From NCBI GenBank assembly GCA_024655965.1, contig JANLFL010000003.1:186001-250000 (forward strand): DNA of 64,000 bases, read 5' to 3'. The translations under genes were made by a program, and so were the position numbers. Shown one piece after another: positions 1 to 64,000 of the stretch. Source of the stretch: Caldisericota bacterium. GTDB taxonomy: Bacteria; Caldisericota; JANLFM01. Each line of letters starts with the position of its first letter. The stretch's first letter is position 1. The notes below the pieces were generated by a model. That model was not told the origin of the DNA. It ran no database searches and was given only the letters and a program-made list of their open reading frames with translations.

Positions 1-1
1 C

Positions 2-256
2 CTTGAGCTTAATTTCAGAAAGAACGGAGTGGCTTCCCAGAGGGCAAACCAGGTTTTAAATGACGCCCTTGAGATTCTGAATCGAATCCGGGAATGGGGA
101 ATCTGGAATTCCCTCTCCAAAGGCGTTTTTTCCAGGATCAGGAGGGAGAAGCGCGGGGGGAGGGGATTTGATGGGGTCTTTCGCAAAGGGAAATTTTATT
201 TGAATCCCTTTCTGGAGCCAGGGGTTGTAGAGGAGGCAAGGAGGAAAAGGGGATGA
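2..256 (+). CDS. kamD: Lysine 5,6-aminomutase alpha subunit, C-terminal fragment (5' truncated by window edge)
   Basis: Frame stays open to base 2 (LELNFRKNGVASQRANQVLNDALEIL...); C-terminus ...GGRGFDGVFRKGKFYLNPFLE resembles KamD; followed by kamE with ATGA-type overlap. Confidence 0.75.
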   Translation, partial: LELNFRKNGVASQRANQVLNDALEILNRIREWGIWNSLSKGVFSRIRREKRGGRGFDGVFRKGKFYLNPFLEPGVVEEARRKRG

Positions 257-999
257 GCTTTGGGAGCGTCAAACCTTACGGGGATCGGATGAACGACGGA
301 GCGGTCCAAGTGTCCTTTTCCCTTCCCGTCCCACTTTCCCCTCGCTCCCTTGAAGCCGCAAAAATCATCGGGGAAAAATTTGGTTTGACCAATGTCAGGG
401 TTGTGTTTTCCCGCAATATGGGCGATGGCTTCTCCTTTTATATCCTCTACGGATCCGTGAATTTTTCAGTTGACCTTGATTCCATTCATGTCCCAGAGGT
501 GAATATCCCCCTTCTAAACTTTGAGGAAATCAATGACTTAATCAAGAGGGAAATTAAAAAGAAAGTGGTGGTTTTAGGGGCAACTATTGGGTCTGATGCT
601 CACACCGTTGGACTCGATGCCATCTTGAGCGCAAAAGGTTTTGGTGGTGAACCTGGTCTGGAAAGGTTCCCCATCTTTGAAGTTCACAACCTGGGAGCCC
701 AGGTTCCCCCGGAACAGGTTGCCGAGTTCGCTTTTAAGTACTCCGCGGATGTGGTTTTAATCTCCCAGGTGGTCACCCAGCGGAATATACATTTAGCAAA
801 TCTTTCCTTGCTTTCCGAGCTGATTGAAGCTGAAGGAATCAGGGAAAAGGTCCTTTTGATCTGTGGGGGACCTTACATTCGCCCGGAGGTCGCCCTTGAA
901 GTGGGGTTCGATGCCGGATTTGGTCCAGGAACCACCCCACTCCAGGTTGCCAGTTTTATAGTTTTAGAATTGATAAGGCGGAAATTCAGGAAGAAATGA
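253..999 (+). CDS. kamE: Lysine 5,6-aminomutase beta subunit (B12-binding)
   Basis: YGDRMNDGAVQVSFSLPVP and the DxHxxG cobalamin motif (SDAHTVG), ...LICGGPYI...DAGFGPG. Confidence 0.9.
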   Translation: MSFGSVKPYGDRMNDGAVQVSFSLPVPLSPRSLEAAKIIGEKFGLTNVRVVFSRNMGDGFSFYILYGSVNFSVDLDSIHVPEVNIPLLNFEEINDLIKREIKKKVVVLGATIGSDAHTVGLDAILSAKGFGGEPGLERFPIFEVHNLGAQVPPEQVAEFAFKYSADVVLISQVVTQRNIHLANLSLLSELIEAEGIREKVLLICGGPYIRPEVALEVGFDAGFGPGTTPLQVASFIVLELIRRKFRKK

Positions 1000-2609
1000 C
1001 AAAATTTATCTTTATTACCGGCGGGGTCGTTTCCGGTTTAGGGAAGGGGATCCTCGCGGCTTCCACCGGGGCTTTGATAAAAGCTCGGGAAAAAAAGGTG
1101 ACCATGCTCAAGTTCGACCCCTACTTCAACCTTGATGCGGGCACCATGAGCCCTTACCAGCATGGCGAGGTATTCGTTTTGAAGGACGGGACCGAGACCG
1201 ACCTTGACCTGGGGCATTACGAGAGGTTTCTCGATCAAGACTTAACCGGTCTTTCCAATGTTACCTCGGGAAAGATATATTCCTCGGTAATCTCCAAGGA
1301 AAGAAAGGGGGAGTACTTGGGGGCCACCGTCCAGATGATCCCTCATGTGACAAATGAGATTAAGCGAGCCCTTTTTAATTTGGCTGAACAATCTAATGCC
1401 GATGTTCTGGTTGCCGAGGTGGGGGGTACCGTGGGGGATATTGAGGGGCTTCCTTTCCTGGAAGCTATCAGGCAGGTCCGCCTGGACTTGAATGGGAAGG
1501 ATGTTTTCTATGTCCATACAACCCTGGTCCCTTTTCTGGAGACCTCAGGGGAGCAGAAGACCAAACCCACCCAGCATAGCGTCCGGGAATTAAGGAGCAT
1601 TGGAATTCAGCCGGATGTGATTGTCTGCCGGTCCCGAACCCCGATGACCAAGCAAATGAGGGAAAAGGTGGCCCTTTTTTGCGATGTTGGGATCGAGGGA
1701 GTAATTTCCCTCCCCGACTTGGATTCCATATACCAGGTCCCCCTTTTTTTGGAAGAAGCAGGTTATGGGGAGATTCTCTCCCGGTTTTTGGGTTTCCAGG
1801 GGGAGCCAAATCTGGAAAAGTGGCAGGACCTGTCCCAGATTTTGAGGGAGGAAAAGCCCCCCGTGAAGATCGGAATTGTGGGGAAATATGTGGGGATGAA
1901 GGATACCTATCTTTCGGTTATTGAAGCCTTGAGACATTCCTGCCTAAAAAACAGGGTTGATTTGAAAGTCCAATGGATTCCCTCCGAAAAACTCGAAGGG
2001 GAGGGAAATTTGAACCTCCTACTTTCCCTTGATGGGATAATCGTTCCCGGGGGGTTTGATCGCAGAGGAGTTGAGGGGAAAATCAACGCCATCAAATTCG
2101 CCCGGGAAAATGGCATCCCCTTTCTGGGACTTTGTCTGGGAATGCAATGTGCGGTGATCGAATTTGCTCGGAACGTTTGCGGCCTAAAAAAGGCAAACAG
2201 TACCGAATTCGACCCCGAGACCCCTTTTCCAGTGATCGACCTTTTGAAAGGCCAAGAAAAGGTTAAGAGGAAGGGTGGGACAATGAGGTTGGGGGCTTAT
2301 CCCTGCAAGGTAAAAAAAGGTTCGATGGCCAGCGAGGCTTATGGGTCGGATCTTGTTTGGGAAAGGCACAGGCACCGGTACGAGGTGAACGGCGACTTTT
2401 TAAGCCTTCTGGAGGAAAAAGGGCTAACGGTTTCTGGAATTTATCCAAAACAGGGGCTTGCGGAGATAGTTGAAATTCCCGGCCATCCTTTTTTCCTGGG
2501 TAGCCAGTTTCATCCGGAGTTTACCTCTCGGCCGGGGAGACCCAATCCCCTTTTCGATAGTTTCGTAAAAGCCGCAAAAAGGAGGGCTAACCAAAGTTGG
2601 AAAAGTTAA
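996..2609 (+). CDS. pyrG: CTP synthase
   Basis: N-terminal [17 protein letters not shown], glutaminase motif GLCLGMQ, C-terminal [19 protein letters not shown]. Confidence 0.98.
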
Positions 2610-3415
2610 TTATTACCGTGGCGGTCTGCGGGGCGGAAGTAACCAAAAAAGAAAACCCCAATCTTCCCACCACTCCTGAGGAAATCGCTGAGGACGTATA
2701 TAATTGCTACCTCAAAGGGGCTTCAATTGTCCACCTTCACGCCAGGGACGAGCAAGGGAATCCAACCTCCGATGTTCAGGTTTTTAGAAAAACCATGGAT
2801 TTAATCAAATCCAAATGCAACATCATCATCCAGATCTCCACGGGAGGAGCTTTAGGGATGACTCCAGAGGAAAGGGCTGCCCCTCTTGCTCTTAAGCCGG
2901 AAATGGCCTCTTTGACTTGCGGGACCGTGAACTTCGGCACCGGGGTTTTCTGGAATCCTCCCGATTTGATTGAAAATTTCGCTTTGAAGATGAGGGAACT
3001 TGGGGTAAAACCAGAAATAGAAGTTTTTGAAGCCGGAATGATCAATAATGCGCTTCAGCTTCAAAAGAAAGGGTTGATACAGCAACCGATTCATTTTGAT
3101 TTTGTGATGGGGGTTCCGGGAGGAATAACCGGGAATGTCCGGGATTTAATATATTTAGTTGAAAGTATTCCCTCTGGTTCCACATGGAGCGTTGCCGGAA
3201 TCGGACGCCATGAACTCCCCCTGGGTGTTGTAGCCATTATTTTGGGAGGGCACGTGAGGGTGGGCTTTGAGGACAATATCTATTACTCCAAAGGAGTTCT
3301 TGCCCAGAGCAACGCCCAACTTGTGGAAAGGATAGTCAGAATTTCCCTGGAACTTGGGAGGGAAGTTGCCTCTCCCGATGAAGCGCGCAAAATCCTGGGG
3401 ATCGATGTTTCATGA
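2597..3415 (+). CDS. kce: 3-keto-5-aminohexanoate cleavage enzyme (BKACE family)
   Basis: BKACE signatures (VHLHARD, IIQISTGGA, CGTVNFG, GVPGG, GHVRVGFEDNIYYSKG); kamDE context supports Kce. Confidence 0.9.
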   Translation: MEKLIITVAVCGAEVTKKENPNLPTTPEEIAEDVYNCYLKGASIVHLHARDEQGNPTSDVQVFRKTMDLIKSKCNIIIQISTGGALGMTPEERAAPLALKPEMASLTCGTVNFGTGVFWNPPDLIENFALKMRELGVKPEIEVFEAGMINNALQLQKKGLIQQPIHFDFVMGVPGGITGNVRDLIYLVESIPSGSTWSVAGIGRHELPLGVVAIILGGHVRVGFEDNIYYSKGVLAQSNAQLVERIVRISLELGREVASPDEARKILGIDVS

Positions 3416-3511
3416 AGGAGGAAAAAATCAAATTTCTTTTGGGAAGCTCATAGATTTTTGTTGCCCTCCAAAGCTAATTTGAACGCAGGAAACTGAAGAA
3501 GGAGGAAGAGA

Positions 3512-4693
3512 ATGCAAGAGGTAGTCATCTGCGATGCCAGGAGGACCCCTGTTGGGACTTTTATGGGGGCATTGAAGGACGTCCCTGCCACCGACCTTGG
3601 GGCGATTCTTCTTAAAGATATTCTTGAAAGGAATAGCCTTGATCCCTCCCAGGTCGAAGAAGTGATCGTGGGAAATGTACTCCAGGCAGGACAGGGGATG
3701 AATCCAGCCCGCCAGGTTGCCCTGAAAGGAGGGCTGCCCCCTTCATCGACCGCCATGACCGTTAACAGGGTCTGCGGGTCAGGTCTTCAGGCGGTTATTT
3801 CTGGGGTCCAGGAAATAAAGTCCGGGGATTCGTCTTTAATTGTTGCGGGAGGGATCGAGAATATGTCCCGGGCTCCCTACCTTCTGCTTAAAGGGAGAAC
3901 CGGATACCGGCTGGGCCACGATTCCCTGATTGACTCCATGGTATTTGACGGGCTCTGGGACGTTTTTAACGACGTTCACATGGCAGTTACCGCGGAAAAT
4001 TTGGCCCTGAAATTTAACATCTCTCGGGAGGAACAAGACCGGTTTGCTTTGGAGAGCCAGATGAAGGCTAAAGAAGCCATAACCCAGGGGAGGTTCCATC
4101 GGGAGATCGTCCCGGTTGAAGTTCCTCAAGCCAAGGGGGAAAAAATCATATTTGAGACCGATGAACACCCGCGTTTTGACACCACCTTAGAAAAACTTGC
4201 CCGGCTGAAACCCGCATTTAAAAAAGACGGAACAATAACCGCGGGAAACTCCTCCGGGATAAATGACGGTGCTGCCCTTGTTCTTCTCCTGAGCGGGCAA
4301 ATGGCAAAAGAACTTGGATTTAAAGCCCGGGTAAAAATTTTAGGGTACGCCGTTGGAGGAATCGACCCTATGGAAATGGGTCTCGGCCCCGTGGAAGCGA
4401 TAAAAAAATTAATGAAAAAAACCGGGCTGAAATTATCCCACTTTGAAGTTGTCGAATTGAACGAAGCCTTTGCTGCTCAATCCCTTGCGGTCCTGAGAAA
4501 CCTCGATTTGGACCCGGGAATCGTCAATCCCAATGGCGGGGCAATCGCCCTGGGACATCCAATTGGAGCTTCTGGAGCCCGGCTTTTGGTAACCTTAATC
4601 CACGAGCTGGAAAGGACCGGAAAAACAATTGGACTTGTCTCCCTCTGCATCGGCGGGGGACAGGGGATTGCCATGGCAGTGGAAAGGGTTTAG
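3512..4693 (+). CDS. Acetyl-CoA acetyltransferase (thiolase)
   Basis: NRVCGSGLQA active-site Cys, NPNGGAIALGHPIGASGAR, CIGGGQG. Confidence 0.96.
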   Translation: MQEVVICDARRTPVGTFMGALKDVPATDLGAILLKDILERNSLDPSQVEEVIVGNVLQAGQGMNPARQVALKGGLPPSSTAMTVNRVCGSGLQAVISGVQEIKSGDSSLIVAGGIENMSRAPYLLLKGRTGYRLGHDSLIDSMVFDGLWDVFNDVHMAVTAENLALKFNISREEQDRFALESQMKAKEAITQGRFHREIVPVEVPQAKGEKIIFETDEHPRFDTTLEKLARLKPAFKKDGTITAGNSSGINDGAALVLLLSGQMAKELGFKARVKILGYAVGGIDPMEMGLGPVEAIKKLMKKTGLKLSHFEVVELNEAFAAQSLAVLRNLDLDPGIVNPNGGAIALGHPIGASGARLLVTLIHELERTGKTIGLVSLCIGGGQGIAMAVERV

Positions 4694-4781
4694 TTGCTTT
4701 ATTTATCAATTTACAGTAAAGTCAAGGCAAGTTCGGTCTGGAAATTTCCGGCGGGAAGGCCTTTTTTAGGAGGGAAAACTC

Positions 4782-5444
4782 ATGGAACTATTCCTTGATA
4801 CTGCAAACATCAATGAAATTCGTGAGGCTTTGGGTCTTGGGCTTATCAGTGGAGTCACCACAAATCCGACCTTAATCGCCAAGGAAAAGGTTGATTTCCA
4901 GGAAAGGGTCAGGGAGATTGCCAAACTCATTTACCCAGGACCGGTTTCCGTTGAAGTTCTTGCCCAGGATGCTGAGGGCATGTTAAAGGAGGCTGTGGAA
5001 TACTCCTCCTGGGAACCAAATATTGTCATTAAAGTCCCGATCATTAAAGAAGGGTTAAAGGCTCTTAAGAAGATCCACGAAAAAGGGATCAAAACGAATG
5101 TTACCCTGGTTTTCTCTCTTAACCAAGCCCTTCTCGCCGCCTTAAGCGGGGCAACCTATGTTAGTCCCTTTGTAGGAAGGCTTGACGATGTCGGTCACGA
5201 TGGCATGGAGCTCGTTTCTCAGATTTCCACGGTTTATAACATGTACGGTTTCCCTACAAGGATCATCGCGGCTTCCATCCGTCATCCCCTACACGTTATC
5301 CAGGCAGCTTCCGTGGGTGCCCATATCGCCACAATACCCTTTTCTGTCCTTGAGGGGATGATCAAGCATCCTCTCACGGAAATCGGGGTTAAAAGATTTT
5401 TAGACGACTATCAAAAAGCAAAGGAGTTTTTGGAGAAAAAATAA
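4782..5444 (+). CDS. tal: Transaldolase (fructose-6-phosphate aldolase-like, short type)
   Basis: MELFLDTANINEIREALGLGLISGVTTNPTLI, IVIKVPI, SPFVGRLDD. Confidence 0.95.
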   Translation: MELFLDTANINEIREALGLGLISGVTTNPTLIAKEKVDFQERVREIAKLIYPGPVSVEVLAQDAEGMLKEAVEYSSWEPNIVIKVPIIKEGLKALKKIHEKGIKTNVTLVFSLNQALLAALSGATYVSPFVGRLDDVGHDGMELVSQISTVYNMYGFPTRIIAASIRHPLHVIQAASVGAHIATIPFSVLEGMIKHPLTEIGVKRFLDDYQKAKEFLEKK

Positions 5445-5445
5445 G

Positions 5446-6795
5446 ATGGAACACCTTACCCTTGAAGAACTACAACAAAAGAAAGTCCGCGATCTGCAAA
5501 AAATCGCCAGGGAGTTGAAAGTCCCTTATTACGGCAGACTTCACCGTGATGAGCTGGTCTTAAAAATTTGGGAGAGGCTTTCCCCAAAAATTGAAGAGGC
5601 CCCAAAGCCTCAAGTGGAGGAGAAAGTCGTACCCCAAGCTCCCCCCGAAACCAGAGAGGCTCGCAAACCCATGGAGGACTTCCCCAAAGGGGACATAGTT
5701 GAGGGGATATTGGAAATTCACGAGGAGGGATACGGCTTTCTCCGGGCAAATTACGCCCCTTCTTCCTCGGATATCTATGTCTCTCCTTCCCAGATCAAAA
5801 GATTCAGCCTTCGGGATGGTGATGTGGTCCAAGGGTGGGTCAGGCAACCCCAGGAGAAGGAAAAGTACCTTGCGCTTCTGCGGGTGAAGGAAGTAAACGG
5901 CGCTGATCCTGAATTAGCACGGATTAGACCCTATTTTGAGAGCCTTACCCCTATTTTCCCCAACAAGAGGTTGAAATTAGAAACCTTCCCCAATGAATTC
6001 TCCACCCGTTTGATTGACCTTGTTGCTCCCCTGGGGAGGGGTCAGAGAGGGATGATCGTCTCTCCCCCCAAAGCTGGAAAGACCACTATCCTCAAGAAGA
6101 TCGCCCAGGCCATTACCAAGAATTACCCGGAAATCATTGTCATGGTCCTTTTAGTTGACGAACGACCAGAAGAGGTCACCGATTTTAAACGGTCCACCAC
6201 CGCGGAAGTCATCTCATCTACCTTTGACCAGCTTCCCGAAAACCACATCCGGGTCGCCCGGCTTGTCCTGGAAAGGGCAAAGAGGCTTGTGGAGGCCAAA
6301 AAAGACGTTGTGATTCTCCTCGATGGAATTACAAGGCTTACCAGGGCTTACAACCTTGTCATGCCCCCCTCGGGGCGGACCCTTTCCGGTGGTCTTGACC
6401 CGGTAGCCATCCATGGGCCAAAGAGCTTTTTTGGAGCTGCCCGAAACATTGAAGAAGGAGGTAGCCTCACTATCCTTGCCACTGCTTTAATCGAGACGGG
6501 ATCGAAAATGGACGAGGTTATTTTTGAAGAATTTAAAGGAACTGGGAATTTTGAGCTCGTTCTCGATCGTAAGATTTTTGAAAGAAGGGTGTTTCCGGCG
6601 ATTGACATTAAAAAATCCGGAACGAGAAGGGAAGAGCTCCTTTATTCGGAAGAGGAGATGCGGAAGATCTGGAATATTCGCCGGGCTTTGAGCAACCTGG
6701 AATCCGGAGAAGCCCTCGAGAAATTAATCGACCTTCTCACCAGAACCCGGTCCAACTCCGAGTTTCTCCGTTATATTGGAAGCGAAGAATTATAA
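5446..6795 (+). CDS. rho: Transcription termination factor Rho
   Basis: Walker [31 protein letters not shown]-terminal Rho/SAP-like domain. Confidence 0.98.
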
Positions 6796-7905
6796 ATGAA
6801 GCTGGAATTGATAGCCTGGACCCCGCATGCGGAGGAAGTTTGCGCCGCAGCGGCCCGCCTGTGCTATCAACCGGGGGGAATTGAGGGATTCAAGGAGATT
6901 TCCCCGGGAAAAATCCAATCATTGCTTTCCCGGGTAATATCCAGCGGGCACCATTCGGTACTGGAACACGCTTCCTTTACCTTTGCCCTGGAAGGGGCCT
7001 CCCGTGCTTGCACTCATCAATTGGTCAGGCACAGGATCGCCTCGTATTCACAGCAGAGCCAGCGCCATGTTAGGGTAGGGGAGCAGGATTTTGTTATTCC
7101 TCCATCCGTACGCTCCAACCCTGCCTTTCGGGAAGTCTTCCAGGGTGCCCTTGAATTGTCTTTTGAAGCCTACCGAAAGTTGCTCGAATCCGGTGTTCCG
7201 GTTGAAGATGCCCGTTATATCCTCCCTCAGGCCAGCGGCTCCCGGATCGTCTTCACCATGAACGCCAGGGAGTTGTGGCACTTTTTCGAATTGCGCTGTT
7301 GCGAAAAAGCTCAATGGGAAATAAGGGCCATTGCTTTCCTCGCTTTGAAGAAAGTTCAGGAAATCTGCCCCAATTTATTCCGGAACGCCGGGCCTTTTTG
7401 CTTTCACGATTCATGCAAGGAGTTCGATTTCCCCTGCTGGCGTCAGGGATCGGCCTTTTTTAAAAAGAGGAAAGAATTATTCCTCAAGCGTCTAAAATGT
7501 TTAATCCCCCAAATCGAGGAATTTCAACTTCCAAATTACTCCCTTGACCCAAGGAAAATTTCCAGATTCCTCTTTTCCTCCCCCGAGCATCTCCTCCAAG
7601 CAAGGATCGGGGAAATTGGTGGTCAGCCCATAGTGGTTCTTTTTTCCGGTCTTAAAGGCCCTCCCCCTTTAGGGGAGTATTTTCAGCCCTGGAGGGAACA
7701 AAAGATAAGAAAAGAAACCGGTTTTTCCTCCTTAGCCCTTCCCATTTTGCCTTTCCCGGAAAAGGCGGTCTTTTATATCGAGGAGGGGGTTTTGAGCCGG
7801 GAATACCTTTTTACCAATCTGGCCTCCCCCTGGTATTACGGGAAAATTCCGGGCCCTTCCTTAAAAAGAATCGAAGCTTTTGCAAAGGAAGTGAGGGTAA
7901 TATGA
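6796..7905 (+). CDS. thyX: FAD-dependent thymidylate synthase with about 150-aa C-terminal extension
   Basis: ThyX motif [37 protein letters not shown]; 369 aa. Confidence 0.93.
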
Positions 7906-8504
7906 GCGAAAAGAAACAGGGATGGATTGAGGTGATCGCGGGTTGCATGTTTTCCGGAAAGAGCGAGGAACTTATCCGCCGGGTAAAAAGGGCGAGGATT
8001 GCCAAACAAAAAGTCCAGGTTTTTAAGCCTGCCCTTGATAATCGCTTCTCTCAATCTCACGTGGTTTCCCACGATGGGGGTTCGACCCTGGCGATTAACA
8101 TCGAACACCCCGAGGACATTTTTCTTTACGTCGATCCCGACTGCCAGGTTGTGGCTATCGACGAGGCTCAGTTCTTTTCCCCAGAATTGGTTGATGTTTG
8201 CCAGGAACTTGCGGATAGAGGCTTGAGGGTTGTCGTCGCAGGCCTTGATATGGATTTCCGGGGGGAGCCCTTCGGCTGCATGCCCGAACTTCTGGCGGTT
8301 GCTGAAAAGGTGGACAAACTTCAAGCGATTTGCATGGTCTGTGGCGAACCAGCTTCCCGGACTCAGAGGGTAATTGAGGGAAAGCCAGCTTCCTATTTCG
8401 ACCCTGTCGTCCTTCTTGGGGCTTCGGAGAAGTACGAGGCTCGATGCCGGAACTGTCACGAGGTGCCAAATAAACCAGAACGCGAATTCAAAAGAAAAAA
8501 ATAA
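7902..8504 (+). CDS. tdk: Thymidine kinase
   Basis: [31 protein letters not shown], zinc cysteines CMVCGEPA and CRNCHEVP. Confidence 0.97.
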
Positions 8505-9369
8505 CAGGGAAATCCTTGTCGGAGGCCAGGCGGTCTGGCAAGGAGTCTTGATGCGCAGTCCCTCGGGAACCGCCCTCGCCGTGAGAAACGATTCAGGGGA
8601 AATCCTCACAGCGAGGATATCCTACGTTCCTTTGTCTTCCCGCTACCCCATTTTTCGCCTCCCATTTTTCCGGGGAGTGGGGGCATTGTGGGAATCACTT
8701 GTCGTGGGAATTAAAGCTTTGAACCTCTCCTTGAACCTTGCTTCCAAGGAAGAGGAACGACTCTCTCCCGGGGGAATGGTCCTTTCCATGGTATTTGCCC
8801 TCGGCCTGGTGGTCATCCTCTTTTTTGTCCTCCCTTACCTTCTCTCCCGTCTTTTTTCCTCCTTGCTTTCCCGGGAGTGGGTTCTGATCGTGGAAGGCGT
8901 TTTGCGCTTTCTCATTTTTTTTGCATACCTCGGTTTGATGTCTTTAATCCCCGAAGTCCGGGATGTACTTTTTCGGTATCATGGGGCGGAACATAAGGTG
9001 GTTCACGCTTTTGAGAAGGGAGAAGTTCTCCAACCGGATGTGGCATTGAAATATTCCCGGCTTCATCCCCGTTGCAGCACAAGTTTTCTCCTGGTGGTCT
9101 TGATCGTGAGTTTTATTCTCTTTATTTTTCTGGATTTCAATAATTATTTTTTGAGGCTTTTTTCCCGAATTTTCCTGCTCCCGGTGGTCGCCGGGGTTTC
9201 TTACGAACTGATCCGGCTTTTTGCTTTATATCCCAACAATTTTTTGAGTAAAATAATTATCCTGCCGGGGCTTTTAACCCAGAAGCTGACGACCTGCGAA
9301 CCCGGAAGAGAGCAGGTGGAAGTGGCAATTAAAGCCTTGGAAGCCTCAATTAATTCCAAAAATGCTTGA
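8374..9369 (+). CDS. DUF1385 membrane protein (start uncertain; conserved region starts about 8512)
   Basis: [39 protein letters not shown] are DUF1385 motifs; the track's TTG start overlaps tdk by 131 nt. Confidence 0.85.
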
Positions 9370-10438
9370 ACAGAAAGAGAAAATTCAGACAAAAAAGGAT
9401 GAACTGGAAAGGAAGCTCCTCGATCCCGTCGTGCAACAGGATCCCAAGGCGCTTCAAAAGTACTCCATTGCTTACCATCAAGTGACAAGTATTTTAGAGA
9501 AAATGGAAGAACTGGAAGAAATTCAAAAGGCAATTGAGAAAACCAGGCCTTTATTGAATGAGAAAGACCCCGAGTTGAACTTACTTGCTGAACAAGAAAT
9601 CGAAAACCTAAAAATCAGGGAAAGCGCCCTTGAGAGGGAGATCAAAATCCTTCTCGTCCCCAAGGACCCGGCCGATGAAAAGAGCGTAATCGTGGAAATT
9701 AGAGCCGCTGCCGGAGGGGAAGAAGCTGCCCTATTTGCCGCGGATCTTTTTCGAATGTACGCCAATTACGCGGAGAAGAAAAACTGGGAACTGGAGATTT
9801 TATCCTCCAACCCCACAGACCTTGGGGGTTTCAAGGAGATAATCTTCGGGCTAAAAGGAAAGAACGTTTACTCCCGTTTAAAATTCGAAGGAGGGGCCCA
9901 CCGGGTGCAAAGGGTCCCGGTAACCGAGGCCTCCGGGAGAATCCACACCTCCACGGTGACGGTTGCGGTGCTCCCAGAAGCTGAAGAAGTCGATGTCCAA
10001 ATTAACCCTGATGATTTGAGGATTGATGTTTTCAGGGCTTCTGGCCATGGGGGACAATGCGTCCAAAAAACGGATTCCGCGGTTAGAATAACCCATATCC
10101 CCACGGGAATTGTCGTCAGTTGTCAAGACGAGCGCTCCCAATTGAAGAACAAGGAGCGAGCGATGAGGATTTTGAGGTCCCGAATTCTGGAGATCGCCCA
10201 AAGGGACCAGGCTGAAAAAATCACGGAATCGAGGAGGGTCCAGGTAAAGACCGGTGAGAGGGCGGAGAAAATTCGGACTTATAACTTTCCCCAGAACAGG
10301 GTTACCGATCACCGGATCAACCTGGACCTCTACAACCTTCAGGCAATACTTGATGGAGAACTTGATGAATTGCTGGATGCTCTGGAGTCAAATTATATAG
10401 AGAAAAAGTTGGAGGAAGGGCTATTGCTTCCATTTTAA
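9362..10438 (+). CDS. prfA: Peptide chain release factor 1
   Basis: Contains GGQ motif ([23 protein letters not shown]); RF1 domain order and length. Confidence 0.97.
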
Positions 10439-11019
10439 TCCTTATCGCCTTTTTTGCCGGTTCCATTCCCTTTGGGTGGATCATCGGGAAAATTTTGGGG
10501 ATTGACCTTCGTCAGGTGGGGAGTGGGAACATAGGGGCGGCCAACACTCTTCGAACCCTCGGTTTTTTCCCAGCTTTTTTGACCTTTTCTTTCGACTTTA
10601 TTAAGGGTTTTCTTCCCGTGTACTTCTCCCGGGCCTTCCCCATGGACGTGAGGTCTTTAGTTTGCCTGGCAGGGGTCCTGGGACACGATTTCTCCCCATT
10701 TTTGAAGTTTAAGGGAGGGAAAGGGGTTGCCACTTCTTTCGGGGGGATTTTCGCTCTTGATTGGAAGATCGGGGTAATTGTCCTTTTATCATGGTTGGTG
10801 GTCTTTGCCATTTTTCGGATCCCCTCCGTTGCCTCTCTCTCCTCACTGGGCATTTCCACGATTGTTTCAATTTTTCTTGGAGGGGGTTTTTTCCTCGTTA
10901 CTTTGATTCTCTTTGGGTTGTGCTTGATCAGACACAGGAAAAATATCGAAAAATTGAAATCGGGGGAGGAGAAACCAATCCGACTCACCGGAAGAGGCCA
11001 AGATGGGGATGGAATTTGA
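10423..11019 (+). CDS. plsY: Glycerol-3-phosphate acyltransferase PlsY, probable ATT start
   Basis: [11 protein letters not shown]...[39 protein letters not shown]; conserved N-terminus lies upstream of the track's TTG (10495); GGAGG at 10411-10415 is 7 nt before ATT 10423. Confidence 0.9.
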
Positions 11020-11929
11020 CCTGGAATACTTTGCTGAAATTGTAAAAAAGGGTGGGATTGGAGCCTTCCCCACGGAAACTGTTTACGGCTTGGGCGGGCA
11101 TTCCCTTCTGGAGAATTCCCTGGAAAGGATTTATGCGATAAAGGGGAGGGAGAAGGCTTTCCCCCTTGCTCTTCACATTTCCTCCCTCTCGGAGCTGTAC
11201 AAATTTGCCAGGGATGTGCCCAAGGAAGCGAACCTTTTAATCTATGAATTCTGGCCCGGCCCTCTGGCGTTAATTCTTCCTGCTTCCCCCCTTGTTCCCT
11301 CTTACGCCCTCTCCGAAAAGGGGACGGTTTCCTTCCGCTACCCCGATTGCTCCAAATTTCTGAGTTTCGCCCGGCTGGTGGGAGCGCCAATTGCTGGCAC
11401 ATCCGCCAACAGGAGCGGTTCCCTTTCCCCCATTTTCCCCGGGGATGTGAAGGGGGAGCTCGGGGATTCCTTGGAGTTCATAATTGATGGCGGGGTGACT
11501 AAGCATAAACTTGAATCCTCGATTGTCGACCTGACCCAGCGGCCCTTTTTGCTTCTCAGGGAAGGGGTAATAAAAAAGGAGGAATTGGAAAATCGAACGG
11601 GAATGGAATTTCAATTCTCAGGGAACCGAATTAAACATCAAAATTTGATCCTCTTCGAGGAGGGGGGGATGGACCCCTCCAAACTTGAAAATTTTCTTCA
11701 AGGGGAAGAAACCGTTATCCTTTCCTTCTCTCCCCTTGATCTTCCCCACATCCAATTGAAAAAGGACACGGGGGAGGGCCAACTCTTCCGGCTTCTTGGA
11801 GAACTGCAAAAACAGGGAAAGAGCCTTGTCCTTCTAGAGAACATCTGGAATGAAGAAGACCGGATTTTTCAGCGGTTGAAAGTTAGGACTCTGAAGATAG
11901 TCAAAAAAAACAAAAGAGAGGAGATTTGA
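11003..11929 (+). CDS. L-threonylcarbamoyladenylate synthase (Sua5/TsaC family)
   Basis: GGIGAFPTETVYGLGG, IYAIKGREKAFPL, PIAGTSANRSG. Confidence 0.92.
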   Translation: MGMEFDLEYFAEIVKKGGIGAFPTETVYGLGGHSLLENSLERIYAIKGREKAFPLALHISSLSELYKFARDVPKEANLLIYEFWPGPLALILPASPLVPSYALSEKGTVSFRYPDCSKFLSFARLVGAPIAGTSANRSGSLSPIFPGDVKGELGDSLEFIIDGGVTKHKLESSIVDLTQRPFLLLREGVIKKEELENRTGMEFQFSGNRIKHQNLILFEEGGMDPSKLENFLQGEETVILSFSPLDLPHIQLKKDTGEGQLFRLLGELQKQGKSLVLLENIWNEEDRIFQRLKVRTLKIVKKNKREEI

Positions 11930-12267
11930 GGATGAGGATACCCGTGGAAAAAGACAGTGTCCTGAAGGGTTTAAACGCCTTTAAAGCCATTGCCAAGCAG
12001 GATGTTTTAGTGGCTAACACCACCGACAACCCGGAATTCTGGCAAAGACATGCTGAGGCCAGGAGGCAAATTTACAAGACCCTGATTTCCCTTGTTGAGG
12101 AAAAAGGTGTTGACGCGGCTTGCGCACAAGCCTTAAGCGATTACCGGGTTCTTTCCCAATCTCACGACGAAACCCCCGAATCGAAGGGGAAAATCGAAGC
12201 CCTGGAAAATTTCCTCGGCCTGTGCGGCTTCGACGAACGAGCGATCAAGCAGAGCCAATCGAAGTAA
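11926..12267 (+). CDS. Hypothetical small protein, about 112 aa
   Basis: Tight coupling to neighbours (TTGA overlap upstream, immediate GTG downstream); no family recognised; ATG at 11932 is an alternative start. Confidence 0.65.
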   Translation: MRMRIPVEKDSVLKGLNAFKAIAKQDVLVANTTDNPEFWQRHAEARRQIYKTLISLVEEKGVDAACAQALSDYRVLSQSHDETPESKGKIEALENFLGLCGFDERAIKQSQSK

Positions 12268-13332
12268 GTGGATTATTTTTGGCGCCGGCACTCCTTGGAA
12301 GAACTCCAGGGGGCGTGGAATTCCCTTGTCTTTCGCTCCTCCTTCCCCAACTTTTTTTCCTCCTATGAGTGGGTCCGCTCATGGTGGAAAATTTTTGGAA
12401 AGGGAAAGGAGGAATGGGTTTGGGGATTCTATCAATCCGGAACCCTTATCGGGATCGCTCCTATGGCTCTCTCTGGGAAATCCCTTTCCTTTATTGGAAC
12501 GGGGCTCTCCGATAGGCTCGATTTCATCATTGAAAAGGGAAAAGAAGGGGAGTTCCTCTTGAGTTTCCTTGATTTGATTCAAGAGCAGGGGTGCTGGGAT
12601 CTGTTAGACCTTCAAGAGGTTGACTCCGAAAGCCCCACTTCACTCTTTTTTCAAAGTCTGGTAGGAAGGGTTTCCCCCGGAGTCTACCTTCAAAGCAAGC
12701 TTCCCTTTCTTAGCCTCCCCTCCACCTGGGAGGAATTCCTGGGGAGGTATTCAAAAAAGAGAAGGGATAAGATCAGCTATTACCCTCGAAACCTCGGCAA
12801 AAGTTTTCCATATTGGATTGAGGAAATTGAAGAGGAAAATTTGCCAAGGGGGCTGGAATTTTTTTTCAAGCTTCACCTTTCCCGGTTTAAGCGGAAGCTC
12901 ATGCCAACACTGCTCATGTTACCGAGGTTCCGCGAATTTCACCTTGAACTCGCCCGAGGACTTTCGGGAAAAGGGACCATGAAAATATTCCTCCTTTTGA
13001 TTAAAGGCGAACCAGCAGGGAGCCTTTACGGGTTTCAATTTGGAGATCGTTTCAACTTTTATTTATCCGGGCAAGATGAAAGGTACCATCCCTTTGGCCT
13101 GGGGTTCATCCTTCAGATCCATGCCATTAAAACAGCAATCGAAAAAGGGATCAAATATTTCGATTTTCTCCGGGGTATTGAGGGGTACAAAACCCACTGG
13201 AAGCCAGGCATCAGGCAAAATTTCCGCATTATTACCCACAAAAGGACTTTAAGGGGTAAAATATCCTTTAATGTCAAAAGAATTGAGCATGGAATCACGG
13301 ACTTCATTAAGAAGAGGGCAGGACGCATTTGA
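12268..13332 (+). CDS. BioF2/CelD-like GNAT acetyltransferase
   Basis: FFKLHLSRFKRK, GEPAGSLYGFQFGDRFNFYLSGQDERYHPFGLG, YFDFLRGIEGYKTHWKPG typical of CelD/FemAB-like proteins. Confidence 0.75.
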   Translation: MDYFWRRHSLEELQGAWNSLVFRSSFPNFFSSYEWVRSWWKIFGKGKEEWVWGFYQSGTLIGIAPMALSGKSLSFIGTGLSDRLDFIIEKGKEGEFLLSFLDLIQEQGCWDLLDLQEVDSESPTSLFFQSLVGRVSPGVYLQSKLPFLSLPSTWEEFLGRYSKKRRDKISYYPRNLGKSFPYWIEEIEEENLPRGLEFFFKLHLSRFKRKLMPTLLMLPRFREFHLELARGLSGKGTMKIFLLLIKGEPAGSLYGFQFGDRFNFYLSGQDERYHPFGLGFILQIHAIKTAIEKGIKYFDFLRGIEGYKTHWKPGIRQNFRIITHKRTLRGKISFNVKRIEHGITDFIKKRAGRI

Positions 13333-13946
13333 TCACCATTCCTAACCTCCTAACCTTTTTGAGGTTGATATTCTCCTTCCCTGTTTTTTGGGGGATCCTC
13401 ACCGGGAACACCCTGATTGCCATAATCTTCATCTGCCTCGCAGGGGTTTCGGACTTCTTGGATGGTTTCCTGGCCCGGAAATTGAATCAGGAAAGTCGAA
13501 TCGGGAAGATCTCCGACCCTTTCGTTGATAAATTTTTTGGAGGGTTATGCCTCCTGGGCCTGGTTATGGCTAATTACGCCCCCTGGACTATTTTCTGGTT
13601 ATTTCTTGCTCGCGACCTCTTCCTTGTCCTTGTAAGTATAATCCTCCTCTGGCAGCACAAGGATCTTGTTGCCGAGACAAAGGTGGGAAAAATCTCCACT
13701 GGGATTTTCATCTTCAGCCTTGTTTTGATCGTCGCGCAAATACCCTACGGGCTAATCCTCTTTTACGCTTGTTTTGCCCTTTATGTTTTGTCCGGTCTCC
13801 TTTATTCCATTCGGATTTTCCAATCCCCCCAAGCTTCCGCCATCAAAGAGAAAGCAGCCGCAAAGATAAAGAGTATAAAAACCAGGCCTTTTCCCTTGGA
13901 AGACCCTGAGGATCAAAATGGGGAAGATCAAGCCCGCGGTAGTTGA
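13329..13946 (+). CDS. pgsA: CDP-alcohol phosphatidyltransferase (PgsA-like)
   Basis: CDP-alcohol motif SDFLDGFLARKLNQESRIGKISDPFVDK; multiple TM segments. Confidence 0.85.
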   Translation: MITIPNLLTFLRLIFSFPVFWGILTGNTLIAIIFICLAGVSDFLDGFLARKLNQESRIGKISDPFVDKFFGGLCLLGLVMANYAPWTIFWLFLARDLFLVLVSIILLWQHKDLVAETKVGKISTGIFIFSLVLIVAQIPYGLILFYACFALYVLSGLLYSIRIFQSPQASAIKEKAAAKIKSIKTRPFPLEDPEDQNGEDQARGS

Positions 13947-14601
13947 ATACAAAGGGGAGCTCTATCTCAGAATTCCGGTAAGGACCCACGAGATAAAACC
14001 CCCCGATGACTTGAAGGAAGTCCTTTGGAGGTATGTGGGGGGGCTTATAAGGCCAGGTGATATCCTCGTTTTATCCTCAAAAGCCGTGGCTTCCGCTCAG
14101 GGAAGGCTCGTTTCCTCCAAAGACATAAAGCCAAGAAAAATTGCTCACTTCCTCGCACGGAAAGTAAAGAAAGTCCCTTACGGGATCGGCCTTGGTAGCC
14201 CGGAGACAATGGAAATGGCTATCAGGGAATGCGGTTTATTCCGGATCCTTTTTGCCTCGGCTTTCGGTTTTTTGGGAAAGATCCTCGGGATAAAAGGTCT
14301 CTTCTACCTCGTTGCTGGGAGGCAAGCTGCCTGGATCGATGGTGATGCCCCTTACGGAGTGCTCAGAGGGTACGTTGTTTTGGGGCCCAGGGAACCCTGG
14401 AAGACCTGCAGGGAACTTCAGAAATTTTTGGGGGTCCCGGTGGCTATTATGGATGTTAACGATATTGGAGGTTGTGAGATCTGCGGGGCAAGCCCCGGGG
14501 TTTCAAAGGACCTCCTCCTTTTTTTAATGAAGGATAACCCCCTGGGGCAGGATGTGGAGTATACCCCAATCGGAATTCTTAGGAAAATTCCCAAACAATG
14601 A
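13918..14601 (+). CDS. Coenzyme F420:L-glutamate ligase (CofE/FbiB-like) family protein
   Basis: GDILVLSSKAVASAQGR, GRQAAWIDGDAPYGV, IMDVNDIGG resemble the F420_ligase family. Confidence 0.7.
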   Translation: MGKIKPAVVEYKGELYLRIPVRTHEIKPPDDLKEVLWRYVGGLIRPGDILVLSSKAVASAQGRLVSSKDIKPRKIAHFLARKVKKVPYGIGLGSPETMEMAIRECGLFRILFASAFGFLGKILGIKGLFYLVAGRQAAWIDGDAPYGVLRGYVVLGPREPWKTCRELQKFLGVPVAIMDVNDIGGCEICGASPGVSKDLLLFLMKDNPLGQDVEYTPIGILRKIPKQ

Positions 14602-14650
14602 TCAGAAAAAACTTTTAAATTCCCCCCAATTAGTTTATACTTTTTAAAGA

Positions 14651-14674
14651 AAGAGTGGGAAATCCCACTCTTTT
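14651..14674 (+). terminator. Rho-independent terminator-like hairpin upstream of rimP
   Basis: AAGAGTGGGA aa TCCCACTCTT followed by TT. Confidence 0.65.
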
Positions 14675-14684
14675 GTATTGGTGA

Positions 14685-15134
14685 ATGATGAAGAAAGAAT
14701 TATTAAGCCAGATTGAAAACGCTTGCAAGCCCATCCTGGCTCGTGCGGGATATACCTTGCTCGACCTTGAGGTATTTCCTGGAAAAGAGCCCAGGGTGGT
14801 CGTGGTCATTTATAAACCCGAGGGGGTTTCCATAGGAGATTGTGAAAAGGTCACCTCCTTATTGAGCGATGAGGTCGACCAGTTTTTTGCTGGGAGGTAC
14901 CACCTGGAGGTCTCCTCGCCAGGCCTTGACCGGGAGTTGAAGAAAGTCGAGGAATTCCAGCTTTTTCGGGGGAGAGAAGCCCGAATTTTCCTTAAAAGAC
15001 CCCTTGAGGGGGAGGATATCCTCGAAGGGGTTCTTGAGGGGCTTGAAGGGGAAAATTTGAAATTTCTTTTCCGGGAAAAAACGCTGCAAATTCCCTTGGA
15101 GAACATACAGAAAGCGCGTTTACTTTTTAAATAA
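14685..15134 (+). CDS. rimP: Ribosome maturation factor RimP
   Basis: Position upstream of nusA; YTLLDLEVFPGKEPRVVVVIYKPEGVSIGDCEKVTSLLSDEVD...YHLEVSSPGLDRELK. Confidence 0.95.
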   Translation: MMKKELLSQIENACKPILARAGYTLLDLEVFPGKEPRVVVVIYKPEGVSIGDCEKVTSLLSDEVDQFFAGRYHLEVSSPGLDRELKKVEEFQLFRGREARIFLKRPLEGEDILEGVLEGLEGENLKFLFREKTLQIPLENIQKARLLFK

Positions 15135-15137
15135 GGG

Positions 15138-16193
15138 GTGAGGACTCTGACCAAGGATTTAATTATTGCTCTGGAACAAATTGAAAGAGAGAAGGGGATT
15201 CCCAAACGAGAACTGCTTGAGTTTCTTGAGGCAGCTCTTTTGACCGCATACAGGAAGAATTTCGGGGTCGCCCGGGATATAAAAATTGAGGTTAACGAAA
15301 AGACCGGGGAAATAAAGGTTTTTTCCTTGAAGGAAGTTGCGGCGAATCCGGACAACTCCCTTCCCCAGATTTCCCTGGAGGAAGCTCGGAAGATCAATCC
15401 CGAAGCAAAAATTGGGGACCTCGTTCCGGTGGAGATCCCCTCCCAGGAGTTCGGGCGGATTGCTGCCCAAACCGCCAAACAAGTTATTTTTCAAAAGATC
15501 AAGGAAGCCGAGAGGGAGGCTGCCTATCAAGAGTACGCTGACAAAGAGGGCGAGCTCTTCATGGGTGTTGTCCGCCGGCGAGAGGGCCAGAACGTTTATT
15601 TAGACCTGGGGAAAGGGGAGGGGCTGCTGCTCCCCAAGGAGCAGGTTCCCGGGGAGAGGTACGAGATTGGAGGCCGCTATCAAGTCCTTTTGGTTACTGT
15701 CCAAAAAACCCCCCGCGGTCCGGAGTTGCTTGTTTCCCGCGCTCACCCCAACCTGGTCCTCAGGCTTTTCGAGCTTGAAGTTCCGGAGATTTACGAGGGA
15801 AGGGTGGAGATCAAAAGCATTGCTCGTGAGCCTGGACAGAGGACCAAGGTTGCCGTTTCCTCCCGGGAGGAAAGGATTGATCCTGTCGGGGCTTGTGTAG
15901 GTCCCAAGGGGTCCCGCATTCAAGCCATTGTCAGGGAATTGAGAGGAGAGAGAATTGACATCATCCGCTTCTCCAAGGACATGAAAGAGTTCATCGCCAA
16001 TTCCTTGAGTCCGGCCAAAATTAACCGGGTGGAACTTGATGAAAAAAATAAAATGGCAAAGGTCTTTGTGGCCCCTGACCAATTGTCCCTGGCCATTGGA
16101 AAGGAAGGGCAGAACGCCAGGCTTGCCGCAAAACTTACTAATTGGAAGATCGATATTCAATCTGAAGGAGAAGGACCGGAGGATGAGGGGTAA
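15138..16193 (+). CDS. nusA: Transcription termination/antitermination protein NusA
   Basis: DLIIALEQIEREKGI, S1/KH domains (CVGPKGSRIQAIVREL, AIGKEGQNARLAAKLTNWKIDI). Confidence 0.97.
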   Translation: MRTLTKDLIIALEQIEREKGIPKRELLEFLEAALLTAYRKNFGVARDIKIEVNEKTGEIKVFSLKEVAANPDNSLPQISLEEARKINPEAKIGDLVPVEIPSQEFGRIAAQTAKQVIFQKIKEAEREAAYQEYADKEGELFMGVVRRREGQNVYLDLGKGEGLLLPKEQVPGERYEIGGRYQVLLVTVQKTPRGPELLVSRAHPNLVLRLFELEVPEIYEGRVEIKSIAREPGQRTKVAVSSREERIDPVGACVGPKGSRIQAIVRELRGERIDIIRFSKDMKEFIANSLSPAKINRVELDEKNKMAKVFVAPDQLSLAIGKEGQNARLAAKLTNWKIDIQSEGEGPEDEG

Positions 16194-16470
16194 GCACATT
16201 CCCATGAGAACATGCGTTGGCTGCGGGGTGATCTCACCAAAGAAGACCCTTCTTCGCCTGGTTCTCACCACAGAAAACGGGCTGAAATTTGACCCTACCG
16301 GAAAATTCCCCGGTAGGGGATTTTATATTTGTCCTAAAGTCGCCTGCCTTGAAAAAGCAATAAAAAATAAAAATTGGGTGAAGAAATTCAACATTTTGCT
16401 GAGCCCCGATTTGATTTCGGCACTCAGGGAGGCAATCGAGAAAGAGGAGGGAAAAGTTGGCCAAGGTTAG
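16183..16470 (+). CDS. rnpM: RNase P modulator RnpM (YlxR family)
   Basis: PMRTCVGCGVISPKKTLLRLV...DPTGKFPGRGFYICP; internal ATG at 16183 within the longer track ORF. Confidence 0.92.
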   Translation: MRGKHIPMRTCVGCGVISPKKTLLRLVLTTENGLKFDPTGKFPGRGFYICPKVACLEKAIKNKNWVKKFNILLSPDLISALREAIEKEEGKVGQG

Positions 16471-18361
16471 AGTTTATGAGCTTGCTCGGAATTTAAACAT
16501 ATCCAATTCCCATTTATTGGAAATTCTGAAGGAATTGGGAATCTCCGTAAAGAGCCACAGTTCCACCATCGATGAAGAGACCGCCCGCCTGGTCGAGGAC
16601 CTTGTAAAAGAGGAAGAGCGGAAATCAGCTCCTCCTCCGGATTCGAAACCTGCCATCTTCCCTGGCCAAATTACTCTTCGGGAATTCGCTTCGAGACAGT
16701 CTCTTGACCCCAGCAAGGTTGTGGAGTTCCTCTTTAAGAAGGGCCAACTTGTCAACATTAACCAGACCCTTAATGAGGAGCAATTGCAGCTCCTCCAGGA
16801 ACTTGTCCCTTCCTCCCAGAAGGGGATTTCAGCGTTTGAGAAAGTTTCCCCAAAGGAAAAAGAAAAACCACCTGGGGAAGGAAACCTCGTCCCCCGGGCT
16901 CCAGTTGTTACCGTCCTCGGGCATGTAGACCATGGAAAGACCACCCTTCTCGATGCCATAAGGAAAACCTCCGTTGCCGAAAAGGAGAGGGGAGGGATCA
17001 CCCAGAAAATAGGGGCTTCCGAGGTTGAATTTCAAGGTAAGAAGGTAGTCTTTATCGATACCCCCGGTCATGAAGCTTTCACCGCAATGCGAGCCCAGGG
17101 AGCAAAGGTGACGGACATCGCCGTCTTGGTGGTTGCCGCTGATGAAGGAGTGATGCCCCAAACCGTTGAAGCCCTTAACCACGCCAAAGCAGCAAAAGTA
17201 CCCATAATCGTGGCGGTTAACAAGATGGATAAAGAGGGAGCCAACCTTGATAAGGTAAAACAGCAACTTTCAGATTTAGGGCTCGTCCCGGAGGAATGGG
17301 GCGGGGAAACGATATTTGTACCCCTTTCCGCAAAAACAGGGGAAGGGGTTGAGCACCTCCTGGAAATGATTGTCCTCCTGGCGGAAGTTTTGGAATTAAA
17401 AGCCGACCCCAAACTTCCCGCATCGGGAACCGTAATCGAGGCAAGGCTGGATAAAGGTCTTGGCCCCGTGGCTGATGTTATCGTGCAATCCGGGACCCTT
17501 CGTCTTGGTGATCAGGTCCTCCTTTCGAGCACATGGGGAAAAGTTCGTTCAATGCTCGATTACCGGGGGAACCGGGTCAAGGAAGCGGGGCCATCTACTC
17601 CGGTGGAAATTATTGGCTTGGAGGATGTTCCGGTTCCCGGGGAAGCCTTTAAAGTGGTCTCCGATTTGAAGGTTACCAAGCCGTCCCAGGAAAAGAAGTC
17701 CCCATTACCTTTTGCCCCCCGGCCAACGATCGAGCAACTTTTCAAGGAAAAAGAAACCGAGGATATCTTCCACCTGATTATCAAGGCCGATTCCCAGGGA
17801 ACCCTGGATGCCTTGAACTCCGTGGTGAAGAAGGTTAAATTTCCGGAGATTAAATTAGAAATTCTCCATTCCGGGGTGGGGGCCATCTCCGAATCAGACG
17901 TCCTCCTTGCCTCTGTGGCAAACGCCACCATTTTTGGATTTAATGTTCGCCCCGATCCCATGGCCAAAAAAGCAGCGGAAAGAGAAGGGGTGGAAATCCA
18001 TACCTATGATCTGATCTACGAATTGGTAACCGACCTCGAGAATATTCTCAAGGGCAAACTAAAACCCAAATGGGAGGAGAAAATCCTGGGTAAGGCCATT
18101 GTCCGAAAAATTTTCCGTATCCCCAAGGTTGGGGTGGTCGCCGGATCCTATGTTACTGAGGGGAAGGCTGAAAGAAATGCTAAGGCGCGCATCATCCGCG
18201 ACAATATTGTAATCCAGGAAACCCGAATCTCTTCCTTAAAGCGCTTCAAAGAGGATGTTAAGGAAGTCGCCGCGGGATTCGAATGCGGAATTGGACTGGA
18301 AAGGGCAGGGGATTTGAAGGAGGGGGACCTTTTGGAGTTCCTCTCTGTGGAACAGATTTGA
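16457..18361 (+). CDS. infB: Translation initiation factor IF-2
   Basis: VTVLGHVDHGKTTLLDAIRKT, DTPGHEAF, NKMDKEGAN; downstream of nusA-rnpM. Confidence 0.98.
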   Translation: MAKVRVYELARNLNISNSHLLEILKELGISVKSHSSTIDEETARLVEDLVKEEERKSAPPPDSKPAIFPGQITLREFASRQSLDPSKVVEFLFKKGQLVNINQTLNEEQLQLLQELVPSSQKGISAFEKVSPKEKEKPPGEGNLVPRAPVVTVLGHVDHGKTTLLDAIRKTSVAEKERGGITQKIGASEVEFQGKKVVFIDTPGHEAFTAMRAQGAKVTDIAVLVVAADEGVMPQTVEALNHAKAAKVPIIVAVNKMDKEGANLDKVKQQLSDLGLVPEEWGGETIFVPLSAKTGEGVEHLLEMIVLLAEVLELKADPKLPASGTVIEARLDKGLGPVADVIVQSGTLRLGDQVLLSSTWGKVRSMLDYRGNRVKEAGPSTPVEIIGLEDVPVPGEAFKVVSDLKVTKPSQEKKSPLPFAPRPTIEQLFKEKETEDIFHLIIKADSQGTLDALNSVVKKVKFPEIKLEILHSGVGAISESDVLLASVANATIFGFNVRPDPMAKKAAEREGVEIHTYDLIYELVTDLENILKGKLKPKWEEKILGKAIVRKIFRIPKVGVVAGSYVTEGKAERNAKARIIRDNIVIQETRISSLKRFKEDVKEVAAGFECGIGLERAGDLKEGDLLEFLSVEQI

Positions 18362-18362
18362 T

Positions 18363-18641
18363 ATGGTCGGCTGGGGTGAAGTTGAAATCATTATTCCGGG
18401 GAGCAACTCTTTGAAAAGCAAAAGGCATGTCCTTGCCCCAATAATGGTCAAATTGAAGCAAACCTATAATGTCTCGGTTTGCGAAGTGGAAGGACAGGAC
18501 ACCTGGCAAAGGGCGATCCTTCAGCTGGCGATTGTTGGGACTTCCTCAGAAATCCTCCATCAGGCTTTCCATTCCATTTTAAAAACCCTGGAGGAAAATC
18601 CCCGGATAGCTTTAATTCGACAAGACTTTCAGGTGCTATAA
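18363..18641 (+). CDS. DUF503 (YlxP) family protein
   Basis: SLKSKRHVLAPIMVKLKQTYNVSVCEVEGQDTWQRAILQLAIVG. Confidence 0.9.
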   Translation: MVGWGEVEIIIPGSNSLKSKRHVLAPIMVKLKQTYNVSVCEVEGQDTWQRAILQLAIVGTSSEILHQAFHSILKTLEENPRIALIRQDFQVL

Positions 18642-18991
18642 TGCGGAATCTCAGACGGGAAAGACTCCGGACACTAATCCGGGAGGAAGTCAGTGCCATT
18701 TTCGAAAAAGAGCTCAAAGACCCCAGGGTCGGGTTCGTTACCATAACGGATGTGGAGGTTTCACCAGACGGAAGGTATGTAAAAATCCGGGTATCCGTTC
18801 TCGGTTCCGAAGAGGAAGCCAAGGAGACCATGGAGGGATTGAACCACGCCCTGAGTTTTATTCGTTCGAGGATTGCCCAAACCCTCCAACTTCGTTATGC
18901 TCCCTTAATCGCCTTCGAGTACGACTCCTCCCTTGCCAAGTCTGCCAAGGTCCAGGAGATTCTGAAGTCCCTTGAAGAAAAGGGAGAATGA
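18641..18991 (+). CDS. rbfA: Ribosome-binding factor A
   Basis: REEVSAIFEKELKDPRVGFVTITDVEVSPDGRYVKI; ATG at 18641 overlaps the ylxP stop. Confidence 0.95.
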   Translation: MRNLRRERLRTLIREEVSAIFEKELKDPRVGFVTITDVEVSPDGRYVKIRVSVLGSEEEAKETMEGLNHALSFIRSRIAQTLQLRYAPLIAFEYDSSLAKSAKVQEILKSLEEKGE

Positions 18992-19917
18992 CTTTAAGGG
19001 ATGTCCTCAGCAACTTTACAAGTTTTTTAATTGTTTCCCATCAAGGGTTGGATGGGGATGCTGTTGGGAGCTCCCTGGGAATGGGTCACCTGATTTCCTC
19101 CCTTGGGAAAGATGTTTCAATTATTTTCCCCGAGCCTCTCCCCCAAAAATACCTTCCCCTTGCGGGGGAATTGTCGGTTCTTTCCGAATTTCCTTCCCAG
19201 CTCTCCGATTCTGCCCTCCTTTTTCTCGATTGCGCTGACCCGGAAAGGGGTTTAAAGGTGGAGATTTCCCGATTCCTTTTTGTGGCAAACATTGATCACC
19301 ATATTTCCAACACCAACTTCGGAACCTGGAATGTGGTAAAGCCTGAATACTCCTCAACCGGGGAGGTTCTTGCAGAAATTCTTTTTAATGAGGGAATCGA
19401 AGCACCGGAAAGGGTTTGGGACTGCTTATACTTAGCGATCTTCTCCGATACGAACGGGTTCAGGTTTTCAAACACCAGACCCCAGACCCTGGAAATTGCC
19501 GGAAAGGTCCTTTCCCGCGGTTCTGGCCCCGAGGTTTCCTCAATCTTTTTTTCCCTGTCCCAGCTGGACTTGAAAGTTTTAGGGGTGGTTTTCACAAACA
19601 TGGTTTACGACCCACCCATCGCTTTCTCCTACCTTCCTCTTTCCCTGGGCTTGCCGGAAGGTTTTGATTCCGACTTCATTATGAATATCTGGAAGAATTG
19701 GCCTGAACCCCAGGTTTATCTTCTTTTTAAAGAAATTTCCCCAAATTCATTCAAAGTGAGCATGAGGGGTCGAGGAGATATCGACCTTTCAAAAATTGCC
19801 GGGAAATTTCAGGGCGGAGGACACCCTTCCGCCTCGGGTTGCCGGGTAAAAGGGAACCTCCAGGAGGTGGAGAAAATTCTCAGGGAGGCAATTCTGGATG
19901 AAATCCGTAGGGATTAA
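18988..19917 (+). CDS. nrnA: DHH/DHHA1 bifunctional oligoribonuclease/PAP phosphatase
   Basis: GLDGDAVGSSLG, IDHHISNTNFG, GGGHPSASGC. Confidence 0.93.
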   Translation: MTLRDVLSNFTSFLIVSHQGLDGDAVGSSLGMGHLISSLGKDVSIIFPEPLPQKYLPLAGELSVLSEFPSQLSDSALLFLDCADPERGLKVEISRFLFVANIDHHISNTNFGTWNVVKPEYSSTGEVLAEILFNEGIEAPERVWDCLYLAIFSDTNGFRFSNTRPQTLEIAGKVLSRGSGPEVSSIFFSLSQLDLKVLGVVFTNMVYDPPIAFSYLPLSLGLPEGFDSDFIMNIWKNWPEPQVYLLFKEISPNSFKVSMRGRGDIDLSKIAGKFQGGGHPSASGCRVKGNLQEVEKILREAILDEIRRD

Positions 19918-20779
19918 TGGTTTCTTAAGCCTGATAAAGCCCCCGGGGATGACCTCCTTCGACCTCATCCGGGCTTTGAGGAGGAAGTGGCCCAAAGAGA
20001 AGATGGGCCATTCAGGAACCCTTGACCTTCCCGCTTGCGGGGTTGTAGTGGTTGCCCTGGGAAATGCCACAAAATTTTTAAGTTATCTTTTAAGCCGGAA
20101 AGAATACGTTTTTGAAGTGGTTTTCGGGCTGGATACTGAGACCTTCGATCTCTGGGGAAAGGTCATCGAAAAAACCCCCATGGAAGTGGACGAAGGCAAA
20201 GTAAAAAATGTCCTCCCTCAGCTTGAGGGGAGGATCCTGCAAGAAGTTCCTTCCTTTTCCTCAAAAAGGGAGAAAGGTAAAAGGTTCTACCAGATTGCCC
20301 AGGAAGATCTGGAATCCGTTCCCAAAAGGGAAGCGGAAGTTGAAATTTTTTCCCTTGAACTTCTGGATTTCCTTCCCGGGGAATTTCCCAGAGCACGCCT
20401 GTTCATGAGTTGTTCAGCGGGAACATATGTGCGGAGCCTCGCCCGCGAACTTGGAAGGTTAGCCGGCGGAATCGCTTGTGCGGGTTTCATCGTCCGGGTG
20501 AGATCCGGTCCCTTTACGCTGGAGAACAGCTTCACCCTTGAGGAGGTCTTAGGGGGAGAAAGCTCCCTTGTCCCCGTTGAAGAAGCCCTTTCTCATTTTC
20601 CCCAGACAATTATTCCTGACAGATATCTGTCTCAATATTTCAATGGGCACCCTTTCCCCTCCTCTTCAGCCCTTGAAACTGGAGAGATTTTCAGGCTTAA
20701 AGACCGAAGGGGAAACTTCCTCGGGCTTGCTCGGGCCTGCGGAAAAGGAATCTTAAAAGCGGAAAAAGTTTTTAAATGA
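19898..20779 (+). CDS. truB: tRNA pseudouridine(55) synthase
   Basis: GFLSLIKPPGMTSFDLIRALRR...GHSGTLDLPACGVVVVALG; RLFMSCSAGTYVRSLAREL. Confidence 0.95.
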   Translation: MKSVGINGFLSLIKPPGMTSFDLIRALRRKWPKEKMGHSGTLDLPACGVVVVALGNATKFLSYLLSRKEYVFEVVFGLDTETFDLWGKVIEKTPMEVDEGKVKNVLPQLEGRILQEVPSFSSKREKGKRFYQIAQEDLESVPKREAEVEIFSLELLDFLPGEFPRARLFMSCSAGTYVRSLARELGRLAGGIACAGFIVRVRSGPFTLENSFTLEEVLGGESSLVPVEEALSHFPQTIIPDRYLSQYFNGHPFPSSSALETGEIFRLKDRRGNFLGLARACGKGILKAEKVFK

Positions 20780-21534
20780 AAGAAATCCTCCTTTCCGAAG
20801 GCCTTCCTCCTCTTCAAACAGTAGTAGGAATCGGGGTTTTTGATGGACTTCACCTCGCCCACCGAAGACTCCTTTCCCAGGTAACTGAACTGGCAAAGGA
20901 AAAAGGTTTAAAATCGGGGGTTTTGACCTTCCACCCTCCTCCTCCCACCTTTTTCCAACGTAAGGATTACCGGCTTATTACCACCCTTGAGGAAAAAATT
21001 TCTCTCCTTTACAAGTTAAAACTTGACTTCGTTTTTGTTTTGGATTTCACGGAGGAGGTTCGCTCCCTAACCCCCCGGGAATTCGTTGAGAAGATCCTCA
21101 TCGGAAAAGTAAAGGCCAAAGCCGTGGTGGTGGGTGAGAACTTTTCCTTTGGAAGAAACAGGGAAGGAAATGTAAAGCTCCTGGAAACCCTTGGGGTTGA
21201 GTTTGGCTTCCAGGTAATCAAGATTCCCCTTTTAAGGTTGGATTCCGGGGAGGTTGTATCTTCCTCCCTGATTAGAAGGCTACTCCAGGAAGGAAGAATC
21301 AAGGAAGCGAATAAACTTCTCTGCGCCCCCTTTTCCCTGAAATTCCAAAAAGGGAATCCCCCGGATTTGTTCTTCTTGAAGGAAGAGGGGAAGGTAGTCC
21401 CTCCTTCTGCCCTCTACCTGGTTTCTTTGAACCCTGGTGGTGTGATTCGGGAAATTCATTTTCAAAACCCCCTAACTTTGAGGGATTTGCAGGAGAAAGA
21501 GGTAACGATCTCTTTTCTTGAAGATCGTTTTTAA
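20776..21534 (+). CDS. ribF: RibF-type FAD synthetase, apparently lacking a recognisable riboflavin kinase domain
   Basis: GIGVFDGLHLAHRRLL, VVGENFSFGRNREGN, VSSSLIRRLL; only 252 aa. Confidence 0.85.
   Translation: MKEILLSEGLPPLQTVVGIGVFDGLHLAHRRLLSQVTELAKEKGLKSGVLTFHPPPPTFFQRKDYRLITTLEEKISLLYKLKLDFVFVLDFTEEVRSLTPREFVEKILIGKVKAKAVVVGENFSFGRNREGNVKLLETLGVEFGFQVIKIPLLRLDSGEVVSSSLIRRLLQEGRIKEANKLLCAPFSLKFQKGNPPDLFFLKEEGKVVPPSALYLVSLNPGGVIREIHFQNPLTLRDLQEKEVTISFLEDRF
21504..21532 (+). terminator. Terminator-like hairpin overlapping the ribF 3' end
   Basis: AACGATC tcttttcttgaa GATCGTT followed by a T run. Confidence 0.6.
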
Positions 21535-21535
21535 C

Positions 21536-21564
21536 TTTACCCAGCATTCTATCTATGTTAGAAT
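21536..21564 (+). promoter_or_regulatory. Putative sigma70-type promoter for rpsO-pnp
   Basis: TTTACC - 17 bp - TAGAAT, upstream of rpsO and just downstream of the terminator-like hairpin. Confidence 0.5.
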
Positions 21565-21650
21565 TAATTTACCTCATTCTGAGCCATAGCCTCCTCCGGA
21601 CTATTCGCCCGGTTTGAGGAATAAAAGGAAAGGAATTTAAGGAGGAAGAA

Positions 21651-21920
21651 TTGACACTAAGTAAGGAACAAAAGCAGGAAATCATCCGGAAATTTCAGAT
21701 CCATGAATTGGATACTGGTTCTCCGGAAGTCCAGATTGCCATTCTTACAGAAAGGATTAACCTTTTAACCGGACACCTGAAAGTGCACTCCAAAGATCAC
21801 CATTCCCGCAGGGGCCTCCTGAAGATGGTCGGAGAGAGAAGAAGGTTGCTCAATTACCTGAAAAGGCAATCCCCGGATAGGTATACAAATCTAATTAAAG
21901 CCTTAGGCTTAAGGAAGTAG
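21651..21920 (+). CDS. rpsO: 30S ribosomal protein S15
   Basis: [57 protein letters not shown]. Confidence 0.98.
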
Positions 21921-21924
21921 AAGC

Positions 21925-24063
21925 TTGGAAAATTTTATTGAAAAAGAAATTGAAATTGGAGGAAAGAGTTTAATTCTCCAGACGGGAAAGCTCGGAAAAC
22001 AGGCTTCTGGTTCCGTGACCGTCCGGCATGGGGACAACGTGGTCCTGGTAACTGCTTGCATTTCCCCCACCCCAAGGGAAGGAATCGATTTCTTCCCTCT
22101 AATTGTTGATTACGAAGAGAGGCTTTACGCCGCGGGGAAGATCCCCGGGGGCTTCTTCAAAAGGGAAGGAAGGCCCTCGGAAAAAGAGATACTTCGCTCC
22201 AGGCTGATTGATCGTTCCATCCGACCCCTTTTCCCCCATTCCCTCCGGAACGATGTTCAAATTGTAGCGAAAGTCCTCGCTGCGGATCCGGATTTTCCTC
22301 CGGACATCGCTGCCATGGTCGGAGCCTCCGCCGCCCTCTCCATTAGCCCCATTCCCTTTTCTGGGCCAATTGGGGCTGTTCGTATCGGCTACCTTGACGG
22401 GAAATTCATTTTGAACCCTTCCTATGTGGAAATTGATGAGGGGATGCTGGATTTAATTGTTGCTGCCTCCGAAGATGCAATCATCATGGTTGAGGCTGGA
22501 GCAAAAGAAGCCCCGGAGGAATTAATCATCGAAGCCCTTGGTTATGCCCATCAGGAGATCCGAAGGATCATTCAGCTGCAAAAATTCTTAATTGAATCAT
22601 GCGGACAGCCAAAACTGGAAATCCCTGAAACTGTCCCGCCTTCCGACCTCGTTGCCGCAGTGGAACGAGAGGTGAGGAGCAGGATCAAGGAAGCGATAAA
22701 GATCGCCGATAAAAAACAGAGGGAGGAATCCCTCGCCCTCATCGACCAAGAAGTAAGGGCAAAACTTGCGGTTGATTTTCCCGAACAGGACCTCTTGGTC
22801 CAAGAAATCGAGAGGCAGATCCTCAAGGAAGAAACCAGGCGGATGATCCTGGAAGAAGGGGTCCGTCCCGATGGCCGAAGGACAGAAGAAATCCGGCCCA
22901 TTTCCTGTGAAGTGGGAATTCTCCCCCGGGTTCACGGCTGTGGCCTTTTTACCCGGGGCCAGACTCAGGTTTTGACCATCCTCACCCTGGGAGCAATCGG
23001 CGAAGTTCAGATCATTGAAGGGCTGGGAATCGAGGAATATAAAAGATACATGCACCACTACAATTTCCCTCCCTTTTCCGTGGGAGAAGTCCGCCCGCTC
23101 AGAGGACCTGGAAGAAGGGAAATCGGCCACGGTGCCCTTGCTGAAAGGGCTTTGTTGCCGGTAATTCCTTCTCAAGACGATTTTCCCTATACCATCCGCT
23201 TAGTTTCCGAGGTCTTGGAATCCAATGGCTCTACCTCCATGGCTTCCGTCTGCGGAAGTACCCTTGCCCTTATGGACGCCGGGGTTCCCATTAAGACACC
23301 CATTGCCGGTATTGCCATGGGACTGATTAAAGAGGGAGACAAAGTGGCAGTTCTCACCGACATCCAGGGCATGGAAGATGCCCTCGGGGATATGGATTTC
23401 AAGGTCGCGGGATCTTCCAAGGGGATCACCGCGCTCCAGATGGATATGAAAATTACTGGAATTGACCTGGAGATTCTCAAGAAAGCCCTGGCTCAAGCCC
23501 GGGAAGCCCGGCTTTTCATCCTGGAAAAAATTAAAGAAACAATTCCCGCTCCCCGGCCGGAACTCAATCCTAACGCCCCGCGGGTCTTGGTGATGGATAT
23601 CGATACCGATAAAATCAGGGAAGTTATCGGGCCTGGAGGCAAGGTAATCAAAAAGATCATCGAGGATACGGGAGCGGTCATCGACATCGAGCAAACTGGA
23701 CGGGTTTTCATCACCGCCCCCACCGCTGATGCCTGCCAGAAGGCAAAACAGCAGATCGACCTTCTCGTTGGGGATGTGGAAATCGGGAGCGTTTACATGG
23801 GGAAGGTAACCCGGCTTGCTTCCTACGGAGCATTTATTGAAATTGCTCCTGGCAAGGAGGGACTCCTCCACATTTCTCAGGTTTCGGATAAGAGGGTGGG
23901 AAAGATCGAGGATCTCTTCAAAGTTGGGGATCAGGTTCTGGTCAAGGTCGTAAAAATTGACGAACAGCATCGGATCGGGCTCAGCCGTAAGGGCCTCTCC
24001 GATGACATGAGCCCCACTGCTGGAATCAGAGGAAAAAAGGAATTCCCTGACCGAAAGGGATAA
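21925..24063 (+). CDS. pnp: Polyribonucleotide nucleotidyltransferase
   Basis: [22 protein letters not shown] (KH), S1 domain [31 protein letters not shown]. Confidence 0.98.
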
Positions 24064-24072
24064 AAGGGAGCT

Positions 24073-24510
24073 TTGGAACTTTTAATCCCTATAAAAGTTG
24101 ACCCTGAAGCCTCGGATCTGCCTATTCCCCAGTACATGACACCAGGGGCTTCCGGAATGGACCTTTTAGCAAGCTGCTCTTTAACCATCCCTCCTGGAGA
24201 ATGGAGGCTGATCCCCTGCGGATTTTACATCTCCATTCCCCCCGGATATGAAGGCCAAATAAGGCCCAGAAGTGGATTGGCTTTGAAATATGGGGTCACA
24301 GTCTTAAACGCCCCGGGCACGATTGACAGCGACTATCGAGGGATGGTCCAGGTCATTCTCGTTAATTTTGGCACTACTCCCTTCTTAGTGGAGAGGGGTT
24401 CCCGAATCGCTCAGATGGTAATCTGCCCTGTCCAAAAGGCGATTTTAAAGCGGGTTTCCGAACTTGACGAAACTTCCCGATCCGAAGGGGGGTTCGGTCA
24501 CACTGGATGA
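24073..24510 (+). CDS. dut: dUTPase
   Basis: ASGMDLLA, PRSGLALKYGVTVLNAPGTIDSDYRG, RIAQMVICPV, C-terminal RSEGGFGHTG. Confidence 0.96.
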   Translation: MELLIPIKVDPEASDLPIPQYMTPGASGMDLLASCSLTIPPGEWRLIPCGFYISIPPGYEGQIRPRSGLALKYGVTVLNAPGTIDSDYRGMVQVILVNFGTTPFLVERGSRIAQMVICPVQKAILKRVSELDETSRSEGGFGHTG

Positions 24511-25066
24511 AAGAAGGTCGATTTTTTCAGAAATTGAGAGGGAAATTCTGAATTGCCGGGGTTGCCAGCTTTGGCGTTCCAGAAGGAACCCGGTTCCCGG
24601 TGAGGGAAACCTTCAGGCAACTTTAATGTTCGTGGGGGAAGGACCGGGGGAACAGGAAGACCTTAAAGGAAGGCCCTTTGTTGGCGCCGCGGGAAAGCTT
24701 TTGGATCAATTGATCGAAACCCTTTCTTTAAAAAGAAAGGATGTTTTCATTACCAATATCGTCAAGTGCAGGCCACCCGGGAACAGGGACCCGCTTCCCG
24801 AGGAAATTTCCTCCTGTCAACCATTTTTGATCGGTCAGATCGGTTTAATTTGCCCCCGGATAATCTGCACCCTCGGAAGGCATGCTTTTCACACCCTTGT
24901 GGACCCCCAAAAAAACATCACCCGGGCTCATGGTCAGCCGACAACAAAGGACGGGATTATTTATTTCCCCACCTTCCATCCGGCTGCGGCTCTTTATCAC
25001 GATTCAGTTCTTTACCAGTTAATTGAAGATTTTCAGAAATTGAAAGTTCTTTTAAAGGAGGTTTAA
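24464..25066 (+). CDS. Family 4 uracil-DNA glycosylase (start uncertain)
   Basis: CRGCQLWRSRRNPVPGEGN, GEGPGEQEDLKGRPFVGAAGKLLD, NIVKCRPPGNRDP, FPTFHPAAAL. Confidence 0.92.
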   Translation: MTKLPDPKGGSVTLDERRSIFSEIEREILNCRGCQLWRSRRNPVPGEGNLQATLMFVGEGPGEQEDLKGRPFVGAAGKLLDQLIETLSLKRKDVFITNIVKCRPPGNRDPLPEEISSCQPFLIGQIGLICPRIICTLGRHAFHTLVDPQKNITRAHGQPTTKDGIIYFPTFHPAAALYHDSVLYQLIEDFQKLKVLLKEV

Positions 25067-26719
25067 ATGAACCTCGAGTTTATCGCTTTGGGAGGATTGG
25101 GGGAGATCGGGAAAAACATGATGGCCTTTAAATTCGAAGACCGTCTTCTGGTTGTGGACGCCGGAGTAAAATTTCCAGATGAGAAAACCCCGGGAGTTGA
25201 TTTGATTATCCCCGATTATTCCTATCTTGTCCAAAATCGGGAGAAGGTTCTGGGGATCCTTTTAACCCATGGGCACGAGGATCATGTTGGCGCCCTACCT
25301 TTCCTTCTTCAGGAAGTTCCCGCCCCGGTTTTCGGGACCGACATCACCCTCGGGCTGGCGAGCGGGAGGATAAACGAATTGGGCATCGATTGGGAACCGA
25401 ACCCCGTAAATCCTGGTGACCAGCTGGAACTCGGGCCTTTTTCCGTTGAGTTCCTCCAGGTCACTCATAGCGTTCCCGGTTGTCTGGGCCTGGCAATAAA
25501 GACCTCTCTGGGGACGGTAATCTATTCCGGGGATTTTAAGTTCGACCAAACCCCGGTTGACGGACGGAAAATTGATCTCGCCAGGTTTGCGGAACTTTCC
25601 CGTCAAGGGGTCCTTTGTCTTCTTTGCGACTCAACAAACGCGGAAGAGGAGGGCTTTGCACCTTCGGAACAAAAGGTTAAGGCCGTATTCGAGGGGATTT
25701 TCAGGTCAGCTCCCCACAGGATCATCGTCACCACATTCGCCTCCAATGTCCACCGAATTCAGCAGATTATCTCCACGGCCTACGAATTTAATCGGAAGGT
25801 CTTAATCGACGGTATGTCCCTTGTGCGGGTTGTGAATGTGGCTCAGGAACTCGGATACCTTCGCATCCCTGAGGGGACGCTCATCAAAGCCGAGGATATC
25901 TCGAGGTACCCTCGGAAGTCCGTTTTGATTATTACAACTGGCAGCCAGGGTGAGCCCTTATCGGCGCTTTCCCGAATCGCTTCCGGAGAACACAAAAAAA
26001 TCAAGCTGGAACCCGGAGATACCGTTGTTTTTTCCGCCGATCCCATTCCCGGAAACGAGACCCTCGTTGCGGAAACCATCGATAACCTTTTCCGGCAAAA
26101 AGCGGAAGTTATTTATGGGCCCCTTTCCGATGCCCACGTGTCAGGGCATGGGTACAGCGAAGATATCAAATTGATGATTAACTTAACCAGGCCCCGGTAC
26201 TTCATTCCCGTTCACGGAGAATACCGCCACCTGGTGAAAAGCGGCCGCCTTGCCCTGGAAATGGGAATCAAGGAATCCCAGATTTTTATCCTGGAAAATG
26301 GGGACCAAGTGAGCTTCTCCCCGGGGAAGGCATTCGTAAAGGGAAGAATTCCCATTTCCCCGAAATTTGTTGACGGCCTGTCGGTTGACGACCTTTCCAG
26401 CGTTGTCCTCCGGGAGAGACAACACCTCGGCCAAGAGGGATTCGTCGCTTTCTTTTCCTGCCTGAACAGGAAAATAAGGAAGATAATTGGTCCGGAAATT
26501 CACTTCAAGGGTTTCCTTCCGGAGAGGATGGCCCAGGAGATCAGGGAGGAGTTGCGTTCCAATGCTATTTTGGTTTTAAATCAATGTATGAGCGAGAACC
26601 TCGACTTAGGGGCTTGCAAGCAAAAAGTTAAGGAGGTTCTCCAGAGGTATTTTTCCAAAAAGCTGAGGAAGAGGCCCTTCATCCTGGTGGATCTCTTGGA
26701 GGAAAATGAAGGCGAATAA
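25067..26719 (+). CDS. rnj: Ribonuclease J
   Basis: Metallo-beta-lactamase LLTHGHEDHVGALPFLL, SGDFKFDQTPVDG, HVSGHGYSEDIKLM, PVHGEYRHL. Confidence 0.96.
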   Translation: MNLEFIALGGLGEIGKNMMAFKFEDRLLVVDAGVKFPDEKTPGVDLIIPDYSYLVQNREKVLGILLTHGHEDHVGALPFLLQEVPAPVFGTDITLGLASGRINELGIDWEPNPVNPGDQLELGPFSVEFLQVTHSVPGCLGLAIKTSLGTVIYSGDFKFDQTPVDGRKIDLARFAELSRQGVLCLLCDSTNAEEEGFAPSEQKVKAVFEGIFRSAPHRIIVTTFASNVHRIQQIISTAYEFNRKVLIDGMSLVRVVNVAQELGYLRIPEGTLIKAEDISRYPRKSVLIITTGSQGEPLSALSRIASGEHKKIKLEPGDTVVFSADPIPGNETLVAETIDNLFRQKAEVIYGPLSDAHVSGHGYSEDIKLMINLTRPRYFIPVHGEYRHLVKSGRLALEMGIKESQIFILENGDQVSFSPGKAFVKGRIPISPKFVDGLSVDDLSSVVLRERQHLGQEGFVAFFSCLNRKIRKIIGPEIHFKGFLPERMAQEIREELRSNAILVLNQCMSENLDLGACKQKVKEVLQRYFSKKLRKRPFILVDLLEENEGE

Positions 26720-28676
26720 GGGGAAGAGGAACGGTGCCAAAAAAATAAAGGGAAAGGGGAAAGGGATTCCCGATAGGAATCTTCTCGAAAGGCGGCTTTT
26801 AATTCTCTTTTCTGTTTTAGTGACTCTTGTGGCTATAGTCGCCCTTTACCTTTACCTTCCCCCCGTATCTTCATTCCTCTGGGATGAACTGGGCTGGAAC
26901 CTCCTTTTAATCGTCCTTTTTTTTCTGGGGCTTGCCCTCCTGGTCAAGAAAGGAGTATTCATCCTCCGGTTTTTCCTGGCCTTCTTTTTCCTTTTTCTCC
27001 TGGCCTTCTCCATCCTGGGATTTTCTGGAGAGGGAGGAAGACTTCTCTTTAACGCTTTAAAACCCAATACCTGGATTTTCATCTTGATTGTATCCCTGTC
27101 ATCTGTAATTGTAGTTCTTTCTTTAACATGGCCCTTTATTCCCCTTTTTAAGAAAAAGGAAGAAAAAGTGGTCGTCCCCCTCCCAAAGGCCCGGAAGCCG
27201 GAAGCCAAAAGGAGAAAAGAAATCTCGCCTGTTTCAGAATCGACCGGGGGGGCAGTTTTTGCCCTACCCCCCTTTGATATCCTGAAAAAGCCACCTGCGG
27301 ATTCGGGGAAAAACCCTCGGAGGGAAACCCGAAATGTCGCCCAAATCCTTGAGCAACTTTTGAGAAGCTTCAACGTGGAAGCGAAAGTGAAAAACATCGA
27401 AGTCGGCCCGGCAATCACAAGATACGAATTGATGCTTGAACCAGGGATTCGCGTAACGAAGGTTTTAAGCTTATCCGAGGATATCGCCCTTGCTTTGGGT
27501 TCTCCGGGAATTAGGATCGAAACCCCTGTTCCCAACAAGCCACTAATTGGAATTGAGGTCCCCTTGGAAACCATTTCCACCGTCTATCTCAGGGAGATTA
27601 TTGAAAGCGAGGAATACCAGAAAGCAAAAACCAAGCTTCCCCTCGCTCTGGGGAAAGATATTGGTGGACATCCGGTAGTTGCCGATTTGCGGGAAATGCC
27701 CCACCTGCTGATTGCCGGGGCAACTGGTTCGGGGAAAAGCGTCTGTGTCAATGCCCTTCTCTGTGGGATCCTCTTTCGTTCCACACCTGACGATGTTCGC
27801 TTCATTTTGATCGATCCCAAGAGGGTGGAACTTTACAACTACCGGAGCCTCCCTCACCTTCTATATCCCCTGGTCGTGGATATCAAGCAAGCGGCTCTGG
27901 TCCTGAGGGATGTTGTGGAAGAGATGGAAGACCGGTTGGCAAAATTCTCCGAAGTTGGAGCCCGGGATATCGAGGCTTACAACTTGAAAGTAAAGGAAAA
28001 CGGGGGTGGCCCTCCCCTTCCTTATCTGGTGGTGATGATCGATGAGCTTGCGGACTTGATGATGGTTGCCCCTGCGGATGTGGAACATTACATTTGCCGG
28101 CTGGCTCAGCTTGCAAGGGCAACGGGAATTCACCTTGTGCTCGTCACCCAGAGGCCCTCCACTGATGTAATTACCGGATTGATCAAGGCCAACATTCCCT
28201 CGAGGATTTCTTTTGCCGTGGCCTCTTTGATGGACTCCAGGGTAATCCTCGACTCTCCGGGAGCGGAAAAACTCCTGGGAAAGGGGGACATGCTTTTCCA
28301 TCCAGTTTATTTGAACAAAGCGGTCCGCATCCAAGGAGCATTCGTAAGTGAGGAAGAAATCGACCGATTGGTGGACTTCTGGTTCAAGCAAGCTCCTGTT
28401 TCTCAATTCCGTCCGCTTCCTCAATACTCAGACGAAGAGGAGGGAGAGGAATACGAGGGTGCTGAGGACCCCTTGTTTGAGAAAGCGGTCGCTTTGGTAA
28501 TTCAAACCGGTGAAGGATCGGCTTCCATGCTCCAGAGAAAGTTGAAGATCGGTTATGCCAGGGCGGGGAGGCTGATCGATTTGATGGAAAAGATGGGGAT
28601 CGTGGGTCCTCCTTCGGGCTCCAAGCCCAGGCCGGTTTTGAAAAATCCCGATCAACAGGGCTTGAAGTTCAAATGA
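26706..28676 (+). CDS. ftsK: DNA translocase FtsK/SpoIIIE
   Basis: N-terminal TM helices, GATGSGKSVCVNALL, IDELADLMM, gamma domain GSASMLQRKLKIGYARAGRLIDLME. Confidence 0.96.
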   Translation: MKANKGKRNGAKKIKGKGKGIPDRNLLERRLLILFSVLVTLVAIVALYLYLPPVSSFLWDELGWNLLLIVLFFLGLALLVKKGVFILRFFLAFFFLFLLAFSILGFSGEGGRLLFNALKPNTWIFILIVSLSSVIVVLSLTWPFIPLFKKKEEKVVVPLPKARKPEAKRRKEISPVSESTGGAVFALPPFDILKKPPADSGKNPRRETRNVAQILEQLLRSFNVEAKVKNIEVGPAITRYELMLEPGIRVTKVLSLSEDIALALGSPGIRIETPVPNKPLIGIEVPLETISTVYLREIIESEEYQKAKTKLPLALGKDIGGHPVVADLREMPHLLIAGATGSGKSVCVNALLCGILFRSTPDDVRFILIDPKRVELYNYRSLPHLLYPLVVDIKQAALVLRDVVEEMEDRLAKFSEVGARDIEAYNLKVKENGGGPPLPYLVVMIDELADLMMVAPADVEHYICRLAQLARATGIHLVLVTQRPSTDVITGLIKANIPSRISFAVASLMDSRVILDSPGAEKLLGKGDMLFHPVYLNKAVRIQGAFVSEEEIDRLVDFWFKQAPVSQFRPLPQYSDEEEGEEYEGAEDPLFEKAVALVIQTGEGSASMLQRKLKIGYARAGRLIDLMEKMGIVGPPSGSKPRPVLKNPDQQGLKFK

Positions 28677-28894
28677 AACCCCCCCTCCCTCTCAACCTGG
28701 GGGACGTCCTTCTTTTAAGGAAGAAACATCCCTGCGGGAACGACACCTGGGTGGTCATTCGCCTGGGAGCTGACATTAGAATTCGCTGTTTAAAATGTGG
28801 GCACTCCGTTTTGATCCCTCGCTCCAAACTGGAAAGGATGATCCGCAAAATTCTGGAGAGGGCAAATGAAAATAGGGATAGTCGGCCTGACTAA
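28673..28894 (+). CDS. DUF951 family protein
   Basis: LNLGDVLLLRKKHPCGNDTWVVIRLGADIRIRCLKCGHSVLIPRSKLER. Confidence 0.9.
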   Translation: MKPPLPLNLGDVLLLRKKHPCGNDTWVVIRLGADIRIRCLKCGHSVLIPRSKLERMIRKILERANENRDSRPD

Positions 28895-29954
28895 CGCTGG
28901 GAAATCGACCCTTTTTACCGCATTGACCCGGGTTAAGGTTCCAATTAATAATTTTCCCTTTTGCACCATCGACCCCAATGTCGGGATTGTCCCGGTCCCT
29001 GATTTCCGGGTGGAAAAAATCGCCCAGATCACCAAACCTGAAAGAAAAGTTTACGCCACCGTGGAATTCGTGGATGTCGCTGGCCTCGTTCGGGGAGCGA
29101 GCAGGGGAGAGGGTTTAGGGAACCAGTTCCTGGCAAAAATGCGGGAAATGGACCTCCTGGTCCTGGTTATTCGGGCCTTCCCCGACCCTGAGGTCGTCCA
29201 TGTGGAAGGGGATGTCCAGCCCTTGAGGGACCTTGACCTGGTCCTCACCGAATTGGCTTTAAGCGACCTTGAGATCCTTTCCCGTAGACTTTCATATCTG
29301 GAAAAGGTGCCCAGGGGCTCCACATCTCAAGTACAAGAACTAAATGCCCTGAAAGAAGTTAAAGCTCTTCTGGAAAGAGGCGATTTCCAGGGACTTTCCC
29401 GGATTTCCGGGGATATTCGCAATTCCTTAGGGGGGTTTGGCTTCTTAACTCTCAAACCGATGGTTGTCCTGTTCAATCTTTCGGAGGGACAGCTTCAAAA
29501 TCAGGAGGAAACGGAAAGGCTCCTTGGGGAATTTAATGTGCGTTTTCCTTTCCTTAAAGGATTGAAGGCCTGTGCCCTTTTGGAAAAAGACCTCTGGGAA
29601 CTTTCCCCGGAGGAAAGGCAGGAATACCTGAAAGAATTGAAAATTGAGAGGAGTTCCCTTGAGGAGCTGATCCTGGCTTCCTACCGCATGCTTCAGTTGA
29701 TTACTTTCTTTACCATTCAGAGCTCAGAAGTCCGTGCCTGGTCGGTTCCCGAGGGAACCCGGGCCCAAAACGCTGCGGGGAAGATTCACACGGACATGGA
29801 AAGGGGATTCATCAAAGCCGAGGTGGTCTTCTGGGAGGAACTGGTTCGCGCTGGTGGGTGGGTTTCCGCAAAAGAAAAGGGGTTTTTGCGTTTGGAAGGA
29901 AAAGATTATAAGGTCCAGGATGGGGATGTCATTTTATTTAAATTTCAGGCGTAA
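28866..29954 (+). CDS. ychF: Redox-regulated ATPase YchF (Obg family)
   Basis: MKIGIVGLTNAGKSTLFTALT, FVDVAGLVRGASRGEGLGNQFL, C-terminal TGS-like domain with GKIHTDMERGFIKAEV. Confidence 0.95.
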   Translation: MKIGIVGLTNAGKSTLFTALTRVKVPINNFPFCTIDPNVGIVPVPDFRVEKIAQITKPERKVYATVEFVDVAGLVRGASRGEGLGNQFLAKMREMDLLVLVIRAFPDPEVVHVEGDVQPLRDLDLVLTELALSDLEILSRRLSYLEKVPRGSTSQVQELNALKEVKALLERGDFQGLSRISGDIRNSLGGFGFLTLKPMVVLFNLSEGQLQNQEETERLLGEFNVRFPFLKGLKACALLEKDLWELSPEERQEYLKELKIERSSLEELILASYRMLQLITFFTIQSSEVRAWSVPEGTRAQNAAGKIHTDMERGFIKAEVVFWEELVRAGGWVSAKEKGFLRLEGKDYKVQDGDVILFKFQA

Positions 29955-29969
29955 AGGAGGTACTTAAAG

Positions 29970-30950
29970 TTGGTCATTCGGAATTTTATCATCCTGTTAA
30001 TTGATTTAATTTTCGGGGCCCTCATCGGGCTGGAATTGAAATTTTCCCTTTTGGGCCAGCTTTTCATCGAGCCTTACCGGTCTCTTATGCCGGCTGGATG
30101 GGGAATTCTTTTCCTTCTCTGGCTCCTGGTTCAAATCCCGGTGGTCAAAAAGGCTGTCTGGCCAGCCCTTGGAGCTATAATTGGACTTGCGGTAGCAGCC
30201 ATTATTCCCCTCTGGGAAAACCTTCCAGCAATTCACCTGGAAACAATTTTCGGTCCAGCTCTGTCGTTAATTTTCATCCTTTTGGCAACTGTTTTTGTTT
30301 CCCTTCCCCTGGAAAGGGCTGAAGCTCTGAGCAACTATCTTCCTGTTTTAAGGAGCAAGAGGATCATCATTCATTCCCCCGCAGGGCCATTCTGGCTTTT
30401 GTTTTCTATTGCCCTGGGGATCATCGGCGGAGTCACCTTATATCATCATTGGATCCCTTCCGCTTTTTTGATCTTTGTCAGTTCCCCCGAGCTTTTCCGG
30501 CTTATCTTTTATGTCCTTTTTGCCTCCTTATCCGGGTATTTAACCCTTTCCCCAGGTTGGGGAGCTTTTTCAGTTGCCCTCTTTGTTTTTTCCACGGAGT
30601 TTACCTTTCAATTCCTCTATACGGCTTACGCTTCATTAAGGGAAATGGTTTGGGAATTTGCGGGGATTTTTCTCGATCCCGCAAGGGTGATCGCTCCCTT
30701 GGCTTTCATCGTCGTTTCCTTCCTTTGGGGTTGGGCTTCTGGGAGATATGCCCGGAACCGACAGGCCCTTAAAGAAGCAAGGTTGGAAGCCCAGGTTGAA
30801 AAAGGCCCGGAAGCTCCCCCTCCTTCCCAAGAAAACCTCCAGATTGAGGCTCCCAACCCACCATCCTTAAAGAACTGTCCATCTTGCGGGGCTTCCATTG
30901 ACCCAGAAGCGGTTTTTTGTCCTAAGTGTGGGTTTAAGCAGGAAGGGTAG
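29970..30950 (+). CDS. Polytopic membrane protein with C-terminal zinc ribbon
   Basis: N-terminal PIN/TRAM-like TM region followed by further TM segments; C-terminal CPSCGASIDPEAVFCPKCGFKQEG. Confidence 0.75.
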   Translation: MVIRNFIILLIDLIFGALIGLELKFSLLGQLFIEPYRSLMPAGWGILFLLWLLVQIPVVKKAVWPALGAIIGLAVAAIIPLWENLPAIHLETIFGPALSLIFILLATVFVSLPLERAEALSNYLPVLRSKRIIIHSPAGPFWLLFSIALGIIGGVTLYHHWIPSAFLIFVSSPELFRLIFYVLFASLSGYLTLSPGWGAFSVALFVFSTEFTFQFLYTAYASLREMVWEFAGIFLDPARVIAPLAFIVVSFLWGWASGRYARNRQALKEARLEAQVEKGPEAPPPSQENLQIEAPNPPSLKNCPSCGASIDPEAVFCPKCGFKQEG

Positions 30951-30966
30951 AATTTTTCCCCCTATA

Positions 30967-30975
30967 TGGTAAAAT
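30967..30975 (+). promoter_or_regulatory. Putative extended -10 promoter element for the rpsF operon
   Basis: TGGTAAAAT (TGN-TAAAAT) about 60 nt upstream of rpsF; no clear -35. Confidence 0.4.
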
Positions 30976-31037
30976 ACCTTGAATTTTAACCCTGTTCCGT
31001 AAAAGCGGAACCATTTAGCCCGAAGGGAGTGATTTTT

Positions 31038-31343
31038 TTGCGTCAATACGAAACATGTTTCATTCTTCGCTCTTCGCTTTCTCCTGAAGAGACGGAAAAG
31101 GTGATGGAAAAAATCCAGAGCCTGATCACCGAATCCGGTGGGGAAATCCTCAAGAGGGACTCCTGGGGAAAGCGGCGGTTGGCTTACACCATCGAAAAGG
31201 AGAAGGAAGGCCAATACTTCTTCCTTCAGTTTAAGGAGAACCCCGCAGCCCTGATGGAATTCAAAAGGCAGTTAAAACTAATGCCCGAGGTCTTGCGATT
31301 CATGGTTTTAAAATTAGAGGACGGAGGAAAAAGTGCTGAATAG
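31038..31343 (+). CDS. rpsF: 30S ribosomal protein S6
   Basis: RQYETCFILRSSLSPEE...KRDSWGKRRLAYTIEKEKEGQYFFLQF; TTG at 31038 preferred (AAGGGAG 8 nt upstream). Confidence 0.95.
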   Translation: MRQYETCFILRSSLSPEETEKVMEKIQSLITESGGEILKRDSWGKRRLAYTIEKEKEGQYFFLQFKENPAALMEFKRQLKLMPEVLRFMVLKLEDGGKSAE

Positions 31344-31773
31344 GGTTTTTTTAATTGGCAGGTTGACCGCTGATCCCCAGTTGAAATTTACCCAGCAGGG
31401 AACTTCTTTCGCCACCTTCACGGTCGCCGTTGACACCGTCTCCTTGACCCCTTCCGGGGACAAGCGGACTAATACGGACTTTATTGATGTTGTCGTCTGG
31501 AGGAAGCAGGCGGTAAACGTATCTAATTTCCTGAAGAAAGGACGGTTGGTCTTCATCGAGGGAAGGCTGGCAATTCGTTCTTATGAGACCCAAGACGGGC
31601 AGAAGAGGAAAAAAGCTGAAGTAATCGCCCGGCAAGTCAAATTCCTGGAAAAAGCGGGCGTTCCCGCGGAGACGGGTGAATTGCCCGAGCTTCCCGAAAC
31701 CGAGGAAGAGGAAATTCCTGACCTTGGAAATGCAGACCTGGTTCCAGACACTGGAAACGACATACCCCTATAG
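31333..31773 (+). CDS. ssb: Single-stranded DNA-binding protein
   Basis: MLNRVFLIGRLTADPQLKFTQQGTSFATFTVAVD; acidic C-terminus ending DIPL. Confidence 0.96.
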   Translation: MLNRVFLIGRLTADPQLKFTQQGTSFATFTVAVDTVSLTPSGDKRTNTDFIDVVVWRKQAVNVSNFLKKGRLVFIEGRLAIRSYETQDGQKRKKAEVIARQVKFLEKAGVPAETGELPELPETEEEEIPDLGNADLVPDTGNDIPL

Positions 31774-31783
31774 GAGGAAATAG

Positions 31784-32041
31784 ATGGAAGTTTCAAGAAG
31801 AAAGATGAGAGTTTCAAGGGACCGGAGGCCTAAGAAAAAATTCTGCGTTTTTTGCGCGGAAAAGGTGGAGGAGATCGATTATAAGGATATCAGCAGGTTA
31901 AAAAGGTTCCTTTCCGAGAAGGGGAAGATCATCCCCAGGAGGGTAACGGGAAACTGCGCCAAGCATCAAAGGGTCCTCGCCCGGGCAATTAAGCGGGCGA
32001 GGGAGATGGCCCTGATCCCCTACACCTCTGACCAAAAATGA
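31784..32041 (+). CDS. rpsR: 30S ribosomal protein S18
   Basis: [62 protein letters not shown]. Confidence 0.98.
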
Positions 32042-32490
32042 AAGTAATCCTTTTAAAGGATCATCCTTCCCTGGGAAAGGAGGGTGAGGTGGTCAACGTA
32101 AGCGATGGCTTCGCCAGGAATTTTCTGATCCCCCGGGGTATTGCAGCGGAGGCAACCCCGGGAATTGTCCAGGTTTTCCAAGAGAAAAAAGCCTCCCTTA
32201 AACAAAGGGAAGCCAAGGATCGCGCTGCAGCCCTGGCAATCGCTGAAGCCTTAAAAGGAAAGCGGATTGTGATCCCTGCGGAAGCCGGGGAAAAGGGAAG
32301 GCTTTTCGGTTCAGTAACAAACCAGCAGATCGTGGAGACGATCGAAGCTCTTTTCGGTTACCACCTGGACAAGAAGATGGTCATGTTGGATGAATCCATC
32401 CGCAGTGTGGGGGTCCATAAAGTCCCGATCAAACTCTTTCGGGATGTGCACCTTGAGCTGGAGGTTGAGGTCGTAAAGAAGGAGGATTAA
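32038..32490 (+). CDS. rplI: 50S ribosomal protein L9
   Basis: [34 protein letters not shown]. Confidence 0.98.
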
Positions 32491-32494
32491 GGAA

Positions 32495-33841
32495 GTGAAA
32501 ACGGAAGTAACCCGCCTTCCTCCTTATAATTTAGAAGCGGAACAAGCTGTTTTGGGGTCAATGCTCATTGACCGGGACGCAATTGCCCAGGCTCTGGAAA
32601 TTTTAACCCCCGCGGATTTTTATCGGGAGCCCCACGGTGTGATCTTCAGCGCCATTTCCGAAATTTTTGAAAAAGGGGAGCCGGTGGACATCGTCACCGT
32701 GGTGGACTTTTTGAAGGATAAAGGGAAACTGGAACTGGTAGGGGGGGCTTCGTACATTGCCTCCCTTGCCCAGGTCGTTCCCACCGCTTCCAACGTTGTC
32801 TACTATGCCAGAATTGTGGAGGAGAAGGCAACCCTAAGAAGGCTGATCGAGGTGGGGACAAAAATCGCCTCTTTAGGGTACGATACGGAAACCAACGTGG
32901 AAGAACTGGTTGATCAAGCCGAAAAACTGGTTTACATGATCGCCCAGAGGCGGATGTCCAGCGACCTTATCCCCATGAACGAGCTTGTGAAAACAAGTTT
33001 TGAAAGAATCGACACCCTCTTTCAGAAAAAAACCCAGACAACGGGCGTCCCTTCGGGTTTCGAGGCTTTGGATCGCATCACCAGGGGTTTCCAGCCTGCC
33101 GATTTGATCATTGTGGCTGCCCGTCCCTCTGTGGGAAAAACCTCTTTCTGTCTCAATATCGCCGAGCACGTAGCGATAAAGGAAAAGATCCCCGTGGCCA
33201 TCTTCTCCCTGGAAATGTCCGCGGAGATGCTCGTTCAAAGGGTTCTCTGCTCCCGGGCAATGGTGGACAATCAAAGGCTGAGGAGCGGTTTCCTCGACGA
33301 CCAGGATTTCCATCGTTTGACCACCGCTTACGGAGAACTCTACCAGGCGCCCATTTTTATCGATGACACCCCCGGAATTTCGGTCATGGAAATTCGGCTT
33401 AAAGCGAGGAAGTTGAAGTCGAAAATGGGGGGCTTGGGACTGGTAATTGTGGACTACCTTCAACTGATGAGCACCCGAGGCAAGGCGGAGAATCGCGTTC
33501 AGGAAATTTCGGAGATCACCAGGAGTTTAAAGAACCTTGCCCGGGAGCTCAACGTACCCTTCCTGGTCATTTCTCAACTTTCCCGGGAGGTGGAAAAGAG
33601 GGAGAGCAAGAAGCCTCAACTTTCGGACCTGAGGGAGTCCGGTTCCATTGAACAAGATGCCGACGTGGTGATTCTCCTTTACCGCCCCGACGTGTATCAA
33701 CGCAATCTGGCCGATCCGGGGGTTACAGAGGTGAACATCGCCAAGCACCGCAATGGCCCCACGGACGTGATCGAATTGAAATTCCTCTCCCAGTTCACCA
33801 AGTTCGTTTCCATCGATAAGGCAAGGAAAGAGGAATATTAG
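32495..33841 (+). CDS. dnaB: Replicative DNA helicase DnaB
   Basis: PPYNLEAEQAVLGSMLID, ARPSVGKTSFCLNIAEH, IVDYLQLM, LRESGSIEQDADVVILLYR. Confidence 0.98.
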   Translation: MKTEVTRLPPYNLEAEQAVLGSMLIDRDAIAQALEILTPADFYREPHGVIFSAISEIFEKGEPVDIVTVVDFLKDKGKLELVGGASYIASLAQVVPTASNVVYYARIVEEKATLRRLIEVGTKIASLGYDTETNVEELVDQAEKLVYMIAQRRMSSDLIPMNELVKTSFERIDTLFQKKTQTTGVPSGFEALDRITRGFQPADLIIVAARPSVGKTSFCLNIAEHVAIKEKIPVAIFSLEMSAEMLVQRVLCSRAMVDNQRLRSGFLDDQDFHRLTTAYGELYQAPIFIDDTPGISVMEIRLKARKLKSKMGGLGLVIVDYLQLMSTRGKAENRVQEISEITRSLKNLARELNVPFLVISQLSREVEKRESKKPQLSDLRESGSIEQDADVVILLYRPDVYQRNLADPGVTEVNIAKHRNGPTDVIELKFLSQFTKFVSIDKARKEEY

Positions 33842-33999
33842 AGGGGATATTTTTCGGGGACCTTTGGTAAGCCTACCCAAAATTTACAAAACCGGTTATA
33901 ATCACCATGGCTCCGGAAGGAGACTATTTTTTTCCCGCCTTAATATTTGAGGCAAGCCGAATTACGGGTAAAATTCGCTTAAGGGAAAATCAATTTTGT

Positions 34000-34075
34000 G
34001 GGCCGTTAGCTCAGACGGTAGAGCATCTGCCTTTTAAGCAGAGGGTCGCAGGTTCGAGTCCTGCACGGCTCACCA
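34000..34075 (+). tRNA. tRNA-Lys (anticodon TTT), CCA encoded
   Basis: Acceptor GGGCCGT/ACGGCTC-A-CCA, anticodon loop CTTTTAA, T-arm GGTTCGAGTCC. Confidence 0.95.
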
Positions 34076-34091
34076 TTTTTTTAATTAAACC

Positions 34092-35096
34092 ATGAAAGCC
34101 TGGGTCCTCCGCTCTCAAGGAAAACCGATCAGGGAAAGGCTAAATTTTGAGAATTTTCCCGATCCTGTTCCTCACCAGGGTGAATTGTTGGTCAAGGTTT
34201 CTGCCTGCGCTTTATGCCGAACAGATTTACACATCCTTGAAGGGGACATCCCAGCGCACAAACTTCCCCTTATCCTCGGCCACCAAATTGTGGGAAGGGT
34301 ATTTAAGGTTGGGAAAGGCGTGAAAAAATTCCGGGTTGGCGATCGAGTGGGAATCCCCTGGTTAAACAGCGTTGACCAATCCTGCGATTTCTGCAAAAAG
34401 GGCCTGGAGAATTTATGTTCCGAGGGAAGGTTCACCGGCTACGATGTTGATGGGGGTTTTGCTGAATACACCATTATTAAAGAGGATTTTGCCTATGCTC
34501 TTCCCGAGGGACCCAGGGATTACGATCTGACCCCGCTATTGTGCGGGGGAGTGATCGGCTACCGGGCATTTCGTCTGGCCGAAGTTTCCCCGGGGGGGAA
34601 GCTCGGCCTTTATGGTTTTGGTTCCTCCGCCCACATCATCCTTCAGCTTGCAGTTAAGAAAGGGATCAAGGTCTTTGTCCGCTCAAGGGGGAGCTCGCGC
34701 CTTGAACTGGCAAAGACACTGGGTGCCACCTGGACAGGCGATTATTTTTCTCCTCTTCCGGAAGCCCTTCATTCGGTTATCATCTTCGCTCCCGCCGGGG
34801 AGATTGTCCCTCTGGCCCTTAAAGATGTGGAACGAGGGGGGAGGGTGATCCTCGCGGGGATCCACATGACCCCGATCCCCTCTTTTCCCTATCAATTGAT
34901 TTACCAGGAGCGGATGTTAAAATCCGTGGCTAATTCCACGAGGAACGACGTAAAGGAATTTTTAGAGGAAGCAATTCAGCACCAAGTGAAACCGGAGATA
35001 ACTCTTTACAAATTCCAGGATCTCCCCCAGGCCTTTGAGGACCTGTCCTCCGGGAAGCTCAAAGGGACCGGGGTTATTCTGGTAAAAAACGCATGA
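34092..35096 (+). CDS. Zinc-dependent alcohol dehydrogenase family protein
   Basis: CALCRTDLHILEGDIP, LGHQIVGRVFKVGKGV, structural Zn cysteines, GLYGFGSSAHIILQLA. Confidence 0.92.
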   Translation: MKAWVLRSQGKPIRERLNFENFPDPVPHQGELLVKVSACALCRTDLHILEGDIPAHKLPLILGHQIVGRVFKVGKGVKKFRVGDRVGIPWLNSVDQSCDFCKKGLENLCSEGRFTGYDVDGGFAEYTIIKEDFAYALPEGPRDYDLTPLLCGGVIGYRAFRLAEVSPGGKLGLYGFGSSAHIILQLAVKKGIKVFVRSRGSSRLELAKTLGATWTGDYFSPLPEALHSVIIFAPAGEIVPLALKDVERGGRVILAGIHMTPIPSFPYQLIYQERMLKSVANSTRNDVKEFLEEAIQHQVKPEITLYKFQDLPQAFEDLSSGKLKGTGVILVKNA

Positions 35097-35118
35097 CTTT
35101 TTTTGCTGGAGGAAGTTG

Positions 35119-36009
35119 ATGGCTCAGTTAATCATCCACGGAGGGGCGGGGAAGATCCGGGAGGAGGAGGAACACCGAAAGGGTATTCAAGAAGCATTAA
35201 AATTGGGGTGGGAAGCTCTTTTAAATCAGGGGCCTCTTGAGGCGGTCCTGGCTGCCGTCTGCTCAATGGAGGACAACCCGGTATTTAATTGCGGCTTCGG
35301 TTCCTCCCTAAATCTGGAAAAAGAGGTTGAGATGGACGCTTCCGTGATGCTTTCGGATGGCTCCTTCGGGGGTGTGGCGGCTTTGAAGGCGGTCAGGCAC
35401 CCGATCCTGGTTGCCCGGAAAGTGATGGAGGAGACGGACCACCTCCTCCTTTCCGGGGATGGCGCCTTAAAGTTCGCGCGAAAAATGGGATTTGAACCCT
35501 TCGATCCCGCCACAGAGGAAAGGTTAAAAATTCTCGAGGAACAAATTCAATCCGGAAACCTTCCTTACCTTCCTCGTCTTTCCCGGGCCTTGAGGGAAAA
35601 TCCTTCTCAAGTTTTTGAAAAGTGGGGAACCGTGGGGGCAGTTGCCCGGGATGACACAGGGGTGATTGCCGTGGCCACCTCCACCGGGGGGATTTCGGGG
35701 AAACTTCCCGGAAGGGTAGGGGATTCCCCCATTCCCGGGGCAGGCACTTTCGCCTCCAATTTCGGTGGAGTCTCTTGCACCGGACATGGCGAGGAGATCC
35801 TCCGGCTTCTTCTCGCTTTCAGGGCCTGTGAGGGAATGCAATTTAAAACCGCTCCCCAGGTCCTGGAAGAACTGGCTACCTGGGCAAATAGCCGGGGTTG
35901 CTCTTGCGGGCTAATTGGGATTGACTGGCGGGGAAACATTGGATTTGCTTTCAATACCCAGAGCATGTCCTACGGGTTCACCGATGGAAAGAGAACGGTG
36001 ATTTTTTAA
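35119..36009 (+). CDS. Isoaspartyl peptidase/L-asparaginase (Ntn hydrolase)
   Basis: IIHGGAGKI, FNCGFGSSLN, WGTVGAVARD autocleavage Thr, ATSTGGISGKLPGRVGDSPIPGAGTFA; ATG 35119 preceded by GGAGGAAG. Confidence 0.93.
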   Translation: MAQLIIHGGAGKIREEEEHRKGIQEALKLGWEALLNQGPLEAVLAAVCSMEDNPVFNCGFGSSLNLEKEVEMDASVMLSDGSFGGVAALKAVRHPILVARKVMEETDHLLLSGDGALKFARKMGFEPFDPATEERLKILEEQIQSGNLPYLPRLSRALRENPSQVFEKWGTVGAVARDDTGVIAVATSTGGISGKLPGRVGDSPIPGAGTFASNFGGVSCTGHGEEILRLLLAFRACEGMQFKTAPQVLEELATWANSRGCSCGLIGIDWRGNIGFAFNTQSMSYGFTDGKRTVIF

Positions 36010-36070
36010 AACCCGAAAGAGTCCTTGCGCCTTTTTTTCTAATCGGGTAAACTATCACGGCGTTATTTTC

Positions 36071-36146
36071 GCCCTCATCGTCTAGCGGCCCAGGACATCG
36101 CCCTTTCAAGGCGAAAACGGCGGTTCGACTCCGCCTGGGGGCACCA
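36071..36146 (+). tRNA. tRNA-Glu (anticodon TTC), CCA encoded
   Basis: Acceptor GCCCTCA/TGGGGGC-A-CCA, anticodon loop CTTTCAA, T-arm CGGTTCGACTCCG. Confidence 0.93.
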
Positions 36147-36200
36147 AAATCCTTTCACCCGAAAGAAAAAATCTGGCATAATTATTTAAGAGGGCTTATC

Positions 36201-36274
36201 TGGGGAGTCGTCCAGTGGTAGGACAACGGACTTTGGATCCGTAAACGGTGGTTCGAGTCCATCCTCCCCAGCCA
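36201..36274 (+). tRNA. tRNA-Gln (anticodon TTG), CCA encoded
   Basis: Acceptor TGGGGAG/CTCCCCA-G-CCA, anticodon loop CTTTGGA, T-arm GGTTCGAGTCC. Confidence 0.93.
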
Positions 36275-36283
36275 TTAGAGAAA

Positions 36284-37231
36284 ATGATTTATTCAGCTGT
36301 CCTGGCAGCAGGATTAGGAAAAAGAATGAAATCCGACCTCCCCAAGGTCCTCCACCCAATCCTGGGGAGGCCGATGATTTTTTATGTCCTCGATGCCCTG
36401 AGCTTCCTTCCTCCTGAAAAAGTTTTCCTGGTGATCGGGCACAAGGGGGAACTGGTGAAAGAAAAGGTCCAGGGGAACTTTAATTTCGTTTATCAAAACG
36501 AACAATTGGGGACTGGCCACGCCCTCGCCCAACTTGAGCCATTCCTTTCCCGGGAATCAGGAACGCTTGTCGTTGTTCCAGGGGATATGCCCCTTTTGGA
36601 AAAAAAGCACATTGAGCAAGTCCTCGCCTTTCATGAAAAGGGGGAATATCTGGCAACCATCCTTACAGCCTTGGTTGAAGACCCTTCCACCCTGGGGAGG
36701 GTTCTTCGGGAGAAGGACGGTTCCTTCAAAGTGATCGTGGAGGAAGCAGATGCTTCCGAGGAGGACCTGAAAATCAGGGAGGTCTGTACTTCCGTGTACG
36801 CCTTTCGCCTCCCCGAGATCTTCGGATTTTTAAAGATGCTCAAGCCGGAAAATAGGCAAGGGGAATATTACTTGACCGACGTTTTTCCCTTGATGAAAAA
36901 AAGCGGGAAGGTCGGGGTTGTTACCGCTGAGGATATCCCCATAATTGGGGTGAATGACCGGGAACAACTCTATTCTTCACAGGAAGCCTTGCGTTCCCGC
37001 CTTTTTTCTCGTTTAATGAAAGAGGGTGTAACCCTGGAGGATACCAGGACAATTTTCATTGACTGGAATGTTCAAATCGGCCGGGATACCGTGATAAAGC
37101 CATTCACCTTGATTGAGGGGAATACGGTGATTGGTCAATCCTGCGTCCTTGGCCCTTTTATTTGGTTGAAGGACGAGATCGTGGAAGATTACTCCCAAAT
37201 TTGGGGAAAAATAGAGAGGAGATCAAAGTGA
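36284..37231 (+). CDS. glmU: UDP-GlcNAc pyrophosphorylase (GlmU N-terminal domain; acetyltransferase domain largely missing)
   Basis: AVLAAGLGKRMKSDLPKVLHPILGRPM, NEQLGTGHA, VVPGDMPLL, EYYLTDVFP; 315 aa with only a few left-handed beta-helix coils. Confidence 0.9.
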   Translation: MIYSAVLAAGLGKRMKSDLPKVLHPILGRPMIFYVLDALSFLPPEKVFLVIGHKGELVKEKVQGNFNFVYQNEQLGTGHALAQLEPFLSRESGTLVVVPGDMPLLEKKHIEQVLAFHEKGEYLATILTALVEDPSTLGRVLREKDGSFKVIVEEADASEEDLKIREVCTSVYAFRLPEIFGFLKMLKPENRQGEYYLTDVFPLMKKSGKVGVVTAEDIPIIGVNDREQLYSSQEALRSRLFSRLMKEGVTLEDTRTIFIDWNVQIGRDTVIKPFTLIEGNTVIGQSCVLGPFIWLKDEIVEDYSQIWGKIERRSK

Positions 37232-38202
37232 GCACTCCTGAGAGAATCCATCTTTTTACCGGAAACAGCAACCGACCTCTGGCCGAGGAAGTTGCTGGTT
37301 TTTTGGGGATTAAACTCGGTGAGATGGAAGTTTCCCGATTCGCTGACGGGGAGACAAGGGTTAGGTGCGCGGAGAGCGTGAGGGGGCTTGACGTCTTTGT
37401 CCTTCAGCCTACCTGCCCACCTGTAAATGAAAATTTGATGGAACTTTTAATTATTATCGATGCTTTAAAGAGGGCCTCCGCGAAGAGCATCACCGTCCTC
37501 GTACCCTATTACGGGTATGCCCGTCAGGATCGGAAAACCCGACCCCGGGAACCCATCACCGCAAAACTGGTAGCCGATTTAATCACCGTTGCCGGGGCAA
37601 ACAGGGTGGTAGCTGTGGACCTTCACGCAGGTCAAATTCAGGGTTTCTTCAATATCCCCTTCGATAACCTCACAGCTTCCCTCCTTTTCCAGGATTACTT
37701 TTCCCGGAAAGGAGTCCAGGACGCGGTGATCGTTGCCCCGGACATAGGCAGGGTTCCCCGGACCAGGATTCTTTCCAGCAAGATGAACTGGTCTCTGGCA
37801 ATCGTGGAGAAGAGAAGGCCCGAACCGGATAAAGCTGAAGTGGCAAGCGTCATCGGGGACGTGAAAGGGAAGCTCGCCATATTGGTTGACGATATGATTA
37901 CCACGGGTAATACCTTAATCACGGCAGCGGAAGCAGTATGGAAAAACGGAGCGCGGAAAATTCTTGCGGCTTGTACCCACGCAGTCCTCGTTGGCGAGGC
38001 GATTAAAAAACTTGAGGAGTCCCCAATTGAGGAGCTTGTGGTAACGAACACCGTCCCAATTCCCCCGGAGAAAATGCTTCCCAAGATCACGGTTCTTTCC
38101 GTGGCTCCCCTTCTGGGAGAAGCGATAATTCGAATTCTTGAGAACCGGTCAATTTCTGATTTGTTCACCGTTGGCGCATCAGAACAAATTGCACTTTATT
38201 GA
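37228..38202 (+). CDS. prs: Ribose-phosphate pyrophosphokinase
   Basis: FTGNSNRPLAEEVAGFLG, FADGETRV, PYYGYARQDRKTRPREPI, LVDDMITTGNTL; GTG 37228 overlaps the glmU stop. Confidence 0.97.
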   Translation: MSTPERIHLFTGNSNRPLAEEVAGFLGIKLGEMEVSRFADGETRVRCAESVRGLDVFVLQPTCPPVNENLMELLIIIDALKRASAKSITVLVPYYGYARQDRKTRPREPITAKLVADLITVAGANRVVAVDLHAGQIQGFFNIPFDNLTASLLFQDYFSRKGVQDAVIVAPDIGRVPRTRILSSKMNWSLAIVEKRRPEPDKAEVASVIGDVKGKLAILVDDMITTGNTLITAAEAVWKNGARKILAACTHAVLVGEAIKKLEESPIEELVVTNTVPIPPEKMLPKITVLSVAPLLGEAIIRILENRSISDLFTVGASEQIALY

Positions 38203-38223
38203 AACCAGGAAAGGAGAATTAAC

Positions 38224-38877
38224 ATGGCTGAAATCACTCTTGAGGTATATACAAGAAGCACGAAATCAAAAGGGGAAACACGGGGACTAAGGCAACAGGG
38301 GAAAATCCCTGCGATCCTTTACGGAAAAGGAGTCTCTCCTCTTCCTCTTTCTGTTGACGGGAAAGCCTTTCAAAAAGCCCTAAAGAACCCCGCCGGCTTA
38401 AATGCCATTTTTAAGCTCAAAGTAAAGGATGATGGTTCCGAGGATTCTTATATCGCCATGGTAAAGGACATTCAGCGGGATTACCTGAATGAAAACATCC
38501 TCCATGTTGATTTCCATGCTATCTCCCTGACGGAAAAAATTTCCGTCATGATCCCCGTGCGCCTGGTTGGCGTTTCCAGGGGGGTCAAGGAAGGAGGAGT
38601 CCTCCAGCAGAACCTCCACGAGATCGAAGTAGAGTGCCTTCCCACCCAGATACCACCCCATATTGACCTGGATATTTCCAACCTGGAGATCGGCGACTCT
38701 CTTTTTGCTCGGGACATTCCCCTTCCCGAAGGCCTATCCCTTTTGACCGATGGGGGCTCCCCCATTGTGACCATCGTTCCTCCCGAAGTTGAGGAAGCTC
38801 CGGCGGAAGCCGCCCCCGCAGAGCAAGAGACCCCTTCGGCTCCTCCCTCTGAAAAAGCTGAGGCCAAAAAAGAATAA
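38224..38877 (+). CDS. rplY: 50S ribosomal protein L25/Ctc
   Basis: KSKGETRGLRQQGKIPAILYGKG, ILHVDFHAI, GVKEGGVLQQNLHEIEVECLPTQIPPHIDLDIS. Confidence 0.95.
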   Translation: MAEITLEVYTRSTKSKGETRGLRQQGKIPAILYGKGVSPLPLSVDGKAFQKALKNPAGLNAIFKLKVKDDGSEDSYIAMVKDIQRDYLNENILHVDFHAISLTEKISVMIPVRLVGVSRGVKEGGVLQQNLHEIEVECLPTQIPPHIDLDISNLEIGDSLFARDIPLPEGLSLLTDGGSPIVTIVPPEVEEAPAEAAPAEQETPSAPPSEKAEAKKE

Positions 38878-38879
38878 AT

Positions 38880-39443
38880 TTGAAACTGATTGTTGGGCTG
38901 GGTAACCCCGGAAAACAATTCGAGAAAAACCGCCACAATATTGGATTTCGGATCCTGAGGGCTTTTGCCAGGAAAAGGGGGTTAACCCCTTGGGTGAGGA
39001 GGGGAAATTCCAGGTTCATCCTTCATGCCGACTTTACCCTCCTCCTCCCCTTAACTTTTATGAACAGATCGGGAATCGCCGTAAAAAAATGGATGATTCA
39101 ATTGGGGGTCTCCCCATCTGAAATTCTGGTCATCCACGACGACGTGGACATCGAATTCGGGGAAATCAGGTTTAAATCGGGGGGGTCCAGCGGAGGGCAC
39201 AAAGGCTTGAATTCCATCATTTCGGAAATAAAAACCCAGGACTTCTCCCGCTTGAGGTTCGGAATTGGAAAGGACCCCGATTTTCCCACGGAGGAATTCG
39301 TGCTCCAGGATTTTTCCCCGGAGGAAGAAGGAAGGATTCAAGTTCTTTTGGAAAGCGCAATTCAAGGATTGGACCTCTGGTTGGAAGAAGGAATTGAAGC
39401 CTGCATGAACCGGTTCAATCGAAAAAATTTACTTTCCCCTTGA
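38880..39443 (+). CDS. pth: Peptidyl-tRNA hydrolase
   Basis: LIVGLGNPGKQFEKNRHNIGF, PLTFMNRSG, IHDDVDIEFGEIRFKSGGSSGGHKGLNSI. Confidence 0.97.
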   Translation: MKLIVGLGNPGKQFEKNRHNIGFRILRAFARKRGLTPWVRRGNSRFILHADFTLLLPLTFMNRSGIAVKKWMIQLGVSPSEILVIHDDVDIEFGEIRFKSGGSSGGHKGLNSIISEIKTQDFSRLRFGIGKDPDFPTEEFVLQDFSPEEEGRIQVLLESAIQGLDLWLEEGIEACMNRFNRKNLLSP

Positions 39444-42400
39444 ACCTTTTCCGAGTTTTCCACCCCGGAACCTCCTTAATCTCTTATTTGAAGGAACGCC
39501 CCCAAAGGGGCTCAATTCTTTTGGGGAAAGTCCTTCAGGGCTACTTTCCTTTTCTTTTGGGTATCCTCAGGGAAGAATTTAAATCCCCCGTCCTGGCCCT
39601 CTATTCCCAGGAAGACGACCTGGAGAAGGGGTTCCTGCTCTTGAAGGCCCTGGGGTTTCCTGTTTTTAAATTCCCCGGTTTTCAAGGATACCTGGGGGAA
39701 AAATCCCCCCTGGATCCCGCCATCCGTGGGGAGAGGATATCAACCCTCAGGGCAATTAAAAGCGAGAAAAACCCCGTGGTCCTTTCCAAGGTAAAATCGA
39801 TCCTCCAGTTGACTCCCCCTCCCGAGTACCTTGAGAAGTTCTCTTTGAAACTCAAGAAGGGCTCCCAATATCCCTGGGAGGAACTCCTGGGGTATTTGAA
39901 TCAAATTGGGCTTCAAAGGGTCCCCAGAGTGGAACAGCTCGGGGAATATTCCGTAAGAGGGGGGATCATAGATGTATTCACCCCTTCCAATGACCTTCCT
40001 TTACGGTTTGAGTTCTTGGGGGATGAACTTAATTCAATAAGGATTTTCGACCCGGAAACTCAGGTTTCCCGGGAGGAAATAGAAGAAACGGTTCTCCTCC
40101 CCTGGAGGCTTTTTGAGGTCAAAGAAGAAAGGCTTATTGACCTGGAAGAGGCTTTCAAAATCCAGATCGAAAAGTTAAAGAGGGACCGGAAATTCTCCGA
40201 GGCCCGATTCTTATCCCAGACCTTCATGCGGGATCTCGAATACCTGAAAAAGGGGATTAGCTTCCTCGAAGAGGATTATTATCTTCCCTTTTTCGCCCGG
40301 AATTCCTTCCTCTGGGAGCACCTCCCATCCGACTTCATCCTGATTTGCGAGGAAAAATCGCGAATCTCGCATGCTTTTGAAGAATTCCTCAATTCATCAC
40401 GAAGGATTTACCAAGAAGCTTTAGATAGGGGGGAACAGGTTCCTTACCATTCGGGGATCTTTTTTAAATGGGAAGAATTCCAGGAGGAATTGGAAAGCCG
40501 AAGGGCGGTTTTTTGCACTCCCTTTAGTTCTCGGGTAGAGCTCCCCCTTGAAGCCCCCCCTCCTTTGCCCCAGTTCGCAGACTTGTCATTGCAATTGAGG
40601 TCCTGGCTCAATTCCGGAAAAACTGTCCTTTTTGCCGGAAAGGGAGCCCGGAGGTACAGGGGTCTCCTGGAAGGGGAAGGAATCTCCTTTCAGGAAGTGA
40701 GCTCTTTCCGAGAAGAAGTGAGTTCGGAATCACCGATAATCTGGGATTTTCCCCTTCCTTCGGGATTCGTCAATTCCGCCTCCGGATTAGTCGTCCTTTC
40801 AGATTTCGAGCTTTTTGGCTGGAAAAAGAGGACCTTTGCGGAAAGCAAGTACAAGCAGGCCAAAGCCGTTTCCTCAGCTGAGCAGCTTCAGGTAGGCGAT
40901 TACGTTGTCCACCAGACTTACGGCATTGGAATCTACCAGGGCCTCCAGACTCTGAACATCGACGGAGTTAGCCGGGATTATTTCAAAATCGCCTATGCGG
41001 GGGAGGACAAACTATACATTCCCAGCGACCAGGTCTTTCTTATTCAAAAATACCTTGGGGACAGCGTTAAACTCCCTCCTCTAACCAGGTTAAACACCAC
41101 CGAGTGGGCAAGGACTAAGAAGAAAGTCAAGGAGTCCGTGGAAAAGGTCGCCCAGGAACTCCTTCAAATCTATGCAAAAAAGGAGACCTCATTTCCTGAA
41201 CCTTTCTTTCCCCTGGAGCCTTGGGAAACGGACCTCTCTCAATCTTTCCCTTACGAAGAAACCCCGGACCAAGCCCAAACAATTGCCGATGTCCTCCGGG
41301 ATCTGGAAAGGGGGAAATGGATGGATCGGCTGGTCTGCGGTGATGTGGGTTACGGAAAAACTGAGGTTGCCATTCGGGCTGCCTTTCGAACCGTTTCCGG
41401 GGGGAAACAGGTTGCGGTTCTCGTTCCCACCACCATCTTATGCCAGCAGCACTTCAACACTTTTCAAGAAAGGATGAAAGGTTTCCCGGTGAGGATTGGG
41501 GTTCTCTCTCGCTTTAAGTCCCCGAGAGAGCAAAACATGGTGATCAAGGGGTTGAAAGAGGGAAAGGTCGATATCGTGATCGGGACCCACAGGTTGCTTT
41601 CCGAAGACGTTCGGTTCAAGGATTTAGGGCTCCTGATCATCGACGAAGAGCATAGGTTCGGGGTATTGCAGAAGGAGAAGATCAGGAAAATAAAAGGAAG
41701 CGTTCACGTTCTCAGCCTCTCCGCCACCCCAATTCCCCGGACGCTTCAGATGAGCCTTCTTGGAATAAAGGATACGAGCGTGATGGAAACTGCCCCTCAA
41801 AACCGGTATCCGGTGAAGACCTTCGTCACCGAGTTCTCCGACGACCTGATCAAGAAAGCCATCCTTTATGAACTTAACCGGGAAGGCCAGGTTTACTTTG
41901 TTCATAACCGCATTCAGGCCCTTCCCAGGCTCTACGGGAAACTGGGGGAACTTGTTCCCCAAGCAAGGATCGGGATTGCCCACGGAGGGATGCCAGAGGA
42001 AAGGTTGGAACAGGTAATGTGGGATTTCGCCCAGGGGGAGTACGATGTCCTCCTTTGCACCACGATAATTGAATCGGGAATTGACATCCCCAGGGCCAAT
42101 ACCCTCATCGTGGCGGATGCCCACAATTTGGGCCTGGCACAACTCTACCAGCTCCGGGGAAGAGTAGGTAGGAGCGACGTCCGTGCTTACGCTTACTTTT
42201 TGTACCCCAAATCTCGGGCTCTAAGCGAAGAAGCGGAAAAGAGACTACAAACGATTCGCGATTTCTCTCAATTAGGGACGGGAATGAAGATTGCTTTAAA
42301 GGACCTGGAAATAAGGGGGGCCGGAAACCTTCTGGGTAAGGAGCAGCATGGGTTCATGCTCCAGGTTGGATTTCAAATGTACCGGGAGATGCTCGAGGAG

Positions 42401-42895
42401 GCAATCGAGAGGGTTAAAAAAGGGGAGGAGCTGCTTCTTCCTTCCGAAGAGCGTCCGGTAATTGAAATCGGGGTTAACGCCTTCATTCCTTCGGATTACA
42501 TGGACCCGGAAAGTAAAATTGAATTTTACGAAAAACTGGCAAGTTTAAAATCAAAGGAAAAATTGAATCTGTTAAAAGCTGAAATGCGGGACAGGTTTGG
42601 ACCCATTCCCCCTCCCTCCGAACTCTTATTTAAAGTTGTTGAGGCGCGCGTACTCTGCGAAAGGATAAAAATAAGCAAGGTAGTCCGCGAGGGAAACCTC
42701 CTGGTTTTTTACTGGAAAGAGGAACCCTATTTTGATCCCCAGAGACTCGTGATCCTTTCCCAAACTTTCCCCCGGCGGTTAAAGATTAAAGAGGATCATT
42801 TCTATTTAAGGCTGGAAGGCGAGCATGATGGAGAGATGGTCGATTTTGTGCTAAAAGTTTTAGGTATCCTTGAAAAGGAAGGGGGGCAAGCTTGA
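39440..42895 (+). CDS. mfd: Transcription-repair coupling factor
   Basis: VGDYVVHQTYGIGIYQGL, VCGDVGYGKTEVAIRAAF, IDEEHRFGV, QLYQLRGRVGRSD. Confidence 0.98.
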   Translation: MNLFRVFHPGTSLISYLKERPQRGSILLGKVLQGYFPFLLGILREEFKSPVLALYSQEDDLEKGFLLLKALGFPVFKFPGFQGYLGEKSPLDPAIRGERISTLRAIKSEKNPVVLSKVKSILQLTPPPEYLEKFSLKLKKGSQYPWEELLGYLNQIGLQRVPRVEQLGEYSVRGGIIDVFTPSNDLPLRFEFLGDELNSIRIFDPETQVSREEIEETVLLPWRLFEVKEERLIDLEEAFKIQIEKLKRDRKFSEARFLSQTFMRDLEYLKKGISFLEEDYYLPFFARNSFLWEHLPSDFILICEEKSRISHAFEEFLNSSRRIYQEALDRGEQVPYHSGIFFKWEEFQEELESRRAVFCTPFSSRVELPLEAPPPLPQFADLSLQLRSWLNSGKTVLFAGKGARRYRGLLEGEGISFQEVSSFREEVSSESPIIWDFPLPSGFVNSASGLVVLSDFELFGWKKRTFAESKYKQAKAVSSAEQLQVGDYVVHQTYGIGIYQGLQTLNIDGVSRDYFKIAYAGEDKLYIPSDQVFLIQKYLGDSVKLPPLTRLNTTEWARTKKKVKESVEKVAQELLQIYAKKETSFPEPFFPLEPWETDLSQSFPYEETPDQAQTIADVLRDLERGKWMDRLVCGDVGYGKTEVAIRAAFRTVSGGKQVAVLVPTTILCQQHFNTFQERMKGFPVRIGVLSRFKSPREQNMVIKGLKEGKVDIVIGTHRLLSEDVRFKDLGLLIIDEEHRFGVLQKEKIRKIKGSVHVLSLSATPIPRTLQMSLLGIKDTSVMETAPQNRYPVKTFVTEFSDDLIKKAILYELNREGQVYFVHNRIQALPRLYGKLGELVPQARIGIAHGGMPEERLEQVMWDFAQGEYDVLLCTTIIESGIDIPRANTLIVADAHNLGLAQLYQLRGRVGRSDVRAYAYFLYPKSRALSEEAEKRLQTIRDFSQLGTGMKIALKDLEIRGAGNLLGKEQHGFMLQVGFQMYREMLEEAIERVKKGEELLLPSEERPVIEIGVNAFIPSDYMDPESKIEFYEKLASLKSKEKLNLLKAEMRDRFGPIPPPSELLFKVVEARVLCERIKISKVVREGNLLVFYWKEEPYFDPQRLVILSQTFPRRLKIKEDHFYLRLEGEHDGEMVDFVLKVLGILEKEGGQA

Positions 42896-44109
42896 AAAAT
42901 ATTTTCTGGGTGACCGAAAATCTGGCTTTCTCTCCCCAGGTGATTCCCGAGGATTTCCAAGATTTATTTCGGGATGGGATCGGGGCAGTAGTTTCCCTCA
43001 CGATCTCTCCCTTGAATAAGGAGGATTTTCCGGGGTTTGAACTCTTCCACCTGCCAATGGAAGAAAAGGTCCCCTCTCTTTCCCAGATCCAGGAATTCCT
43101 TTCGTTCCTGCGCTTGATGAGGACCATGAAGCGGAAGGTATTAGTGCATTGCTACGCAGGCCTTGAAAGGAGCCCGACAATGGTCGCCTCATACCTCATA
43201 AGTTCGGGAATGAAACCTCAAGAAGCCATTTCCCGGATAAGATATCTCCGTCCGGAGGCCATAAACCAGGAGGAGGAACAATTCTTGAACGGTCTACCCT
43301 CCCTCCTAAAATTCGATTGCCCAAAAGATGGTGAATCGTTTGAAAACCTTCTCCAGGTGATGAGGACCCTGCGAAAAAAATGTCCTTGGGATAAGGAGCA
43401 ATCCCACCAGAGCTTGGCAAAATACCTGATCGAGGAATCATGGGAGTTGCAATCAGCGATAGGAAGTGGGGATCCGGAAAAAATAAAGGACGAGCTGGGG
43501 GATGTCCTTCTTCAGGTCGTTTTCCACGCAGTAATCGGTGAGGAAAGCGGGGATTTCACTGTTTCCGATGTAATTTACCATTTAATTGAAAAGTTAGTCC
43601 GCCGTCATCCCCATGTCTTTTCCTCCCAGGCTTCCCTCACCCCCGATGGGGTAAAAAAGCAATGGGAAGAATTGAAATCGGAGGAGGGAAGATCGGGGCA
43701 AGAGAACAGGAGAAAATACATGCCCGCCCTCCTTCGCGCGGAAAGAATCCAGGAATCCGCCTCCGTAAATGGCTTCGATTGGGAATCCCCATCGGGAATC
43801 CTGGAGAAATTCCGGGAAGAGATGGGAGAATTGGAAGCTTTACTTGAAGGGAAAGATACAGAAAGGATGCGGGAAGAAATCGGGGACCTGCTATTTACCC
43901 TGGTCAACCTTTCCCGCTTTTTGAAGATCAACCCTGAAGAGGCCCTTCACCTGGCCACGGATAAATTCCTTGAAAGGTACGAAAAGGCCAGACGAAAGAT
44001 CCAGGAAAAGGGGCTCAAACCCAGCAACCTTTCCCCGGAGGAAATAGATGGTTTTTGGGAAGAAACGAAAAGAGAGGACCCAGCTCGAGACAAACATAAG
44101 GGCGAATAA
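42892..44109 (+). CDS. Fusion protein: N-terminal dual-specificity/tyrosine phosphatase-like domain + C-terminal MazG NTP pyrophosphohydrolase
   Basis: CX5R loop VHCYAGLERSPTMVASYLI, then MazG LLQVMRTLRKKCPWDKEQSHQSLAKYLIEESWEL, DELGDVLLQVVFHA, second MazG repeat EEIGDLLFTLVNLSRF; one uninterrupted ORF. Confidence 0.9.
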   Translation: MKNIFWVTENLAFSPQVIPEDFQDLFRDGIGAVVSLTISPLNKEDFPGFELFHLPMEEKVPSLSQIQEFLSFLRLMRTMKRKVLVHCYAGLERSPTMVASYLISSGMKPQEAISRIRYLRPEAINQEEEQFLNGLPSLLKFDCPKDGESFENLLQVMRTLRKKCPWDKEQSHQSLAKYLIEESWELQSAIGSGDPEKIKDELGDVLLQVVFHAVIGEESGDFTVSDVIYHLIEKLVRRHPHVFSSQASLTPDGVKKQWEELKSEEGRSGQENRRKYMPALLRAERIQESASVNGFDWESPSGILEKFREEMGELEALLEGKDTERMREEIGDLLFTLVNLSRFLKINPEEALHLATDKFLERYEKARRKIQEKGLKPSNLSPEEIDGFWEETKREDPARDKHKGE

Positions 44110-45250
44110 CTTCAACGGTCTTTTCAATTCCCTCGCCCAGAACATGGTCCTTCCTTTCCTGGGGGTTTTCGCCCGGGATTTGGGGGCGAGTTCCTTCCAG
44201 TTCGGCCTCCTGAATGCCCTCCCTTCCGCGGTATCCACAATTTCCTTTCTCCCGGCCCTCCCCTGGATTGAAAGGCAAAAGGAAAAGGTTAAATTCACTG
44301 CCATCCTCACCTTGATCGCCAGAATGTTTTACCCTTTGTTCGCCCTGGCCACCCTTTTGGACAACGGGGTTTACCTTCTCCTCGCCTTTTATGGCTTATC
44401 CGCTCTTCCATGGTCCTGGAGCAGTCTTTCCTGGAAGTCCCTGGTCGGCGATGCCATCCCCGAGGATAGCCGAGACCACGCTTTTTCCCAGAGGAACAGG
44501 CTGGTGGCAATTTCCAGCATCCTTATCACCTTGCTCGCGGGAATGGTCATGGACGCCCTAAAATTTCCCTGGAGCTACCGGGTAGTTTTCCTCGCCTCCT
44601 TCATCTTCTCCCTGGCTGAGGTTTCCTTCCTTTTCCGGATGAAGCCCCTTGTTCATTTAAGCGAGGCCCGGACCACGATTCCCTTGAGGATGATTTTTAA
44701 GGTCAGCCCTGAATACCGAAGGTTCACCATCGGCAACCTGATCTTCCAGATCGGTTACCAGGGTTTATTGCCCCTCTTCACGATTTACACGGTTCAAAAT
44801 TTAAAGGCTACCCCGGGCTGGGTCTCCCTGATCAGCATTGCTTCAGCAATCGGGCAGATCGCTTTTTACCCCTTATGGGCGAAATTTTCCCGGCGATTCG
44901 GCCAGAGGTTGTTGATTTCCCTGGCATCTTTTTTGATGGCTCTCTCTCCCATTTTTTACGCTCTTTCCACCAACCTCCTAAGCCTTGTGATTTTCAATTT
45001 TTTCATCGGCGCTTTCTGGGCAGGTTATTACCTGGTTTCTTTCAATTTTCTTCTCACCGTTTCCCCTTCTGATTCCCGGGAAAGGTACATTGCCATTTTT
45101 AACACTCTGACAAACGCCACCGGCATTTTTTTGCCCCTTCTGGGGGTGGGTCTTTCCAGCCTGATCGGGATCCGGCTGGCCTTTTTAGTTGGCGCGGCCT
45201 TCAGGGCGGGAAGCGGGCTATACCTCTTTCTTAAATTGGAGCGGAAATGA
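44048..45250 (+). CDS. MFS transporter
   Basis: About 12 hydrophobic segments, MFS-like layout (NGLFNSLAQNMVLPFLGVFARDLGASSFQFGLLNALP). Confidence 0.85.
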   Translation: MVFGKKRKERTQLETNIRANNFNGLFNSLAQNMVLPFLGVFARDLGASSFQFGLLNALPSAVSTISFLPALPWIERQKEKVKFTAILTLIARMFYPLFALATLLDNGVYLLLAFYGLSALPWSWSSLSWKSLVGDAIPEDSRDHAFSQRNRLVAISSILITLLAGMVMDALKFPWSYRVVFLASFIFSLAEVSFLFRMKPLVHLSEARTTIPLRMIFKVSPEYRRFTIGNLIFQIGYQGLLPLFTIYTVQNLKATPGWVSLISIASAIGQIAFYPLWAKFSRRFGQRLLISLASFLMALSPIFYALSTNLLSLVIFNFFIGAFWAGYYLVSFNFLLTVSPSDSRERYIAIFNTLTNATGIFLPLLGVGLSSLIGIRLAFLVGAAFRAGSGLYLFLKLERK

Positions 45251-45298
45251 ACCGTTCTGCTATAATCGGGATGTATTGATTGGAAAGGAAGGCTACCC

Positions 45299-46663
45299 AT
45301 GAGCAAAAAACAAAGAGCACGGAAACAAGCAGAACTTGAACGGAAAAAACAACTTAAGTCAAAGGGTTCTCACATTAGCTCCAGGTACCAGAAAATCTTG
45401 AAATGGGTAGGAATTGGAGCGGGGGTGGCGATCGTTATCCTCGCGGTGGTCCTCGGTTTCTGGTATTTTTCCACCAAAAACGTTGTGGCCTACGTTGGGG
45501 GAGAGAAAATTTATCGGGCTGATGTTGACCGCTTGCTTTACTCCTGGCTTTCCCAGCTCAACATTCAGGAAGGGGATATTCAGGTGGGTTCCGAGGAGTG
45601 GAACAACCTCTGGAACCAGATGCGGGAAAGCCTGATTCAGGAAAAATTGGCTCTAAAAGAGGCCAGAAGAAGAGGGCTTGAGCCAAGCCCAACTGAAATC
45701 GATGAGGAAATCAAAAAATTTGAGGAACAGCAAGGGTTGACAGAGGACGAGATTAAGACAAACCTTTCCAAGCAGGGTAAAACCTGGGAGGAGTTTCAAA
45801 ACGCCATGTCGGAGCAAATCCTCAGGCGAAAGATCTACGAGGAGATTACCGGGACTGTGACCGTCACCGCCCAGGATATTGACGATTACTTCAGCCAGTT
45901 CCATAAAAACTACGATCAGACGGAACAGGTGGCCTTGAAATTCATTTTCTTGACCTACGTTCAGACAGTTAATGGAAACCGGAGCGAGGAGGACACGATT
46001 AAACTTGGCCAGGAGCTCATCCAGAGGATAAAAAACGGTGAGGACTTTGGGGAGCTGGCAAAGCAGTACTGCGAAGATAACACGGTCAAAAATAAATCCG
46101 GGGACCTCGGCTTCATTGAAAAGGATGATTATGTGGGAGCCTTCGGGGAACAGTTCCAGGAGACCGCTTTTTCCCTCAAGGTTGGGGAGCTGAGCGACCT
46201 CGTTCCCGTCAAGAATGGCTACGGTATCTTCTACGTTTACGACCGTAAGGAACCCTATGAGGCCAAACTGGATGACCCATACAAATTCCACTTCCGTCAG
46301 ATTCAGCTGGACGACCGGCAAACGGCAGAGGGCGTCCTGAATAGACTTTCGGAGGGCCAGGATTTTGCGGAATTAGCCAAAAGCACTTCCACCGATACCA
46401 CCACCGCCTCCTCGGGCGGAGATATGGGCACCATTGAAAGGAATAACCTAAAAAAATGGCAATTGGACGCTCTCTGGGGAATGTCCCCGGGGTCAATTTC
46501 CGGGATCATCGAAACGGATGGCAAGTTCTACATCCTCAACCTGGTTGAGGTGAAAACCATAAAGGAGGATATTCTCGATACTTTGACCGAGAAGAAGAAA
46601 ACGGAAGCCTGGAATAAATTTATCGAAGAATTGAAATCCCAGGTGGAAATCGTAACCCTATAG
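45299..46663 (+). CDS. Membrane-anchored PpiC/parvulin-type peptidylprolyl isomerase (PrsA/SurA-like)
   Basis: Single N-terminal TM; SurA-N-like region; rotamase segments (FGELAKQYCEDNTVKNKSGDLGFIEKDD; FAELAKSTSTDTTTASSGGDMGTIERNNL). Confidence 0.9.
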   Translation: MSKKQRARKQAELERKKQLKSKGSHISSRYQKILKWVGIGAGVAIVILAVVLGFWYFSTKNVVAYVGGEKIYRADVDRLLYSWLSQLNIQEGDIQVGSEEWNNLWNQMRESLIQEKLALKEARRRGLEPSPTEIDEEIKKFEEQQGLTEDEIKTNLSKQGKTWEEFQNAMSEQILRRKIYEEITGTVTVTAQDIDDYFSQFHKNYDQTEQVALKFIFLTYVQTVNGNRSEEDTIKLGQELIQRIKNGEDFGELAKQYCEDNTVKNKSGDLGFIEKDDYVGAFGEQFQETAFSLKVGELSDLVPVKNGYGIFYVYDRKEPYEAKLDDPYKFHFRQIQLDDRQTAEGVLNRLSEGQDFAELAKSTSTDTTTASSGGDMGTIERNNLKKWQLDALWGMSPGSISGIIETDGKFYILNLVEVKTIKEDILDTLTEKKKTEAWNKFIEELKSQVEIVTL

Positions 46664-46782
46664 AGAAATGAAAAAAACCCTGTATAATTTTTTTGCGGAA
46701 AATCAGGGTTTAAGGAGGTGAGGATATTAAAATTTTCTTAATGAGTTTAGGAAATTCTCAATTTTAAAAAAGGAGGTTTGAA

Positions 46783-48432
46783 ATGAAGAAGTTCCTGATT
46801 GCTGTGTTAACATTGGCCCTGCTTCTGCCCCCCGCCATCTTGCCGGTAATTGCTCAACCTGCACTTTCTGACATTTCGGGGCACTGGGCTGAGGCCACCA
46901 TCCTCAAATTAGTCGAAAAGAACTACATCTCCGGTTACCCTGATGGGACTTTTAAGCCCAACAACACCATTACCAGGGCGGAATTCGTGAAAATTTTGAC
47001 CTCGGTAATGGGCATTGCCCCTGCTACGGGGGGAGAGTCTGCTTTTTCTGATGTTAGCACCTCAGATTGGTTCTTCGGCTTTGTCTCCGCTGCGGTAGAG
47101 AAAGGGATCATTGGAGGGTACCCCGATGGCACCTTCCGTCCCAACGATCCGATAACCAGGGAGCAGGCCGCCAAGATCGTGGTCCTCGCCAAGGGGATCG
47201 ATCCTGCTGAAGTCGATACCGAGTATGTCTTCGAGCATGCAGGCAATTTTGTCGATAAGGATGGAATTTCCGACTGGGCAAAGCCCTTCGTGGCCGCCGC
47301 AGTTGAGAAAGGTATCATGAAAGGTGACGCCAACAACGCTTTCCGCGCCACCGAAAACATTACCAGGGCTGAGACCGCGGTAATCGCTTACCGCGTCATG
47401 CCCAAAGCCGGTATTAAGGTAGGTCTGGTCACCGACGTGGGCGGCCGCGGCGATAAGTCCTTCAACGATTCCGCTTTACGCGGACTCGAGGACTGGGCTG
47501 CGGGATGGGCCCTTGAAACCGTTCCCGCCGACCTCGCCAATGTAGGAATCACCTCCCTGGATGTAAACCCGGTGATCGTTGAGTCCAAGGCAAACGAGGA
47601 CTACGTCCCCAACCTGACCAAGATGGCCGCCGATGAGAAGTGCGACCTGGTAATCGCCGTGGGCTTCATGCTCACCAGCGCGGTACAGGAAGTCTCTGCC
47701 CAGTTCCCCGACACCAAGTTCATGCTGATCGACGGCGTAATCACTGACGAAAATTTCAATGTCCTCGATCCCTATCCCGCAAACGTGGTTTCCTACACCT
47801 TCAAGGAGCACGAGGGTTCCTTCCTGGTGGGTGCGCTGGCAGGTTATATGACCAAGAACAACATCGTGGGCTTCATCGGGGGAATGGAAGTCCCGATCAT
47901 CAAAAAGTTTGAAGCCGGATACAAGGCCGGTGTAATGACCGCTAACCCCGATGCCCAGGTGCTCGTGGGCTACACCGGAAACTTCACCTCCGCTGACGAC
48001 GGGAAAAAGCTTGCAGTGGCCCAGTTCGGGCAGAATGCGGACATCATCTTCGCCGCTGCCGGCGCCTGCGGAATCGGCGTGATCGAAGCTGCCAAGGAAA
48101 AAGGCGAGGGCTACTTCGCCATCGGCGTTGACTCCGACCAGGACTACATGGCACCCGGTCGGGTCCTCACCTCTATGATCAAACACGTTGACCTTGCGGT
48201 TTGGCTGGCTTGCAAATCGGTCATCGACGGGACTTTCCAGGGTGGAATCGTTGACCTCGGTGTGAAAGAGGGCGGCGTCAACCACAGCCTTCTTACTTAC
48301 ACCAAGGACATTATCCCCCAGGAAGTTTTGGATAAAGTTGCAAGAATCCGCGACATGATTGCCAGCGGCGTTATCGTTGTCCCTGACACTCTTGAAAAGT
48401 TAGCTGAATTCAAGGCCCCTGCCATTCCGTAA
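46783..48432 (+). CDS. SLH-domain (x3) + BMP/PnrA-like substrate-binding protein
   Basis: Signal peptide; SLH repeats (LSDISGHWAEATI...YISGYPDGTFKPNNTITRAEF; FSDVSTSDWFFGF...IIGGYPDGTFRPNDPITREQ; ...ITRAETAVIAYRVM); BMP domain from VGLVTDVGGRGDKSFNDSALRGLE. Confidence 0.93.
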   Translation: MKKFLIAVLTLALLLPPAILPVIAQPALSDISGHWAEATILKLVEKNYISGYPDGTFKPNNTITRAEFVKILTSVMGIAPATGGESAFSDVSTSDWFFGFVSAAVEKGIIGGYPDGTFRPNDPITREQAAKIVVLAKGIDPAEVDTEYVFEHAGNFVDKDGISDWAKPFVAAAVEKGIMKGDANNAFRATENITRAETAVIAYRVMPKAGIKVGLVTDVGGRGDKSFNDSALRGLEDWAAGWALETVPADLANVGITSLDVNPVIVESKANEDYVPNLTKMAADEKCDLVIAVGFMLTSAVQEVSAQFPDTKFMLIDGVITDENFNVLDPYPANVVSYTFKEHEGSFLVGALAGYMTKNNIVGFIGGMEVPIIKKFEAGYKAGVMTANPDAQVLVGYTGNFTSADDGKKLAVAQFGQNADIIFAAAGACGIGVIEAAKEKGEGYFAIGVDSDQDYMAPGRVLTSMIKHVDLAVWLACKSVIDGTFQGGIVDLGVKEGGVNHSLLTYTKDIIPQEVLDKVARIRDMIASGVIVVPDTLEKLAEFKAPAIP

Positions 48433-48445
48433 ACAAACCTTTTTG

Positions 48446-48480
48446 CGGGAGATGGGGGAAACCCCATCTCCCGTTCTTTT
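48446..48480 (+). terminator. Strong intrinsic terminator-like hairpin between binding protein and ABC ATPase
   Basis: CGGGAGATGGGG-GAAA-CCCCATCTCCCG (12-bp perfect stem) followed by TTCTTTTT. Confidence 0.9.
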
Positions 48481-48506
48481 TAATTTGAGTTCGCAAAGAG
48501 GTGATC

Positions 48507-50036
48507 ATGGCTGTCGCACTGGAGTTGAAAGGAATTACCAAGAGATTCCCCGGGGTTCTGGCTAATGATCATATCGATTTAACCATTAACGAGCAGGAAG
48601 TATTTGCCATCGTCGGGGAAAATGGGGCGGGGAAGACCACCCTGATGAACATCATTTATGGCCTATATCAGCCCGATTCAGGGAAAATTTTCGTTCGGGG
48701 GAAAGAGAGGAAAATCCACGGACCCGGGGATGCGATCTCTTTGGGAATTGGCATGGTGCACCAGCATTTCATGCTGGTCCCCGTTTTCACGGTCGCTGAA
48801 AATGTGGTCCTGGGAACTGAACCCACAAAATATGGAGGAGTCCTCGACCTGGATAGGGCAAGGAAAGAAGTGAGGGAATTCTCCGAAAAATTCGGCATGA
48901 AGATCGACCCCGACGCCCGGGTGGAACACATTTCCGTTGGTATGCAACAGAGGGTGGAAATTCTCAAAGCTCTCTTCCGGGGAGCGGAAATCTTGATCCT
49001 TGACGAGCCAACTGCCGCCCTTACTCCCCTTGAAACCCAGGAACTTTTTGAGACCATCCGGTCCCTGAAAGCTCAGGGCAAGACTGTAATTTTTATTTCT
49101 CATAAGCTTCAGGAAGTACTGGCGATAGCCGACCGGATCGCCGTTTTAAGGGGGGGAAAAGCGGTGGGAGTGGTGGACGCCAAAGAAGCCACCACTACCC
49201 AGCTGGCCAGGATGATGGTGGGAAGGGATGTGATTTTAGAGTACGAAAAGGCCCCTCCCAAATTGGGGGACGTCCTCCTTGAGGCCAGGAACCTCGTTGC
49301 CCAAAACGACCGGGGGATTACTTCTTTAAAGGGGGTTTCCTTCAAACTTCGGGCCGGGGAAATCCTGGGAATTGCCGGGGTTGAGGGAAACGGACAGGCG
49401 GAATTGGTGGAGGTCCTGACCGGTTTAAGGAGCCCCGTTTCAGGGGAATTAATTGTCAAAGGGAAGCCTTTCCGCTATGCCGATGCCCGTATCCTTCGGA
49501 ACACTGGAATGGCTCACATCCCCTCCGACCGTCATAAACTGGGTTTGGTATTAAAATTCGACGTAGCCGAGAACCTCATTCTGGGGATGCATCATTCTCC
49601 TCCCTTTGCCAGGGGGAATGGAATTAATCGGGAGGAAGTGGAAAGATTTGCCCGAGAAAAAGTGATGGAATTCGATATCCGTCCCCACGACCATCGCATT
49701 CTTGCTTCCAAACTCTCCGGGGGAAATCAACAGAAGGTGATCGTCGCCCGGGAAATATCCGCCAAACCCGAGATCATGATCGCCTCTCAACCCACCCGGG
49801 GGCTGGATATCGGGGCTACGGAATTTGTCCACAAACAACTTTTGAAGGAGCGGGACAGCGGAAAAGCCGTCCTTCTCGTTTCCCTTGAACTCGATGAGAT
49901 CCTTTCCCTTTCCGATCGAATCGCCGTGATGTATGGTGGGGAAATAGTTGCTGCCTTCGATTCCAAGGAAGTTTCCGAAGAAGAAATTGGCCTTTATATG
50001 CTTGGCGTGAAAAGACAGGAGGCCGTCTATGTCTGA
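48507..50036 (+). CDS. ABC transporter ATP-binding protein (two ABC domains; nucleoside/BMP type)
   Basis: VGENGAGKTTLMNIIYGLYQPDSG, IGMVHQHFMLVPVFTVAENVVLG, LSGGNQQKVIVAREISAKP. Confidence 0.95.
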   Translation: MAVALELKGITKRFPGVLANDHIDLTINEQEVFAIVGENGAGKTTLMNIIYGLYQPDSGKIFVRGKERKIHGPGDAISLGIGMVHQHFMLVPVFTVAENVVLGTEPTKYGGVLDLDRARKEVREFSEKFGMKIDPDARVEHISVGMQQRVEILKALFRGAEILILDEPTAALTPLETQELFETIRSLKAQGKTVIFISHKLQEVLAIADRIAVLRGGKAVGVVDAKEATTTQLARMMVGRDVILEYEKAPPKLGDVLLEARNLVAQNDRGITSLKGVSFKLRAGEILGIAGVEGNGQAELVEVLTGLRSPVSGELIVKGKPFRYADARILRNTGMAHIPSDRHKLGLVLKFDVAENLILGMHHSPPFARGNGINREEVERFAREKVMEFDIRPHDHRILASKLSGGNQQKVIVAREISAKPEIMIASQPTRGLDIGATEFVHKQLLKERDSGKAVLLVSLELDEILSLSDRIAVMYGGEIVAAFDSKEVSEEEIGLYMLGVKRQEAVYV

Positions 50037-51342
50037 GAAGATGGAAAATCCCAATAGCGCTGCCCTCGCATACCCCAAGTACAAGAGGTTTACCTACGAG
50101 CGAGTGGTTGATTTCCTCGTTCCCGTAGTCTGTATCATCCTTGGTTTTTTGGTGGGTATGATCTTGATCGCCATCGCCGGGAAAAGCCCGATCGGGGCTT
50201 ATTACGCCCTTTTTAAAGGGGCGTTTGGAAGCCTGACAAACATCTCCGAATCCCTGCTGAAGGCGGCAATTTTAATTTTCACTGGTTTATCGGTAGGGCT
50301 CGCTTTTCGCTGTGGCCTGTTCAATATCGGAGCGGAAGGGCAATTCATGGTGGGGGCAATTTCCGCTGCCTTCATCGGGCACTGGGTCTCCCTTCCTCCT
50401 TATCTCCACATTCCCCTGGTCTTTCTTTTCGCCGCGCTGACCTCCGGAATTTGGGGTTTAATCGCCGGTTGGTTAAAAGTCACAAGGGGAGTGCACGAGG
50501 TCATTTCCACCATCATGCTCAACTGGATCGCTTATTACCTGATCCAAAACTGGCTGGTCACCGGACCCATGGCTGTAAAAACGACCTCCACCCAGATCGT
50601 GGTATCGGAAGCCGGGACACCTGCAATTTACTCTTCCGCAAAACTCTGGAGGTTCCTGGCTGAACCACCCAACAGCGTGGGGCGAATTGCCCTGATTGTC
50701 ATAGTATTCCTCGTTTCCTTTTTCGCCCTTTTTCTCATTCTTAAAAGAGCAAAAAAGTTGGGGGCTGGAACCTGGTTATTCTCCTTACTGGGCTCTTTAG
50801 GGATTGCCGGAATTAGCGGTTTTTTCATTTACCAGTGGCATTACGGGATTCCCGGGGTGCGTTTGAACATTGGGCTGTTCCTGGCTCTCGCTGCGGTTGC
50901 TTTTGTGTTCTGGCTCCTTTACCGGACTGTAGTAGGCTACGAGATTAGAGCTGCGGGATATAACCCCCATGCCGCACGTTATGCGGGGATAAATGTCAAC
51001 AAAAGGATTCTCCTTTCCATGTTCATCGCCGGCGCCCTTGCCGGTTTCGGGGGAGTCTTAATGGTTTTAGGGACCGAATTTAAATTCCCGGGAGTTTTTC
51101 CCGGTGGTTATGGTTTCGACGGAATCGCCATGGCTTTAATCGGCCAGAACCATCCCATAGGGATCATGCTTTCCGCAACACTCTTCGGCTTCATCCGTGG
51201 CGGCGCCACCGCCATGCAACTTCCCCCATATAAGATCCACAAGTCATTCGCCGATATCATCCAGGGATCGGTGGTGCTGTTCATCGCCGCTTACTACATC
51301 ATCAAGTACATTTTGATGCTTCCCGCAAGGAGAAAGGAGTAA
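50029..51342 (+). CDS. ABC transporter permease (NupP-like, BPD_transp_2 family)
   Basis: FRCGLFNIGAEGQFMVGAI, GVHEVISTIMLNWIAYYL, EIRAAGYNPHAARYAGIN, FDGIAMALIGQNHPIGI. Confidence 0.93.
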   Translation: MSEKMENPNSAALAYPKYKRFTYERVVDFLVPVVCIILGFLVGMILIAIAGKSPIGAYYALFKGAFGSLTNISESLLKAAILIFTGLSVGLAFRCGLFNIGAEGQFMVGAISAAFIGHWVSLPPYLHIPLVFLFAALTSGIWGLIAGWLKVTRGVHEVISTIMLNWIAYYLIQNWLVTGPMAVKTTSTQIVVSEAGTPAIYSSAKLWRFLAEPPNSVGRIALIVIVFLVSFFALFLILKRAKKLGAGTWLFSLLGSLGIAGISGFFIYQWHYGIPGVRLNIGLFLALAAVAFVFWLLYRTVVGYEIRAAGYNPHAARYAGINVNKRILLSMFIAGALAGFGGVLMVLGTEFKFPGVFPGGYGFDGIAMALIGQNHPIGIMLSATLFGFIRGGATAMQLPPYKIHKSFADIIQGSVVLFIAAYYIIKYILMLPARRKE

Positions 51343-51345
51343 GAG

Positions 51346-52449
51346 ATGGTTGACCAAATTATCACCCTTTCACTCGCTTCCATGCTCCAATTTGGAACTC
51401 CTATCCTCCTTTCCGCCTTAGGAGGAGTGATCACTGAAAACTCCGGAGTGGTGAACATCGCCCTGGAAGGGTTGATGAGGATGGGGGGTTTCTTTGCCGT
51501 AGTCGGTTCGTATTTCTCAGGTAACCCCTGGATCGGTCTCCTCCTGGGAATAGGGGTTGGCCTGGTGATGGGCCTTCTTCATGCCTACATTTGCGTTACC
51601 TGGAGAGGAGATCAGATAGTATACGGTGTGGCGATCAACATCTTCGCCCTGGGAGGGATGACCTACCTTCTGGAGCGAATATTTAACACCACGGGTCATT
51701 CTCCCTCCGTTCCCTCCTTCGCTCAAGGGGTAAAACTCTCCCCTGAGGTCGCTTTCTGGCTCCTGGTAGCAATCCTTTTGATCTCTTTCCTCTTCATTTT
51801 CCAAGCAATTTTTAGAAAGAACCCGAAGAAACTCCTTTTTTCCGCTTTAGGCACTTTGATAATTGGCTTCCCCCTTTCCTACTTCATTTCCAAGATTGAA
51901 ATCGTCTCCTCCATTTTCTGGGGCGTGATGAACAAGCAGACGGTCTTCGTTTATTTTGCCCTGGTCGTCCCCTTCCTGCTGCATTTTCTCCTTTACAAGA
52001 CCAAGTGGGGATTGCGCATTCGGGCAGTGGGCGAACACCCCAAAGCCGCAGATACCCTAGGTGTGAACATATACCTCGTTCGCTATTTGTGCGTGATCGC
52101 TTCCTGCGTACTTGCGGCGATCTCCGGAGCCTCAATGTCCCTTGGACAACTTGATATTTTCGACAACCACATGCCCGCAGGGAAAGGGTTCATTGCCTTG
52201 GCGGCGATGATTTTCGGGAAATGGAAACCATTGAACACCCTCCTTGCGGTCCTTTTCTTCACCCTCGCTGGAGTTGCGGGAGACGTAATCCAGACCCTTA
52301 CCTCTTCTTACCCCTGGTTGGCTAACATCCCCAGGGGATGGCTTGGTTCTCTTCCCTATATCTTAACCCTCCTTGCCCTGGCAGGTTTCGTGGGGAGAGC
52401 TGTCCCTCCTGCTGCGGACGGAATCCCTTATGAGAAAGGGGAAAAGTAA
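51346..52449 (+). CDS. ABC transporter permease (NupQ-like, BPD_transp_2 family)
   Basis: GTPILLSALGGVITENSGVVNIALEGLM, LRIRAVGEHPKAADTLGVN, MPAGKGFIALAAMIFGKWKP. Confidence 0.93.
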   Translation: MVDQIITLSLASMLQFGTPILLSALGGVITENSGVVNIALEGLMRMGGFFAVVGSYFSGNPWIGLLLGIGVGLVMGLLHAYICVTWRGDQIVYGVAINIFALGGMTYLLERIFNTTGHSPSVPSFAQGVKLSPEVAFWLLVAILLISFLFIFQAIFRKNPKKLLFSALGTLIIGFPLSYFISKIEIVSSIFWGVMNKQTVFVYFALVVPFLLHFLLYKTKWGLRIRAVGEHPKAADTLGVNIYLVRYLCVIASCVLAAISGASMSLGQLDIFDNHMPAGKGFIALAAMIFGKWKPLNTLLAVLFFTLAGVAGDVIQTLTSSYPWLANIPRGWLGSLPYILTLLALAGFVGRAVPPAADGIPYEKGEK

Positions 52450-52464
52450 AAAAAGAAACCACCG

Positions 52465-53199
52465 ATGCCTGCCCTGGTAGGAATTGAAGGCCTAACAAAA
52501 AAATTTGGCCCCCTCGAGGCTTTAAAGGATTTAAACCTTTCAATCCCCGCGGGTGTGACCTTCGGGCTGGTGGGTCCCAACGGAAGCGGTAAGACCACCT
52601 TGATCCGGATCATCTGTGGTCTCCTTCGCCCCTCGTCAGGGAAGGTCACCATATTAGGGAAAACAGTCCCCTTCCCCGAAATGAGGCATTTGATCGGTTA
52701 TATGCCTCAACTTGAAAGCCTTTACCTCGATTTGACCGTGGAGGAAAACCTCTTCTTCTTCGCCTCCCTCTACGGTTTAAAAGGCCCGCGAAAGAAGCAG
52801 AGGATTCAGGAGGTCCTCGATTTAGTCGAGCTTAAAGAGAGGCGGAATTTCCGAGTTGAACACTTAAGCGGGGGGTTAAGGCAGAGGCTTTCCCTGGCTT
52901 GTTCCCTCCTTCATTCACCCCAGCTCCTCCTCCTTGACGAACCCACGGTGGGGATTGACCCTGAACTTCGGTTCTCTTTCTGGGGCTATTTTTCCCATCT
53001 GGCAAAAGGGGGAACCTCGATCATTATTTCTACTCACTACCTGGACGAGGCTTCCAGATGCAAAAAAGTCCTGATGCTCCGGGGAGGAAAAATCCTCGCC
53101 CTTGGTTCCCCGGAGGAAATCCTCTCTCAAACCGGGGAGGGAAACCTGGAGAGGGCTTTTTTGAAGTTGAGCAGGGGGGCGCAAGATGGCCCTGGATAG
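52465..53199 (+). CDS. ABC transporter ATP-binding protein (ABC-2 export type)
   Basis: VGPNGSGKTTLIRIICGLLRPSSG, HLSGGLRQRLSLACSLLHSPQLLLLDEPTVGIDP. Confidence 0.94.
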   Translation: MPALVGIEGLTKKFGPLEALKDLNLSIPAGVTFGLVGPNGSGKTTLIRIICGLLRPSSGKVTILGKTVPFPEMRHLIGYMPQLESLYLDLTVEENLFFFASLYGLKGPRKKQRIQEVLDLVELKERRNFRVEHLSGGLRQRLSLACSLLHSPQLLLLDEPTVGIDPELRFSFWGYFSHLAKGGTSIIISTHYLDEASRCKKVLMLRGGKILALGSPEEILSQTGEGNLERAFLKLSRGAQDGPG

Positions 53200-54277
53200 G
53201 GTTTTCGCCCTGGCACTGCGCATTATCCAGCAGTTTTTAAGGGACAAGAGAACCCTGGCCCTGATTTTCATCGTTCCCGTAGTGGTGATGGGACTTCTCG
53301 CTTACCTCATTTCCTCCCCGAATCAAAACCTGGAAATCGGACTTTCCCTCCCCTCCGGTTTTCCCCTTGAGAAAGTCATTCAACAAAACCTGGAAACCTA
53401 CGGGCTAAAATCCAGGATCATCGCTCAGGAAGAGGCAATCCCCCTTTTGCAAAAGGGGGAAATTCAGGCCGCATTATTCATTCCTCCCGAAGCCCTTAAC
53501 CCTTCATCGCTTAAAGGTGCGGAAATAAAAGTGATCCTTGAAGGAAGCGACCCATCAACGACTTCCCAAATCATGGAAAAATTATCCCTGGCTTTCCGGG
53601 ACCTCATTTCCCAGATCCCCGGAGGAGCTGGTTTCCCCAATCTGGTACCCGAATTTCTCTACGGTGGCGAGGGATTCGATATCGTCGATTACCTGGCCCC
53701 CGTATTCATCTCCTTCTTCGTTTTCTTCTTCGTCTTCCTCCTCTCCGTGGTTTCCTTCCTCCGGGAGAGGACCCGGGGAACGATGGAACGCTTGCTGGTT
53801 TCCCCCATCGAGCGGGGGGAAATTATTTTGGGCTATGCTCTGGGGTTTTTGATTTTTGCCCTGATCCAATCCCTGATCGTCCTCCTCTTCGGGATTTACG
53901 TCTTGGGGATTCAATACCGGGGAAGCCTGTGGCTCGTTTACCTTGTGAACCTTTTCGTTATTTTTGCTGCGGTGAGCCTTGGGATCTTCCTTTCCTCATT
54001 TGCAAGGAACGAATTTCAAGCCATTCAATTCATCCCCATCGTGATTATCCCCCAGGCTCTCCTTTCAGGTTTCTTCTGGCCCGTGGAGCAGCTGGCCCCG
54101 GTCCTCCGGGTTTTCTCCTATGCCATGCCCATGACCTACGCAACCTGGGCCTTGAAAGGGGTAATGATAAAAGGGCAGGGATTCGGGGAAATTCTGGTTT
54201 TTCTGCTGGCCCTCTGCGGTTTCACCATTTTCTTTTTCCTTTTGGCGGGAATTTCCATCAAGCGGGCACCTGAATAA
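53186..54277 (+). CDS. ABC-2 family permease
   Basis: RDKRTLALIFIVPVVVMGLLAYLI, large external loop, FLRERTRGTMERLLVSPIERGEIILGY, IPIVIIPQALLSGFFWP. Confidence 0.93.
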   Translation: MALDRVFALALRIIQQFLRDKRTLALIFIVPVVVMGLLAYLISSPNQNLEIGLSLPSGFPLEKVIQQNLETYGLKSRIIAQEEAIPLLQKGEIQAALFIPPEALNPSSLKGAEIKVILEGSDPSTTSQIMEKLSLAFRDLISQIPGGAGFPNLVPEFLYGGEGFDIVDYLAPVFISFFVFFFVFLLSVVSFLRERTRGTMERLLVSPIERGEIILGYALGFLIFALIQSLIVLLFGIYVLGIQYRGSLWLVYLVNLFVIFAAVSLGIFLSSFARNEFQAIQFIPIVIIPQALLSGFFWPVEQLAPVLRVFSYAMPMTYATWALKGVMIKGQGFGEILVFLLALCGFTIFFFLLAGISIKRAPE

Positions 54278-54289
54278 GGGGGATTTCCA

Positions 54290-55168
54290 ATTTCCTTTTT
54301 TATCAGAAAGGCAAAAGAGGCTGATAGAGAGACGATCCTGGATATCTCTTCCCGGATTTGGGAGGGAGAGGACTACGTCCCCTCTGTATTGGATCAATGG
54401 ATGAAGGATCCCAATTCCGATCTCTGGGTCTTGGAATTCCAGGGGGTCGTTATCTCCTTTTCCCACTATTTGAGGTTTTTCCCTGGATATGTCTGGTTTG
54501 AAGGGCTAAGGACCGACCCTGAATTTCAGGGAAGGGGGGCGGGAAGGGCCTTGACCCTCCATATGGTTCAAACCGCTAAAAAAGAGGGGGCTTCCCGGAT
54601 TGGCCTTTCCCTTTATTCCGGTAACGTCGCGTCTTTGAGGCTCGCTGAATCCCTGGGCTTCAAAAAAAAGGCATCCTTCGTTTACCTCGAGGGTTCACCG
54701 GGGGACCTGCCATCCAAACAAAAAAAATTTAAAATCGTCCCCATATGCCCATTCGAGGTTGGGGATTTCCTCGGTTCTTCCAATTTTCTCTTCATTTCCA
54801 ACGGATACCTTCCTCTGGGATGGCGGTTCGTGCCGCTTTCCTTGGGAAAGGAATTCGCCCTCTCCCAAATAAAAGTTGCCCTGGGAATAATGGAGGGAGG
54901 GGAAATATCATCGCTTCTCCTTTCAAGCGAATTCTCCCAGCCCTATGAAGGCTTTTCCCTGGATTTCCTTGATGGGGAAAGGGAGGAAATGCTTGGCATT
55001 CTCTCCTCCCTCCGGGAGGTGATCGGGGATAGGAAATCTGTGGAGGCTTTCATTCCCAAGTGCGGAAAAAAGGAGGCTCCAGCCCTTTCCCTTTTTCGGA
55101 ACCTCTCCTTTAAAACCTGGGACGATTTCCAGGAGGATGTCTTCGTCCTGGAGCTGGAACTTTCCTGA
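54290..55168 (+). CDS. GNAT acetyltransferase, probable ATT start
   Basis: FIRKAKEADRETILDISSRIWEGEDYVPSVLDQWM continues in frame upstream of the track's ATG; DPEFQGRGAGRALTLHMVQTAKKEGASRIGLSLYSGNVASLRLAESLGF; AAGGGGG 7 nt before ATT. Confidence 0.8.
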   Translation: MSFFIRKAKEADRETILDISSRIWEGEDYVPSVLDQWMKDPNSDLWVLEFQGVVISFSHYLRFFPGYVWFEGLRTDPEFQGRGAGRALTLHMVQTAKKEGASRIGLSLYSGNVASLRLAESLGFKKKASFVYLEGSPGDLPSKQKKFKIVPICPFEVGDFLGSSNFLFISNGYLPLGWRFVPLSLGKEFALSQIKVALGIMEGGEISSLLLSSEFSQPYEGFSLDFLDGEREEMLGILSSLREVIGDRKSVEAFIPKCGKKEAPALSLFRNLSFKTWDDFQEDVFVLELELS

Positions 55169-55169
55169 A

Positions 55170-56306
55170 TTATGAGAGCAATTCCTGGTGAACCCTTTTA
55201 AGCCAGAACCTGATGGGGATCCCCTGGGGGCAAACCGACTCGCACTGGCCGCATTCCAGGCACTTATCGGCCTTTTTTTCGTCCTTGACCCATTCCCGGT
55301 AGGCTTTTTTCGCCCGGTCCATTTGATCGAAGGAAACCCCGTCGTTGTATAGTTCAAATATTTCGGAGATGGGAATTTCCACCGGGCAATCCTTGCAGTA
55401 ATCGCATGCCGTGCAGGGTATTGGGCGAAGGGTCTGATAGGTTTTTCTAACCTCCTCGATTAATTCAAGGTCCTCATCCTTGAGCATTCCCGCCTTTGCC
55501 CGGGAGGCCACCTGAATATTTTCCTCAACCTGCTTCAAAGTGGTCATCCCGCTAAGGACAACCGAAACTTGGGGATGGTTCCATACCCAGAGAAGGGCCC
55601 ATTCCGCGGGGCTCCTTTTTTCCCTTGCCCGATCCCAAATGACCTTCACCGGGGGCGGGGCCTTTGCCAAGAAACCGCCTTTTAATGGTTCCATTACCAC
55701 AACCGCCAAGCCCTTTTGGTAGGCATAATTTAGCCCTCTGGTCCCCGCCTGAAAATCCTGGTCGAAAAAATTGAACTGGATCTGGCAGAAATCCCAGTTA
55801 TCGTAAAAGTGAATGATCTCCTGGAAAAGGGAGAAATCGTCGTGAAAGGAGAAACCGAGGTGTGCGATTTCACCTCTGGCTACTTTTCCCTCAGCCCAGC
55901 CCAAAAGGTCAAGCTCTCGGGTCTTTTTCCAGGTATCCTTTGAAAGCCCGTGGAAAAGGTAAAAATCCACTTTATGCTCATCGAGCCTTTCCAGTTGTTC
56001 TTCGAAGAACCGGTCGCAATCCTCCCTCTTTTCTACAAGCCACACGGGAAGTTTGGTGGCAATTTTTACTTTCTTCCGGTATTCCCCTTTGAGGATCTTC
56101 CCCAAAAATGGTTCGCTTCTCCCTTTGTGATAAGGGTAGGCAGAGTCGATGTAGTTAACCCCATGATCAATGGCGTAATAGATCATTTTGGTCGCTTTTT
56201 CCTCGTCAATCCGGGATGAATCCCCTTCTAAGATAGGAAGCCTCATCGCTCCAAACCCCAGGATTGAGGAATTCCATTCAAGCCTTCCGAACTTACGGTA
56301 ATGCAT
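55170..56306 (-). CDS. Aldo/keto reductase with C-terminal ferredoxin-type [4Fe-4S] domain
   Basis: RKFGRLEWNSSILGFGAMRLP, IDHGVNYIDSAYPYHKGRSE; Cys motifs CTACDYCKDCPVEIPI and CLECGQCESVCPQGIPI. Confidence 0.94.
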   Translation of the reverse strand: MHYRKFGRLEWNSSILGFGAMRLPILEGDSSRIDEEKATKMIYYAIDHGVNYIDSAYPYHKGRSEPFLGKILKGEYRKKVKIATKLPVWLVEKREDCDRFFEEQLERLDEHKVDFYLFHGLSKDTWKKTRELDLLGWAEGKVARGEIAHLGFSFHDDFSLFQEIIHFYDNWDFCQIQFNFFDQDFQAGTRGLNYAYQKGLAVVVMEPLKGGFLAKAPPPVKVIWDRAREKRSPAEWALLWVWNHPQVSVVLSGMTTLKQVEENIQVASRAKAGMLKDEDLELIEEVRKTYQTLRPIPCTACDYCKDCPVEIPISEIFELYNDGVSFDQMDRAKKAYREWVKDEKKADKCLECGQCESVCPQGIPIRFWLKRVHQELLS

Positions 56307-56406
56307 CTTTCACCTCGAAAAAGGTATTGTCGCTTCAAAACATATTAAAATTAGGGAGAGATTCTGGCAATTTTTAACCGGAAAGAAGCCCGAGGAGGGA
56401 GAATTA

Positions 56407-57222
56407 ATGTCCAATTCAATTCAAAAGTCGGTCTTCGTCCTCTCAGACGCAACCGGGGAGACAGCCCTTCGGGTGGTCCGGGCCGCCCTGGCTCAGTTCA
56501 ATGAGACCCCCGTAAAAATTGAGATCCGCCCGGGCGTCCTCAGGGAAGATCAGGTTGAAGAAATCATTCAGGAAGCAAAATCCTCGAGTGGGATGATCGT
56601 CTACACCCTGGTTGTCCCCTCCCTGAGATCTTTTCTCGTGCAGAGGGCGAGGGAAAATGGGGTGGAGTGCGTGGACCTCCTCGGTCCCCTGTTACTTCGT
56701 TTCACTGATTGGCTGGGCCAGAAACCCCTTTCCCGGCCGGGGCTGAAAAGAGAGCTTGAGGAAGATTACTTCCGGCGGATCATGGCTGTGGAGTTCGCCC
56801 TGGAGCACGATGATGGAAAAAGGATCGACGAACTCGACAAGGCGGACATTGTCCTGGTGGGGGTTTCGCGGGCCACAAAAACCCCCCTGAGCATTTATCT
56901 CGGTTACCGTGGTTGGCTGGTGGGAAACGTTCCCATAATCTTGGGGATCGATCCCCCGGATGTCCTTTTCCAAATCCCTCAATGGAAAATCGTTGCCTTG
57001 ACGGTAAACCCGGAAAGGCTGGCCCTCATTCGTTCGGAGAGGGTGAGGAAGTTTCAGGTGCGTGGGGATTACATCGACCTAGAGGAAATCAAGCAGGAAC
57101 TTCTCTTTGCCCGCCAAATTTTTTTCAAAGCTGGTTGGCCGATCATCGACATGAGCTACAAGTCCGTGGAGGAAGCGGCACAGGAAATCCTCGACCTTTT
57201 GCAGTCCCGCAAACCAAAATAA
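56407..57222 (+). CDS. Pyruvate, phosphate dikinase regulatory protein (DUF299 kinase/pyrophosphorylase)
   Basis: VFVLSDATGETALRVVRAAL, P-loop-like GVSRATKTPLSIYLGYRGW, YIDLEEIKQEL. Confidence 0.93.
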   Translation: MSNSIQKSVFVLSDATGETALRVVRAALAQFNETPVKIEIRPGVLREDQVEEIIQEAKSSSGMIVYTLVVPSLRSFLVQRARENGVECVDLLGPLLLRFTDWLGQKPLSRPGLKRELEEDYFRRIMAVEFALEHDDGKRIDELDKADIVLVGVSRATKTPLSIYLGYRGWLVGNVPIILGIDPPDVLFQIPQWKIVALTVNPERLALIRSERVRKFQVRGDYIDLEEIKQELLFARQIFFKAGWPIIDMSYKSVEEAAQEILDLLQSRKPK

Positions 57223-57225
57223 ATT

Positions 57226-57254
57226 TTGGAAATATTACAAATTTCTGGTATATT
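57226..57254 (+). promoter_or_regulatory. Putative sigma70 promoter (TTGGAA-17-TATATT) upstream of MFS gene
   Basis: Near-consensus hexamers with 17-bp spacer in intergenic region. Confidence 0.5.
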
Positions 57255-57319
57255 CTTTAAACTTTTTTCACCTCCGGAGAGGGTTTTCATTTTTCCCCTT
57301 CCTGAAACTTGACAAAAGT

Positions 57320-57347
57320 TTGACCGGCAAGAGGGCATTTGTAAAAT
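57320..57347 (+). promoter_or_regulatory. Second putative promoter (TTGACC-16-TAAAAT) upstream of MFS gene
   Basis: Hexamers about 30 nt upstream of the MFS ATG. Confidence 0.4.
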
Positions 57348-57376
57348 TTTTCAAGATCATCTTGTAAGGAGGCTAA

Positions 57377-58741
57377 ATGCAACAAGGAGACGGCAACGGA
57401 AAACCCCTTAATGATATGCGTTCATTTTTCATCGTTTGGGCAGGCCAGGTCTTCAGTCTCCTGGGTTCCGCCATGTCCCGGTTCGCTCTAACCATCTGGG
57501 CGTATCAAGTGACCGGACAGGCTACCGCTTTGACCACCATGGCCTTTTTCGCTTTCGGTCCCGAAGTTTTTATGAGTCCCTTTGCAGGAGCCCTGGTTGA
57601 CCGCTGGAACAGAAAATTCACTATGGCGCTTGCGGACATCGCCACGGGGGTTTCCACCCTGGCAATGCTCGTCCTCCTTCTTCTGGGGAACCTCCAGATC
57701 TGGCACGTGTATATTGCCGTGGCTTTCGCAGGGTTTTTTACTTCCTTCCAGTGGCCCGCTTACGCGGCCTCCATAACTTTAATGGTCCCCAAGACCCAGT
57801 ACGCACGGGCAAGCGCCATGATCTCCCTGGCGGAGTCTGGCACCGGAATTCTCGCCCCTCTTTTGGCCGCCAGCTTGATCGGGATCATCGGTGTGGCGGG
57901 GATTTTCGGTTTGGACATCCTCACCCTTCTCCTCGCCCTGGGAGCGCTTTTAATTGCCCGGATCCCTCAGCCAAGGCAATCTGAGGAGGGGAAAAAGGCA
58001 AGGGGTTCTTTCCTAAAAGAATCCTTTTTCGGGTTCAAGTACATCTTCACCCGCCCTTCGTTCCTTGGGCTTCAGACCGTATTCCTTCTGGGAAACATGC
58101 TTTCGGGAATTGCGGGGATCCTTCTTTCCCCGATGATCCTTGCAAAAACCGGGCAGAACGCCACCATCCTTGGAGCCACGGAATCGATTGGCGGTCTGGG
58201 GGGCGTCCTGGGGGGATTAGTTCTTTCTCTTTGGGGAGGTCCTAAAAAGAAAACCCACGGTGTATTCCTGGGGTGGGCCCTTTCCTCCCTGTTCGGCTTT
58301 TTTTTGATTGGGATCGGAGGAAACTTTTTCTGGTGGGCGGTGGGGAGTTTCATCGGGACTTTCATTTCCCCCTTGATCAACGCTTCAAATCAGGCCATCT
58401 GGCAGTCAAAAGTCCCCCCGGATATCCAGGGGAAAGTCTTTTCCATCCGGCGCTTGATCGCCCAGGTGGTCGCCCCCATTTCCATGCTCGTGGCTGGGCC
58501 TCTTGCGGATAAGGTTTTCGAACCATTAATGATCAACCAAAGCCTGACTTCGCCCCTGGGGAGGATCTTCGGAAATGGACCCGGGGCTGGGATGTCCTTC
58601 CTGATTGCCTTGATGGGGCTTCTGGTTGCTTTGGTTGGTTTTGGCGCCTATCTTTTCCCTGCGATAAGAAACGTGGAAAAAATCATTCCAGACCACGACG
58701 CGCAGATGGTTATTGAGCCGGAAAAGGAACCCGTGTCATAA
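57377..58741 (+). CDS. MFS transporter (MFS_3/EntS-like)
   Basis: MRSFFIVWAGQVFSLLGSAMSRFALTIWAYQVTGQATALTTMAFFAFGPEVFMSPFAGALVDRWNRK. Confidence 0.93.
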   Translation: MQQGDGNGKPLNDMRSFFIVWAGQVFSLLGSAMSRFALTIWAYQVTGQATALTTMAFFAFGPEVFMSPFAGALVDRWNRKFTMALADIATGVSTLAMLVLLLLGNLQIWHVYIAVAFAGFFTSFQWPAYAASITLMVPKTQYARASAMISLAESGTGILAPLLAASLIGIIGVAGIFGLDILTLLLALGALLIARIPQPRQSEEGKKARGSFLKESFFGFKYIFTRPSFLGLQTVFLLGNMLSGIAGILLSPMILAKTGQNATILGATESIGGLGGVLGGLVLSLWGGPKKKTHGVFLGWALSSLFGFFLIGIGGNFFWWAVGSFIGTFISPLINASNQAIWQSKVPPDIQGKVFSIRRLIAQVVAPISMLVAGPLADKVFEPLMINQSLTSPLGRIFGNGPGAGMSFLIALMGLLVALVGFGAYLFPAIRNVEKIIPDHDAQMVIEPEKEPVS

Positions 58742-58766
58742 ATTTTAATTAAAAAAAGGAGCAAAA

Positions 58767-59027
58767 ATGTCCAAAGAAGAAATCAGGGTGGAGGAATTTA
58801 AAATCTCCGGGGAAGAGCTGGTCTCAATGATAAGAGGCCTTTTAAAGGAGGGAAACATTCGCCGGATTATCATCAAGAACGAGGAAGGAAGGACCCTGAT
58901 CGAGATTCCCCTGACAATCGGAGTGGTGGCTACCCTCCTCCTCCCCGTTTGGGCGGCCATCGGTGCCCTGGCGGCTCTGGCAACCAGGTGCACCATCGTG
59001 GTGGAAAAGGTGATCCCTGAAAAATAA
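58767..59027 (+). CDS. DUF4342 family small protein
   Basis: GNIRRIIIKNEEGRTLIEIPLTIGVVATLLLPVWAAIGALAALATRCTIVVEK. Confidence 0.9.
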   Translation: MSKEEIRVEEFKISGEELVSMIRGLLKEGNIRRIIIKNEEGRTLIEIPLTIGVVATLLLPVWAAIGALAALATRCTIVVEKVIPEK

Positions 59028-59583
59028 GGGGCACGGCTTTTTCCTCTACTCCACTTGATCAAGCAAGGATCCCTTGGCTTTTTCCCAAAAACCGGAAGGG
59101 GGAAGGGTATCCGCGAAGGAATAGAATATAGAACCCCCCTCTCCTTTCTTTGAAGGGGGCATTGACTGGTTGATATATTGAAACCGGGCTTCCCCTTCCT
59201 CCAGCAACCATCGAACTTCCCCCAAAATCCAAACGAGGGGGTTTTTTCGTGGGGCAAGGTGCCATTTTTTTTCCTTGGGAGCCAAATTTGGGAAGGGAAA
59301 TGTCTTCATACTTTCCCTTTTTTGGAAAAAAAGAGGGGCTTTTCCCCAGGGTGACCCTAAAAAAAACCGAGTTACCCCCTTCCCAATAGGCAAAAAGGGG
59401 CCTCGTGCAAACCTTACCCTTTTTTCCCCAATTGCCTGGGAAAGTCCCGGGAAGGATTAATTGTTTAATGCCGAATTACAGGACTTTTCAAAGTAAATTT
59501 CCCACAGAAAAACTTGCCCTCCTTGGGTTTTTTGCTGGGGGAACCCAAAAAATATTTTACCGGGGCTATTGATCAAAACATTT

Positions 59584-61377
59584 TCACATGGAAAGTCTGG
59601 GCAAAGCCCGAAAAAGGAATACCGCAGTCTGCGCCCGTGAGGCGGGAGAATTGAGACTGACGATGTACTCACCTCCACCCGATCCCGGCGTGGTGATCTG
59701 GGGATAATCCGGGAAGAGGATCAGGCCGTTTATCATTGAAGCCCCAACGTATTGGTAAAACCAATCCTCGGAACCGATCTGGCGGGTGGAAGCGTCAGCG
59801 CCAGAAAGCATTATGTAGGGGGGTGGACCGGGGGGATCCTGAAGGCTCCATTCCCTTGCCCGGACTATGACCGTGAGGACTTCAGCCATTGTGATGTTCG
59901 CATCAGGTTTGAAAGTCCCATCAGGATACCCCTTCACCAAGCCGTACTTGGCAGCTCCCTCTACGTACTGGTAAGCCCAGTGGGTGGAAGGCACATCGGG
60001 GAAGGAAGGGCTGGAATGAGATTCCGGCGCAAGCATTGAACTGAGCAAGGCCATTTTGGCGAATTCCGCCCTTGTAACCGCCAACTCCGGTTTGAAGGTT
60101 CCATCGGGGTACCCGTTGATAATTCCCATAGAGGCAAGTTCCATGATTTCCCTATGAGCCCAAAAAGAGGAGGGAACATCGGGGAAAGAGAGGGGTGGGG
60201 AAGGAGGGGAAGCAGAAGGAGAAAAAGGCGCCGGACCTTCTTCCAGGGCATAAAATATCCCTTCTGCGGTCCCGAAATAGACGGCCTTGTTTTTCCCGAT
60301 TGAAGGAGGGGCGGTAACCGCTGACCCAGCATCAAAAACCCATTTCTTTTCCCCCGAGGATTTCAAAGCATAGAGCTTGCCATCCCCAGAGCCAAAATAA
60401 ATAACCTCCTTGGAATCCACAGTTGCTGCGGAATAAAGGCCGTTCCCTTCGGTGAATTTCCAAATGGTCTCGGAAGTCTCGGGGTTGATTGCGTAAAAGC
60501 ATTTATCCGTGGAGCCCAAATAAAGGGTATTATGAAAACCCACCGCAGGAAGAGAAGTGGCTTTAAATGGTATTTGCCATTTTAGAGAACCATCGGTCCT
60601 CATGCCATACAAATTATTTTGGGTATGCGGATAAGAGATACTATCCGAATCTACGGAAAGGGAAAAGACTGTCCCGGAAAGTGGACAATCCCATTTTCGG
60701 TTTAAGTCCTCGTCAAAAGCAGCAACTCCCCCCTGGTAAGGGACAAGGAGCGTTGTACCGGCATTTGCCATAGCAGGGGGAAATGTGTATCCCTCGGGGG
60801 GTCCCAGGCCTTCCAAGCAGTTGAATGTCCCATCTGCGGTGGAAATTAAGTATAACCTGGGGGCCTTGACCGATTGAGCCAAACCAAAAAAGGTTAAATT
60901 TGGAGACCCGTTCACCGCATCTGGAAGGGTAACATTCCATTTCAAAGTCCCATCGAGGAAGAGGGCAAACATTTGATTGGATGCCCCGAAGTAAATTTCG
61001 TTGCTCCAGGGGGAAAGATACGGGGTAACCCAGAATGAGGCAAGTGGATCACCGGTATGCGTTTCGAAGCTCCACCTCAGGCTTCCCTCCGGGGTGAACG
61101 AATAAAGCGTCCCGGATGTGGTCAAAAAGTAAATGTTGCCTTCCGAGTCTATCACCGGGGTGGAAGTGATTGGGTTTCCCGTTTCAAAAAACCATTTCAC
61201 CCGTGGGAAATCGGGGCCAATTTCGCCCGTTCTACCAGAATGGCTGGCCTCATACATGAAACCAAGCCAGATGGGAAGATCAGGGGAAGCTTCAATCCTT
61301 GTATAGGAAGGTGAAAGGAGAATCAAACAGAAAAGAAGAAATGAACAAAAAACCACCCTCAAAGTAGATTTGCTCAT
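59584..61377 (-). CDS. Secreted PQQ-like beta-propeller protein with C-terminal SLH domains
   Basis: Repeats such as VDSEGNIYFLTTSGTLYSFTPEGSLRWSF and IYFGSGDGKLYALKSSGEKKWVF; SLH repeats FPDVPSSFWAHREI...IINGYPDGTFKPELAVTRAEF and FPDVPSTHWAYQYV...YPDGTFKPDANITMAEV; ATG 61377 with AAAGGAGG. Confidence 0.93.
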   Translation of the reverse strand: MSKSTLRVVFCSFLLFCLILLSPSYTRIEASPDLPIWLGFMYEASHSGRTGEIGPDFPRVKWFFETGNPITSTPVIDSEGNIYFLTTSGTLYSFTPEGSLRWSFETHTGDPLASFWVTPYLSPWSNEIYFGASNQMFALFLDGTLKWNVTLPDAVNGSPNLTFFGLAQSVKAPRLYLISTADGTFNCLEGLGPPEGYTFPPAMANAGTTLLVPYQGGVAAFDEDLNRKWDCPLSGTVFSLSVDSDSISYPHTQNNLYGMRTDGSLKWQIPFKATSLPAVGFHNTLYLGSTDKCFYAINPETSETIWKFTEGNGLYSAATVDSKEVIYFGSGDGKLYALKSSGEKKWVFDAGSAVTAPPSIGKNKAVYFGTAEGIFYALEEGPAPFSPSASPPSPPLSFPDVPSSFWAHREIMELASMGIINGYPDGTFKPELAVTRAEFAKMALLSSMLAPESHSSPSFPDVPSTHWAYQYVEGAAKYGLVKGYPDGTFKPDANITMAEVLTVIVRAREWSLQDPPGPPPYIMLSGADASTRQIGSEDWFYQYVGASMINGLILFPDYPQITTPGSGGGEYIVSLNSPASRAQTAVFLFRALPRLSM

Positions 61378-61694
61378 GTTTACCTCCTTTGAGACATTGT
61401 AAGCCTCAAAGGCCTTAAAAAGCAATTGAATGCTTCAATTTTGGGAAGGATTTAAATATGATTTTGAAAGGCACCATTTTCCTTTGGAAAAAATTGGTCA
61501 TGGTGAACGTTAAAAAGCAAATTGGAGGGAAGCCATCAAGCTTTTTTAAAGGATCTCTTAAAAGCACCAAAAATGGAAAGGGTCAAAAAAATAAGCAAGG
61601 ATTTGTCTTAATTTTTTTGGGGGATTAAGACCTTTTTCATAAATTTTTACTGGTGGAAATTGTGGTGTGAGCTGGAGGGAACAAAATCCTCCAA

Positions 61695-62369
61695 TTACTT
61701 TTTTTGGTCTCCCTTTCTTATTCTCCTTCTGGGGAAGTTGGGAAGCGAAAAAACAAACTTTTTGATTAATTTCCCGATCTCCCTCCTATGGGTAAAAACC
61801 AGAAGGAAGGCGTTAAGCAATGCCACGAAAATGAAATCCCGGCGGAAAAGAAATACAAACACGGTGACCACAAATATCCCCGTTAAGGCCCTGACAGCGT
61901 CAAATTCGGGGGTGGTGCCCTTCCTTTTGATCAAAACGAAAAGGGCGTAAACCGTCCCCAGAATCAGTGGGACCTCGTATTTCGTAAGGGCTGACCAAAC
62001 GCCAAAGGTAGTGGAAATGCCTTTTCCTCCCTTGAATTTGAGCATGGGAGGGAAAATGTGCCCCAGCAGGGGGGCAATGGAAATCAAGGTCAGTTGGAAT
62101 GTGGTAAGCCTACCTGCGGACAAGATGAAATAAAGGGGGATAAATCCCTTGAGATAATCGAGGAAAATCCCCGGAAAGCCCCAGCGGAAACCCTTCAACC
62201 TCCAGAGATTTGTTCCACCAGGGTTGCCGTCCAGGAATTCCCTCAGGTCTTTGCCGGAGATTTTTCCCAGGATAAAGGAAAACATAATCGAGCCGGTTAG
62301 GTATTCCGCCAGGAAATAGAGGAAAAAGATTGGCCAGCTCACCTGACCCTGACCTTCCTTCCCTTCCAT
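61695..62369 (-). CDS. PlsY-family acyltransferase paralogue (divergent)
   Basis: [56 protein letters not shown]. Confidence 0.85.
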   Translation of the reverse strand: MEGKEGQGQVSWPIFFLYFLAEYLTGSIMFSFILGKISGKDLREFLDGNPGGTNLWRLKGFRWGFPGIFLDYLKGFIPLYFILSAGRLTTFQLTLISIAPLLGHIFPPMLKFKGGKGISTTFGVWSALTKYEVPLILGTVYALFVLIKRKGTTPEFDAVRALTGIFVVTVFVFLFRRDFIFVALLNAFLLVFTHRREIGKLIKKFVFSLPNFPRRRIRKGDQKK

Positions 62370-63400
62370 TTAACCTCGCCTTTTATGAGACCGGAGAAAA
62401 TGGAATTTGAAAAAACCAAAAGGAATATTATCAAGTGAACAGGGAAAAGGAAGAGCAAGATTGGGTGGAAATTTCCCAGCACCCTGCCCAATACCAGAAA
62501 TGAAAGCCCGAAAATTATCCCGAATAAATAATGTTTTGAGAGGTTTATGGTAACGGAGACAAGGGAGGTTAAAAAGACGAAAAGAACCAGGAACTCCAGC
62601 GGGTGAATTGAAATTGCCCCCTTGGAAAAATTTTTCGACCAACCCAAAAATAGGTCTCTAAACCCATTTCCGTACATCCGAAAGGACAGGTCTTTTCTAC
62701 CCAAAAAATTCCTAACCTTTATTCCCTGCTTGCGCAGGACTTTCCCCAGGGCCAAATCCTCGGCAATTTCGTGAAGGACATTTTTATGCCCCCCGGTTTC
62801 TTCATAGGTTTTCCTGTCGATCAAGATGCAGGGTCCAAATAACCCCCGGGGAGAAATCAGCCTGTGCAAAAATGAGCTGCTGTTAAGAGCCATGGCTCCG
62901 ATCAGGTTAAACATAAAGGAAAAATTTTCCCAAAAGCCCCCAATTTGGTGATAAGGCCAGACGCTTAAAACCCCCTTTTCTTTCTCGTAGGTATAGACCA
63001 ATTTTTCCAGGGTTTTTTCTTTTAATCTTACATCCGCATCCAGGAAAATTATCAGTTCTCCTCTCGAAGCTTCCCATCCTTTTAGGCAGGCGAACGATTT
63101 TCCCACCACTTCTTCGGGCTTGTCGTCGATTTTTACCACCTTTGCCCCAAAGGATTCAGCCACTTCCGCCGTTTTGTCGGAGGATTCATCGTCAACCACA
63201 ATTATTTCGAAGGGTTTAAAAGTCTGGCTATGTAAGCATTTAATTAAACCGGGAAGGTTCTTTTCTTCGTTTCGCGCAGGGATTACAACAGAGACCTTAT
63301 GCTGGTTTTTTGGTTTTCCCTTCTTCAGGGTCTGAAATGGGAAAAAGGAAAGAAGTCCAAAAACAAATCCGGCAATATATAAGGCTACGTTGTAATCCAT
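62339..63400 (-). CDS. Membrane-associated family 2 glycosyltransferase (CrtQ-like)
   Basis: VSVVIPARNEEKNLPGLIKCLHSQTFKPFEIIVVDDESSDKTAEVA, LIIFLDADVRL, C-terminal TM segments. Confidence 0.9.
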   Translation of the reverse strand: MDYNVALYIAGFVFGLLSFFPFQTLKKGKPKNQHKVSVVIPARNEEKNLPGLIKCLHSQTFKPFEIIVVDDESSDKTAEVAESFGAKVVKIDDKPEEVVGKSFACLKGWEASRGELIIFLDADVRLKEKTLEKLVYTYEKEKGVLSVWPYHQIGGFWENFSFMFNLIGAMALNSSSFLHRLISPRGLFGPCILIDRKTYEETGGHKNVLHEIAEDLALGKVLRKQGIKVRNFLGRKDLSFRMYGNGFRDLFLGWSKNFSKGAISIHPLEFLVLFVFLTSLVSVTINLSKHYLFGIIFGLSFLVLGRVLGNFHPILLFLFPVHLIIFLLVFSNSIFSGLIKGEVKWKGRKVRVR

Positions 63401-63787
63401 TAATTAATTTTAACCCCTTTTCAACCACCCGGTCACCTTAGAAGACCTGCTTTCTTAAGGGGGCTTCCCCAGATCCTGCAAAAGAAAACTCAATTTTTCC
63501 GCTTGTTTTTGGGAGAGACTTTTCAATTTGCCAGAAATCATATCACAAATGCCCTTTGGGAAGGTTTTGGGTTTTTTGGGGGGAGGAAACTAATTAGAGT
63601 AGGGGAGGGAAGCCAAAAATCAACCCCAAATTGGGGTCTTGATTTTGCTCCTTAAAACTTATGATAATTTATTAACCATGGGAAAAAAGGGTTTTAGGTC
63701 AATTCGAAGGATATTTTTTCAAGGCTTCGGGCTCTTCCCCTCACTTTCTTTGAAGATTAATCTTGTTCTTTTCGGAGGAAATTCCAG

Positions 63788-64000
63788 GTGTTTCAAACAG
63801 AAATATTTCGGGAAAATCTCGAAAAACTCCGTTGGGCACGCTTCAGGCTGACCTACCGGGCAAAAGAAAAAATAATTTTTCCCGAATATAAGGGTTCGAC
63901 TTTTCGGGGCCCTTTCGGGCATGCCTTTCGCCGCCTTGTCTGCACCAGATCTGAATTTCCCGCCTGTTTGCCATGCCCAATCCACTTTAATTGTCCTTAT
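63788..64000 (+). CDS. Partial Cas6-like CRISPR RAMP endoribonuclease N-terminus (3' truncated by window edge)
   Basis: GTG start 9 nt after GGAGG; MFQTEIFRENLEKLRWARFRLTYRAKEKIIFPEYKGSTFRGPFGHAFRRLVCTRSEFPACLPCPIHFNCPY, with the 'GSxxRGxFGHAxRRLVC...C..C...C' pattern of Cas6 (PF10040-like) N-termini. Confidence 0.75.
   Translation, partial: MFQTEIFRENLEKLRWARFRLTYRAKEKIIFPEYKGSTFRGPFGHAFRRLVCTRSEFPACLPCPIHFNCPY

Follow-up and report, generated by a model that had tools for sequence, protein, structure and literature searches.

Receptors of ABC importers in cells lacking an outer membrane are deemed to need a lipid or other membrane tether to stay near their permease, and a lipoprotein anchor is indeed usual for proteins of the BMP family, while lying outside the profile that defines the family (PF02608). 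The closest described members, PnrA/TmpC, BmpA-D and Lbp of Clostridium thermocellum (7x0r), are lipoproteins, and their operons encode a double ATPase and two permeases of the BPD_transp_2 type. SLH domains, on the other hand, bind a pyruvylated wall ligand made by CsaB. In SpaA of Paenibacillus alvei, three residues bind the sugar, namely a Trp, a Gly and the Arg of the TRAE motif (PMC6081394). The locus described here shares the binding fold, the pocket residues and the operon composition of PnrA/TmpC, BmpA-D and Lbp; its receptor, however, lacks a lipobox and instead carries an SLH trimer.

The window, a stretch of 64,000 nucleotides from a Caldisericota bacterium, contains on its forward strand an open reading frame of 549 residues (46783-48432), hereafter SLH-BMP, that joins a signal peptide and three SLH domains to a PnrA/BMP-type solute-binding domain. 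Pfam recovers the three SLH stretches (PF00395, 1.4e-47) as well as Bmp (PF02608, 2.9e-71), the latter at 240.4 bits against a cut-off of 24.1 and over profile positions 2-299 of 301. With bounds set by a local SLH model, the SLH domains occupy 46867-47001 (Trp35, Gly51, TRAE with Arg65), 47044-47184 (Trp96, Gly112, TREQ with Arg126) and 47248-47385 (Trp165, Gly181, TRAE with Arg195), and the binding domain, matching PDB entries 7x0r, 9q1u and 2fqw and supported by Foldseek, follows at 47413-48429. AlphaFold2 with a deeper alignment (36 rows) returned the mature protein at a mean pLDDT of 92.5 and a pTM of 0.87, while a shallower alignment gave a poor SLH part, owing to too few related rows. 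In the model and the alignment, a linker of only about five residues (MPKAG, 47398-47412) joins the final helix of the SLH part to the strand with which the binding domain begins, whereas in lipoprotein BMP orthologues the Cys typically lies some ten or more residues away from the binding domain.

The start of the protein is well defined. The ATG is preceded by a strong ribosome-binding site, aaaaaaggaggtttgaaATG, and the reading frame extends just five codons 5' of it before it is closed. The signal peptide (46783-46854, residues 1-24) reads MKKFLIAVLTLALLLPPAILPVIA followed by Q and is devoid of Cys; judged by eye, signal peptidase I probably cleaves between VIA and Q. No lipobox was found in the N-terminus, as Cys is limited to residues 287, 429 and 477, and a hidden lipobox or a longer N-terminus is ruled out since there is no Cys before 287 and the frame is closed upstream. 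The original prediction, made from the letters alone, of an SLH trimer fused to a BMP domain behind a signal peptide without lipobox Cys thus holds, being borne out by Pfam, by the exact reading frame and by the presence of the fusion in related genomes. Immediately upstream, at 45299-46663 (+), lies a gene for a membrane-anchored foldase of the PpiC/SurA type, which may aid the folding of exported proteins and whose place is kept throughout the family. Further upstream, a single reading frame at 42892-44109 (+) joins a dual-specificity-type phosphatase (DSPc, 8.9e-13) to a MazG nucleotide pyrophosphohydrolase (3.9e-37).

To assess the ligand, we compared the binding domain with Borrelia BmpA, for which the nucleoside-pocket residues have been reported (PMC13325309); the numbering of the paper and that of the chain differ by an offset of 6, which fits every pocket residue within the aligned part. 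In the alignment, Asp98, Phe151, Phe176, Ala200, Val224, Asp225 and Lys242 of BmpA equal Asp317, Phe376, Phe401, Ala425, Val449, Asp450 and Lys467 of SLH-BMP; Phe27 corresponds to Phe227 by motif, and Asp19 is off by one position. The top PDB match, by sequence as well as by fold in Foldseek, is the guanosine-bound receptor 7x0r. In NCBIfam, the nearest models (putative B6 transporter) score far below their cut-offs. With the pocket kept and the best match solved with guanosine, nucleosides are the likely ligand, a suggestion that draws on knowledge of the family. Hence SLH-BMP has the profile, the pocket and the operon of a PF02608 protein, but not the usual lipoprotein anchor.

Binding to the wall is similarly plausible, given a CsaB gene in the host and conserved ligand residues in each SLH repeat. 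The CsaB of the window's genome scores 282.9 bits (cut-off 213.1), although control genomes that lack SLH also give weaker matches to the model, and equivalents of Trp13, Gly29 and Arg43, read against PMC6081394, are present in three of three repeats. SLH-BMP accordingly has what characterizes SLH surface proteins: three repeats bearing ligand residues, a signal peptide, no rival lipid anchor and CsaB in the genome. The genome holds about 30 SLH genes, and a second one within the window (59587-61425, -) encodes a PQQ-type beta-propeller with C-terminal SLH, of which there are several alike in the genome.

SLH-BMP is the first gene and the sole receptor gene of its operon, which is completed to a full importer by an ABC ATPase (48507-50036, +) that contains two nucleotide-binding domains, followed by permease 1 (50029-51342, +) and permease 2 (51346-52449, +), both of the BPD_transp_2 type. 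The gap between receptor and ATPase holds a terminator-like hairpin (48445-48474, +; z -5.24), and stem-loops are found at the corresponding gap in 14 related loci, where the position is kept and the sequence changes. This element is likely a partial terminator and suggests that the receptor is made in excess over the pump, which is usual in such operons and not peculiar to the SLH form. A search for Rfam RNAs, including riboswitches, in 44000-54500 returned none. Both permeases carry family-specific inserts, each an extra membrane hairpin, at corresponding places: some 65 residues in permease 1 (50647-50853, +; hydrophobic segments 220-238 and 249-267) and another in permease 2 (51727-51915, +; hydrophobic segments 137-155 and 163-181). 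The inserts are continuous in all genomes of the family that cover the region (G000-G003, plus G004 from residue 145) and absent from all 14 sister-family genomes aligned (f2, f4 and f5), as well as from the Hakubella and Spirochaete orthologues. They also resemble each other, with a score of 59 against 30 +/- 5.5 in shuffles (0/2000), which leave the bias of membrane helices uncontrolled; the likeness appears weaker in other genera.

We then assessed the spread of the fusion. The host belongs to Caldisericota, and the fusion-bearing relatives are placed in one family of that phylum, f1. Full-length SLH-BMP is present in three f1 genomes (G000, G001 and G004), the window's own and two others with proteins 89% and 65% identical to that of the window, and in two further genomes (G002 and G003) it begins and is then cut by contig ends inside the BMP part. 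The closest named genome is Caldisericota bacterium A05DMB10 (89% identity, full length), followed by Lake Pavin MAGs labelled Coprothermobacterota. When the 80 closest loci from named genomes were compared, SLH was present only in the four of f1. In a search of 399 genomes of one Firmicutes-type phylum, with three candidates scored per genome so that distant cases may be missed, none of the top matches listed spans both SLH and BMP, and two long reading frames among these matches contain no SLH on scanning. Thus, as far as can be told from the genomes searched, SLH-BMP is confined to one Caldisericota family. The literature searched likewise yielded no paper on SLH-BMP, nor on any ABC receptor with an SLH fusion, which does not prove that none exists.

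The orthologous operon of receptor, ATPase and two permeases is found throughout the phylum and beyond. In the other families the orthologues, which share 45-67% identity with SLH-BMP across the BMP part and keep the gene order, start with a lipobox, and the binding-domain tree places the three full-length SLH forms in one clade (98/92) among lipobox forms. Three f5 genomes (L063, L064 and L065) have a lipobox and then an extra stretch before the BMP domain, called CarboxypepD_reg by Pfam in the one genome scanned (L063, G018) and possibly acting as a spacer. Moreover, Cu_amine_oxidN1 domains replace the lipobox in one genome of f5 and in two or more of f4, and these forms fall in two places on the tree (the f4 rows being assigned by sequence). 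Genomes of f4, the group of Ca. Cryosericum, have a lipobox BMP gene directly beside one for Cu_amine_oxidN1-BMP (L087, G013:C16:24539-27139), two copies of one receptor that differ in their mode of display. As the orthologues of sister families sit in an equivalent operon and start with a lipobox or with different N-terminal modules, the lipid anchor was exchanged for an SLH trimer within an orthologous operon. Lipoprotein processing as such is intact, as the other three BMP proteins of the genome all have lipoboxes and LspA is encoded. Congruent with this, the claims that BMP proteins are normally lipoproteins and that SLH takes the place of the lipid anchor gain support from these three proteins and from the lipoboxes (LFAGC, FVGC) of sister-family orthologues in identical operon order.

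A second receptor shows a comparable pattern. An OppA-like protein (SBP_bac_5; C22:17104-19236) has three SLH domains in f1, and its orthologues in f2, f4 and f5, 45-51% identical, bear a lipobox; by comparison of the sequences, the exchange of anchors occurred twice in the family, in the BMP and in the OppA-like receptor. The SLH modules of both form a single clade (99/97), separate from that of an older, phylum-wide SLH-SBP_bac_5 type (100/99). The SLH modules of SLH-BMP and the OppA-like receptor thus have a shared source. Within their clade, modules from one genus in part group together whichever receptor they belong to, which points to exchange between the two genes.

Aggregated, these data make it reasonably probable, in our judgement, that SLH-BMP is a wall-tethered nucleoside receptor serving its own permease, with localization, ligand and delivery all inferred. 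The protein would be secreted and cut by signal peptidase I, whereupon pyruvylated wall polysaccharide, produced with the help of CsaB, would bind the SLH trimer non-covalently, leaving the binding domain some five residues from the SLH grip. Here it could gather nucleosides in the wall zone and, as the sole receptor of the operon, pass them to the two permeases encoded beside it; this would work if wall polymer chains extend to the membrane face or if the receptor detaches and then rebinds. As regards the altered geometry of delivery that was proposed with the prediction, the extra hairpin of both permeases would be the one indirect hint in its favour. The short linker in the model counts against such tethering, as it would give little reach if the wall polymer is far from the membrane. 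A tentative extension, to which we assign a rather low probability, is that the importer is docked at the wall as a whole, two receptors having taken on the same SLH module by exchange between genes and the BMP permeases having gained matching hairpins that help them meet a wall-fixed receptor. The shared distribution of hairpins and SLH anchor is no proof of a link, since any family-specific change would match; if true, however, the reading would mean that import as a whole has shifted in concert from a membrane tether to a wall tether.

The same observations can be read in other ways. SLH-BMP might be a wall-held reservoir that passes nucleosides on to a lipid-anchored receptor and not to the permease, for which BslK of Bacillus anthracis, an SLH-anchored binder that reportedly passes heme to IsdC (work attributed to Tarlovsky 2010), offers a precedent. 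The existence of three lipobox BMP proteins in the genome and the receptor excess suggested by the hairpin after the gene agree with such a relay, but the three lipobox genes lie close to permeases of their own, and SLH-BMP is the only receptor in an operon where its orthologues are ordinary lipoprotein receptors, so that we regard a relay as unlikely. That the trimer is structural, as an S-layer component or for receptor clustering, with the binding domain a sensor or no longer active in import, is improbable: although the roughly 30 SLH genes make SLH a general surface-display module in this genome, the binding pocket has kept its residues and the full operon is retained across f1. As for a chimera of two genes created by misassembly, nothing was found in its favour, and the occurrence of the fusion in genomes of three genera that were assembled separately, with SLH modules that diverge along with their host genomes, leaves it practically excluded.

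A further reading concerns the envelope, on which the literature is divided, leaving that of Caldisericota unsettled. If an outer membrane were present, the SLH trimer could tie the receptor to peptidoglycan inside the periplasm, without exposure to the outside. Passages of PMC10628300 and PMC9388160 describe SLH proteins that join the wall to the outer membrane in diderms such as Veillonella and Deinococcus, and the morphology of Caldisericum has been read as double-membraned in a review (PMC7203096). Conversely, no LPS genes were found in Caldiserica (PMC5007114), and Omp85 is absent from the window's genome and from 53 of 54 Caldisericota genomes, including 25/25 of good quality, which fits a single membrane and makes the periplasmic arrangement quite improbable. 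The sole Omp85 match (G031:C77:939-1802) comes from an 80% complete genome and may be contamination.

A wall-held receptor on a short linker would put the rule of the membrane tether to the test, raising the question of how it still feeds its pump. Caldisericota offer a natural comparison for this purpose, with one receptor and operon displayed by a lipid anchor, a lipid anchor plus spacer, Cu_amine_oxidN1 domains or SLH. What is new is the SLH anchor on an otherwise known BMP-family receptor; the extra hairpin of its permeases also sets it apart from the PnrA, BmpA-D and Lbp systems. The anchor itself resembles those of SpaA of P. alvei and Sap of B. anthracis in its three repeats, the Trp/GxxxG/TRAE-type motifs and the association with CsaB, yet theirs hold S-layer proteins, while that of SLH-BMP sits on a transport receptor. 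BslK and IlsA of the Bacillus cereus group likewise tether a nutrient-binding domain to the wall by SLH; their NEAT domains, however, have no relation to solute-binding proteins and pass heme on to further proteins of the wall, and they do not serve an ABC operon as its receptor subunit. Comparable in arrangement are the SLH-SBP_bac_5 proteins of Caldisericota (C22, C8 and C42), which also have N-terminal SLH on an ABC receptor, but of the peptide/nickel type: the C22 and C8 types share the SLH module family of SLH-BMP, whereas the old, phylum-wide C42 type belongs to an SLH clade of its own.
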